From Peribolospora baueri (lineage: Eukaryota; Basidiomycota; Peribolosporomycetes; Peribolosporales; Peribolosporaceae): a stretch of 64,000 nt of DNA. Positions within the stretch are counted from its first letter, which is position 1, and every line of letters starts with the position of its first letter. The notes beneath the pieces were generated by a model. That model was not told where the DNA came from. It did no database searches and worked only from the letters and a program-made list of their open reading frames with translations. The stretch spans positions 1-64,000 of the forward strand of contig JAMDHS010000058.1 in assembly GCA_029717555.1 (NCBI GenBank). Reading direction: 5' to 3'. The position numbers and the translations under genes were made by a program. This document shows, piece by piece, positions 1 to 64,000 of this stretch.

Positions 1-17
1 GCGTTTCTCATACACCC

Positions 18-1832
18 ATGCTACCCTTACCCCTCCTCTCACTACTTACACTCCCACTCAGCGCATCGGCCCAAACCAAGCCGACTTACAGCGCAACTTA
101 CACCTACTCCCCACAGCCCTCCGCCTTACCCAGCACCACCGAGACGAACCAGTTCGGCACTAACGACTGTGGGACGACGAACGGACAGGCAAGTCTCTGT
201 CAGAACGCGTTCATCAACGATGTCGACGACTTGTGAGTCGTCGCTGTAAGGTCGCCGTGTCCTTCCCTTCTCGAACCTCACCCCGCCGTCCCATCCCACT
301 GCGCCAGCTGCCTCTGGGGCCCGCCCTACAGCGACGGCAAGAACGCCTCCATTGGCGAGACGGAGCGAATTGAAGTATCTTGGTGCACAAAGAGCGGTCG
401 CGGAACGCGGTTGTTCCCCGACGGCACCCTGACAAGTGCGCATTTCGTCAAGACGCCCCACTATGTGCAGGTCACTGGGACGGGGGATTTGTAAGTGGCC
501 TCCTTCGCTCGCTCCGTAGTGCCTCCGTGCCTCCAGTCGTAGGTCGCCTCATCCCTTGCCGATCCTCGATCGATCGGCAGCACCAAGATCGGCGTTCCCG
601 CTGGCGACCAAGGCGGAGAGCTTGACCCCCACGGCGCAGGTGAGTGTCGCGGCGCGGCGCGGCACCTGTCGTTCAGAGTCGCCTATCGTCCTCTGCGCCG
701 AACCCGTTTCCATCTCACCGTGGTGTTTTTTTTTCAAAATTAACTTAAAGATGGCAACGGCAACCCAATCGGTGGCCTCGTTTTCTCCTCTGCGTTCAGC
801 AACGGTAGTCTCGTTCAGGTGAGCACGATCGACGGGCGATGACGACGTCGGACACAGGACTTTTGGGACGCTCATCGCTCTCTCCGTCGGCTTCCCTTTG
901 TGCGGCCGTCTACGACACGCAGGTGCACGAGTGGATGACCTGTGAGTGCGAGACCGAGCGAGGCGAGCGAACCGGAGACGCGAAAAACGTCCGACCGACC
1001 AGCCAGCCAGCCAGCTCAATGCTCTTTCCTCCACGTCGGTGCGCCCGTCGGCGGAACAGTCATGAGCGCAGTTGACTTTTGTTTCCGGGCGTGTGTGGAC
1101 GGGAACATGTCTACTTTGTACTGCAAGCACACCTATGACGGTCAGCCGGCGTTCTTTCTGATCCACCGGCATGCGGGCATGTGCGGGCGAACCGGAAGGG
1201 TGAACTAGCTGACGGGTCCGTCTGTTTTCATTGTTATCGGCTCAGAGCTTGGCTGCGCTTGGAACATGCCGGCGAACTACACCGAAGGCATCTTTGAGAG
1301 CTGCGACGGAGACGATGACGCCATTGTCGGCGTTTACACGTCGTACGCGAACGGGTGCGCTCGTCGTCGTCGTCGTCGTCGTCGTCTTCACTTTCGTCCC
1401 TCGGGGCGAGCGTTGCATGTCGCTCATCTCTTTCTTCCCCTCGCCCCCTCGCCCCCCTTCGACAGTGGCTCCTACACCGGCTACTTCGACCAAACGATGA
1501 CGCTCGCAGGTACGCCCATCCCCGACCCTTCCCCCGCTGCCTCCTCCTCCAACTGCCGCTTTCTCTCCGGCGTCGGTGCCCCCACCTCCTCTCCATCTTC
1601 TTCTTCCGCTTCCTCCGCTTCCACTTTCTCCCATCCGACCACCGCCGCTGGGTCGTCGGGAACGCCATCATCGTCAGCGACGGTCCTGCTGTCCCCCACC
1701 GGCACCGGCACTGGGTCCGGCTCATCAGGCGCCGCCAACAACGGCGCCGTCCGAGGCGTTCATTTGAGCGTCATCGTCGTCAGCGGTGCGGCGGCGGCCG
1801 CCGTCGGCGTTGTCGCTTTCGCGGCCCTCTGA
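18..1832 (+). CDS. Macrophage-activating-glycoprotein-type secreted GPI protein
   Basis: Eight exons: 18-232, 308-490, 581-639, 751-818, 923-941, 1060-1140, 1246-1354 and 1466-1832. They sum to 1101 nt (366 aa) and every junction keeps phase. The N-terminus has a hydrophobic signal peptide ending near SASA. The body carries the hallmarks of the basidiomycete macrophage activating glycoprotein (MAG) family: CLWGPP, IGVPAGDQGGELDPHGA, DGNGNPIGGLVF, VHEWMTFMS, FCFRAC and GCAWNMPANYT. A Ser/Thr-rich stretch follows, then a C-terminal hydrophobic tail (SVIVVSGAAAAAVGVVAFAAL region) typical of a GPI signal. The protein is therefore expected at the wall or plasma-membrane surface. Its biochemical role is not known to me; the family name comes from an immunological screen. 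The start is the first ATG and gives the signal peptide. Exon 5 is only 19 nt. Family identity is strong; the last splice site (1354/1466) is the least certain. Confidence 0.86.
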
Positions 1833-3257
1833 CCGAGCGAGCGAGTCGTCCTTCACGCTTCGTCACTTCATCGCTCGCCACCCCTCTCACAAGCCTCACT
1901 TGAACTAAACTAGGTCAGCGTGAGCGCCGACCCTCGCCGGTGCTCTTTTCTTTCTCTCCCCTTCCTTCCTTCCTTCCTTCCTTCCTTCCTTCCTTCCTTC
2001 CTTCCTTCCTTCCTCTCTCTCTTCCTTCCCTTCTTCGCCCCTCCTTTCTTCGTTCTATCCGCTCTAGTCTACTATATGCTACTCTACTCTACTCTACTCT
2101 ACTCTACTCGCTCGCTTCATCCCCACGACGCGCGCACGGACACGGACACAGACACGACCGCACCATGTATCCAGACATCTCTTTACTCCCAACGCCGACG
2201 CCGACGCGGACGCGGCGATGAACTGACGAACGAACGAATGAACGAATGAACGGAGTACCTCTTCTCTCCTATATCGCCGTGCGATGCGATGCGGTGGCGC
2301 GTGGCATCTATCCGTGTGTGCATATACGCACGCACGCACACACGCACGCACGTATATGTCAGCCAGGCAAACAAGGCGAGAAGAGAAAGCCCAGGCAGGG
2401 CAGGGCAGGCAGGACCTAGTCCAGTGATTTCGATTCATTTCGTTCTTGTTTTCATTTCCTTCATCACCACGGCAACGACGGACGGACGAAAGGAGAAGGA
2501 AGGGCACTACGGGACGAAAACGGCACGAAGACAGGAGAACAGAAACAGAGCGAGACAGAACAGAACAGAACAGAACAGAACAGAACAGGACGGAGGGAGG
2601 ACAAGGCAGAAACACGACACCACGGGGACACGGATGGGAACGAAAACAAGAAGACAGGACAGGACAGGACAAGGCCTAAGGCTGGGTGGGCCGAGTTCGA
2701 TAGAGCGCAAGGAGGGAGCCGGACGATCCCCTCGCTCTCATCGCTTCCCTCCCGTCTGCCGACATCAACGACGGAAGTGGAAGAGACGGAGGAGAAGGCG
2801 ATGACAGCGTGAGGTCGGTCGGGTCGGTGCGGGGTTCGGCGAACGGGCCTTTCTAAAAGTACAACGGCGGGCGGAGGAGGGCACGGCAGCGGGGGGCGGA
2901 TAAGACACGAAGACGAGGAAAGACGAGGGAGGAGGAGAAAGGGTGGATATCGGATCGAAGCGACGCCCGAGTTACACTGGCACAAGTCCAAGTTGAACCC
3001 CGGCCGGCAGTGGAGTGCGAGGCAGATCAAAAAAGAAAATTAATACGAGAGACGAAGGCGAAGCGAAGAGAAGAATGGAAAAACAGCGACACGACGTGAC
3101 GCGGAAACGAAGGAAAAACGGAGTCCAGAACACAGCACGGAACTAGGCGAACGGAAAAAAAAAAGACCGGCGTACAGAGGACGCCGAGGTGGAGGAAAAA
3201 AAGCAAAGGAGAAGAGACGGCGAACTAAGAGAGCTGATTAGGTGGATGAAAGAATCG
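1833..3257. other. Low-complexity intergenic region
   Basis: No gene is supportable here. The stretch holds a CCTT-type tetranucleotide array (about 1960-2014), an ACTCT/CTACT pentamer array (about 2079-2108) and a GAACA pentamer array (about 2555-2590). The strand composition switches from pyrimidine-rich (1940-2060) to purine-rich (2480-3240). It contains the 3' flanks of two convergent genes, the MAG-type gene (+) and the zinc-finger gene (-). Confidence 0.7.
1960..2014. repeat. CCTT/CTTC tetranucleotide microsatellite
   Basis: About 13 uninterrupted copies of a CCTT unit lie in a longer pyrimidine tract. Such arrays are length-polymorphic and commonly non-coding; nothing suggests a gene function. 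Confidence 0.95.
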
Positions 3258-5380
3258 TCACGTAAGACGAACGGCCCCGGGCGGACCAAACTCCTTCCAA
3301 AAGGCCTCCGCCATGGCCGTGCTCATCCTGCCCTCGTCCTCGTCCTCGTCCTTCGTCGCCGCCGCACCCGTGCCATACGCTTTTCTAGTCGCCCCTTTCC
3401 GTGCCGCGGTCTCACGCCCCGCGTCGCCATCGTCAGCGCCGCCGCCATTTGTCGTCTGGTGGTGGTGCTGCTGATGGGAGGCGGCGGGAGAAAAGGTGAC
3501 CGCACTGAGGTCGGGCGCGGTAAGCTTCTCGTCGAGGCCGAAGGAGCGGAGGTTATGGGACGCTTCAAAGTCGAGGAGCAGCGAGGTAGGGTCCGCCACG
3601 CTGACTGCGCCGCCGCCGCCTGTCGTCGTTGTCGCAAGCCCTTCCGCAGCTGCCGCAGCAGCGGGCGAGTCGGAACAAAGCAGCGGGCTGCCCAGGTCGG
3701 CGTCATGGGGGAACGACGGGGAGATGGGGGACAGGGCGTCGTCCCAGTCCGGTCCGGCTCCGCGGCCGGCAGCAGAGGCGGTGGAAGAAATGGAGCCACT
3801 GGAGCCGGGGCTGGAGACGTTGGCGCCGCGGCCGGTTCCGCCGACAAGAGAGGGTACGGAGGAGCCCATGCTGAGCGCGGATCGGTCAGAAGGCGAAGCG
3901 TCGAGAGATAGGGCGGCGGTGGCGACAGAGATAGAGTCGCGGTGCGCCCTTCGAGCCGAGGGCGCGTGCGTGGCGGCCCACTGGGAGTGGGAGTGAGCGG
4001 GGACGGAGATGCCGACGGAAAGGGACATGGCGACAGAAGTGGTGGCGGGGATGAAGATGCCAGGGTGGCCAGCGGCGGCGGAGGTGCCGACGGTCGTCGC
4101 GTCTTCCGGCCGCTGTGGCGAGAGGCCAAAGTCGAGGTCGGAGACATCGATCTGCCGAAGGGCGGGATCGATCATCTCGTCACCTGGGGCGCCACCACCG
4201 CGAGCGTGCGGGTTGTGATTCGCGCCGGCCGAGTGCTGAGCGGAGAAGCCAAAGGCGTAATACTGAGGCACATGGGCCCGGGTGGGAGAGACCATGTGCA
4301 CGGCGGGGTCGCCGCCGGCGTGATTCATGGAGGAGATGGCAGCAAATGGGTTGTTAAGCGAGCCGTAGGCGTTAGCGTGATCGGCGCTGTGGGCATGAGC
4401 GTGTTGGCCAAACGAGTTGAGGAGGGCGGGGATGTGGACGGCGCTGAAGAAGGGAGGGTTTGGCAAGCTGACGCCTGCCGGTGCTCCCGCGGAGGGCGAG
4501 GAAGCGGAGGAGAAGGAAGAGTTCATGTCGGTCGAGCCGGCGGACGAGGTGTTGGCGACGAGGGTGGCGCTGGACTGAGGGAACCAGTTCGTCCAATCGG
4601 CGGGCAGGCTTGCGCTCATGCCGGCTGCCTGAGCGTGAAGAGAGGAGAAATCAAACTCGGGCTGCTGTTGCTCATGTGCGGCGGTGGTGGGAGAGAAGGC
4701 GCTGATCCTGTCATAGTCGACGGCTGCTCCGTCGGCGCCCTCGTGTTCGAAGGCCAGCTCGTCCTCTTCGGTGATGCCGTCTTCAGCCATGCTGCCGGTA
4801 GACGAGGCAGGGCTGCCGAGGACGAAATGCTCGCCGATGCTGCTCCGTCTCTCGGTGAAGAAGGCGGAGTCGACGGAGACAGCGGAGGTGGTGGAGGCGG
4901 TGGAAAGGCGTCGGCCGCGGCCCTTGGAGATGCTCGAGATGGAGGAGACGGTCTTTCCGCCATTGGCGGCGGCAGCGGCAGCAGCAATGGCGGCGGCGGC
5001 CTTTGCGGCGGCCTTGGGCGGTCTAACAGGTTTGTCGGAGTGGTGTACTCCTCGCAAGTGACGGACGAGCGTATCGCTGGGGAGGGAGGACGGCGTGAGC
5101 GTGACGTCGACTCCTTTATTATTTCATCTGCGGCGAGGATATCACTCACTGCCTGCTGAACGACTTTTGACATTCCGAGCAGGGGAACGGGCGGTCCTTG
5201 GTGTCTGTGAGGGGGGGGAGGATATTCACACAGTCGAAGGTGAGCGAGTGGCCTGGCGTCGGTTGGACGGAAGGAGTGCTCACGGGTTCTCTCGTGCCTC
5301 TGGAGGTGCTCGGTCTTTGCAAAGGCGTGCGGGCAGAAGCGGCACGTCTTGGTCTTGAGGGCCGTCTTGGGGGACGGCAT
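3258..5380 (-). CDS. C2H2 zinc-finger transcription factor
   Basis: Three exons on the minus strand: 5380-5284, 5204-5150 and 5076-3258 (1971 nt, 656 aa, all phases close). Two adjacent C2H2 fingers sit at the extreme N-terminus. Finger 1 uses C13, C16, H29 and H33 (CRFCPHAFAKTEHLQRHERTH). Finger 2 uses C41, C44, H57 and H62 and is completed only when the second intron is removed (CSECQKSF/SRHDTLVRH). The linker THTKDRPF resembles the classic TGEKP linker. The remaining ~590 aa are low-complexity (Ala, Ser, Gly, His runs) with an acidic patch, as in many fungal C2H2 regulators with disordered activation regions. It should be a nuclear DNA-binding regulator; the target genes cannot be read from sequence. 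It resembles the broad fungal two-finger class (Adr1/AmdX/Klf1-like), but I do not assign an ortholog. Upstream lies a 7.1-kb gene-poor region. Confidence 0.85.
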
Positions 5381-5445
5381 GACGACTAGACTAGACTAGA
5401 CTAGGGCGCGGGAGGGTAGCAAGGAGGGGAGTTTGGATGTGGAAG

Positions 5446-5533
5446 TGGTTGTGGTCGTCGTTGTCCTTGTCAGTGTTGTCGTAGTCGTAGTCGTGGTCGT
5501 GGTCGTGGTCGTGGTCGTTGTCGTGGTCGTCTC
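5446..5533. repeat. GTC/GTG-rich simple repeat
   Basis: A degenerate GTCGTG/GTCGTA array lies about 70 bp upstream of the zinc-finger gene start. It lies in the likely 5' UTR or proximal promoter of that gene. Confidence 0.85.
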
Positions 5534-6233
5534 GTTCGACTCGACTGGACAGACTTTTGATCGAGGGAAGGGGAGCCAAGGCGTAGGAGTAAGAAGAAAT
5601 CTAATGGAGGAGTGTCGGGGGAGGGTCAGGACGAAGGTGGATGGTGGTGAGTGGCAAGGCGGAGGAGAGGATGGGCGGGAGTGCGATGGTGGTGATGGAG
5701 TGAAGAAGGCGACGCGAAGGAGGGCGAGAGAGAGAGGGAGCGAGGAGAGGAGAACGTCAGACGGAGTGTCAATCAGCCAGCGTTTAGTGTCCGTCCGTCC
5801 GTGGCCAGTGTAGCAGTCGAGTCCGTGTGCCTGTCCTGTGTCCGTCCGTTCGTGTCTGACAGCCGAGGCCGTCGTCCGACCGATTATTGACAGACAGACA
5901 GACTGACTGACTGTCTGTCTATACTCTGTCTATAGTCTGTCTATCCTTTCCGTCTGTCCGCCCTGGCGCGTCGACTCGGCCCAGTCGAGCGAGTGCGGAG
6001 GCGGAGGCGAAAGCGGGGGAAGGGCCGAAAGAGAAAGGGCAAGGGAAGGGCAAGCGGCGGACGGAGGAGGAGGACGGGCAGAAAAAAAGAGGCGCAGAGG
6101 CGGACAGGGCATGCAAGCAAGCAAGAAAGACAAGGCGAGGCGAGGCGAGAGAGGGAAGAGAGGAGAGTAGCGGTTGGCAGTCAGATGGGATGGGATGAGA
6201 TGGGATGGAGAGAGAGAGGGCAGAGGGACGCAG

Positions 6234-6264
<31 letters not shown>

Positions 6265-9200
6265 ACTGAGGCAGGCACGGACGCGGACGGAGCGAGGCAC
6301 GACGGCATCAATCAGACTTGGCCAGCCAGCCAAAGACGACAGCGACAGCGAAATTATGGGCGGCCTGGTCTGGCCTCGCTCGCTCGCTCCCCCAACCTTG
6401 GATCGCACCAGCCGGCCGGCCGAAAAGAAAAATCTGGGGTAACCACTTGGTCCTCTCGGCTCGGCCTGCACTCCGCCCCGTCACCTTCAGCCGACACGCC
6501 ACGCGACAGCCGGCGCACCAGCCGAGCCGCGCCGAGACCAGGCGAGGAGAGGCCTCGGACGAGTCGGCTCGTTCCACCCGTCTCGCCGCAGCAGCACGAC
6601 GCTAAACCAAGTTGCGGTGACTAAGACGCAGCAAGCAGCGCGCAGCGCACTCTTATTATTAGCAGCTGCCTTACGGTACCGTACGGTACTGTAACAACTT
6701 AGCGCGCCCGGTGGCGCTAGCTAGCGCATGAGTGCCTCGTTAACGTGAGACCGCCCGTCCTATCCTAACGTAAGCGCCATCCCACGCCTAAGTGAAGTGA
6801 AGCTCACCGACCGGCCGACCGTTGTGTTTCGCCGCCAGCGTGCAAGACAGACACCGTCGACGCAACATACAACTGCGTATACGCACGCATACGCAGCGCG
6901 CTTTCTCACATTTCGCTTTCACTTTCGCTCCTCCGTTCCTATTCATCGCGGAGATCGAAGTAAATCAGCCTACCCCACACCCCCAGGCTCGCCTCTGCCG
7001 CCGAGTCCGGCGATCGGACACCTCCTCTCTCTGTCCGTCTGTCTGTCATACAGTGTATGTACGTATGTACATGCGCATATGTGTGTATGTAGCGTCGATC
7101 GCCGGAATCGCGGGACGTGCTGCAAACGCACTGCCACGCCACGCCCGGTACGTGGATGGATAGATAGATGGATGGATCGGCGCACGTAGGCCGCGTTTGC
7201 TCATCCCTTCGATTGAGCGCTCGATCGAAGCGAGCAGTCGCTGCTGCTGGTGGACTGACTCGGCCAGACGTGCCCGAGCGTCGTGAGACAAGTCATTGCT
7301 GCGCCGTGCCGTGCCGCCTGCCGAGAGGGATAGGATCCCCCAGATGCATCTACATAGCCCCGGGCCCTTCTTACCCCGCCTCGCCGGCCCGCGACAAGCC
7401 GCACCCGCGCGTCGGTTCCGTGCCTTGTTTCGCCCTCCTAGCCTTCCTAAGGAGGGCGAATCGTCTCCGTCGACGGAGAAGGAGAAGGAGAATGGAAAGG
7501 AGTGGCTGGAACAAAATGACCCGTCGCGTCCAGTCCAGTCACTCGCCTCGCCTAGGCTAGCCATGTGTCTCACCTCACATCTCTTGTGTACGTGCGCCTG
7601 GCTGGCGAGCGAACCGGTTGGACCGACCTAGCAAGTGCTGACGACGTTGGGGCCCCCCACCCCCGCCTTCGCCTTCGTTCGACAGCTCGAGCCAGCGGCC
7701 AGAGCCATTCCACGCTTTGCATCCGGATGGATATGCACGCACGCACGCACAACGTACACACGCAGGCACACACGCATGTCCGTCCGTCTGTCCGTCCAAC
7801 GTACGTACGTAGCGTACATATGCACGCGATCGGGTGCGCTTTTTTGCTTTTGCTTTTTTTTTCTGTCTTCTGTCTCGCTTAGCAGTGCAGTGCAGTGCCC
7901 TCGTTATCTTTTTTTTTTTTTTTTTTTTCACTTGGTCAGAGCGTTTCCTCCCATGCGGCACGCCTTGACCATTCTCCCTCTCCTTCCGCGCCGCCACTAC
8001 GCAAGAGTCGCTCTTGACCGCTCATGCACGCACGCACCCACCCACCCACCCACGGAAAACTCAGCTCGGCGACTTCGACGGATGGGACCACGGCGTCTTA
8101 ACGGCGCTCTGACGACACGGCGTCTTATCCGGCCCTGGTTCCATGTGGTCTGGTCTGACTAATATGACGTTCTCCCTCCGTCGGCCGCGTGATAGACGTG
8201 AAATACCGAAATTAGCCCAGCTAACAACTTCCGCCCTCATCACACTCACTGCCTCCCCTCGCCCTCTGCCTCAGTCTGCCCTCCCTCTGATCTCTCTGTG
8301 CTGGGCTGGGCGCCTCCGGCCTGGGCGGTGCGCAGCGGACGGGTATGCGTTTTGCCCCAACCCTTTCTTCTGTCCGCCCCCGCCGAGCATGGTAGCTCGC
8401 TTCGTGTTCGACGCTCGATGTTGGACGTTCGCTGGCCGTCTTTCGACGGACGCGTATTTCTTTCTTTTTCTTTTTTTTTGCGCGCCTCGACTCGTCCGAC
8501 AGGCAGGCCTAGACCGCCTGGCCGCTCTTCCCTTGTTCGTTAGTTTGATAGCGAACCCGTTCCGTCGTCTTCACTGTCATCCCCCCGGTCCCTCCATTAT
8601 TGATACGCTTAATACGTACGCGTACGGCCTGCGCGCGAATGGCTCCCATTAAGTGCCACCATGCACTCCTGCCTCGTGCTCCGGAGCCAAGCCGCCTGTC
8701 TGTCCGGCTCGTGTTCGACGTAATTGGCTGCGTGCGTGTGGCTTCTGTGGGCCCTGGGCGGACGGACAGTGGCCGCGCGCGACGCGGGGCTCCGCATCTT
8801 TCTTTTTGTCCGCGCCGGCCTTTCTCGCCCTTTTCTCGACGCGCTCTTGCGTCACCGCTCGCGACAACTCTTTGAGTCTACGTTGAGACCCCGGGGCGTT
8901 GCCAGCGGTCAGGCCAAACCGGGTCGAGTATAGTCGTGTCCCGTTATCAGGTTCGCGACACGTTCCAACCAACAACCACCGTTCCTGCCTCTACGCTTAC
9001 TTTTACTTCTTACTGCAGGCGAGCGGAACCGGCTGCCTTTACATACATGATCGGAGGCGTCAATGACTATCGGCGCAGTCCGTCTGTCTGTCCCCCGTCA
9101 CCTCCGTCGCATACGCCCGCCCAAGAGAGACTCGCCTTGCCCCCGTTCCGCGGCTCCAAGTATTTCCCCTGCCTCCCCCGCCTTCCCACACCCACCTCTC

Positions 9201-9742
9201 TCTCGTTTTCCTTTGTTCGCGGCGTTTTCCTTCCGCTCTATTCCCGCCCTCCTCTCCAACCAAAAAAGAAACGTCTTTCGCGCCCTGCCTTTCTTTCCGT
9301 CCATCTAGGCACATGCGCAAAGCGATGCGGAGCAGCATGGAAACCCGCTTCGCTTCCGCGCTGCCAGTGCCCACGCGCCACGCTGCATGCGTGCATGTCT
9401 GGGGTAAGTAGACGGGGGGTACAGCGTACGGGGTACAGCGTCCACGGGCCTCAGGGAACGCCTGCCTGGTCGGTCAACTCGACCCGACGTCGACCATCGT
9501 TCAACGTACACATCGGATGTTCAGTTTCCACGCAATCCCCTCGCGCTCGCTCGCTCTCGCATGTCCACGCACACGCACACGCACGGCTAGGCTAGGGCCC
9601 GAGCCAACGGCATGATGGACCATGGACCATGGCACGAGATGGCCACCTCGGGCGGCGGCGATCGCACGTTCTACTGAGTTTTCTTTTTAGTACCACAGCA
9701 CCCGTCTCGCCGCCCCGCGCCGATCTGACCGTCGTCGTCAAC

Positions 9743-9771
9743 GATCGAACGAACGAACGAACGAACGAACG
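9743..9771. repeat. CGAA tetranucleotide microsatellite
   Basis: About seven tandem CGAA units in non-coding DNA. Confidence 0.9.
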
Positions 9772-12496
9772 CCTTCGCCGAAGCGCGCATTTACTTACTT
9801 GTTTGCCCGTCGATCGGGAGAAAGGGTCGCGGCGGCTGGGTAGTTAGGCGACTCATTCGTCAGGTCTATCGATGGCTCGTGCGATGATGAGGTTCTGCGA
9901 CAATGTGCGTTCGCACTTCCGTTGTCGTCGTGAACCCGACGACGACGACTCGGAATCGTATCTGCTCGACCGATGTGTGTCGCCGCGAGTGAGCGATGAG
10001 AGTGTTTCAAGTCTTCCTTGTGGAAAAGGCGGGTCAACGCGCTGCTCGGTCGCAGTTGTATATGCCAATCCTTCGAGAAGAGCACCCCTTGCGCACGCGA
10101 CCGCGCTTGTTCTCCGATGCCAGCCAGGTTCGCTGCACAAAACGTGTTCCGATTGGGAAGGGAAGAGGAACTTGGCCTAGCCGAGGCGGAGACGACGTCT
10201 TGCCTTCGAATAGGCGCGCCTTGGAAGAGGAAGACAACGGCGGTCCTCGGAGGGTCCGTCCTAGAATCTATCTCGCTGCATTACGAGACGACCAGCTTGT
10301 CCATCTAGCGAGCACGGTGCGATCCGAGCTTCGTCGATGATCGTGGCCTATAGCACAGCTCACAACTTAAACTCACCTGTGTGCTTATTTCTCATTCTCT
10401 TTAGCCTTCCTCATTTCCTCGCCGTTTAGGTCGTTCCTGACACGCGCCGGCTCTCTCTGTCTTCTCCTTCTTCCTGGTCTTTGCCGCCTCTCTCCTTTCC
10501 TCCTCTCTCCTTTCCTCCTGTCTCCGCCCTCTCTCTCTCTCGCTCCTTGGCCTGTCTCGACTAAATTAAGTCTCAACCTTCCTCGTTCCTGCTCTCGTGA
10601 GTGTCCTGACATACACTTCAGCCCGGCAGCCCCCGACATTTCTCATCGTTCTCGGGCTCTCGGGCTCTTGTCATTGTCTCCAATTTAAGAATATCTCCGT
10701 CTCTCTCATTAGCCTCAGCCCTCCGTTAGCCGTATAGAAAACGGACATCCTTCGTCCGCGCCGTCATAACGGCCTATCGTCCTCTGGCTTCCTTCATTGC
10801 TCTTTTTGAGAGGATACTAGCAGATACTCTTGCGATCTCTTCGTCTTCCAAGTCCACTCAGTCCACACAGTGCCGGGCTGATTTCTCTTTCTCTTCGACG
10901 CTGGCCTGCTTCCCTACTTCCCACGACTTTGCTTCTGTCTTCTTCTTTGACTCCCGCGCTTCCAACCGAGGTGAGCGGCTAGCTTACCCCGCCCCCTACC
11001 TCTTCTGGCCACCGTGGAGCTGCGCATCCGAAATTGAGCCTCCAATATCTCCGCGTCTCGCCCAAGGACGTCAGTTACGGTGGGAGTGCGAATCCGCCCC
11101 GGTAAGAAGGTTCGTTCTCACCCGAATGGCAGCTTTATATATGGTAGACGTCATCAATTTGAGAACAAGAAAATCTTAAGAATGTGACTCGCGGTTTGAG
11201 AAAAGTACACAACTTGGAAGGCGCTGGTACCCTGGCGCGATAGTATTGTTAAGACGTCGATTGAGCGTCCAGAGATGTCAGCTGCTCCATCAGCCTGATT
11301 GTGTTCGTCATACCATGGTCAGAAAATACGCCACTTTGTGCAGATTGGGTGAGGCTATCCAACGCCGGTTCGTGCTCGAGCGCGCCAACCCAGCCAGGAG
11401 ACGAGCGATTGGGAGCGGTCTCGGATCGCGTCGGGGACGGATTCTCCAAAGACTTGAGGAGGCCGGCCGGACATGAAGGAGAACATGCGCATAAAAAGAA
11501 TGCAGGACGGAGTAAAAAAAAGTGTAAGAGGACATTGCATTGACGGTCAGTCGACGGTCTACTCGACGTTCGACCTGCCCAGCTGTCCGAACTGTCGGCG
11601 GCATCGTCAAACCGGGCGTCATCTGTGAGGCAGCCGTTGGAAGGGGGTGTACGAACCAAATAGGACCTAGCCCAATATCTTCGCGTGCGGATACGGGGTG
11701 AGGGGGGCCAAAGGAAGCGAGAAGAAGGGGAAAAAGCGGTGGAGGGTTGAGCATCGCTCTTTTGTTAAGTTGTCCCACACGGCCAGCACCTTGGGTGCCG
11801 AGATAGATAGGATAGATAGATGCTCACCTGGCCAATTCGCCCTTTTCTGTCTCATCGATGAACTGATAGGAGAGAGGGGGGGGAGGGAAAGCGTGCGTTA
11901 GCGATCGAGGTCTATACGAGCTCGGTTATGAGGGCCGTACGTCGTCGTTGGAGCTCGTCGGCAAGACGGTCTGGTGAGCGTCCGTTTTTTTGGCCTCCCC
12001 CCCTCCTTTTTCTGGAAGGGAAGCTCTCATCTGACGTGTCATGCCGTGACGTGACGCGAACGTCCATCGTCGATTCGCCTTCCTAATGTGCCAGGCTTGG
12101 ACGTGCGGAGCCCACCCCGTATTTGACATAACAATCTCCATCCTGGCTTTTTGAATGTCTACTCGTTATTGTCGCGGACAACATGTGGCTCGCCACGCAG
12201 CGGGAAGGGTGGTCGAATTGGAACGCGGCCGATACGTTTGTCGCCTCACCCTTCCAGCGCTCGTCTCTCTTAAAGCGAGGCTTGGAAGTTTCCTCGTCTG
12301 GAAATTGATCTGACCCTCACCATCTCCCCTTCCACGCCTCGACATCACGTGCGCTGATCGGACTCGAAGCAGCGAGATGACGATGACCAACGCTCGCCTT
12401 CATATCATTTACCAACGTCGCCCTTTCCGTGCTGATTCGTTTCTTTCTCATCCAAGGGATCAAGGACGTCAGGCGACAGAATCACAGTTTGTTGAT

Positions 12497-14257
12497 ATGG
12501 CCAGTTTGAGTAATCGGTCCCGCCCACATCGGACGTACGAGTACACCTCCACCCCGGGCTCGTCGTCTTCCTCTGTGCATCCCTCCTCCCCTGCAAACTC
12601 GGCCAACGCCAGCGACCATTCCACCCTCTCTCCACTTCAGGTGCAAGCGAAAGATAATGTTTTGGTGCGAGGAATTGAGATTGCGGGATGGAGGGTGGAG
12701 AGCTCGAAGGGGAGCATTGGGAATTCGCAGGAGATTGATGGGTGAGCGGTAGACGTAATATGTTTTTCTGTGGCCTGGAATTGGGACGCTGCGACCGTTC
12801 CTTAACCAACCTTCCCTTCCCTTTTTGTCTCTCACGCAGACTATCCGATCTCTTAAAGCTGCCGCCTCCGGAGATGACTTTCCCCAAAACGAATCTCACC
12901 ATCACGCATCTCCGTTCCGGCTTCGCGTACAAGTTCGATGCCCTGGGAGCCCTATTGGATGTGGAGGGTGTGCCTGTCCAGAGTGGAGGGAGGTCAAGGT
13001 CTCGGATGGAAGGAGGAAGCTCTGCGATCAAAGTCAGCTATGCGAAAGAATGGGGGAAGAGCAGGTGGGTGACTAGCCATGACGGGGACACGCTCGTCGC
13101 TCTAGCTTGTGGAGTGCTAATAGGACGTATCTTTGATCATTCCATTGGCTCAACTTGAAGGGAGCTAACTTCTATCGGAGCTTCAGCCTCTTCCCCGTCT
13201 ACAGGATCCAGTAATGCCGCCGGGGTTACCCGTACTTCGCCTGTGCAGCCCGGCCCCAACGCCGTCTCGACATCCGCGTTCTCCCCTACGGCGCCTCCGT
13301 CATCGCGCTTCGGGCCTCAGGTTGTCAACAACGTGGCTACCGTATCTTCTCCGAAGTCCTACGATTGGACTTACACTACCACTCATCCGGGCGCCATTGT
13401 CACCCCGCCTCCCCCACCTCCCCAGCAAGGTTCTTCTGACCCTTTCGAAGACTCTTCGGAAGGCCGACCAGCGCCAGTGAAAATTCCCTCGCAGACGTTC
13501 GAGTTTGTTTTGTCGGCTTCTCACACCATTCCGCTCGACCAATTATCTAAACCGGAACCGATCTTGTTTTACGACGACCTCATGCTCTTCGAGGACGAGT
13601 TGGCGGACAACGGGAGCAGCGCGATCAGTGTCAAAGTGGTATGTCGGCTGATGGAGGACAAACGAGTGTTGGTGGTGAACCATAGTGCGCGTTGCTGATG
13701 GTGTTCGCTCACTTTTTTTGCTCCTGGACAGCGGGTCATGCCATCCTCTTTCTTCATCCTGCAACGCTTCTTCTTGCGCGTGGATAACGTCCTCTTCAGA
13801 GTCTTCGACACGCGCATATATTGCCCTTTCAGCTCGATCGCCTCGGGTGACGTCACGCAGGACGAGCGTATCGAACTGATTCGAGAACGGAGCGGGTGGG
13901 AAGCTCCGTACGACAAGGTCAAGATGGTATGTCTCTTCTCATTTCAACATGAGTCTCGGGGTGCGGTGCTTCTTAACTCCATGTCCTCGTCTGCCCTCGC
14001 TCTTCCGGTTTCAGCGACTTCCGCCGTATAAGCCACACGATCTATCCCCGCTCACAGATTCTGGATGGGTGGCGAACGCGCTCCAGGCTATCGCAGCCAA
14101 GGAGGCGAGGGAACGAGAGAGGCGGAGAAAATTAGACGAAGCATCGGAGCGAGCGGCTCCTGAGAAGGCCAGAGTGGATTCCGGAGCGGAGGAGGCCGGT
14201 GATGGCAAGTGGGAAGGGATCGGTACTCGAGTCGAGGTGCTCGTGCTGGGAGCGTGA
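12497..14257 (+). CDS. TIP41: TIP41-family regulator of PP2A/TOR signalling
   Basis: Five exons: 12497-12741, 12840-13064, 13161-13638, 13732-13926 and 14015-14257 (1386 nt, 461 aa). TIP41 hallmarks appear in order: GWRVES near the N-terminus, [69 protein letters not shown] and [20 protein letters not shown]. The family binds Tap42/alpha-4 or PP2A-type catalytic subunits and tunes TORC1 signalling in the cytosol. Compared with compact TIP41 proteins (~270-350 aa), this one has a Ser-rich N-terminal extension, a Ser/Pro-rich insert before YDWTYTT and a charged C-terminal tail. An in-frame ATG at 12377 is a possible earlier start; I prefer 12497 because the upstream codons look like leader. The acceptor at 13160 is the least certain junction. 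Confidence 0.92.
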
Positions 14258-14477
14258 GATGCGTTTCGTGTTGTAGTAGTCACATGGAAGACGGGTTGTG
14301 CCTCTTCTTTCTCTGTCCCCCATGCCTATCTTTCGCTGTCTGCACCAAGGAGAGTTGACGAGGACGCGTGGACGGAACGCATGGCGCGCTTCGGCGAATT
14401 TATTTCGACGTCGCGTTCGAGGGCTTGCTTTTGCTTCTCCACTTCCATCCAACGTCCTTCAAAGCCGCTTTCCCGAC

Positions 14478-17400
14478 ATGCCTTTGCCTTCCGGCGTACG
14501 CTTTGTGAGCCTGCATGCGCCTATCTATCTACCTGCCGTTTGTAAACCATGTCAACCAAACCCCGCTTACGAGTTTTCGAACTTGTGCTTGTCAGCAAAC
14601 CGCATCTCCCTCGACAGAAAGACACAGGAGCACACCAGAAGCAGAGCCCGGTGCCCCCTTCTCTCAACAAGAAAGTGAAGAAGACGACCCTGACGATGAC
14701 GATGACAACATTGTTGGCGACGCCCGCATCGTCTTGTCATTCATGGCCAAGCTCTCCAAGCTCGGTTGTGCAGCTTACGACGCAGCGACTAGCAAGCTCT
14801 ATCTTATGGAGGATCAATTCGACAATCCTGTGGCGGGGCTTGAGAGCCACGGTCCGTCTGCGAGCCCTGATCCGGACGAGGAAAACGAAGCTGCAGACAA
14901 CGGCGAACATGGGCGTGGCGGGGATCTGATTGCCCTGCGTGAGTTGCGGAAGGGCTCTGAAGAAATCAAGCGCATATATCTACCACTAAGGACGTCTCTG
15001 AACAAAGCTACTCCCATTCAATCGTCACAGTCATCAATCAATTTAGTCCGGACCTCGTCTTGACGAGCTCCCAATGCGTAGGCGCTCAGAGGATCATCAA
15101 GCGGGAAAGTGCGCTTCTCTGCCTGTCGACAAGGGGTGTGTGTGAGAGTTTTCGGCCCACATGACGCTCATTGTGTTCTCACTACTAGTGATCAAAATTG
15201 GAGGCAGTTTCCAGATACGCCCCGGTCGAGAGTTCACCACCACGTCCGGCCGTACCCGTCTGCATCAACTCCATCTCCCGACCTTTTTCTCATCTTATCC
15301 TGGCTCGGAGACGGATGTGGAGGACACCAGGTCGCATGCAAGCACGACCTTCACTGGCCGCGCCTTGTCGCGGGTGTCTTCCTCGCGAGACCACGATCAA
15401 GACGACCAGAAAATTCGAAGGACTGCGCTTCAAGTCGCCAGCCTGGTCGACCTGGACAAGGCTCCACTTTCGGTCAGTTATGTGGTCATTCCAATTTCAT
15501 CTCGCTCCGCTCCGGGTAACTGAACGCATTCGTTTATCCTGTGCTGCTGTAGGTCATGGCCGCCGGCGGGTTACTGACACACCTTAACCGCGTGGTGGCC
15601 ATTAGGGCGATACCGGGTGACGAGCCGACGATCGCTATCCAAAGCATCGAAATGATTTCAATGTGCGTGCACCGGACTCTATAGTACGACCGCGTCGACT
15701 AATCCATTTGTCACTCATCGCTGGATGAATGCAGGAGCGAAATCATGCAGGTCAACAGCGATGCAATGGTGTCCCTCGCTGTATTCGAAGACGAATCGCA
15801 TGCTTCTTTGCACTCGAAGCGCACCAAAGAGGGCCTGTCGCTCTTTGGCATATTCAATACCGCGCGGACGCCGCTCGGTCGCTCCTTGCTGCGTCGATGG
15901 TTCCTACAGCCTCTTCAGGACCTGGAAGCCATCGGCAATCGACACGACGCTGTAGAGGCTTTCCTGATGTCTGATAATCAAACTTTCACTGGCGACCTGG
16001 CCCACAGCCTCCGTTCGATGAAGAATGTCAACAAAGTGCTCAACAAGCTTAGGCAGAGCACGGCCAAGCTTGCCGATTGGAAGGCGCTGACAAGGGTAGG
16101 TCGACCTTCGGCGGGTGCAACACACCTCTCCTTCTCTTGACCTACGGTCTTCATTCTATACACCACGAACCGAGCAGTTCACCTACCAAGCCATCACGGC
16201 CCGTGCCGCTGTCGCGGGCATGGTTTACATCGGCAACGTCAAATTGCTCCATCAGGTGAGAGATATTTACTGCCGACAGCTACGAGAGCTTGCACCCATG
16301 GTTATTCTGTCTAGGCCCTCGCCAACATTGGCGAGGACATCCTGCAGATAACAGGTGACGCTATCAACAACATCGTAAGTTGCCTTCGCCAAGTCGAACA
16401 TTGGGTTGGCTTCGCTTTTCCTTGTTCATGCTAAGCTGTTTTTTATGTCCTCACAGATCGATTGGGACGATAGGTGTGCCAGATCGGACGCGCGTCTCTC
16501 CCAGAGGATGCTGGCTTACATTATGGCCGTATATGCAGTGCGAATGAGAGACGCATCTGCGTCAAACCTGGCGTTGACCAGCAGCTGGACGAGCTCAAGA
16601 GGACTTACTCCGGACTGGAGAGCCTTCTGGTAAGTTGCAGACACAAGCAGGCTAAGCTTCCAGTGACTTTTCCATGCTCATCCCCACCTCTTTTCAGAAT
16701 AACATCGCAGACAAGATCCGGCAGCAAGTGCCAACGGACCATGCTCGCAGTCTGCAGATTATCTACTTTCCCCAGTTAGGATATCATATCTGTGTGCCGA
16801 AGAAGCAAGAGTGGCAGGACGAAGACGATTTTTATGTCGAGTCATGGGAGTTCAAGTTCGCTTCGACAGATCACGTCTATTACAAGAGTGCGGAGATGCA
16901 TGATGTCGATCGTCACCTAGGAGACTTGCAAGGCCTCATCGCCGATAAAGAGGTCGAAGTGGGTTAGCGGTCCGGAGGATGCTTTCCAGGGCAATGGATA
17001 CGCCATCTGCTAGCTCACTCTGAGCTCTCCGATCCTGTTTAGTTTGTTCATCAGCTGCAACAGTTCATCTTGGAGAGGTCGGGTGCCATCCTACGTGCCG
17101 GCGACGCATGTGCAGAGCTGGACTGGTGAATATTTTCCGGTTTGCCCCACTGCTGATCAGGTGTAAATGAACTCACACTTTGTGTCTCTCCCATGACAGT
17201 TTGCTTTGCCTCGCACAAGCGGCCCACGATTATAACTATAGCCGACCGGACATGACCGAAGAAAATGTTATAAAGATACGGCAAGGACGTCATCCCCTAC
17301 AGGAGCTCTGCGTCGACAGCTTCGTTCGGAACGACACCTTTCTGGTCGGCGGTAGAGGATGTACCAGCGCCGATCCTCCCGTGTCCAGGGCGGACGAGTC

Positions 17401-18652
17401 CACTCTCCGCTCGGATGTTAACGAGGTCGAAAGCGGTACAGAGGAGCAACTTCATCGCCACACATGCAATAGCGTATTCATTGTGACCGGCGCTAACTTT
17501 TGCGGAAAAAGCGTCTACTTGAAGCAAGTTGCTCTAATGGTACTCATGGCTCACATAGGAAGGTGAGTGTTCTTCCTGTCCTCCTCCAATGACGCTGGGG
17601 CCAATCGTCTTCTGTTCTTTACCAGTTTTGTACCCGCAGAGTACGCTTTGATTGGCAGGACGGACAAGAGTGAGTTTGATGAGGCTTACCTGTGTGAGTG
17701 ACCTTCAACAACCAACTCCTCTTGCTCTCTTTTCTTGCTTTAGTTTTCACCCGTGTGCAGACCCGCGAGTCGGTCTCCAAGCTAGGCTCCGCCTTTATGA
17801 TCGACCTGGGTCAGGTCAGTCATGCCCTGCGCAATTGCACCTCGAGGAGCCTCATCCTACTTGACGAGTTCGGCAAGGGTACGGCCGCTAGCGATGGGGC
17901 TGGTTTGCTAGTTGGTACGATCAAACACCTTTTGGCGCGGGGCGAAGACTGTCCGAAGACGCTCATAGCCACTCACTTCCACGGTGAGTTGTTGGATCAG
18001 CAAGGTACCCGATAAACGAGCTTGCTAATGATTTCGTCTTCTCTCATTACGACGGCGTCCCTCCAGAGATTTTCTCAAGCAGCATTCTACCAAGTTCGCT
18101 GCCCATCGACTTTGCCCACATGGAGATCTTTGTCGACGTGGCCATGTCCGACGTGGCGTCCGAGGACCGTTCGAGGGCCCAGATTACATACCTTCACAAG
18201 TGAACGTCCTTGTCTTCTGCCCTTTGCTGTCCTTCATTGCTTTATCGGATGCTGAGCCCTCGTCGTCTCTTCTCTTTAGGCTGGCAACTGGCCTTTCCAG
18301 CTCTTCGCACGCCGCCCAATGTGCTTTGCGCTTTGGAATGCCGCTTCACGTCGTGGAGCGTGCGGAACAAGTGACAGATCTTGTCTCGCGTCACGAGCTT
18401 GACTTGCTTCGTCTGCAGCAAGAGGCGCTGGACGGTACGCAGAGGAGCGAGCTGGAAGATGCGGAGCAGGTGTGCCGAAGGTTCGTGGAGTGGGACCTGC
18501 CAGCGCCGGAAGAAGAGTGGAAGGGCGAGGAAGGAAGCGGGAGGGAACGACTGGCAGCTGTGTTGGGGTTTGAACAGCTTCCAGCGACCGATGAGGAGGG
18601 CCTTGCGCACAGTGTTTCTGGCTCCTCACGTGTAGAATCGCAAAAGAACTGA
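14478..18652 (+). CDS. MSH5: MSH5, meiotic MutS homolog
   Basis: Seventeen exons: 14478-14504, 14596-14938, 15031-15141, 15189-15472, 15553-15662, 15735-16095, 16178-16255, 16315-16374, 16457-16473, 16539-16629, 16698-16958, 17043-17125, 17200-17562, 17626-17669, 17744-17983, 18067-18199 and 18280-18652 (2979 nt, 992 aa, phase-closed). Recognisable MutS core segments are GLSLFGIFNTARTPLGRSLL with RRWFLQPL, the lever segment DELKRTYSGLESLL, and DEDDFYVESWEFKF. The ATPase has a Walker A TGANFCGKSVYLKQ, a Walker B SLILLDEFGKGT and the ATHFHE motif. MSH5 pairs with MSH4 as a clamp that stabilises crossover intermediates in meiosis; it does not act in mismatch repair. An acidic region lies at the N-terminus and another insert precedes Walker A. 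Exon 9 is 17 nt. The first exon (nine codons) is my least certain call. It ends 115 bp from the stop of the convergent phosphoglycerate mutase gene. Confidence 0.93.
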
Positions 18653-18767
18653 TTTCGTCATTTCTTTCGTCATTCCACATCTTCGTCTCCATACCGTGTA
18701 TTCCTGAACGCTACATGCTGCGGATCTCTTCCAATGATTGCGCGTCTACTTCGGAGCTCCGACACGT

Positions 18768-21096
18768 CTAATGAGCCAGGAGAGACTTTCCGGTCATCTC
18801 CTCAGGCTTGTCCAGGCCCATAATATCCAGCAATGTAGGGGCGACGTCGCACAGGGCACCTTGCTCGTTGCCCATCTCAATGCCGCTGTCCTTGGGCACG
18901 TTGGCGAGGATGAAGGGGACCGGGTTGGTCGTGTGCGCTATGATTGTTGGTGAACAAAAGGACAAGGAAGCTAAGCATCTTCTCTGCGTCGACTGGGACA
19001 CAGCTCGACCCCGAATCTGTTGGGCCAGGCGAACGAACAGGAACACGCACCAGTGAAAGGCTTGCCGTTCTCATCGATCATCTTCTCGGCATTGCCGTGG
19101 TCGGCTGTGATGGCGAGGACGTACCCGTTCCTCTTGGCTGCCTCGTACACGGTCTTGACGGCCTTGTCGGTCGCAGTGACCGCCTTAACGGCCGCCTCGT
19201 AGTTGCCGGTGTGGCCGACCATCTACACACGCGGGGACAAGAAGAGAACACGAGCGCAAGAGAAGACAGTTTGACGTCAGTCCGTTGACTGGAACTCTTG
19301 ATTCGACTTCATGGGAGAGAGGAATGCACGCACGTCCGGGGGAGCAAAGTTGAGCATAGCAAAGGGTGCCTTGCCTTCATCAAGAACCTCGGCCATTTTG
19401 TCCGCCACGCCCTGTGCAGACATCTCGGGCTGTTTGTCGTAGGTCGGCACCCTGGGCGAAGGGATCATGTGGCGCTCCTCGCCGTCAAACTGCTTCTCCA
19501 CACCACCGTTGAAGAAGAAGGTCACGTGGGCGTACTTCTCCGTCTCTGAGTGAGATGAGTACAAATCATTGTGTAAAATCAGATGCCGTCTAAGCTGTCC
19601 TTGATGGTCTTGTGCGACTCACCAGCAATATGAACCTGCTTGACGCCCTTGACAGAGAGCCACTCGGCCAGGACGTTCTTCATGCCTTGCGGCGGAAAGG
19701 CCATGGGGAAGGGGAACTCGGCGTTGTAGCGGGACATGGTGGTGATGTGCTGATAGGTGCGATCACGAAGACGGAATGGACGTGAGTAGATGAAACGGTC
19801 AGAGGATGGCAAGTAGGGTCTTACCAGGTTCTTGGGGATGGTAACCTCCATCGGCTTGTCTTCCAATCCAAAGACAGCACAGATCTCGCGCATCCGGTCC
19901 GAACGGTAGTTGAAGAAGAAAAGAGTATCGTTGTCTGCGATAGTGGCAAAGCAGCACACGTTCTCAGCGCCGTATTCGGGACAGATGCCCTCCAGTAACG
20001 TCCAATAAAACAACTCACCCTTGATCCTGCTGTCGTCGCCGCTGACGATGATAGGCTTCAAGAACTCGTCCGTCTCGCCGTTGTTGTACCTCTCCTCGAT
20101 CTTGGCCACAAGATCATCTGGCTTGTCGACCTTCTCGCCCTGGCCCTGGACGAGACCATCGACGGCGACCTTGACCCTCTCCCAGCGCTTGTCGCGGTCC
20201 ATGGCATAATAGCGGCCGACCACAGTGGAAACCTTTCCGACGCCGATCTCCTTCGTCTTCTGCAGCAGCTCTTTCATATAGCCGGCAGAGCTCTTGGGCG
20301 CAGTGTCTCGGCCGTCGCCGAAGAAGTGGACGTAGACCTCCGAGAGACCCTGCTCCTTCGCGGTCTCGAGAAGGGCATAAAGATGGGTAATGTGAGAGTG
20401 GACGCCACCATCGGATACGAGGCCGAGCAAGTGAAGGCGGCCGCCGGAGGACTTCTTGGCATGCTCGATGCTCTCCAGGATCTTATCGTTCTTATGGAAC
20501 TCCCTCGTCTTGATCGACTGGTTAATGCGGACAATGTCCTGCCACACCACGCGACCAGCGCCCGCGTTCAAATGGCTATAACAGAGGACGAAAGGTCGAA
20601 CGCAGGAAAGAGATGAGCGCGAGCACGGTCACAGCCTCGCGTGAAACCGATCTCCATTCGAATGACGGGGAAAGGTCACGGCTCACCCGACTTCAGAGTT
20701 GCCCATGAGTCCGTCACTGAGACCGACAGCAAGACCATGGGCCTCGATCAACGTGGAGGGATAGTCCTTGGCCAAGGTGTCCATTGTCGTGGAGTTCGCG
20801 GCCTGGCGAGTGTACGGTCCGAAAAGCGGCGATGCGGTGAGCACTGTTCTTCAACCATACCAGCTAGAAAGAGGCAAAGTACTCGAACACCCACTTCGAT
20901 CGCATCTCCCTTCTGACCCTTCTGGCGGGCCACGCCCCAGCCATCGTGCACGATAAGGCAGACCTGGTGAGAAATGATTAGAGATAAAGAAAGAGGGAAC
21001 TTTGCGTAAGCTGCATTCCCACGAGCACGTCCAAAGGAGCCCCACGAAGGAGACCCTCGTGCGTTTCCCCCCCACCTTGTTCTTGATGTTGGCCAT
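18768..21096 (-). CDS. 2,3-bisphosphoglycerate-independent phosphoglycerate mutase
   Basis: Nine exons on the minus strand: 21096-21076, 20963-20895, 20802-20687, 20575-20019, 19934-19825, 19749-19623, 19545-19334, 19222-19051 and 18937-18768 (1554 nt, 517 aa, the family's usual size). It interconverts 3- and 2-phosphoglycerate in glycolysis and gluconeogenesis in the cytosol, using two metal ions and a phosphoserine. Motifs include [10 protein letters not shown] (metal Asp), [15 protein letters not shown] (the catalytic Ser, near residue 65), [52 protein letters not shown] and AHTTNPVPF. All active-site motifs seen are intact. The first exon encodes only seven residues. It shares a 214-bp divergent promoter with POLD4. 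Confidence 0.96.
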
Positions 21097-21310
21097 TCTA
21101 TGCAACTTTACAGTAGACGTAACGAGGTCCGAGCGACAACGAGTGAAGGTGGGCAGCCAATATGAGGCACGTTCAAGGGCCTCGCAGTGGTTCTTCTTTC
21201 GACTGCGGTCAATTCGGATCTGAGCACGTGGCCGACCGATCGATCGGAGTTCATACGACTCGGGCGCGACCATCGCACCCAAAAACACAACAACACCGCC
21301 CACCGTCCTA
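21097..21310. promoter_or_regulatory. Divergent promoter, iPGM / POLD4
   Basis: Only 214 bp separate the two opposite-facing start codons (21096 on - and 21311 on +). Both core promoters must lie here or extend into the first introns. No clear TATA box is visible. Confidence 0.6.
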
Positions 21311-22447
21311 ATGGCTCCAAAACGATCCAGCTCCTCCGTATCCACCGGCCCCGCCCCTGCCGCGAAGCGGCGGTCTTCGGCGCAGACCAAGCTCTCCTTT
21401 GTCGCGACCAAGCCGGGTGCTGCGCCCGCGAGCAAGAAGGCCAAGCTCACTCGGTCTGTCCCTGACAAGCGAGAAGATGAGCTCGAAGTGAAGACGCAGA
21501 AGCGGGACATTTCTGAGGAGGAGGGGAAGGAAGAGACGGAAGAAGAGAATAGGAGGAAGGAGGAAGAGCGGGAGATTAGGGCGCGGGAGGAGGAGGAGAG
21601 GAGGAGGAAGGAGGCAGAGGAGAGGGAGAGGGAGGCGAGTAGGAAGACGCTGGACGTGGACGACCCTGCCTATGACAGGGCCTATGAGGAGGTGAAGATT
21701 AAGATGGGAAATGCTGGGAAGCAACCAATTAAACCTAGTGAGTCGGGTAGTTTCTGTGTTTTTACCGTTAGCAGGAAAGAGAGGGTGGATGGAAAGAAAA
21801 CTCTCTTCGTCGATCTCGAGGATGGGCTGAGATTCTCTCGTTGGAGATCTCAATCCTTTTCTGATTCTTTTTCTTTCCTTGCCATAATCTCTTCTGCCTT
21901 CCTTCTTTCCAATGATGCACCTGACTGTTCAACCGATGTCGTATTTCCAACGATGACTCGCCCATAGTCCACGCAAAGGACCTTAACCGCATCCACCACA
22001 TCTTGCGAGTGTTCGATCTGGATATGAAGTGCGTCAACTTTTTGTTGCGTTATTCTTCGTTGCTGTGTACGCCCGCTTTGGCGTGGCTCATGCTTCAGTC
22101 GAGTTGTACGCTGACTTTGTTTCTTCCTCCCTCGTGCAACTTGACGTTGCCGCAGCTATGGCCCGGCAGTGGGACTCTCTAGGCTTCAGCGATGGGAGAG
22201 AGCGAAGAACATGGGCTTGGATCCCCCAGAGGAGGTGCGTGCGAGATGGCTTTCTTTGTCCATGTTCTACGTCTCAAACCTGCGTGTGCATGTCCCTTCG
22301 TATCTCATTTCGCTCCTGGTTGCCCTCCTGGTTGCCCTGGCCCTCCTCCTTGCCTGGCGCTTTGGACAGGTCAAGCACATCTTGGAGACGCGCGAGGGCA
22401 TTAAAAAGACAGAGTATGCCCAACCCATCTTTCACGGAGAGGTGTGA
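21311..22447 (+). CDS. POLD4: DNA polymerase delta subunit 4
   Basis: Four exons: 21311-21737, 21968-22028, 22156-22234 and 22370-22447 (645 nt, 214 aa). The C-terminal half carries the POLD4/Cdm1 signature: HHILRVFDLDMNYGPAVG, then LSRLQRWERAKNMGLDPPEEV. This small subunit stabilises replicative polymerase delta and aids its contact with PCNA in the nucleus. The N-terminal half is basic then highly charged (Glu/Arg, probably helical). It includes AQTKLSFV, which resembles a degenerate PCNA-interacting (PIP) box. The third intron (22235-22369) stays open in frame and would encode a hydrophobic stretch, but the donor, acceptor and phase fit splicing and the family ends with a conserved helix. 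The protein is longer than human POLD4 (107 aa) because of the N-terminal extension. Confidence 0.9.
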
Positions 22448-23814
22448 AAGCCATCTTTCCCAAGGTGTGCAGCCGCTCCTTCGGGTTTCCCGCTTCCTCG
22501 GCCAGGGCGCTTGATAGGGATCCCTCCTGCTCTTCTATGCAGCTGCTGTCGTCAGTTCCTTTCATCTGCTTTCATCTGCTTTGCAACTTCGTTCTGGACG
22601 GCGTCGTCTGCGGCAGCGTGCTATCTCGCACCGTGCTTGTGCCCACAAGTCGGCTTTGTCACCGGAGGAGCGTGAAGATGGGAAGAGACAGCCAACGAAA
22701 CAGGCGTGCCAGCTGTGTCTTAAGAGACATCGGTTCGAGGCAGCGAGGGGGTAGAGATAAACGGCGATTTGGATATACGTCACATTGACATGCATTCCCG
22801 GTTGAAGATAAAGCAGGAGAAGTACCCGTATGTACTCCTTCCTACTCCGGGAGAGCATCGCAATATTCGCTTTCTAGTATGGGAGTTACGTCGCTCCACC
22901 TGTCTCGGGCCGGCGGCAGGGGGCACAAGGACAAAGACCCGCGCGGCTCCACCTTACCGGCGGCTGAGCTCGCTCCGGTTCGTGTTGAGCCGGAGCGAGC
23001 GGGGTTGGAGTGTTCTCGCTGTACAGTATCTCAAAGATGCGAGTTGCTGGTGCCGGAATCTCGACATGCTGCCGTTCTAATGCATCGACCTATGTCGGGG
23101 ACGACGGCGCGGCAGTGCACGTCGGTGTCGCTGGCCGATGGATGGTCAGATGGTCGGACGGATCGGCGTCGTGGTGCGAGGTTTATCCGCTAAGATAGCG
23201 CCCGCCGTCGATGCTCACCTGACGCATGTAGTTCGTTGACCGTCTCCCGTCTCGTTCTTGCTACTCTGGCTAGCTATCTTCGTCCCTGTTCGCCAGCTCC
23301 ATTTTCGCCGTAACCTGCTCGACGCTCACACGTGCGTGCGCCCTCCGTTCCACTCAATCATGAGTCCCAAGCCACTCGGCATCGACCGTGTACCGCCAGA
23401 ACGAGGGCCGGGAGATTAGATAGAACGTGCTGTTGGGACAGTATGTTCTCGTTCGCAGAGCAAACGTCTGAACTAATCTCGCCAGTCCCGCTCGCTGGTC
23501 TCCGTTCTTGGAGCGCTAAGTGGCTACAGCACCTACCTACTCGACCAACCTGACTTCGTTCCGACAGGGGCGGTAGGCGTGGCATGGACACGGCGACGGA
23601 CGCAGGTGGGAGCCGCACTCGCTCGCCGTCCTCTCCTTTCACATCTTCACGATCATAGCCCAAGGAGGAAGGAGGAAGAGGTGGAGCCCGTATCTGTCCC
23701 ACATACAAAAAGGGTTCCCTTCCATCTCTTCACCTCCTCCTTCCTCACCACCTTCCGCCTACACCTCCCACTTCCTTCCCTCCTCTTCCTACCATCCAAG
23801 TGAAGGCGGCAACC
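22448..23814. other. Intergenic region, no gene seen
   Basis: About 1.37 kb without a frame or motif I can assign. The last ~150 bp before RNase T2 are pyrimidine-rich (CCTCCTT-type), as expected of a fungal promoter/leader. Confidence 0.6.
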
Positions 23815-25726
23815 ATGTCCCCCGTCGCCCGCTCGGTCGCCCTTGTGGCGGTCGCCCTCCTTCTGGCCGCCTCGTCGTCCCCCTTCTCCACCAACGCTGC
23901 CCCCGTGTTCCCCGGCTTCGCCCTCAATAGCCGCGGCGACATCGTTTCCGTGGAGAGGGACTCGTCGTGCGCCAACGCGCCGCAGAGTTGCTCCAGCAGC
24001 TCGGTGTCTGTGAGTTTCGTTCGGATTCAGCTTCTTGGCCAAGGGCAGCGAGGCGATCATATGCGCTGAGGGAGGGAGGGGTGGGGGGTGCGCAGAGGCG
24101 GCTGAGAGTGTAGAAGGGCGTGTGGCGTATGTGCGTCAATGAGGTAGCCGAGCGCACAACGTCCGGCTAAGGGGCTTACGTTTGGATTCGAAAAGAGCGG
24201 TTTCAGGGATCGCGGCGTGCCCTTGCGGCCATTCTATGATGTCACGGCGTGGAATATTCTCAGCAGAGTCCTTGGGTAATCTGGTGGACGCTCGTCGCCG
24301 TACGCCGCTGTGCCTTCGGATCACGACGAGGGGAAGGACTGCAAAAAGGCGGCGCTGGTTGGCTGCGTCCTCGAGAAACCATTTCGCATGACGGGGGATG
24401 CTTCTGTGACAATGCGTCCGATGCCTAACCCTTTTCCCGGTTCTCCCCTCTTTCCTTTCACAAAGGACACCTGCTGCACCAACTCGCCCGGCGGCCTGCT
24501 GCTTCAGGTCCAGTTCTGGGACACCAACCCCGTCACCGGTCCGAGTGACTCGTGGACTATCGTACGTTTCCTTATTCGTCTTGGCCTCCTTCCTCCCTTG
24601 AGCCTGACTGTCCTGATCATAATTCTTTCGTCGTGGCCTCTTTGCTTTTGCCGCTCAGCACGGCCTTTGGCCCGACAAGTAAGTTGAGCGTCTTCCCATC
24701 GCACTTTGCTGTGCATGCCTAAATTTGCCCTTTTCTTCTGCTGCCTTCGACAGCTGCGATGGGACCTACGGCAGCTCCTGCGATCCTAGCAGGAAGTACA
24801 GCAACATCACCCAGATCCTGGACGCCGCCGGCCAGTCCGACTTGGTCAAGTACATGAACACGGTGAGTGGTGATCTCTTGCCTTGTAACCGCGATGTACA
24901 GTAACGAAGAGGAGGCCCTCGCTGACCGGTCTCCGATTTTCCAAATGTCGACAACAGTACTGGGTCTCCAATGACGAGTCTCCCGAAGCTTTCTGGGAGC
25001 ATGGTGAGTGACCCCTATTTCTATGGTGCTCAAACCGCCTCCTTTCCTCCACAGGCGTGCGATCCTGATGGTTTCATTCGTCTTTTAGAATGGAGCACGC
25101 ACGGTACCTGCGTCTCGACGTTGGACCCCAGCTGCTACACGAACTACCAGCCGCAAGAGGAGGTCGTCCAGTTCTTCAACACCACCGTCAGCCTCTTCCA
25201 GAGTCTGCCTACCCACACCTGGCTCGCCGATGCCGGCGTCACCCCAAGCGATTCTACCACGTACTCGCTCCAGCAGCTCAATGATGCCGTGAGCAAGAAC
25301 ACTGGTCACGCCGCTAGCTGGCAGTGCAAGAGCAACACGCTTTAGTGAGTCAGGAAAACGAGGGATGGGAGCCATCTGACTGTCGTCGCGGAGAGCGTGA
25401 AGATGCTGACCATTATCCCTTCTCCTTGGACGTTCCGCGCTGGCAGCCAAGTCCAGTACTATTACAACACCGTGGGCCAATCCAACAACGTCGGCGCATT
25501 CGTTCCCGTGGACCCGATCAGCTCGGACACCAACTGCCCCAGCTCGGGCATCCAGTACCGTGAGTCGCCGGGCCCCGGTGTGACGGGGGTCAAAGATGGA
25601 TCATTGTCGGCTTGTCGTCCTTGCTCTCGCTCAATCAAGCCTCCGTTCCCCTCACGATCTTTGTCTTCATTCACATTCACAGCCACCAAGACCGGCGGCT
25701 CCTCTGGCGGCAATGGCGGCCGGTAA
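23815..25726 (+). CDS. Secreted ribonuclease T2
   Basis: Eight exons: 23815-24009, 24466-24561, 24659-24678, 24754-24862, 24958-25003, 25089-25344, 25447-25559 and 25683-25726 (879 nt, 292 aa). A signal peptide (Ala/Leu-rich, ending near STNAAP) leads into a Cys-rich N-terminus (DTCCTNSPGG) and the two RNase T2 catalytic blocks: CAS I HGLWPD and CAS II EWSTHGTC. Both catalytic His residues and the Glu are present. The enzyme cuts single-stranded RNA to 2',3'-cyclic phosphates, outside the cell or in the vacuole. CAS I is encoded by a 20-nt exon, and CAS II begins directly at an exon border. A 456-nt first intron is several times longer than its neighbours. The C-terminus is short and Gly-rich. 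The start at 23815 is the first ATG and gives the signal peptide. Confidence 0.95.
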
Positions 25727-26426
25727 TTAGCCCAGGATGGAAACGCTCAGAGGACAGGTCACGGGCGGCGGCGGCGCTAACTAAACCGCCAAGTGCATAA
25801 GCAGTCGCTAGCATTCGGAAGGTGATTCTGCCTTCTCCTTTAGTCTGCCTTCTCTTGTGCCGAGGTCTGCCCTCCTCGCACCTACCTCCCTCCTTCTCTC
25901 TTTTCTTCTCTTACGCATTTCCGGACGATTTGCCTGATATCGTCCGGAAACTCTTGTGCGCTTTTTGTTATGCAACCCTTCTGGCCGGCGGCTGAATCCG
26001 CTCTGCTAGGCGCGACTGTGGAATGAAACATGAATGGATGATCTTCGCCGTCGATCTCGGGTGTGGCATACAGAGTGGAGAGAAGTGCCGTTGGAGAGCC
26101 GAGCGCCAAAGGCGCTTGTCCATATCTATCTATCCTTACATGCGACTGGGAGCATTACAGTGGTGGGTTGCGCTCGGGGGACCGTCTGGGTTGGCTGCGG
26201 AAGTAGACGGCATGAAGCGCTCGAAGGACGTCGACGGCCGACGACGCTGCGAAGATTGGACGAGGCATTTGCCCGTGCCGCCCATCCTTATCCCTGCCCT
26301 TCACCTCTCCTCCTCGTCATTACTATCACTGCCCCCATCGCCCTCTCTACCACAAGCCCATCGAAAGCCATCGATCTCTCCGGGCGCCCGCGCGCTTGCC
26401 CCTGCCCTGACTCTCACCCCGCCCTC
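25727..26426. other. Intergenic region, no gene seen
   Basis: About 700 bp, tandem spacing between RNase T2 and the Zrg17-like gene. Nothing beyond a pyrimidine-rich leader (26280-26420) is apparent. Confidence 0.6.
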
Positions 26427-29400
26427 ATGAGCTCCGACGACCAAGCCCAAGAGATCGCGAAAGAGAAGAAGCACAAGAAGTCGTGAGTGAGCGAGCCGAG
26501 CTCCACCACACACACCTTTCCTTTTCTCTTCTGCTGCCCCTGCTCCCGCTCCTTTTACTCCTCTCTGACCGTTCCCGGTGGTGCTCCCTTGACAGCGTCC
26601 GAAGCCTCACCCGGGAATACGAGGCCAACATCACTCCGACGACGCCCATCGCCGTCGGATCGTCCACCGGCGGCTCTCTTTCCCTCCTTCCCTCATCAAC
26701 TCACGTTCCTTCTCCTTCCGCATCTCCCATTCTCTCCACTTTTTCGTCTATATCCTCTTCATCCCCTCAAGGCACCGGCGACCTCGCTGGACTAGATCGC
26801 TCCACATCGGAACGCCTTCTCAATACCCCCATACCCTCCTCGTCCCCGTCCACCTCCCCACTCCCCGGATCTTCTCCCCTTCTCACGCCCTCCACGGCCT
26901 CCCGATCTCCCATCTCCCACTCGCGCTCCCCGTCCTCCCATCTCTCCGCGCCACCGCCCTTGCCTCTACCCGTTCGCCCGCCTGGCTCTGGTTACCGAGG
27001 CCGAAAACAGAGCATCGACCAGCCCAACTCTCTCCTCGGTATTGTACCTCCCGAAGAGGACCCGACGGCGATAGACATTACCGGACCGTTGTCGCGTCCC
27101 ACCGTCGTCGAGCCCTCCTCCCCTTCTTCGCGCGACAGCGGCATGGTTGCTCACGCGAGCGGGCTCCAGACCTCGCCTTCTGGAGAGAACGTGGAGAGCA
27201 CGTCGCCGCTCGGGGGTCCGTCCGATCGAACCAGACCGATCCACAGACGCATGGGAAGCAAGGAGACCTTCCTTCCCACCGTATCCGTCTCCATGGCCGA
27301 CGTCGGTTCAGGCGAAGACGAAGCTCCGGAGGAGAGCGAGCCTCACCACCAGCACCACCATCATGTAGGCCCCGCCGGTGGACGGAGTGAAGACGAAGAG
27401 TTCGAGTCTTTTGACACCGTCGGCGACCTCTCTTCTTATCACCCTCCCTCCGGTCTTGACTCGACCGCGAACATGACTGTCGCTCAACGCCGAGAACACT
27501 CTCGCAAGCACAGTCGGGCGCACTCGCGCAATCTTAGCGTGTTCTTCCCTCAACCCGGCCAGTCCCTCGGTGAGGTGGATGAGAGCGAGGGCGGCGACGA
27601 CTTGAGCGGTGCCGGGTTCGGGGGGCGAGCGCCGGCCTACGGACCTGGAAGACCAGAGGCGCCCGTCATCGAGATTCCCTCGCCATCTCCCGCCTCTTCC
27701 ACTTTCGGCGATGCGCCGAGCCCAGGGCCGTCAAGGAGAGGTCACCACCACAAGCACAGCGTCAGCCACAACTTTTTCAGTTTCCTCGACCCGACGCAGA
27801 CTAACCCCGCTTTGCGCTCTCACGGCCATACCAACGGCGAAGCTCAGCCTCTCGGATCGCCAGGAGACGGCCCTGCGCACCGACCCATTCTCAACTCGGT
27901 CGCGTTGGGCGTCTCGCCCTCTGACGCCGTTGGACTGGGCCTCGTCCCCGGCGATGAAGGCGAGCTCCCGAACGGCTCTCCAGATCGCCGTCGCAGCGCT
28001 TGGCGCGCCTCGCCGCTCTCCCCTTCCTCTCCTTTCGGCTCTGCGACTGCGTATCCCTTCCCGGTCGGCTCTTCCGTCCCTCCGTCCCTCCTCTCCCAAT
28101 TGATACACCTTCCCCGCACTCTCCTCGCCCCGCTTTTCTTCGGCTCCCTCCACTTTACCCTTGGCGCTGCACTTTGGGTCGCGGGACAGAGTGGCGACTC
28201 TCTCGCCGTCACTGGGCTGGGCTACCTGGTTGTCTTTGATGCCTTTGGCGTTCTTAGCACGATAGCAGCCTTGCTCGTCAAGGCGAGATTAAGGGGCGCG
28301 GAGAGTTCCGTTCGGAGGCCTTTTGGGTGGGTGCATGACCATCTGGTTCTATTTCCTCGCATTGTGCTTTCGATTCGAGGTCGCTAACGAAGCTGTTTCT
28401 GTTTTTTTACTGGCATTCTTTCGCGGAACAGCACCCAGCGCATAGAGACGCTCTTTCACTTCATGCAGTCCATCTACCTCATATTCGCCAGCGTCTACGT
28501 ATGCAAAGAGAGCATTGAACATGTCTTGCTCAGCGGGAGCGAAGAGCATGGCGAAGATGAGGGGTAAGCGAGCTCATCTTTTTTATTTGAAGAATGGTTC
28601 CGATTGGCTGACACTGCTGCCTCGGCCGCCTGCTCAACGGTTTTGCGTGTAACTTTTGTTCTCGACCCTTGGACGAACAGTCTCGCCCTTCCGACGACGC
28701 TTCTCGCCCTGGCCACGACCTTTTGCATCATTTCCAATATCGTCCTCCGGAACCACTCCAAGCTCGTGGCCGCCGTGGGAGTCTCCACTGCCGCCTCGGC
28801 CCAACTCCGCTCCACCACTCCCGCCCACCGTCGCACTCATTCTATGCTATCTGCGCCCAGCTCCAGCTCTGCTGCCCCGCTTCTGAGGTTGCTCGCCAAC
28901 CCTTTCAGCTTGACGGTCTTGTTCTTCAGCGGTGTCCTCTTGCTCGCCAGTTTGGCGTTGCCGCCGTGAGTCTCTTTCTCTCCTCTTGCTTCCTCCCAAG
29001 GCCTGTTCGTCATCCTTTATTGATTTTCCGCCTTTTTTTTTCTATTCACATGGCTTATTCAGCGCCCAAGCGGCAGGATTAGACAAAGTCCTGGCGGGGC
29101 TGGAAAGCGTGAGCATGTTTTACATCGCCTACCCCGCCTCGGTCGCCCTCGGCAAGGTTCTACTCCAGACGGCGCCTAACGCACACCAGAAGCAGGTCGC
29201 TGCGTTCTGGAACGCCGTTCGAGAGGTGAGTCGCCTTGAACGTGCATGGAAGCATATCGCCGTTTTCGCTGATCATCAGACTTGGCATCTTTTCTTCGTG
29301 CTTTCGTCCCAGCTCGAAACCAATCCACTCGTAACTTTCATCTCACCACCCCACCTCTGGCAGTTGACCCCCTCCCTCCCGTCCCTCTCTGACGGCCCTT

Positions 29401-29654
29401 CCTCGTCTCACCGGCATCGTCGCGCACGTCCCTCTCTTTCCTCCTCATCCACGTCCACGCTCGTTGGCACGCTTCACGTCAAACTCCGGCCTCAGGCGAC
29501 GGACGCGGACGTTCTCGAGATCACGAGGCTCATCTGGGAGGGCGCCGGGCGGGCTATTGGGGCGTTCAAGGGCGGTAGGATACCGGGCGGACCTGGAGGG
29601 GATGGGTCGCAGGGGGAGTTAACTGTCGAGGTCACCAGGGAGGGGATCCACTAG
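26427..29654 (+). CDS. ZRG17: Zrg17-like cation diffusion facilitator protein
   Basis: Six exons: 26427-26482, 26596-28326, 28432-28563, 28681-28965, 29063-29225 and 29313-29654 (2709 nt, 902 aa). A long Ser/Pro-rich, disordered N-terminus (~540 aa) precedes a multi-pass membrane region with CDF features: FGVLSTIAALLVKARLRG, the loop RRPFGTQRIETLFHFMQSIY, and paired hydrophobic helices around FCIISNIV and LTVLFFSGVLLLASLALPP. A cytosolic CDF-like C-terminal domain follows (VGTLHVKLRP...ADVLEITRLIW). In yeast, Zrg17 pairs with Msc2 to load zinc into the ER/secretory pathway. The canonical HxxxD metal ligands in the second helix are not visible (Leu replaces His ahead of the Asp), as expected for the non-transporting partner. 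The assignment to Zrg17 rather than another CDF is inference. Confidence 0.72.
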
Positions 29655-30203
29655 CTGGGGCCACGTTGCCCTCGCCGCCTTCTACACCGAGACAAAAGGT
29701 CATCGCACCTTCTTCGTCGCTCTTTACGCTTATTCTTAGCTTGCACATCAAGGGACCGTCTCGCTCCTTTCATCGTCACCACACACCGTCGTCGCTCCTT
29801 CCTCGCTTCCGCCGCCCTGTCTCTATCTATACATGCTTGTCTCTTCGCTCTTCTGAACAACGCGGAAGGTGCCGAGACGATTAATAATAGAGGCTTGCAC
29901 CCCTTGCGCTCGAGTTTGTGGTCGGATGTACGGGCGAAGGCAATGCAACCTTGAATATGACGGTGCCTGTCCGGCGCAGTTCGTCCCGCTCGTCGAGTAG
30001 GGTTAGGGTCGTGACCTGGCTGCGTTCGCGAGCGCCGGTCGAAGCGATCGTCGGTCATTCCGGGCGACCCTTGTATACTGACCACCGACCTCCGTCATAG
30101 ACCAGTTTTTCCCACTTCCTCTTGGTTTCCATTTCCCAACCCTTCCTTCTTTATCTTTGACCATCTCTACGACACCGCCTTTGCTTGGTCATCGCTGCTC
30201 GCC
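29655..30203. other. Intergenic region upstream of the Pan1/intersectin gene
   Basis: About 550 bp between tandem genes, pyrimidine-rich near 30110-30180. No RNA gene or frame is supported. Confidence 0.6.
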
Positions 30204-33200
30204 ATGTACGGTCAGGGCGGGCAGTGGCAGCAGCCCGGTATGGGGCAAGGCTTTCAGGTGGGCGACGGCGCCTCGTCTCCCTTCTTCTCCCTCCCCTCGC
30301 ATTTCCATCAAAACTGACCCGCTCATCCCCCCTTCGTCTCTGATCACAGCAGCCTATGATGCCCCAGGTCACCGGATTCCCTGGGCAACAACAGATGCAG
30401 CCCCAGGTCACCGGGTACCCTGGGCAACAGCAGATGCAGCCCCAGGCCACCGGGTACCCTGGGCAACAGCAGATGCAGCCGCAGGCCACCGGGTACCCTG
30501 GGCAACAGCAGATGCAGCCGCAGGCCACCGGGTACCCGGGACAGCAGCAGATGCAACCCCAGGCCACCGGATACCCGGGACAGCAGCAGATGCAACCCCA
30601 GGCCACCGGATACCCGGGACAGCAACAGATGGCCCAGGGTTACCAGCAGCCGCAACCACAGCAGCAGTTCGGCGGCGCCGGCGCCGGTCTTCTCCAAGCC
30701 AACCTTGCTCAGCAGCGTTTCCTCACCCCGTCTCCCGGCCTTTCACAGCAGCGCACAGGAAGCGCGGGACACATGCCGCAAGCGACGGGCCACCCTGGGT
30801 TTAGCGGCGCTGGTCTCGCACCACAAGCGACCGGCTACCCTGGCGCCGGCTCGCTCATGGCGCAAGCCACGGGGCTCGTGCCGCAAGCCACAGGCTTTCC
30901 GGGATACCGCGACCCTCGACTGGCGCTCATGAGCAGCCAGTTCATGCCCGCTGCCAACCTCCCCTTCGCACCCTCCCCTGGCAACGTCCAGTTTAGCGCC
31001 AGTAGCATGCCGGCGAGTAGGTTCGGAGCGAGCTTCCAGGATGTCACCACTCAGCATGCCCAGCAGCGAGGCGGAGCACCCCCAAAGGTGCCTTGGGTGC
31101 TCAGTAAGGAAGAGAAGAAGAACTACGATCAGATCTTCCGCGCTTGGGACCAGAGAGGCACGGGCTTCATCAGCGGCGATATGGCGAGGGAGGTGTTCGG
31201 ACAGAGCGGACTTGACAGAGATGACCTGATGAAGATTTGGTGAGTGAAGTGAAGAGACGACCCTCTGAGGAGTCTCCTCGTGTACGCACGCCACACACTG
31301 ATTGTCACTACTACCTGTCGCTCGTCGCAGGCACCTTGCCGACGGTGAAAACCGGGGCAAACTTAACCTCGCCGAGTTTCACGTTGCTATGGGCCTCATC
31401 TACCGGCGGCTCAACGGCAATGAAATTCCTGACCAGCTTCCCACGGAGCTTGTCCCACCCTCGGCTCGTGATCTTAACGACTCTGTCGACTTTCTCAAGG
31501 ACCTTCTCAAGAAGGACACCAATGTTCGGCAGACCACCGGCCTCAATATCCCTGAAGTGGGCAGCAACAAGGGTCAGAGCTATGCGAAGGCCCATTCCTT
31601 CCACGACAATCCCGTCGCTCCGTCGCGAAAAGATGCCACGGTTTATCGCCACGACGACAATGAGGTGGGCGGCTACAAGTCCTCTTCTCGCCACCTCGAC
31701 CGCAAGACCGTCCGCTTCGAGGGCCAGTCGGCCATGGATGACCTGAGCGAGATGAAGCGTCAACTCCAGAACACGTCAAAATCCTTCGAAAAGGCCAACG
31801 ACAAGACTGACGAGGACCGCGAGTTGGAGCGCGAAATGGACGATCTTCGCCACCGTATCCGGCGTGTACAGGATGACCTCGCCTACATCGAGAAGCGCGG
31901 AGGGCCCGGTTCGGACGATGAGAGGAGGCGCCTGGAGAGAGAGCACCTCCAGCTCCTCTACGAGCGCTTGCCTCAACTCGAGAAGAGGATGGAAGAGAAG
32001 CAAAGGAGGGATCACGACAGGAGCTTAGACTTGGCCAGGGATCGTGATCGGAGGAACAACAGCTACTCTCGCCACAGGGACGATGACCGCGACAGATATG
32101 ACTCGCGGTATGACGACCGCGGCTACGACCGCCGGGGTGGAAGGGACAGGGACGATGATCGCGGCTATCTCCGTGGAACGTACGGACGCTACGGCGAGGA
32201 TCGGGACCGTGACCGTGACCGTGACCGTGACCGTAGCCATGACCGTGACGACGACCGCGAGCGTGAGCGGGGTCGGTACGACTATGACCGCCGGGATCGT
32301 CCTCGCAGTCCCGTCCGTGGCGAGGGTCGTGGATCCGCGCCGCCGCCTCCACCGCCCCCGAGCGCGCCAGCAACAGCACCTCCACCGCCGCCTCCGGCCC
32401 CGTCAGCGTCGGTGTCTCCCCCTCCCGCCGCCGCTTCTCCCAAGCCCGACCTGTCTAAAATGACACCGGAAGAGAGAAAGACATACATCCGCGCCGAAGC
32501 ACAGCGCAAGATTCTAGAGCGTCAGCGCGCTCTGGGCGTAGCTGCTCCCTCGTCACCTTCCATCGACACTTCCGTTCAGGACCGTCTTGAAGTCGACAGG
32601 GCCGAGGCGGCCGCTCGCTCTGCCCAGGCCGATCGCGAGGCGGCAGAGAGAGAGAAGTTGCGCCAGGCCAGACTGGAGGAGCAGCGCTTGGCCAAAGAGA
32701 AGGCTTCGCTCGGCTCGGTCAAGCACGAGGTCGAGAAAGAGGCTCAGGAGGAGAAGCATCAAGACAGCGACGGTGTTGCGCCTACTGAGCCTACTCCTAC
32801 TATCGTTGCGGAGGCAAAGAAAGACGCTATCGACGAAGAGGAGGAGATGATTCGTCGGCGTGAGGCTGTTCTGGCAAAGGAGAAAGCTGAAAGGCTGGCC
32901 AGGCTTGCCAGACTCGAGCAGGAAGAAGAAGAAAGCCGCAGGCAGGAAGAGGAGTTCAAAAAGCGCAAGGAGATGTTCTCCAACAAAGCCAAGGCCTCTG
33001 CGCCCGCGCCTCCGCCCAGCAGGAAGAGTGGACCTCCGCCCCCGCCTCCACCTAGTAGGAAGGCGGCCCCTACCACTTCGGCCACTCCTCGTCCTCCTGC
33101 CCTAGCGGCTCCCGCGGTGGTATCTCCCCCAGCTGAGCCCGCATCGCCCGCGCCGCCCGCACCGCCCGCACCGGCAACCGCCCCCACCCCGGTGAAGTCC

Positions 33201-36200
33201 CCTCTCACCACGCCGAGCGGCTCGAGCACGAATCCCTTCCACAGACTCGGTGGCGTCGGTGCGGCAGCCTCTCCGGCTGCGTCGACACCTTCGGGAGCGG
33301 ATACGAACCCGTTCTTCAAGATGTCCAACGCCGCCGGATCCTCGCTCCCTCCGCCTGCCCGCCAGTCTCCCTCCGCTTCTGCGCTCCCTGCGCCTCCTGC
33401 TCCTCCTGCTCCTCCCGCTCCTCCCGCGCCTCCCGCGCCTCCCGCTCCTCCCGCTCCTACTCCATCGGCCGCACCCAAGGCACCGACGCCTCTGCCTCAG
33501 AATGCCAAAGACGACGAGTGGGACATCGTCGAGGAACGCTCGGATGACGGAGATTCGAGTGACGATGAGGGTACTAGCACCCGCATGAAGAGGCAAAACC
33601 TGGCACAGCAACTATTCGGTGGCATCATGCCTGCTCGGTCTGGCTCGGCTACCGAGTCTGCTGGCAGTCCAGTCACCCCTGCACCCGCAAGCCCATCTGC
33701 CAGCGCTGGTGTCCCTCCGCCTCCTGCTCCTCCGGCGCCCGGTGCACCTCCTCCACCCCCCGCAGCACCCGCGGCGCCTCTGCAGCTCGGTGGGGGCGAT
33801 CCGTCCGTCCGTGGAGCTTTGTTCGCCCAGATTCAGGGCGGCGCTAAACTCCGTAAGACTTTGACAAATGACCGTTCTGGCGCGCCTGTGTCAGGTAAGG
33901 TCATTGGCAGCGCTGAACCTCCAGTGCAGACCTACGTCCCGTCGCCTCGCGAGCCTTCGCCGCCCCCGCCCCCGCCTTCTGTCCCGGCTGAGCCCGTAGC
34001 TGTCGCTCAGCCTGAAGCAGCAGAATCTTCACCGCCGGCCCCTCCTGCCCCCGAGGCGGCTAGTGGCATGGAGGATCCAACTCCGAATCCTAACGTCAAT
34101 CGACAAAGCGTCGATTGGTACGGCAGCTTGGCCGCCGACGGCATGCACCATCAACCCCCTTCCCAGCCACCTGCAGAAGATTTGCAGGCACTCCAGGAAG
34201 AGACAGAGCCTGCAGAAGAACCTGCGGCCGATGCGACCGAGTCCACCTCGGGTGCTCTGGATGACATTGACCTCGGACGAGGTGGGTAACTCTTGGAGCG
34301 CATTACTGGATCAGGTTACACTTTTCGAAGACGATTCTGTCCGTATGTTGACTATTTCGTTCCAATCGGCTCTGCAGAAATCCGCGTCCGCACCCTTTAT
34401 CCTTACACGGGTCAGCGTGACGAGGACCTGGCGTTTGATGAAAATGTCGTGGTGCTTGCTCATCCTGCGAAGGACCCCGATAGCGATTGGTGGTACGGCA
34501 CCCAAGTCAAGGACGACAAGAAGGGTTACTTCCCCAAAACTTATGTCGTGGCGATGGAAAATGGTGAGTGCCCGCCTGTCTTTATTTGGATGCACATATG
34601 GCTCTGCGATCAGTTCTGAACATGACGACGTCCCTTCCTTTCTTTTCGGTCGCGCATGTATAGCTGTTCAAGCTAAGGCTCTTTACGACTACTCCGGTGC
34701 CTCTGCTGAGGAGGCCACTTTCTCAGCCGACGACATTTTAACAGTGGTCGACCGTGAAGATGCAAACTGGTGGAAGGTCGAGAAGGCTGACGCGATCCTT
34801 ATCGCTCCCGCCACGTACCTGGAGGTCATTGGGGGTTAGTAAAATGGACTCGATTCGGTTCGGCTCTTGCGAGCGATCGCTCGGCGCGATCTGGGTTGCT
34901 GCGATTGTCTCGGGCGACGACACGTCCCTTCACTCGTTTTTTTTTCTCCTCTTCCGTCTGTTTCACTCGCTTCGGGATCGCGTTCCTTTTTTCAGTTCCA
35001 TTCGCGGCGTGATCCATGATTCAGTGCATGCAGGCTTGCTGAGTCTTGTCTGCTCCCCTCCTTTTTTCCACATGTACTTCCTTTGCGAACGAACGGAATT
35101 CAATTTACTTCGGTCAACGGACGCTCACCGATGCTGTCCACCTATCACCTGTCGCCTGCAGATCGGTCGGCCGACCTTCAAGTCCCAGCCATACTGCCTC
35201 CGCCGCCTCAAGCTTCATTGCAAGCGACGGAGGTCCCGACCACAGCTGTTCACCCCACGGACACAGACGTAGACGAAGAGGCGAACGAGGACGATACGAG
35301 TGACGAGAACTCCTTCTTCACCGGTAGCGAGGGCGAAGAGACGTCCGAGACTTCATCAGACGACGAGGAAGAAGGCAATCCGCAAGAGGATAAGGAGAAG
35401 CGCGAGCAAGAACGTCTCCGCGTTCTCGAAGCGGCCGGTCTTTTGGTAAGAGAGGAACCAGGCAAGCAAGCGTCCACGGTCCTGCGCCGCAAATCTACGA
35501 AGTCCAAAGGTCCTCGTCCTCGACGGCCTCGTCCTGAACGCCCGGAGCGCGAAGTCCCCAAGATGCCATCAAGGGCCCGTAAGCCTTCTGCGCGACCCGA
35601 CAAGAAGTTGCCACCCATCCCGACACAAGAGTCCGAACTGAAGACGGAGGATGCCTACGATCGGTACCTCAAGCTCTCCAACGAGATCGCACTGTCCCAA
35701 TCACATTCGTCCAGTTCAATAGGATCAGCCGTCTCTCCACCGTCCATTTCCGTCTCTGGTGAACCGCATTCTCGCTCGGCCACACCCGGCTCTCCCCATT
35801 CATATCGCGACGCGTCGTCGCCCAACTTACACGATGCGGAAAGCTCCAGGCTCTCTGCTTCGTCGCTCCTCTCCACTATTCGATCCGGCGGCCGGAGGAA
35901 ATCCAATGCGAGCCCTGGCGGAGAGCGGAAATTTTCCTCGTCCCTGTCCACTTCGCTCATCAGCAGTCCAGTTGCGTCTGGGTCTGGACCAAGCTTTGCT
36001 CCGACAAGGGCAGAGTCTCCCGCTCTGGGGCACACGGTGAGTTTCTCTCCTCGCCGCTCGATGATCATGCTATGTTTGAATTGTGAGGACGAGACTTCTT
36101 TCCTTGGTTTGTTTAGTCATGGTCTAGTATCGTAGGCAAGGAGGCTGTGGATGCGATCCCTGACAAGGAGCGAAAACGCCAGGAGGTGAGCCGGCCTCTC

Positions 36201-37798
36201 AACAGAACCCTTTGTGGACAAGGGCGCGGCACTGCATATTGACCTCTATGTTGTTCTGTATAGGCTATCTTTGAACTCATCACCACTGAGCAGAGTTTCG
36301 TTCGTGACCTGCAAATCACAGTCGAGGTAGAGACGCTAGTCATCAATACCGCTTAAAGGGGGCCAGCTTGCTGATTATCTTGTATGAACGTCTATCGCAC
36401 CAGGTGTTCTTCTCCTCCATGCAAGACCTGCTTTCGATGAAGGCACTCACCGTCATTTTCGCCAATATTGAAGACGTACTTCTAACTGCCGTATCTTTCC
36501 TGAGCGACCTCGAAGCACGTCAAAAGGACAACAGGCTGTACATCGACATGATTGGCGACATTCTCGTGGAGCATATTCCTCGCATGCGCGTGTACATGCA
36601 GTACTGTGTCAACCAGGAGATTGCGGCAAGAATCCTGCAGGCCGAGAGGACGAAAGACCCAAGACTAGCTTCCCATCTTGATGTGAGGGACATAGGGCCC
36701 GCAATGTCGTTCGCACGATCGTATTGCTTGCTAAAACATGTGGCCATTCTTCAATCCGGAGCAGACGCTACGCGCAACGCACCCTGCAGCGCGTAATTTG
36801 GACCTCTCCAGTTTCTTGTTGATACCTAGTGAGACACGCTCTCGCTCTTATCTGAGCCCGTTCCTAGTCGAAGACGCTGCTCATTGTCTTTGTTGGCAAC
36901 CAGTGCAACGCTTGGCGAGATACCCTCTTTTGATCGGTCAAATTGAAAAGTACACCCTCGAAGACCACCCAGATCACGACTTCCTTCGGCATGCGCACCG
37001 ACGAGCTGAGTCGATTCTCAACGCCACCAACGAGGCCATCCGAGACCGCGAGATGCGCGAGAAACTGGCGGCTATCTCCGAAACCCTTTTCGTCGGGTCC
37101 GCTGGAGTGAGTTTTTTCTCACTTGTGCACGTGGACCGTACATGCTCCTCTTCAAGCAGGATGCTGAGCTCGCGCGCGTACCTTTTGACTTCATCCCGAC
37201 GGCGTGTGTTCCAACAGCGCATTGATTTGACCAAGCCGACGAGATTCATGGGGCCTAGGGAAATCCTCAAAGAGGGCGTGCTAGCTAAGAAGAGCGGGCG
37301 AAAACTTCAGGCCGTCCTATTCAACGATATGTTTTTGCTCATTTCGAATGGCCAGCTTTATCGGGTGGTGAGAGCTAAGTTGCCGATACAGCGCTAAATG
37401 GCATTTCTGCTGACCTTTTTGCTGCTCCACGGAATGCAGCCGTTCCCCCTCAATGAGATTGTTGTTCGGGACATGCCGCCAGGCCTTACAGGTAGAGGTA
37501 AGCACATGAACATGACGGAAAGACTTCTGCAGGAGGGATGAAACTTGGGGATGAAATATTGCATTGGATGACCTGTACCCTTTTTCCCTTGTTATCCGTC
37601 TCTCCTACGTATGTGCCAGACGACCTCGCCTTCCAGATTGTCCATCAGACATCAGGTAGTCTCACCCTACGCGCTTCGAGCCCGAGAGAGTGTCACATGT
37701 GGATGAAGGAGATAGAGGATGCGAAGGAGCGGTGTTTCGATGCTCAGAAGATGGCTAAAAGGCGCTCACAACGGTCGAGCCGGGATAGTGTCTACTGA
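30204..37798 (+). CDS. PAN1: Pan1/intersectin-family endocytic scaffold and RhoGEF
   Basis: Fourteen exons: 30204-30257, 30350-31239, 31331-34281, 34378-34563, 34664-34834, 35162-36036, 36117-36185, 36264-36326, 36404-36682, 36765-36828, 36904-37106, 37218-37367, 37440-37497 and 37620-37798 (6192 nt, 2063 aa, all phases close). Order: N-terminal QATGYPG repeats (aa ~20-115); one EH domain (aa ~268-355, [14 protein letters not shown]...[15 protein letters not shown]); coiled coil (~476-540); Arg/Asp-rich tract; [18 protein letters not shown]; proline-rich blocks; a WH2-like actin-binding segment (~1140-1165, [20 protein letters not shown]); two SH3 domains (~1300-1360 ALYDY-type YPYTG, ~1363-1418 ALYDYSG); a DH RhoGEF domain (~1733-1930, [21 protein letters not shown]); and a PH domain (~1936-2045). 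The N-terminal half is Pan1; the SH3-SH3-DH-PH half matches human intersectin and Cryptococcus Cin1. It should act at cortical actin/endocytic sites and activate a Rho/Cdc42 GTPase. Retention of the intron at 34835 would end the protein after the second SH3. Confidence 0.9.
30356..30625 (+). repeat. Coding 39-bp minisatellite ([13 protein letters not shown])
   Basis: A 36-bp first unit (30356-30391) is followed by six 39-bp units to 30625, near-identical, each encoding a QMQPQ(A/V)TGYPGQQ variant. Degenerate PQATG motifs continue to about 30910. The units carry the M/L-x-x-Q-x-T-G pattern known as the Prk1/Ark kinase target in Pan1. Confidence 0.95.
34835..35161 (+). promoter_or_regulatory. 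Candidate regulated (retained) intron in Pan1/intersectin gene
   Basis: This 327-nt intron joins the second SH3 exon to the DH-PH half. Its donor GTTAGT places an in-frame TAG at 34837-34839, so an unspliced transcript would end cleanly at EVIGG after the SH3 domain (1418 aa). It is longer than the neighbouring introns (about 75-110 nt) and has a weaker donor than the usual GTGAGT. The alternative that two separate genes exist is less likely, because splice phase and domain order fit a single gene. Confidence 0.55.
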
Positions 37799-38395
37799 GA
37801 GAGATGTTCGGCTGGCCTTCGTCTTGTCTCCTAAGGATCACGACCGGTACGAATGTAATGGACTTCTGCTCTTTTCTGACCTTCAATCGTGCCCTCACGT
37901 ATCGCTCTTGAGACAGCTCACTTCTATTGGGCTTCCTGGAAAAGCCTTACACGGCCTACGATCTTGGCGCGACCTCGCGTTGCGACAGCTAGGTCTTAAA
38001 GACTACTACAAGTGAGTGCAAAGTCTCTTCAGCACCTTCCACCATTCGTCATCCACTCCACAGCACTAAAAGGAGACGGACCAAATGTGTCTTGCCTCGA
38101 GAGAGAGCGGCAATGTTGGAAAAGATGCTAGGGTCGACTAGTAAAGGGATCAACAGCCCAATGCAGACAAAGAGTCTCGGCGCTGGTTCAGGTCCAGGCC
38201 GGGCGGCTCCCTGAGGACCGAGCCTTCGCGAAGGCCCTTCACAAACCTCAAGTGGTTCTGTGGTAAGTTGATTTGGCTGCGGCAAATACGGCAACATCTC
38301 CAAGTCGGCCTCTATTCGTCGGCCAGCGGCTCTCGACTTTCCTCACACACAGACGGCGCTTTTCTCGATCTCGAGCTCCATAGCTGTCCCTTGCC
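37799..38395. other. Short intergenic region with a possible small spliced frame
   Basis: About 600 bp between the Pan1/intersectin stop and the YIP1-family start. It includes the weak spliced frame listed separately (37914-38214). Confidence 0.5.
37914..38214 (+). other. Unidentified small spliced reading frame
   Basis: An open frame ends LRQLGLKDYY at a good donor (GTGAGT, 38012). After a 52-nt intron it resumes in phase at 38064 and runs to a TGA at 38212-38214, with a basic, helical-looking stretch (NTKRRRTKCVLPRERAAMLEKML). I do not recognise the family and see no convincing start codon; the frame stays open upstream into the 3' end of the previous gene. It could be a small gene or part of a UTR. 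Confidence 0.25.
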
Positions 38396-39741
38396 ATGTC
38401 AGGCAACTACGCCCCCGTTCAGTCCGACGACGACCAGGTCGAGCGCGGCACCACTGCCGCAACGGCCAGCGTCGCCGCTGATCGGCCTTCCGCTCAGCTC
38501 GAGTTTGGTGGTGAGCAGTGTAGGAGATCGACTCGGCGAAATAGCTGCTGACAATCGTCTTTTTTTGGCTCCTCAGACTTTGGAACAGGCTCAGGCGGTT
38601 CGAGTGGCACATCTGCATCCCCTTTCGGTAAGTTCAAGCAAAGCTGGCATGTACGACGACGCTTACAATCACGCTACCATGGTACACCCGTTTGTATTGG
38701 TTTGTTGGCTGACGCCATTCGACATGTACTCGACTGTAGCGGAGCGAAGGGTTCCCAGCGAAAGACAAGGGGGTTATAGCTCCTTGAATTTTCTCTATCA
38801 TCACTTTGACGTAGACACGAAGACGGTGAGTGTCGCTTGTTAGCTTGGCAGGCACCTAACACGGGCTGAAATCAAAAGATGGCCCGCCCGCTCTCTCTTT
38901 TGTTCACCAGGTACTCGAACGATGCTGGCGTCCACTTATCATACCCAAAAATTTCCTGTCGGAGGTGGTGGAGGACAGACCTGATCTTTACGGGCCGTTC
39001 TGGCTGACCACCACGGTAGGTTCGACCACTCCTCTCTTGCTTGGCAGTATATATCAATGACAGCATCTCCCTAATACGCTGCGATATATTGCGCAAACAC
39101 AGGTGATATTCTGCCTCTTTGTCTTTAGCTCTCTTGCCGGGTCCATTACCGCCTACATCAACTCGAAGCCCTACGAGCCTCGGTACGATCTCCTTGGTGG
39201 GGCCGTCTGGCTCATGTACACCTTCGGGTTAGGCTTTCCTGTCGGCCTTTGGATGCTGATGAGGTATTGGGTACGAACGGACGAGGTCAGCGCGGTGGAG
39301 CTCATCAACTTGTTCGGGTACTCGAACGGCGTGTGGATCATTGTTGCGGTGAGCTGCCAAAGGAAAGACGCGCCCGACCGTGTTCTGGTGATCAGTTTAC
39401 CTGCGGTTCTCCTGATTTCATGATTCCTCCTCCTTCTTGCTCAGCTGCTCGCTATCGTTCCGCACCAGCTCTTCCGCTGGGCCCTCGTCGCTGTCGGCTT
39501 GGGTGTCTCGCTTGCTTTCATTCTGCGCAACCTGATGCCTATCCTGACCGCCGCTACCTCTCCCGCATCTTCCTCTTACTCGCCCCAGACGCCTCGCATC
39601 GCTCGTTTCGTCATCCCTCTAGTCGTGGCCGTGTGCTGGACCGGGCTGGCCATCGCGCTCAAAGTGGTCTACTTTGGATATAAAATTGAGGGTGTAGATC
39701 TCGGGCCGAGCGCAGATACGGATATTCCTCTGAGCTTGTGA
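38396..39741 (+). CDS. YIP1-family Golgi membrane protein
   Basis: Six exons: 38396-38510, 38577-38627, 38740-38825, 38911-39015, 39103-39348 and 39445-39741 (900 nt, 299 aa). An acidic/Ser-Gly cytosolic N-terminus leads to YSSLNFLYHHFDVDTKTVLERCWRPL and the conserved RPDLYGPFWL. Five hydrophobic helices follow (VIFCLFVFSSLAGSI, LLGGAVWLMYTFGLGF, ELINLFGYSNGVWIIVA, LLAIVPHQLFRWALVAVGLG, FVIPLVVAVCWTGLAIAL). The layout matches YIPF1/YIPF2 and the fungal Yip4/Yip5 branch of the Yip1 domain family, which binds Rab GTPases and acts in ER-Golgi traffic. I cannot decide between Yip4 and Yip5 type. The start is the first ATG of a frame that splices in phase. Confidence 0.85.
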
Positions 39742-40090
39742 GCTTCTGTATGTACATTTCACCCTTTTCCTACCTTGCTACTCGTTAAGCCCAGCCTACA
39801 GTCGTATCGTACTGGTCATGAACATCGCTCCGCCTCGACTGATATATATATATATAAATGGTAGCCTGTATGCAGTGGTTAGGATAGGATGGTACTGACG
39901 ATGCTCCAGCGGGCGTGAGAATCGTTCCCCTCCAGCCTATTATTCAGAGAGCTGCAGGAGGCCCGGGTCCAAGCAACGCGCCGTCCACGTGCGCCTGATC
40001 GACGTGTATCACCATCCGAGCCCCACTGACGACCACCCGGCTCCCTACCATCTCGCAACTCGCTGCATTGCTCTCTTCCCACTCCTCGCC
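39742..40090. promoter_or_regulatory. BRO1 upstream region with TA repeat
   Basis: About 350 bp between tandem genes. A TATATATA run with a TATAAA end lies at about 39841-39857, roughly 235 bp upstream of the BRO1 ATG. It could serve as a TATA element or be a simple repeat. Confidence 0.35.
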
Positions 40091-43000
40091 ATGTCCTATC
40101 AGTCCCCTACTATTTCAGTTCCTCGCAAAAGGACGGACGAAGTGGACTGGGTCACGCCTGTCCGGGCCATAATCGCCTCCACCTATGGCGAGGACCCGGA
40201 TGCGTACACAGACGAGTGTAACGCGCTGAACAGGTGTAGGCAGGATGCTGCAAAGGGCGCCGGGAGCGATGCTACGGGTGAGTGCATGGTGGAAGGTTGA
40301 AGGTGGAAATCTATACGTTTTCATTTGTCAAGCAACTAGAGTGCTAGCATGCACGGTCTGCCGACATGTGATCGCCTACCTTAGCGATGGATTAGTGATG
40401 ATGTGACCACACAGCAAGGCGTCCAGGATAGTAGAGCTGATTCAATCCCTCTCACTTTGTCGATCTCCATAAAGGCCGAGACCTCTTATACAAGTATTTT
40501 GGCCAGCTTGAAATGCTCGAACTGAGGTTTCCGGACGTTCGAGTGCCCTTCCCTTGGTGAGTACAGCTTATCGTTAGTTGAACAGGCCTGGCGTGTCCGC
40601 TTTCTTCAAGGGCGGATGGCATTGATCCTTTCAATGACAATCCTTTTGCAGGCAAGACGCCTTCACCATGAAGCACATCTCCCAGACTTCGCTCGCCTAC
40701 GAAAAAGCCTCAATTATTTTCAATATCGCCGCCACACTTTCCTCCCTCGCCTCCTCTTCGCCCCGCTCGGTCATTTCTGGCCCGTCATCTGAGGGTCTTA
40801 AACGATCATATACCTCCTTTCGGCAGGCGGCAGGCATGTTCAATTACATCAACGACAACTTTCTTCACGCGCCGTCGACGGACATGAGTAGGGAGGTGGT
40901 GAAGTGCCTCGTTGGGATTATGATCGCGCAGGCGAGTGAGGTGTTTTGGGAGAAAACGGTAGAGGAGAAGAAGGCGAATACGCTCGTTAGCCGGCTGGCG
41001 GCGCAGACGGGTGCTAGCTATACGACGCTCAGCGAGGACGTCAAGGAATGGGTCACCAAAGGCGTGTTTGACCGGCAATGGTCTTCCCTCGTTCAAGTAG
41101 GTTGACATTGATAATTTGGCCCCACCAGCAGCCTAGCATTTATTCATTATCTATTTGCACCTCCTGTGTTGTCACATCTCTAGGTCAAGTCCAAGTACTT
41201 CAACTCTGTCGCCCAGTACCACCGCGCTCTGGCGGATGATGCTGCCGGTTTGCACGGCCATTGCTTGGTGCGGCTCACCTTGGCAGAGGCATCTGCCAAG
41301 GAGGCCCAGCGGCTTGCGTCCACGTTCGCTTCGTCGTTTGTTGCAACGTCACATCCAACCTTACCATCCGATGCCGGCCCATCCATGCTGGAGATCGCAA
41401 AGGCGCATTTCGCCCTTGTGTCTGAGCGGAAGGCGCAAGCGGTTAAGGACAATGATCTGATTTACCACGACATTCTCCCATCAGAGAGTACACTGCCTCC
41501 GATCGACAAACTCGTCGCCGCGACGCCCATTCCCATCCAAGACATTTACGGCGCCCCAGAGGTTCAGAAGATCATTGGAGCAGACCTGTTCCACCGCCTC
41601 GTCCCTCTGTCCGTCCATGAGAGTGCATCGCTGTACTCTGAGGAGAAGGCCAAACTCGTCCGTGCCGAGGCGGAGAAGACCGATTTGGCGAATACTGAGC
41701 TAGCCGCCGCGCTCGACTACATGGGTCTACCATCAAGTCTGAACAAGTTTAGGAGCATGGCAGACGGTGATGGCGGTGCTCTGGACTCTCTGGCGGATCC
41801 TGGCCGCGAGGTCCTTGAATGGGCCGAGGAAGAGAAGCGCGGTGGTGGCGGAGGGTCGGCTGATGGCCTCGGAGTGGGCGGCGTACCGAGCGCTTTGGAT
41901 CGGATTGAGAAACTGAAGAGTGGCGCTGGTGAGACGTTTGATGCCATTTCTCGCGAGCTTGAAGGAGAGTCTAGGGAATGCGAACAAATGAGGGTAAGAT
42001 TTATCTTCGTCTCTTCTTGAAACTCGCCACGAACTTACAAGCTCACCTGCTGCACATCGTTTCCCACTTTTTTTTTTTTTTCTTTTTTTTAACTGTTTAT
42101 TTTTATTACGCTCCTCTGCTCAGGTCAAATATGGTCACCGCTGGACACAGGAACCCTCGGCGGTGCTCACCAGGGGGTTCCGTCAGGAGCTCAAATCGCA
42201 TCGTGAGGCACTCGGGAAGGCGTCGTCGTCAGACGCCAACATTGTAGCACTCTGGACGACTATCCGACCAGACGTCGAGATCCTTCTGGGCGGGCGGGAT
42301 TCCCTGGAGGCTGCGTTCGCCGCTGCCATCGCCGGCGCGCGGAGCAGCACAAGCGCGAGCGAAAAGCGGGACAAGAGGCAGAGCCTGCTGGACTTGGACG
42401 ACGCCGATGATCAGCAGAACCAGAAGGATGCAGAGGAAGCGAGGGTGCTCATCAAAGAGATGGACGAGTTATTAGGAAGGCTTCATAAAATCAAGAAGGA
42501 ACGGGCGGACGTCTTGAAGGACCTGAAGGAGAAGGTGAACTCTGTCGCGAGTCGATTGATCCATTTGGTCCGCAGCTGAATTTTCACTCCCCCACGCAGA
42601 TTCAAACGGACGACATCTCGCACCTGCTCATTTTGAATCGCCGTGCGCAAAACGTAGAGCCCGCCATTTTTGCGGCAGAGCTTGAGAAGTTCCGTCCCCA
42701 CCAAAGCCGTCTGGCCGCCACCGCTCACCATCAGCAGGCCACGCTTCAAGAAGTCGCGGCGAAGTTTAAGGCGCTGACTGAGAGCGATCGGGCGCGGGAT
42801 CTCCAAGTGCGCTGGGGACAGGCTGAGAAGGCGAGGAAGGAGCTCATCGCCCGATTGAGGAGGGCAAAAGAGGGGCACGCTGAGGTCAGGGCCGGTGTCA
42901 GCCGGGGTCTCCAATTCTACACGGACCTTAACGAGCTGGCCCAGGGTTTGCAAAGGAACGTTACTAGCTTCACCGCCAACCGCTCACGGGAGAGAGATGA

Positions 43001-43883
43001 ACTTGTGTCATCGGTCGAGCTCGAGCAGCGTTTGTCGAGCCCAGCCCCACAAGTTTCATCTCCGCAGACCCCTTCTTCGCCACCAGTTCCGCCACCACCC
43101 TCATCGATGGGTTTAGAAAGCTCATTTGCAAATCTGGGTCTGGGAGGTGGTCCGCATTCTTCCGGTTCCCTTCCGCCGCCTCCGCCACAAGGCCAATGGT
43201 CGAAGCAACCTTCGTACGGGTCTCCAGTACCCTCTTACCTTGCTCCCACATCCTCTCCGTACCCGCAAAACCCGTCTTCACCCCCTTCGGTACCGGCTCC
43301 GCAGACGAGCGCGCCGCACCAGCTGCCTCCTCAGCAGGCCTACGGCGCGTCATCTTCTGCACTTCAAGGCCGTCCCACATCGCAAGGCCAATGGCCGCCG
43401 CAACCTTCTTGCGGTTCTTCAGCCCCCTCTTACCCGGTTGTCCCGTCTCCGTACTCGCAAGGCCCATCCTCGCCGCCGCAGCACTACCCGCTACGTCCAG
43501 AGCAGTTGTACGGTGGGGCGCCTTCCACTGTTCCTGGTCCTTCTGCGTATTATGGACAACATCCTCTGCCGTCCCCTTCGACGACCTCGACGCCCGCCCT
43601 TCCACCTAAGCCGCCCCAGCATATGCCTTCTGCCCCACCTCCTCCTTCCGCATTCACACAGCAGTACCAACTGCCACCTCAGCGGACTCCTGGCATGGCC
43701 CCGTATGGTCATTCAAGTCCACCTGCGCCGTATGAACAAAGCCATATGTCGCCCACTTCGACGGCCACGACGCCTGCCCCTCTATCCCGGCCACCACAGA
43801 ACATGGGCTCTCTCCCCCCACCTCCCACATTCACGCAGCACTACCAGCTGCCTCCCCACCAGACTTATGGCGCGCCTCCATAA
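40091..43883 (+). CDS. BRO1: BRO1/ALIX-family ESCRT factor
   Basis: Six exons: 40091-40277, 40475-40556, 40652-41096, 41184-41993, 42124-42534 and 42600-43883 (3219 nt, 1072 aa). The N-terminal Bro1 domain (~1-380) shows [41 protein letters not shown] and FNYINDNF. A coiled V-domain-like region follows (~390-760). The last ~300 aa are Pro/Gln/Ser-rich with many PPPP and PQAYG/PHQTYG-like segments, suited to SH3 or UEV partners. Bro1 binds Snf7 and recruits the deubiquitinase Doa4 during cargo sorting into multivesicular bodies; the related Rim20/PalA works in pH signalling. The [15 protein letters not shown] wording and long C-terminal tail favour Bro1. The 197-nt first intron is long for this window. 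The stop overlaps the end of the Med19-like gene on the other strand. Confidence 0.9.
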
Positions 43884-44991
43884 GGTCATCATTCTTCTTC
43901 TTTCCGTGCCGGTGCTTCTTCTGAAGATCCCGTGGAGTCGAGTGGAGATATGACGCATCATATACCTTAGCCATATGATAGGCTGGGCTGGAGCCGATCG
44001 TTCGGGACAATGATTGTCTGGTTACTTACCTTCTTTTTAGCCCTCCGGTCCGGTTCATCCTCGACGGACGAGAATTCCTTCGGGTGGAACTGGCGGAGAT
44101 GAGAGAGAGGAATATGTCGTTGTCAGAAGCGTAACCTCATGGTATGACGAACAGCGGCAGGTTATTCTGTGTTGTCATTCGAGAGAGAACCTGTGACACG
44201 ATGGCATTGGTAGACTCACGTCTGGTATCGGACCAACGGGCAGCCTGAAGAGCTGAGTAAGCGAACTCGGGTCGAAGGGGTGGAACGTGACTGGTTGCTT
44301 TTCTTGCGCCCATACTAGGTCTCGAACGTAATGAGATTTGTCGAAAGGCGTCCTTCCTGTGTGCGTGAATTGTATGGAGGTGAGATAACGAGCCATTATC
44401 GTAGTCAGGCGTTCGAAAGCCCTAACCATCCAACTACGCTCACCAGGCAGGTCCTTGATGTGATGGAGGAGAGTTTTCTCCAGTTTTCTCCGCCTCTTCT
44501 TCTTATCCGGCTCTCGTGCCGTGTTCGGCTTCCCTTCGTCTTCTTTCCCCTTGGCGTCTCCTTCTATATTGGCCACTCCATCCCCGTCACCCGCCTGGTC
44601 GGCTGTCTGAGCCTGGGCTTGCTGAGGTTTATCCTCAAATTCCGGCACAGGCAAACCGGCAGCTTCGAGAATGGAAGGTTTGAGGTAAGGTCGAACGAGA
44701 CGGTCGTAAAGAGGAAGGACGTCAAAGGTGGTTAGGAGATCTTGCGCGCCATGGAGATACGGCGGAGACGGAAAAGGGCCTGAAGGGTCGTAGAGCATTA
44801 TTTGAAGTGCGGAGAACAGTCGAACCAAAGGTCAACGAGGCGAGGAACAAGGATCTCCACAGAGTAATACTACAACAGAAGATGATGAAAGTGCCATTCT
44901 CACCAGGCACGAATGGATAGAAAGATGCCGCTCCCTCGTTGCCAGTATGTGTTGCCAGCGCCGTGACGGAGGAGGAAGCGGTCTCATCCAT
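43831..44991 (-). CDS. MED19: Mediator subunit 19-like protein
   Basis: Five exons on the minus strand: 44991-44904, 44779-44444, 44356-44220, 44089-44030 and 43920-43831 (711 nt, 236 aa, phase-closed). Features that suggest Med19/Rox3 are DVLPLYDRLVRPYLKP, KKKRRRKLEKTLLHHIKDLPG, HYVRDLVW, a short FRLPVGPIPD segment like the FxLxxGPLP block of Med19, and a Lys/His-rich C-terminus (KKHRHGKKKND). Med19 sits in the Mediator head/middle and links activators to RNA polymerase II. An acidic insert lies after PEFEDK. If the fourth intron is not used, the protein ends about 20 codons later in a different tail. The last 53 bp of coding sequence overlap BRO1 coding sequence on the opposite strand. I am fairly, not fully, sure of the family. 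Confidence 0.6.
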
Positions 44992-46121
44992 GACAGTAAG
45001 TGCAGACCGTCGCGACGCGGTTGAATTGGATGTGTGTTGGTGGGAGACGACGTGACCCGCGCCTCCATGCCGCAGCACCAAGACCAGCGCGCCCCCTTGC
45101 TGATCTCATAATACACGCTCTGCTTCGAATGCCACGCCGGTGCCGCTCATCCTGTGCTGTAGGGCGCGCGACTTCCTGTGCACCTTTGTGCCTATCTGAC
45201 AAGGACGCGAGCTGAAGCTTGATTACTAGCCGTGCGAAGGAGGGGTGGCCGTCGACCATCTGAGATGTATATGGTCCTTTGGATGACGCACGTTTTCGGG
45301 TTCAGCAGCGATCAGAGCGCGCCCGGAGCAAAAGCTCTAGCGCTTTCAAACCCCCTTCCTCACCCTTTCCTTCCCCCAGGAAATCAAGTGTTCTCCCCAA
45401 GCGCTCTCCTGAGCGCCTTTTCTGTACCTTTTATTAACAGGGCAGCCGCGCCTTGTGTAAACGTACTAGCGATACTCTATATGTCATGTCCTTAGGGCGC
45501 TTGTGTGCTCCACCGTTTGTTCCCGTCCGCCTCGTCTCTTCCGCTGGTCTTCCCCCTCGATCAGGCACCGTGAGGCTCGGGAAGGTGATGTTTACCTACA
45601 GACTCGACGTCGATAGGTCGCCGAAAGGGCTAGAGGGAGCGGGCGGCACACACGGTGATTCACCAATTAATACCTCCCAGACAGGCGTGTGAGTCTAGAC
45701 TTGCCGACGGCACAAGCGTGTGTGATGAGCTCGCTCGCTTGCGGTACGCCGAGCTCGGAGGCAAGACGGGTGGGAATTTCTAGATTCATCAAAAGGGTTG
45801 ATGACACGGGGACGTTCGCTGTCCAAGGATAGCTTTGTTGCCCTCCTCCTTCCCACCATCGCTCTCGTCACCACCATCTTCGATCCCGCCTTCCGCGGCA
45901 ACCACGCTCCCTTGTCCCCACCTACCACTCTCCCTCTCCCCTTTCAAACCCTCGCTCGGCAGGCACCGCTGCGGCATTGCGCCAACCGACGACTTACCGC
46001 CCTTCCCCACGCCGGTCACTCTCTCGCCAGCGACGTCTTCGCGGCAGCTTCCATTCGTCGTCCTCTCGGACGTCTTGGACGTCACCCTCGCTTCCTTCCA
46101 GACCCTCTGTTTTTCCTAGCT
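44992..46121. other. Divergent intergenic region, MED19 / septin
   Basis: About 1.1 kb between opposite-facing starts. No supported gene. The 3' part (45798-46121) stays open in frame with the septin start but reads as Pro/Leu-rich leader, so I start the septin at 46122. Confidence 0.55.
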
Positions 46122-49092
46122 ATGCCCCTCTTCAGGAAGAGGTCCAAGCAGACCGCGCCGGACAAGGCGCCCAGCCTTCCGCAGATCGAACCAACCGACC
46201 CGTTCCTCTTCGCCGGCCACCGCGGTCGCTATCGTTCCCTCGACGGCCGCTGGAACGCCTACGACGATGGCGACGATCTCGGTGACGGTTTTCGAGCTGT
46301 CTCGGTGCGCGACCCAGCCAGCGAGGCGGGCCACGGAGAGCCGACATCTGAACTCGCCCGCGTGGGCAGCCCCATCGGCCATGCCATCCCCTACCATCGC
46401 CCTTGGACGCGCAATAGCCCTTCGGATAGGCCTTCTACCTCTCCCCTTGTCGACAAGCCGTTCGCAAACGGTGATCATGGCGCCTTTGCGTCCATCAGAG
46501 TATCGCCAACTCCCTCGCGCCGCGACAGGATCTCGGCTAACCCCCCCTCATCCTATCACCCTATGCCTGATGGTGCTCAACGTCCCTCCCATCCCTTCGC
46601 CGTGTCCAACTCTCCCTTCCTTCATACGTCGCCGTCACGCCCCATTTCGAGCGTTTCTACACACTCAGCTGGCAGGGCTCGCAATGTAACAAGGAAGAGC
46701 CGGATCGCCCCTAGCTTGAACATCATTGTTGCTGGCGGCAAGGGTCTGGGCAAGACGAGCTGGGTCCGGACGTTTCTCAGCACAATTCAGCCTGCACCTG
46801 GAATTAGCACCGAGGCTCACAACAGTTCGTTTTTTTTTGGCTCACGAACGTGGTTACATGCTGAACTGGCCTTGTTCTTTTTTCCCACACTCCAGCTCTT
46901 CAAACCTTTGGCCTTCGCCCTCACACCGCTGTCGATGTTTCCGGTGACCCCTCTGCAAGTCTCGGCCTTCGCCGCACTAAGACGGTCTCGTACTTGCCCC
47001 CGACCGAGGTTTGTGACACCGATGGGAAGCGAGTCCAGTTGTCCATCATCGACACGCCTGGCCTCGACTTTTCACTTGGCGACGGAATTGAAATCCAAAG
47101 GTCCGTCAGACAACTCGAAGGAGAGGTGGAAATGCGCTATTTAGCCACTCTCGAGGAGGTGAGCTTGCGCGTGGCCCGAATGAAGATCGCCGTGCGGACG
47201 TGCGTTTTGGGGCTCAACGACTGATCCTTGTTTCCCCTGAATATATTTTCAGGAGAACAAGTTGACTCGAATGCCAACCTCAGCAGCGGACCCGCATATC
47301 CACGTCCTCCTCTACTTCATCGATCCGCTCTCGATCTTGCAGCGGTCCTCTGCTCGCCCGGATCATCAGGCTCGAGGTCGACGGCAGAGCCAACTGTTGA
47401 GACGCAGTCAGTCCATGGGACGTCTCAGCTATGGAGCTCTGTCGCCAGACATCGTCCAGCTAGGAGAGCGAGGGAAACGTCTGTCTAGCAATGTGCGAGG
47501 AAGTAAAGAAGAAGGCGAACTCTCAAAAGGAGCCTCTTCGCTGTTTGCGACCCCCTCTGACCTCAAAGAAGAGATCTCGTCCGACGAAGAGGAGGACGCC
47601 ACTACGTCTCCGCCTCTCAGCATTCACCCCTCCGATCTCCGCGTTCTCGTCCGACTTAGCGAGCTCACTAACGTCATCCCTATTGTGGCGAAGAGCGACC
47701 TTCTCACAGTTCATCAGCTGGAAGACGTCAAGCAAGCTGTGAAGGAGGGCCTGCAGAGCCAGGGTCTGGGCCTAGGAGTTTTCAGCCTAAGGGAGGAGGA
47801 GGATGCAGACGCTGATATCGAGGGTCGGCGTCGTCGGCGCAAGGCGCGCGGCGACGTAGCCAGTCCAGAACGTGAGCGGGCCGGCACTCGCAACCTGCGC
47901 ATCCAGGACCCCGCTCGAGACGCAGTGGAAGGAGAGGATCCGGCCCCTGAGGAGGAGGAAGGAGTCAAGATCATCAAGGTTCGCCCTCGTCGCTCCTTCT
48001 CCGATATCCGACGCCCGCGCACACCGTCTTCGGCGGAAGGACCGGCTGTACCCCTTCCTCATAGCGTCACCTTTCCCCAGACTCTCAGCCCGACCACATC
48101 AGATGAAGGATTTCTCTCCGACGACAAAGCCGGACTTGAGATGATGACAAGGGCCGCCGGTAACGACTCATTGCGAGCCCTCACCTCCTCCTTCTCCTCG
48201 CAATCTCGCACGGAGTCTTCGCGTCACGAAGCTTTGTTGCCATTCGTTACCGCATCGTCGTTGTCCCCGGCTGCCCTCGCAGAGCTTTTCCCTTTTGCGC
48301 TCATCGCTCCTGAGCCAGAGCCGATGCGCAAGCCCGCTCCACGGCCAAGCCCTCGCCGTCTCGCTGACGCGCCTCCTGTGCCCGCGCTGCCTGAGGAACT
48401 GGCCCTCCAGAACGAGCGAGTTCGCGAGAAGCGCGGTATGAGCGTGAGCAGCGAGAAACCCGACGTCCCGGAAGCCGACTTGCAGGTGGTTGAAGCTACG
48501 CCGGAGGAGGGACTTGTACAGGAACCTGCCGAGTCTGTTCGGGCGGACTCTCCCACGCTGATGAGTCCGTCAGGGACTTCGAAAGAGCTCCACGATGGCC
48601 CACACGCGTCACCGTCTGAGGCGGGTGCCCATCCTATCGCCGAGGTGGACAAGCAAGAAACCAAGCACGACCTTGCGGCGAAGGAACCTGGAAAGTCGCC
48701 TGATTTGCGCAAATTTGAAAGGCGATACCGCTGGGGGAATATCAATGTGCTCGATCCGGGGCACTGCGATTTCACGGCGTTAAGGAACGCGCTCCTGAGG
48801 AGTCATTTGCAGGTAAGTAGTTCACCGCCTTGGACTCTCTAAGTGAGAAACCTCAGCCTTGCTGACGTGTCTTCCTTTGTGAAGACCTTGAAAGAGTCGA
48901 CGAAAGCTCATTACGAGCGCTATCGGACGAAAAAGCTTCACGCACGACGAGCAACGAAAGAAAGTGAGTGCCTGGCCCGTTCCTGATTGTCGTCCACGTT
49001 TGTTACGCCCTTCCCCTGATGGTACATATTCGCCGCATACAGTCACACAAGAGCAGGCGCAAAAACTTCTCCAGGACCTCGCCCTCATCTGA
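46122..49092 (+). CDS. Divergent septin-type GTPase
   Basis: Five exons: 46122-46824, 46896-47158, 47253-48812, 48885-48963 and 49043-49092 (2655 nt, 884 aa). A ~195-aa disordered N-terminus precedes a septin-like G domain: IIVAGGKGLGKTS (G1, aa ~204-212), IIDTPGLDF (G3, aa ~287), HVLLYFIDP, TNVIPIVAKSD (G4, aa ~469) and RYRWGNINVLDPGHCDFTALR, the septin-unique-like element (aa ~815). Septins polymerise at the cortex and bud neck. Unlike core septins (~350-450 aa), this protein carries long acidic/Ser-rich insertions: ~100 aa after FIDP, ~150 aa after the G4 region and ~115 aa before the septin-unique element. The C-terminus is short, without a long coiled coil. It may be a non-core septin-like GTPase and not a CDC3/10/11/12 ortholog. 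Confidence 0.8.
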
Positions 49093-49197
49093 ATCTCTAG
49101 TGGCCCGTAGCCCTCGGCGAGCTTTCACCCGTTTCCGTTGAGCGAGGGCCATTTCGTTCCGCTCTCTTTCCGACTATTTGGCCTTCTACGTCGTCTC

Positions 49198-49440
49198 TTT
49201 GACACGAGCCGGCTCGTGTCCTTCGCCTCGTTTCGGGCACACGGTTTGCTTCCTTCTTTGTCTTTTCACTGCCATGCCTTTCCTTCCTGCTCCCGCCGCC
49301 AGCTTGCCTCTCCCGATCTTGCCCTCTTTTTTTTGCCCACCTGCCTGGCTCACCCTTGGTCTGCTATACCCTTTTTTACCTACCGGGCGTTGATGCTTCT
49401 TTCGCTTTCTTCTTGATTACAATTTGGCACCTCTACTTAG
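49198..49440 (+). repeat. Left copy of a divergent inverted repeat
   Basis: Begins at TGACACGAGCCGGCTCGTGTC and matches the reverse complement of about 50530-50775 over some 240 bp. Shared blocks include AGCTTGCCTC and CTCGGTCTGCTATACCCTTT-like wording. By eye, identity is roughly three quarters with small gaps. Confidence 0.7.
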
Positions 49441-49692
49441 CCGCTAAGCCTTCCTCCCTGAAGTGGACGTTCAATGTTGCAACCCAAGGTTCTCCGAGGG
49501 TAATTTTACCTTGGGGTAAGGAATCTATGCAAAAATAAAAATAAAAAAAAAAGACTAGCTCCCTCCCTACTGACTGCTCGTATCTGAAGTAACATCTGAC
49601 CAAGCTCAAGTTCCAGCAGACCAGTATGGATTCTTCCTACCGGACAAAACCAAAGCCAAAACCAAAACACAACATCTTTTTGGGAGGGGGGA

Positions 49693-49866
49693 GCCGTCGG
49701 AGTTAGGCGGGGATTGGAAATGGGAGGGAGCCGCCGAAGGTAGGCGGGGATTGCAGTGGCTCCCTCCCATTTGCAATCCCCCCCTAACTCCGACAACCCC
49801 CCTCCCCCCACTCATGCTTCCCCCCTCCCATTTCCAATCACGCAATCCCCGCCTAACTCCGACGGC
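49693..49866. repeat. Nested palindrome (potential hairpin)
   Basis: The left arm (about 49693-49727) is complementary to the right arm (about 49823-49866) over about 35 bp, with one short insertion. A second, shorter complementary pair lies inside (about 49738-49757 with 49775-49795). Arms are built on GGAGTTAGGCGGGGATTG wording. Confidence 0.8.
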
Positions 49867-50529
49867 CCCCCCCCCAACACCAACCCCACCGACACAGTAC
49901 ACCTAACCCTACCTTTTTTTATCCTTTTTACCCTTTTTTTTTTTTTTTTTTATTACCGTCACCTCCAAATGTGAGTACCGTTCACTCTCTGTGACTACGC
50001 AAATGCCATGGACAAGTGCAAAATCCACTCTCCTTCAAAATAAATATCATGACAGGCAGTGTTCCAACTACATATTCCCATCTGCGTATCATCTGTTCTG
50101 CCAAAGTTGCTGATTTTGTGCACACCTGCGCTCGACAACGAAATAAAGTCAACCGATAAGATATCCATCCACAGCTGTTTGCGTAAAGCCGGGCTTGTCC
50201 TTTTCATAAAATCGTTTGCACCCTAAGAATGATGACTGGCACAGTCTTTAAAATTTTTGAACTCATCGGATGGGCATGACATATTTATCCTGGCCTGAAA
50301 AAAGAACTGTCGTCCTCCTTTCGCTAGGAAATGGCGGCATGGTCACCGGCCGAATCGCTGAAGTGAAAGAAAAAAAATAATATATGCGCATAAACGCGGA
50401 AGTTGGAGATTCCTTTGTAAACTGAGTTTGGCCTGACTTTGACTCTGTGAAGAACAAGCTAGATTTCCCAATTCCTACCCTAAGCATACATGGTCTTGAG
50501 TGCGACATTGGAGGCGGCAGGAGAGACGG

Positions 50530-50775
50530 GCTACTTAACCGTTATCAAGCAGAAAATCAAAGAGTGTCTTTGCACAATAGGTATGAAAGGGTATAGCAGA
50601 CCGAGGGTGAACCAGGCAATGCCGCGGGCGAAGAAGTGTAAGACTGGAGGAGGCAAGCTAAGAGTGCGAGGTAGGACGGCAAAGGCAGGGCCTAGCAGAC
50701 AATGAAAAAGACAAACGAGCGAGCCGTGTGACCGACCGACATGGGGCAACGGATACGAGCCGGCTCATGTCAAAG
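50530..50775 (-). repeat. Right copy of a divergent inverted repeat
   Basis: Reverse-complement partner of 49198-49440; its outer edge carries ACGAGCCGGCTCATGTC. Both copies can be read as a short hydrophobic peptide ending TLGLLYPF, but neither looks like a functional gene. The pair could be the ends of an old non-autonomous element or two copies of a dispersed repeat. Confidence 0.7.
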
Positions 50776-50976
50776 CAAGTTGTAAGTCGAGTGCTTGATG
50801 TCGTTGAGGAAGGTACCAGCCCGGGCTGCCATGCTCTGCATCTTCTCCTGTCCCTTCCCTCGTCCGTCGGGCTACCACTGGGCGGCGGCGGCTTGGGCGA
50901 TCGTCGAAGGCGTTGATTGATTGATTTCCGATCGAGGGGGGAGGGGCAAGCGCTCCGTGCTCAGCCCAATGGGTGA

Positions 50977-53900
50977 CTAGAATACGCAAGGGTGCGCCTG
51001 GGTATGAGCCGCAAGGACAGGCGGTGGAGGAGGCGTTAGAGAGGGTAGATGGGTGGAAGTAGACCGGTTGAGGTGGGAGGGTAAAGGTAAGGGTGTAAGG
51101 GAGATGTGGTCGTCAGAGGCAGCTGGGGCGTGCGGCGCGGGGGGGAGATAAGCCCTAGGGAGTAGTCGTCCTCGCTCGGGGGTTGCTATCTTCGGCGTCG
51201 AAGAAATGCGAAAACGGTGGCGGCGAAGCACCACCGCCACCACCACGCGCGGGAAAGGGGCAGGTAAAGCATGTCGTCTCGGTCGATCGCGTAACCCCGC
51301 GCCCGAAAAACCGCTTCTTCGCTCTCCGGCTCCCTCTGACCGTGCAGTTCCTCGAAGATGGCCTTGAGGTGTCGGCCGTGAGCGTAGGCCTCGGCAAAGC
51401 GCCTGCGGACCTCCGGAGCGAACGATGCTGATGACTCTACCTGGGTGAACGTGAGCCACGGCTGCGTCCACGTTCTCCTCATCGTCCTCGTGGTGCAGCC
51501 GGGACAGTGCGTCCACTTTGACGTGGCACCGTCCAGGGCGGTGCCGAATGTCGAGTCTCGATCGATACTGGCTGAGGATGAGCGACCAACGAAGTAGCCG
51601 ACTATTAAGCTTCGCGGGGGCCACACCACGCGGGTTTGTCTCCTCGAAGAAGTTTGTGATCGCCATGTGGTCGGTGTAGATGACGTGCTTGCCGGCATCG
51701 GAGTTGTCGATGAAATGCCGAAGCTTCGTCGCCATCCAGACGAGATACGCGACTTCCAGCTCGGTTGGCCTGTAGCTCCGCTCGGACGAAGTCAGCGTCC
51801 TGAAGAGGGACAGAACAGGGCGCTCGTTGCGTCGATCGGATGGGTCGGACCCGGGGGGCACCTGGTGCACGGCGATCGCCATCCCGTACTTCTTGCTCGC
51901 ATCGCAACAGAAGGTGAAAGGCTGGGAGAAGTCGGGGTGGATGACGGCAGGGAAGCTGCTGAGGATCACCTTCAGCTTGTCGAAGCAGCGGCGGGCCGCC
52001 TCAGTCGTCACGACAGTGGTTGAGTCGACGAAAGCCTTGCTTTGCGAGCCCGCCCAGGCCTACGGCGCCTTCTTGAGACCCTGAACCTTGAGATGCTGCA
52101 AGGGCTCGATGAGGCCGGCGAAGTGTGCGATGAGATACCGGTAATAGGAGAAGAATCCGATCTGGGACTCCAGGTCCGCCAAGGTCCGTGGGAACGCGAG
52201 CTTGCGCACTGCCTCGGTCTTCTCCTCGGTCGTTGTGAGCCCCAGGCGGTCGACCACATGCCCGAGGAGCTGGACCGAGTGGTAGCCGAGGTGCGACGGG
52301 GAGTGGGTGAGGCCAACCCGCTGGACTCTCTGAAAGACCTCCTCCAGATGCCGGAGATGGGAGTCGAAGTCGCCGGTGTACACCACGATGTCGTCAACGT
52401 AGCAGGGAACGAAGTCCCAGCAAACCCCATCGAAGAGACGGTCCATGAAGCGCTGCAGGAAGCCTGGACTGTCGAGGAAACCCATCTGCGCAACGTTGAG
52501 CATCTCCTGCCCACGGTGCGTGATGACAGCAGTCTTCCACCTGTCCTCCTTCTTCAACGGCGTCTGGTAAAACGCTTTGGTGGCGTCGAGAGAGGAAATC
52601 CAGTGCGCGCCCTTGACGACGCCGCGAATGTCGTCCTAGTGGGGCAGGGGATACGGCTCGAGCGAGACGAGCTGATTCAGGCCGCGAAGGTCGACAAAGA
52701 GCCTGGGCTTCCCGTGCTGCCAGGTGACGAAGACCGGCCATCCGCACGGACCGTTCCCAGGGGAGAGCCTTCCTTCCTCCTTGAGCTTATCGAAGACTTC
52801 GTCAACAGCTCTCCTATCGCGCGCGGAAAGCTTGTAGATCTTCGGCCGAGGAATCCGGCTCTCCGACCCGGGCTGCAGCGGAATGCCCATCTCCGTACCG
52901 TCGTTGATCAGCCCCAACCGCGACGACTAGGTGGGCTCGTATTTGCGCACGAGCTCGCGCAGCGCGTCGACCTGCTCGGACGTGATGTCATCCTTAGAGT
53001 TGACGCCCACCTGGTCCGATCCGGCACGTCGTCGGGTGCGGAGGCAACGGTGTCGAGGGGCGACGTGCCTAGGTCCAGGGTGTCGGGCGCCGTGTCGAAG
53101 CCATCGGCGGTGAACGCCTGGGCGAGGTGCTCTTCGACGCGAATGCAGGGCGACGCGGGGAGTGCGTGCGGGGAGCTGTCCGGCGAGACGGCCGCATGTC
53201 ATCAATGGTGGCCCAAGACACCGTGGGTCCTGCGTCGTCGTACTCGCGCAAGTAGCCCAAGCGCTGGTCTCGGTGCAGCTTCACCAAATGTCGTCCCAGG
53301 TTCGAGTACGGAACGGCCGTCGTCCCTCTACTCATGACCGCGTGCGGGGCGCTGGCGAAGATGTCTCGCAACTCGTCGGTCTTGGCGATCGGGACGAAGT
53401 AATAATCCCGGTCGTCCTGAAGAGACGCGGTGGCGAACTGAATCGGGATCGCCCAGCGCTGTCGAGGCTGGACGACCATGCTCCGCGCGGCCTTTACCAC
53501 GATCTTTCCTCCAAGCTTCGGCCCGCACCTTCGCCACCGCCGACTCGCATGCCCGGATGACGCACGTTCCACGGGCGGTGTCGATAATCATCCCGTGGTC
53601 TTGATGACGTCCATGCCGATGAGGAGGCCGCACGCCAAGCTGGGGACGACGTGAAACTCGCCGCGCACATGTGCCAGGCCCGTGCTCGTCGGTACGTAGA
53701 AGTCGAGCACTGCGAAGGAGGTGGAAGCGTGGCTGGACGTGCCCACGCCGCGGACTGACATAGGGGTCTTGGTGCTCGCGATGGTGACCTTGTCGAAGCG
53801 CTTGAGGACGTCGGGGGCAACGAGAGACACGCCGGCTCCGGTGTCCAAGCAGACGGTGATCGGAGCGGCGCGTCGGCGGCCGGGAGCACGTCCATCTCCA

Positions 53901-55962
53901 GGAAGTTGGATGACCGTAGACGGTGCCGAGATCGTCTCTGGGGTCGGCACGGGGGATGACGCGAGGGGGAGCCGCCATGGGCTTGTCGGCATCGGTGGAT
54001 GGCTTCCCTTTCAGCACCAGAGGAGGTCGGACGTCCCTGACCGCGCGCTTCGCCGGCCCTACTGACACATGACCGACCAGGGCGTGGGCGCCTTCCTCCT
54101 CGGATTCGGGCTCCGTCGCCGGGCCTGCGGGCGACTCCGTTCGCGCCATAGAGGTGCTGCAGCTCGCCGTACCCTACCCGGATGACGAACGTCTGGTCTC
54201 TACTGTCACTCCCGTCCGAAAGATCGTCCTCGCCCGTGGCTTCGTCTCCTCCTCCTCCCGTCCTCACGTGGTGAGCGCGAGCCGTCACACAGTCGTGCTC
54301 GTTGTCCCAGTGGTCGCCGCCGCAATGTCGGCAGGACGTCTCATCGTCCCGGTCGACCGGTGGGGTGTGACTGACCGGGGGAAGCGATGCGGCGGTCTTC
54401 CTCTTCGGGACGGCGTCGGTGATGGGCGATTGTCGGGGGGAGCCGAATGACGCGGGTGGGCAGCGATGGCTGGCGACGGCGAGTCCCGCGCGGGGGCGCC
54501 CCCGTCCTTGTAGCTCAGGGTCGAGGGGGCGGGACGGCGCGAACGTTGGTGCTCCCGCCGTGCTGCTCGATGCTCATCGCGCGTTTGAAGAAGCGCTCGA
54601 GTGACTCGTCGTCATCGGTGATGGGAAGGCGGCTTTGGAACTCGGCGGGCAGGCCCTCCCACAGCTCGTACATGACCTCCCCGGACCCGGTCATCCCGGC
54701 GTCTCAGCGCGCGCACCTTGGCCTCGTGGTACACCGCGGAAGACGGCGTGTCGTCGAAGCGGTAGGTGATCGCCCTTGCGCAGGCGCGCGCCTCGTAGGT
54801 GGGGAGACAAGAACCGCTCCTGGAGCAGCCCCCACCACTTGTTCCGGTCCCCCCGCAGGTTGAGCTTGGTGCTCTCGCTTAGGTTGTAGTACCAGTCGAA
54901 GGCCGAGCCTTTGAGGCAGGCCGGGAGGACGCTGAGGACCGCCAACTTGCCGTGCTGGAAGCAGCACTCGCGTATCCGGTCCTTAAAGAGGGACAGGCCG
55001 CACCGGGAGGAATCGTCGTTGTCCGGATTGAACAAGAAGATGTCCTCTGGTCGTACTGCTGGTCGCGGCGGAGGGGCGGTGTGGAACCGGGGCGGCGAGG
55101 GCGCGCGCTGTCGAAGGAGCGTCGACGTCGGATCCGGTTGCGCACGACGTCCTGCACGGTGGGCGGTCGCCTCCGCTGCCTCCCGAGTCTCCGGGCTGAC
55201 CTCCCCTTGCCGCGGGGCTACGCGAGTGGCGTTGAGAGTCTCTAGGAGCTGGCGCTGGTACTCCCTGGCCTCTGCTCGTTCCTGGCAGCGCTGCTGCTCA
55301 GCCTCTACTCGGCGCTGCTCAGCCTGCTGCTGGAGGAAGACCTGCATCCACCTGAGCATCTCGCCTCCATCTCTCTCTTTCTCGGACTCGTCCTCTCCTC
55401 CAACTGATCCGCGGGGTCGGCAGGAGCGGATCGGACGGAGCCGCTCGGAGAAGCCGGTCGCACCGGAGTTCGGCGGGGCGGCATGGCGGAGGGGGGAACG
55501 TGTCAAGGGAAGAGGGGCAAGGAAGCGACGGAGGTTCTTGTGCCGCCGGGGCGGGGGTGGGGCGAGCACCGGCGGGCTCGACTGCGAGGGCCGGGCGACG
55601 GCGTCGACAGCTTGGGGTAAGCCGTTGTCATGGACGGCGACGAGCGTATCGAGGGCGGCTTCGTGACGATCGCGCGCGCGTGCGACGTCCTCCCGCGAGT
55701 GGCGACGGGCGAAGGGAAAGTGAAAGGCGCGTTTCTTTGATAGCCTTGGCCTCGGCCAGTACGGCGAGAGGAAAGCAAGCGTCTGGGCGAGGTCGACAAC
55801 TCGACGTGAGCCAGCTCGCCCAGGCCGGTCGTCTTGCCGAGCGCATCGGCGAGCTAGAGGAGCTGGCGGCGAGGACGCGGACGCGAACGTGAACCTGAGC
55901 GGAGGGCTCGTCGGCCTGGTCGTGCATGGCGGAGATGATGGACTGGACGAGCGAGTCTGCAC
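50977..55962 (-). mobile_element. Broken Ty3/gypsy LTR-retrotransposon fossil
   Basis: Reading from right to left on the minus strand, the parts follow the Ty3/gypsy order: gag-like segment (about 54690-55960, Arg/Pro-rich N-terminus then a retrotransposon-gag-like region), aspartic-protease-like segment (about 53590-54000, with a DTGA motif), reverse transcriptase (about 52060-52920, with YVDDIVVYT) and RNase H (about 51000-52010, with the FCCDASKKYG-type motif). I see no integrase and no LTRs. The element looks broken, with roughly half a dozen interruptions plus the loss of its 3' part. That is consistent with an old insertion, but I cannot date it. Confidence 0.85.
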
Positions 55963-58372
55963 CTCGTCCCACGCGCAGGGCTCGAGGAGGACGGCGCGTG
56001 GCGGCGGTGGCAGCGGCGGTGGGCAACTGGATGCCCTCGCGCCTCGGCGTCCTTCATCACGAGTTCGGCGGCGGCGTCGGCGCAGTAGAGAGACGAGTGT
56101 GGTAGGGCGCAGAGATTTTGAGAGGCAAGGCGCAGACGCGGGGTTTAGGCGGGTGCGACTGGGAGGTACGCTTGTTCGTCTCCTCTATCCAAGTAGAAAT
56201 GCGTAGAGGGCGGCAAGGGGACCGGAGATGGAGATTTCGGAGGAAGAGGTGATGGCGCTGATGTAGAGGGCTCGGGAGGCCGTCCTTTCCTGAAAGCGGG
56301 CGGGCAAAAGCAAAAGCGAGGGCGAGGTGAGAAGAGGAGGGAGGTAGGGGGAGGGGAGCAGTAGCCGGAGCCCTGGCGGCTCGAAAGTCGATCCAAAAGC
56401 AGAGCCGCACGGCCTGGACCGACGCGGCGAGGAGGCGGTCTGCGACGTCGGAGCAGGTGTGAACGCGCGGGCGCCGACGCCGACGCGGGTGGCGAAGGGG
56501 CGTCGTCGTGGGGCGGTGAAGGAGACTGGCCGGACCCGAGTTCTACGATGGCGACGGCGATCTGGGTCGCGCAGAGCAGCGCGCCGTTGACCGCCGCATC
56601 TTGCCAGCCGGACTGGGCCTGGTAGTTGAGGACGGCGTGCCAGGACGACCAACGACAGGCGGCGGCGGCGGCGGCGTTGTCGTCCAGCGAGGTCGCAGAG
56701 ACGGCCAGTCGGAACGGCCGATGCTGAACGCCGCAAGCGGAGGTGGCCACCTCCAAGAGGGACAGAAGATTAGGCTCGGCGTCGCGCCGTCTCTCGTCGA
56801 GCCACGCGATGAGTGGTGCGCCTCTGCTCCAGGGTCTCGACGGACTTGGCGGACAAGAGGATGAGGTGGTTTTGCCCTCTCTCCGACGACCGCCAAAGCT
56901 TGCTGTCCATCGGCGCGCGGCGATCTCGGAGATTGGTAGGTGAGTCTGCACCGCTTTGACGCGGTAGGTCTGCTGCTTCCGGAGGGGTCAGAAGAGGAAG
57001 TGCGTACCTCGATATCAAAGGCCGAATCCTGAAATTGGTGCACACCATCGTCGATCTTCTTAAGACGCTCCAGCAAGGTTTGTGTGCTAGCTGACCCTTC
57101 GCGTTACGCTCAGCTTTGGCGGTGCGAGCCGCCCTTGGCGGGTGGGATGCCGGGCGTGATTGAGAGGCTGCCCTCAGGGGCGTCCGCTACGGGGGCGTCT
57201 TGAAAGAAGGGAAAGTCCGCGTAGACGGCCACGAACTGATGGTGAGAGTTACATAGATGGTGGTCGTCCTGAAGGCGCTGATGAGCAAGAAGCTTACTAA
57301 AGCGGTGGCCGCAAAAAAAGAATTCTTTTTGTAGGGACGTGCGACTCGAGATTGGACGTGACGTAGAGCTCGTGACAGACGAGGTCACCCTCGTCCACAT
57401 GGCCGGAGGGAGCGCCGAAATTCGAACTCATCGTCGTCCGGTGGCGCCTTAGACGCCACTTCGCGGAAGCGTGCGATGTGCTCGGCAAAATGCTGGTAAA
57501 TGCGGCCAGGCATAGATCTGACGGGGGTCACGAACATGTCCAGAGGTCGAGATGGTCAGTCATAGGCAGGGTGCGGGAGTGGCATTGACGGATTAATCGA
57601 ACCTCGCCCTTGACGGTAAGTAGTATCGGCGCTCGGTCTGAGACCTCCAGGATGGTCACGGACCTGGCTCGACGTACCAGGTTTCCGCCTCGCAGTGGAC
57701 AAGCCGTACGAAGGAAGAGAAAGGACATGATGGAGAAAGCAGTGCGACAGAGCGACGGTGGGCGGCGGCTGGCTGTAGAACGAACGAAAAAGGCGAATGC
57801 CCCGACGAGAGATAGGGTAGACCGAACCGTGTGAGGGAGCAGGAGTCAGACGGCATCTCTTTTAAGTGTCCCCGGGCCGATGTGAGGCCGAAAGAGAAGG
57901 ACAAGGACACTTTCACTTCGCACGTCAAGGAGGCCAGGAGGAGGCATGGTGTCTTCTACCTAGCCCGCCCGCGTCTCGTTTCTCCCCATAGCGCGAGTCG
58001 CGACCCGTCTTTGAGTCGCGACACTTTCCAGAATCGAAAGACCGCTTCTCTCCGGTTCCTCCGGACGTTGGGCGATAGTCCAAATGACATCTCAAATTTG
58101 TCGATCACTGGTAGGGCGGCTTTCAGCTCATCACCAGTCCGTCGCGTCCTTTCAGGTGGACAATTGCTTGCTATGTTCATTAAAATGACACACACATCGA
58201 CAAAAGAGCTACACTATTACTAGTCAATAACATACGTAAACGTGGACAGTCCGCACGCAACAAGGACAGGGACGATCGCGCGAGTGAGACAACGGAGTGG
58301 AAGCGAAGAAAGAGGTGAAAGGTTGCCTGGCGCTAACGGAACCACCAGTCGATGCGCTCGCGCACCGTTTCA
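55963..58372 (-). other. Decayed coding-like sequence of unknown origin
   Basis: Between the retrotransposon fossil and the prenyltransferase gene, minus-strand frames show protein-like composition in short blocks (for example around 56600-57080 and 57130-57520) but do not form a gene I can support. They may be a continuation of the mobile-element fossil, another insertion, or a dead host gene. From about 57530 to 58372 I see nothing assignable. Confidence 0.4.
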
Positions 58373-60124
58373 CTACAGGAAAGCGCCCAGGAAGAGGCAG
58401 AACACGCCGAAGAAGCAGATCCCCACGGTGCGCATGCCAAGGGAGACGTTGGCGGCAAAGACGACACCGCCAGTCCTCGGATCGTTTTTGTCAAACCGGC
58501 GAAGCTGCGAGGCGAAGGAGAGGGCCCAGTAGACGGGGATCGAGGCCAGCACGACTCCGTTGGCGAAGCTGAGGACCTTCGAGGGCGTCCAAGGGGCATC
58601 AATATTGATCGAGACCAGTCGGCTAGGGGCGGAGGAAAAGAAGTCCGTCTGGACGAGGAAGATGGTGAGACCAAAGAGAACGACGACAGCAGAGACGAGA
58701 CTGCCCAAAAGCGTTTTGATGTGATTCTCGGTGAAGAAAACGGCGGTGGAGTTGATGTTGAGCTTCTTGTCGTCCTGCGCATCCTGGAAACCATAGGCAG
58801 TGTCGAAGTAGATGGCCCAGATTCCCGTCGTCAGCGCCAGCGGGATCACGGGTAAGATCGGCATCGGAGCACCGGCGGCGGCGGCTACGAGTGTGTTGCT
58901 CAGCTCGGCAAACCGTGCCTCGTTCAGCACGTTGGGAAGATAATGGAACGCCTGGGGCATCAACCAGGCCAACCACTCGGCGGCGCGGGAGAGCCAGATG
59001 TCGGTGGCACCGCTGGGAGCCAGAAGGTTCCAGCCGACGACCCAGCCCGTAAAGGCCGGCCAGGCGACGGCGGTGCAAAGGACGAGCTGAGGCCAAACGA
59101 AAAAGCGCTTGGCAAAGGGATAGATGGTGTAGATTATGTAGATCGGGAACGAGTGCCAGAACCTGGGAGAGGCAGAAAATCATGGGGGCAGGATCGGAGG
59201 GGAGCATGACATGCGTGTTAGTCCATTGGAACGGTATCTAAGCAGCACTTTGCTGTCCCCTCGGCTCATTCTCTGATGGCCGACAACGGGGCTGTCCTCT
59301 CTTAGATTAAAGGACTCTCTTCAAACTCACGCTTCGTAGCCGAGGAACACGATTGACAGCCAAGCCGTGAACGCCGCTTTAACGATGAACCAAGCGACGG
59401 CCGTAGGTACGGAGATGCGCCCCGTGGGCAGCGGCCGGTGGCACGTACGCCGAACCTTGGCGTCAATGTCCCTGTCGACCACGTCGCTGCAAGGGCGCGA
59501 TGCAAGGATCCAGACGTCAGTGCCGGAAAATTAACCTCGATGACGGCAATGTGCCAGTGGCGAGAACATGCTCACTTCCAGACGCAGAAAGAGGCATGCA
59601 GAAGAGTGAACAAGACCCAAGTAAGGGCAAAGCTGTAGACGAAGCGTGCGACTAGGCCAAGCTTCTGGTCCGCGGTCATATCAAGGGTGAATGCGATCTG
59701 CAACCTGTTCGAAGCGGCAATGCACAGTGCCCAAGCTGCAGAGCAAAGCGGCAGAGGGACGATCGACGAATTGGCGACGCCGGCATGTGGGGGAATGGTT
59801 AAGAGCAAAAGGTGAGGAAGAGTGGCACGGGTACGTCGGATAGAGTCACGAAGGGAGGGGGGCAGCCGCCGCTCAAAATGGTGCCCGCAACCCGGCCGAG
59901 CCGTCTTCTCGCCAAAGAACCCACTCACCTGCGGCGTAACATTGCAGCCTGCTTTCGGTCGTGTGCCACCTGCCGATCTCCACCAACGTGCTCAGGAACT
60001 GGCGAATGGCGGCTGGGCTGCCAAAGGGATAGGAAGGAGCACGGATAGGCCGCACCTCGTCGTCGACCGCGATGGCCTTTTCCGAAGGGTTGGTGCGGAC
60101 GTCCCGCCGACGCGCTATCGTCAT
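58373..60124 (-). CDS. UbiA-family prenyltransferase
   Basis: Four exons on the minus strand: 60124-59929, 59735-59576, 59486-59331 and 59162-58373 (1302 nt, 433 aa, phase-closed). UbiA enzymes are polytopic membrane proteins that attach an isoprenyl chain to an aromatic or other acceptor using Mg2+. Both Asp-rich motifs are intact: NDVVDRDID, whose Asn codon is split by intron 2, followed by RPLPTGRIS, and DTAYGFQDAQDD. The IYPFAKRFFVWPQLVL segment is also typical. Several hydrophobic helices follow the second motif. The N-terminus lacks the usual COQ2 wording and a clear mitochondrial presequence, so a secondary-metabolite or meroterpenoid-type enzyme is as likely as ubiquinone synthesis. 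An open frame continues upstream of 60124, so an extra 5' exon is possible. Confidence 0.82.
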
Positions 60125-61158
60125 CTTCGTCGTGGTCTTAGACACGGTTGCGCTGCAATCGGACTAGTCGGTGCGGTCCTGATGTTTGAACAGAATTTTG
60201 TATAAGCATCACATGAGGACGGCGTCGACAGCGAGTCTTCTCCGCGGGCCATTCGACCCATTCGCTATCTCGGCCGTCATCGTCAGCACGCACCGGCAAC
60301 ACAAGGGACGTTGAAGAGGCTCCTTGCATGGGCAGGGACGTATCTCGGGTACTGGGGGCGGAGCGGCAGCTTTTGTACTGCTGTCCGCCTCGCACTGGGA
60401 GGCCGGTCTCACAGCCACTGACTGGAGACTGGAAAAGAGAAAAATCCATGGTCGGTGTGTGGAGCGGCGTTGCGGAGGCACGGAAGAAGGCCTGACGCCC
60501 AAGTGAAACAAGGCAGGCGACCCTATGACCTCGCCGCTCCACAGCTGAGGCAAATGCACGGGCGAAGATTTCCACGCGCGCGCACAGATGTTCCGTGCAA
60601 GATAGTTGAGAGAAGAGCGTACGCATCCGGTGGTATCCTAGAAGCACGCGTACCTTGCTGTTGCTGTGCCTTGGCGACGGAACTCAGCCGACCTTTACTA
60701 TTCCGCTCACTAATGACTCGAGACAGAAGCCACAGTCAACTCTGTTCGGTTTCAGTCCGACACATTTGGTTGTGCCCCGCGCAGGCGAGCAGCATGTCAC
60801 TACTAGATCGCCTTCACCGCCCCGCTTTACCGCTCCGTCGGGGTAACGAACGGAGTGACGACATGACACCAGCACCGCCCCGTCCGCGAGCGGGTGCGTA
60901 CCGCCGACCGGTAGCGGGTGCGTGCAACCCCCGGCATGCGTCGGCTCCCTCGGCTTCAAAAATAGCCACGCAGAGCAGCTTCAAGCGATATCGTCTCCCA
61001 TGAACTAATCGGCATCCTTCAAAAGCAGGCTCTTGCTTCCGCACGCTCGTCCTTCCCCCCACGAGGTCCTCCCGGCAATCTGTCAACCCCTACGCCATGG
61101 CCGCCCCGCCGCCCTTGACGCTACCCCAGCCGCCGTTCTTGCCAGTCACCGAGCCACT
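60125..61158. other. Divergent intergenic region
   Basis: About 1 kb between the minus-strand prenyltransferase and the plus-strand membrane protein. A minus-strand frame at 60138-60647 directly abuts the prenyltransferase start and could hold a 5' exon; otherwise nothing is recognisable. Confidence 0.45.
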
Positions 61159-62618
61159 ATGGGTGTCCAGTTGTTACATGTCCGCCTGCCTGGCGGTCTT
61201 TATATGGGAGTAAGTCTGCTTGTGTCCTTCCCTAATGGATTGGCTTGTCAACTTGTTTGGCAACTTGTTCAGCTCTGCCCTCCCCTAATGGAACGGCCTA
61301 TGAACGTTGTCAGCTTTGGCGCGATCTGATGATCTTTTGCTTCGTCTCGACGGCTACCAGCTATATTCTCACACTGCCGGCTGAGGTTCACTTTTATCGA
61401 ACCCGTGGCATGACGCCGGCGACCATCCCATTCGTGCTCTGCCGGTACATTGGCTTGCTTGGCTTGGTCGTCATCCTCGTCGCTGCGACCGCCTTTTTCA
61501 CCGAACCGGGCTGCCAAAAGTACGGTGTCATGGCGCCCTACATCAACAACATCATCACGCTCGCCTCGTCGGCCATCTTCGTCCTGCGCACATGGGGCAT
61601 TTACGGCAAGGACAAGCGGGCGCTCGTAGTGCTCACCATCCTCTTCCTCGGCCAGGCCGTCGCGACGCTCACCGTCTCGTACTATGTCATGCCGGTGCTC
61701 GGCTTTGGCGGCCTGGGGTGCATCCCTCAGGCGGACCCGAAGCACCCGGTGTACAACCTGTACTACGTCTTCAACATGATCTTCGACACTTGCATCGTCG
61801 CCATGTCATCCTTCCGGCTAGTGCGTCGCACGGGCGGAGAACACGCCACGACGCTGTACCACCGCTTGCTCAAAGACGGCGTGCTCTACTTCGTCGCCGT
61901 GTTGGCCATCAACGTGCTTAATACGGTCTTTTTCTCCTTCCAAGGCTGGCCGTTCATGGCAGTCAACGCTCCGTTTGGCGCCCTGGTCACCTCGGTCATG
62001 TCCTGCCGACTCGTCCTCCGCCCCTACCTCTCTGTCACTCCCTCTTCGTCGACGTCCGATCCGCTCGTACGGGGCATTGCCTCGCGCAGCAACGAAACGA
62101 GCAACCCCTCCAGGGGACCCGGCATCAGTGCCGTCGCCAGTGGAACGTCTGCAGGCGATTTTGACCTCGAATCTCGCCCCACCCCATTCGCCCGTGTTGC
62201 ACACAAACAACGCCCTTCCGTCAGTAGTCGGCCGGAGGAGATTCTCCGCGCCAGCGACGGCGGCCCGCCTTGGTCTAAGCTCCCGTCGACCTCGCACCCG
62301 TTCCATAACACCTCGGCGTCCGCACCTATCGCCATGCAGCCTTTGTTACCGAGTCATAGTCGCCCGGCGAAGGGGGCGGCGTCCCACTCGATGCCCGGCT
62401 CGAACTCGACTTTTTCTTCCTATCGACCGGAGGAAGCGAGCTCGAACGGGGCGACGCCGATCCAGGTGCACGTCTCCAAAGAGGTCGTCGTCGATGGGTC
62501 CGACCCGGACGACGACAGTCCTCCCCTTCTGCGGGACCGCGGCGGACAGCGTCCGTACGGCTCGGCCGGCGGCGTGCTGGGTGACATATCCGGGACGTAT
62601 CGCCCGCAAGCATTCTGA
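61159..62618 (+). CDS. DUF6533-like multi-pass membrane protein
   Basis: The core is a long exon, 61314-62618 (stop TGA). The N-terminus is uncertain; exon 61159-61209 joined at GTAAGT/CAG keeps phase and gives 451 aa, whereas an ATG at 61097 reads a more hydrophobic peptide but does not splice in phase. The first helix (FCFVSTATSYILTLPAEVHFYR) resembles the basidiomycete DUF6533 domain. About six further hydrophobic segments follow, with conserved-looking CRY, WGIYGKDKR and a Cys in GLGCIPQ. A ~190-aa Ser/Pro-rich cytosolic tail ends the protein. The topology is receptor-like (about 7 TM) but no ligand or G-protein link is known to me. Confidence 0.62.
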
Positions 62619-63979
62619 GATCGATCGGCCGATCTCCGTCGGTTGCCGAGCGACGGTGGCTCTCCTTCCATATCGGGCGGGCGCCTTGCGGTTGTCGACT
62701 TCCCTCTCGGCACGGCCGGTCTACCTACCCGTTTCTCCGTTCCTTCCCTTTCTCCTTCGGACCTCTTTTGCAAACAGTGCTATACCCGCCAACGCTTAGT
62801 TTAATTTCGTTGGGTGAGCGGCACATAATTCTCTAGCCAGCGAGCCCCACTTCGGACATGTAACGTAACGAATAGCGGACGAACCCTACGTATTGATTTC
62901 AAAAACGAGTCAGGAACGTGCGAAACGCTGCGCGGAGTGATGTACGAAGCGTCACGAAGCGTCATAGGCGAGTCAGAACGCTCGGGATCGTTTGCCGGCG
63001 CGCTCGGGTGTGCATGCACTAGACATCGTCGATGTTGCACGGCCTCGTTGGTCTTTGGTCTCGGTGAATGATTCTCGCTGAACGACTGGCCACCCACGTT
63101 GATCGTCGGAGCGCGTTCTGGCTTGTGCGCGTCACCTCAAGTGGAGGGGGTCACCGATGTGCCACCGCCGGCTGCGTATCGCCAGTATAGAGGGTAGTTC
63201 GGCTCTTGGAGCACCCGGAACTACGGATGGCTTTCTTCCGTCCCCATCACGCTACTCATGTCCGCGGACGCAAAAGAGTGGCGGTGAATATGAAGAGCGG
63301 TCGCAGATGGGGCGAGACAATGTGGTACTACAGCGTTTACATGGAGATGTTGTCCGTGTGCTGTGCTGTGTCTTGCGTACCGGTACGGCGCTCAAACCGA
63401 CCTAAATTAGCGCCCCATGGTGACAGTTGGCGCCGCAAGACGTGCTCACAAGTTAGTCTAGAATGGTTAGGAGGCGCGCACCATCGCCGCCCCGAGTGAG
63501 CGACGAAGAGGCTGATAGGAGCGCCACTGCGGTGCGACGGTGGTAGCGCGGTCCGCATGAGGCCATTGATTGATAACACACAGAGTACGGCATAGTAAAT
63601 ACAAGGAGCCCCAGGACGAGTGGAAGGAAACAAGGTAACGTGCCGTCGCTGGCACGCCATCATCCCTTGTACGCGACTTCAGACCGAATTGCCGTCCATG
63701 TGTGGGACAAATCCGCTCAACGTGAGTGGGCGAGTTATTGTTGCCTGGAGGCGAAAAAAACTGCCGCCACGGGCCGGCGGCCAGTGCAGAAGACGGCGCC
63801 CTCCATTTAAGCCGTCGAGTTCGAGATTCTGTCCCACCCAACCTGCGCAGGATTACAGCCGGGACCGTCACCTCCTTTCCGTCGTCCCTTCACACAACTC
63901 GCCGCGACCGAAAGTCCGCGCGACTTTTACCTGTGGCCCCCACCCCCCTCTTCAGCCCCGTTCGCCATCGGTCGCCATC
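62619..63979. other. Intergenic region, no gene seen
   Basis: About 1.36 kb with no assignable frame. The last ~80 bp are pyrimidine-rich and look like the leader of the gene starting at 63980. Confidence 0.55.
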
Positions 63980-64000
63980 ATGCCCAAGTTGGAGTCGAAG
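63980..64000 (+). CDS. Start of a gene running off the window (partial)
   Basis: An ATG in a fungal-style context (GCCATCATGCCC) follows a CT-rich leader and opens MPKLESK before the window ends. Too short to identify. Confidence 0.35.

Follow-up and report, generated by a model that had tools for sequence, protein, structure and literature searches.

A long intron as a plausible switch point between long and short forms of the Cin1-type intersectin of Peribolospora baueri

Intersectins with long and short forms

Cin1 of Cryptococcus neoformans is described as a protein with one EH domain, a coiled coil, a WH2 motif, two SH3 domains and a DH-PH module (PMC3645719). According to the same account, which draws here on Shen et al. 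2010, both a short and a long isoform are encoded; it also mentions that proteins homologous to Cin1 occur in other basidiomycetes. Alternative splicing of the cryptococcal intersectin 1 transcripts is likewise referred to, with citation of Shen et al. 2010, in a genome-wide splicing study (PMC3925392). Intron retention is reported to be very common in Cryptococcus and mostly independent of nonsense-mediated decay; it is said to tune expression, and its contribution to the proteome is thought to be small (PMC5006051). In human, the short form of intersectin-1 (ITSN1-S) is described as accompanying the inclusion of exon 30 (PMC9519902), and the SH3E domain is reported to inhibit the adjacent DH domain, the linker between the two spanning no more than 74 Angstrom (PMC2892021), corresponding by our own arithmetic to ~21 residues. 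No published work on the intersectin gene of a basidiomycete besides Cryptococcus was found among the papers listed by literature searches, judged on titles and the opening lines of abstracts.

The intersectin gene of P. baueri

The window, the whole 64,000-nucleotide stretch analysed here, belongs to a 22.1 Mb genome assembled in 178 contigs. Its forward strand carries a gene extending from 30204 to 37798, whose model was assembled manually using its reading frames and splice sites. The gene comprises 14 exons and 13 introns between the ATG start codon at 30204 and a TGA stop codon at 37796-37798, and encodes 2063 amino acids (aa). Pfam matches define one EH domain (aa 269-363, 31100-31475, split by intron 2; PF12763, E 1.1e-20), DUF1720 repeats, one WH2 motif (33801-33881; PF02205, E 7.6e-9), two SH3 domains, one RhoGEF (DH) domain distributed over several exons (aa 1734-1910, 36267-37031; PF00621, E 9.5e-40) and a PH domain (37269-37777; PF16652 and PF00169). 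The first SH3 domain is encoded by exon 4 (34378-34563) and the second one by exon 5 (34664-34834), which ends just past the domain; PF00018 and PF14604 each give two SH3 stretches. A C2 domain was not found among the Pfam matches at E up to 0.01, using three pieces that cover the protein. The DUF1720 matches fall on a 39-bp tandem repeat (30361-30631; 6.9 copies, 94% matches) translated as protein repeat units, whose copy number may, as a guess, differ between strains. The EH domain is followed by a charged stretch, and the central region is of low complexity, with RD-dipeptide and proline-alanine repeats (32205-32257 and 33384-33458).

The 354-aa DH-PH part was compared to PDB sequences. Its best match is 1ki1, the intersectin long form (E 5.3e-50), 3qbv is also among the best, and the first seven rows are all intersectin chains, ranking above any other exchange factor. 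The SH3 pair is not diagnostic, because intersectin 2 stands next to last in the best 60 of its 159 matches at the cut-off. The domain set and the best PDB match of the DH-PH part thus bear out an assignment to the Pan1/intersectin type that had been made in a sequence-only reading of this DNA. The DUF1720 repeats, the EH domain and the WH2 motif, which are Pan1 features, account for the likeness to yeast Pan1, from which the gene differs by its SH3 and DH-PH domains; the yeast protein is not known to have either. With animal intersectin-1 it shares the arrangement of the long form (ITSN1-L), in which DH-PH is added C-terminal to the SH3 domains. The animal type has two EH and usually five SH3 domains, whereas the fungal gene has one EH, two SH3, a WH2 and no C2. 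With Cin1 the agreement extends to the single N-terminal EH, the WH2, the two SH3 and the C-terminal intersectin-type DH-PH without C2, all in equal order; this comparison leaves the coiled coil aside and was made with the published description of Cin1 rather than by sequence alignment (PMC3645719). From its predicted domains the gene is identified as the intersectin gene of the organism, built like Cryptococcus Cin1, a layout that by itself suggests a basidiomycete. Both forms, long and short, have been reported in the case of Cin1, whereas the short form of the P. baueri gene is a prediction from sequence. The linker between SH3 and DH is ~308 aa long in the fungal protein, as compared to the ~21 residues given by the at most 74 Angstrom described for human (PMC2892021); inhibition of the DH by the SH3 domain therefore cannot be assumed for the fungal protein.

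The part from the SH3 domains to the PH domain (765 of the 2063 aa) is single copy. Elsewhere in the genome it finds only weak matches (33-45% identity), and a second copy or haplotype to compare with was rejected on this ground. A search of the genome for the RhoGEF family gave 17 matches, two of them at the intersectin locus. Relatives of the DH-PH half were also sought in prokaryote genomes and viral contigs and none was confirmed, as expected for a fungal gene. Two details of the DH-coding exons deserve mention for annotation. The donor of intron 8 (36327-36403), within the DH domain, is very poor (GTAGAG, -6.9 bits) and weaker than that of intron 5. Between two short introns, 36683-36764 and 36829-36903, lies a 64-nt exon coding for most of the DH motif SFLLIPMQR, and the interval 36683-36903 is easily mistaken for a single 221-nt intron.

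Intron 5 and the products of its splice choices

Intron 5 (34835-35161, 327 nt, phase 1) lies between the exons coding the SH3 part and those coding the DH-PH part. Its position, its length and its donor GTTAGT (34835-34840) agree with the sequence-only reading, and a hidden Markov model (HMM) of introns picks exactly the same interval. The distal acceptor (35148-35161), which yields the long form, reads CGCCTGCAG followed by ATC, and the reading frame is continuous across the intron in the spliced model. When the intron is retained, the last exon base G and the intron GT form a GGT codon that is followed by TAG and TAA (34837-34842). The TAG at intron bases 3-5 (34837-34839) had been noted before; the TAA directly behind it is an additional observation. 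The retained-intron product has 1418 aa and terminates by ...YLEVIGG, just past the second SH3, as compared to 2063 aa for the spliced one, and both sizes match those given earlier. Also as noted earlier, the intron is far above the local size, being the longest of a gene whose 12 other introns measure 72-122 nt. The donor had been called weaker than the GTGAGT used elsewhere in the gene. GTTAGT is ordinary to weak, at the 28th percentile of 444 predicted donors, and GTGAGT is found in just four of the 12 other introns. Nor is this the lowest-scoring donor of the gene, those at 30258 (GTGGGC) and 36327 (GTAGAG) being weaker still.

A catalogue of introns was assembled to place these features in the context of the genome. 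The two-strand HMM was trained in six rounds on the window and 20 hand-picked 10-kb stretches of the same genome (seven of them from one contig), amounting to 264 kb, and predicts 444 introns. It is not fully independent from the gene model, since its splice models were seeded, with pseudocounts, from the 13 hand-made splice pairs of the gene. Within this gene it finds 12 of the 13 introns modelled by hand, misses intron 8 (36327-36403) and adds 37732-37912. The catalogue is rough: 31 predicted introns are 300 nt long or more and have poor donors, and the long tail probably includes false joins. A length of at least 327 nt is found for 27 of the 444. An in-frame stop starting at base 5 or earlier is present in 102 of the 444 predicted introns (95 within the intron and seven across the exon boundary; 98 in phase 2), and 315 have an in-frame stop somewhere upon retention. 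The corresponding figures for the introns of the intersectin gene are two of 13 for a stop starting within five bases and nine of 13 for a stop inside the intron. Within phase 1 an early stop is unusual, as it occurs in three of 140 predicted introns, intron 5 included. The GTTAGT donor is found in four of the 444, again with intron 5 counted. The stop in the donor, put forward as evidence for a switch, is no commoner than chance gives (102 of 444) and does not stand out from introns in general as a mark of regulated intron retention. By themselves, an early stop and a weaker donor therefore give no indication of a switch, both being common among the predicted introns of the genome.

The choice of the 3′ splice site offers a further route to a short product. 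Among the seven AGs of the intron, the highest score belongs to TTCCTTTTTTCAG, which ends at 34995 (34982-34995; 5.81 bits, 96th percentile of predicted acceptors), as compared to 3.50 bits (72nd percentile) for the distal acceptor. The proximal site is out of frame with exon 6; splicing to it adds VPFAA before a stop, giving 1422 aa. Predicted introns contain 1207 internal AGs, four of which, this one among them, score as high; in the 264-kb sample, counting both strands, 0.12% of the 34,369 AGs score at least 5.8. We give this site modest weight because it was noticed post hoc and because 16 of the 31 predicted introns of at least 300 nt, intron 5 counted and many of the 31 possibly false, contain an internal AG outscoring their own acceptor by at least 2 bits. 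The candidate branch sites favour the distal acceptor over 34995: CTCAC (35124-35128), 34 nt upstream from 35161, is present in 39 of 344 introns and two-fold enriched in the corresponding part of predicted introns, whereas TTCAC (34962-34966), 30 nt upstream from 34995, is of a rarer class (seven of 344). A donor overlapping the first one four bases further on, GTAAAA, is poor (3rd percentile), and its use makes a TAA stop split after its second base. Retention, the 34995 acceptor and the +4 donor all lead to a stop at the same place to within four residues and hence to a nearly identical short protein. Retention is accordingly one route among several, as use of the proximal acceptor would yield a short form too.

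Other ways of processing the intron were inspected and set aside. For a cassette exon, the sole positive internal donor is at 35009 (0.4 bits), whose combination with 34995 and 35161 does not preserve the frame. Regarding further frame-keeping acceptors, five AGs score above 0 in 34860-35200 and only 35161 and 35188 are in frame. The latter is outside the intron, 27 nt past 35161, and its use would drop nine residues of the linker. A structured or catalogued RNA element was rejected, the fold of 34815-35181 not being notable (z -0.12) and Rfam giving no match at gathering score within 34000-36000. None of seven A/T-rich words (AATAAA, ATTAAA, AATGAA, TATAAA, TATATA, TGTAAA, TTGTA) is present in the intron, so that a poly(A) site is not apparent in it. 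In that case a retained message, with its stop upstream of eight more introns, may be degraded.

A plausible switch and its alternatives

The proposal of a long/short switch is based on the gene model built from the sequence, on the domains and on the product of each splice choice. Splicing from 34835 to 35161 would join the scaffold to the DH-PH exchange-factor half in the 2063-aa protein, while retention, the 34995 acceptor or the +4 donor would leave an EH-WH2-SH3-SH3 scaffold without guanine nucleotide exchange factor (GEF). The ratio of long to short form would then be governed by how frequently the spliceosome gets as far as the distal acceptor. The gene type, the position of the intron and the Cin1 precedent sustain this proposal as it was originally made; the stop in the donor and the weaker donor do not, both being common in the genome. 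We judge a working switch plausible, and consider the chances about even that some short form is made through this intron, a short form being reported for Cin1. Speaking for it are the Cin1-like domain set and order, the intersectin-type DH-PH, the single-copy SH3-to-PH part, the exceptional length of the intron within the gene and the high-scoring 34995 acceptor. Against it stand the commonness of early stops, the decoy AGs in 16 of 31 long introns, the poor +4 donor, the rarer TTCAC branch candidate, the seven absent poly(A)-like words and the unremarkable fold. The intron is well supported and the gene identity clear from the sequence; the sequence evidence for a switch in the P. baueri gene is weak. 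That the intron is spliced as modelled, that the short form reaches a useful level and that the choice is regulated are all three points that we infer, and we give low odds to anything past the Cin1 precedent. The idea of long and short forms is itself not new, as Cin1 was already reported with both isoforms (PMC3645719). The parallel to animal intersectin drawn in the sequence-only reading holds for the outcome and fails for the mechanism, since human ITSN1-S is described as arising with exon 30 inclusion and not by intron retention (PMC9519902).

The intron could instead be an ordinary constitutive one, its stop a by-product of phase 1 combined with a T at the third donor base, in which case unspliced messages would be rare noise or degraded and the species would have no short protein. 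This is a serious possibility, which we place a little under even. It accords with the frequencies of early stops, of stops anywhere and of GTTAGT donors in the catalogue, with the lack of a notable fold, Rfam match or poly(A)-like word, and with the description of retention in Cryptococcus as tuning expression and adding little to the proteome (PMC5006051). It fits less well with the report that Cin1, a gene of equal layout, makes both forms (PMC3645719), with a length unusual for the gene and with the high-scoring decoy acceptor inside. Two overlapping transcription units are improbable. The upstream one, coding the short scaffold, would end in the intron. The second would start from a promoter lying in the CT-rich part of the intron and give a DH-PH-only protein alongside or in place of the fusion. 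The segment 34920-34995 is indeed 78% C+T, resembling the 76% of the 100 bases ahead of the gene's own ATG, and the intron holds an ATG (35131-35133) in frame with exon 6, from which a DH-PH protein of 656 aa would be read if transcription started within the intron. Yet acceptors look pyrimidine-rich too, the interval from 34995 to 35131 contains three ATGs that are out of frame, the frame is maintained across the intron, and the long Cin1 form of Cryptococcus is described as carrying both halves in one protein (PMC3645719). Highly improbable is a combination in which the intron would act as a three-way node: 35161 giving the scaffold-GEF protein, 34995 or retention the scaffold without GEF, and an intron promoter a free GEF from ATG 35131.

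If the intron is constitutive, it is just another ordinary intron, in a gene that is itself well defined. The three-way node, if true, would mean that 3′ splice-site choice sets the coupling of endocytosis to Cdc42 activation in a fungus. Should the long/short switch operate, so that both forms are made as in Cryptococcus, the choice between long and short intersectin might go far back among the basidiomycetes and involve a splicing route unlike the human one. It would then be relevant to a question posed in the description of Cin1, at what stages the exchange-factor half was there and was lost (PMC3645719).
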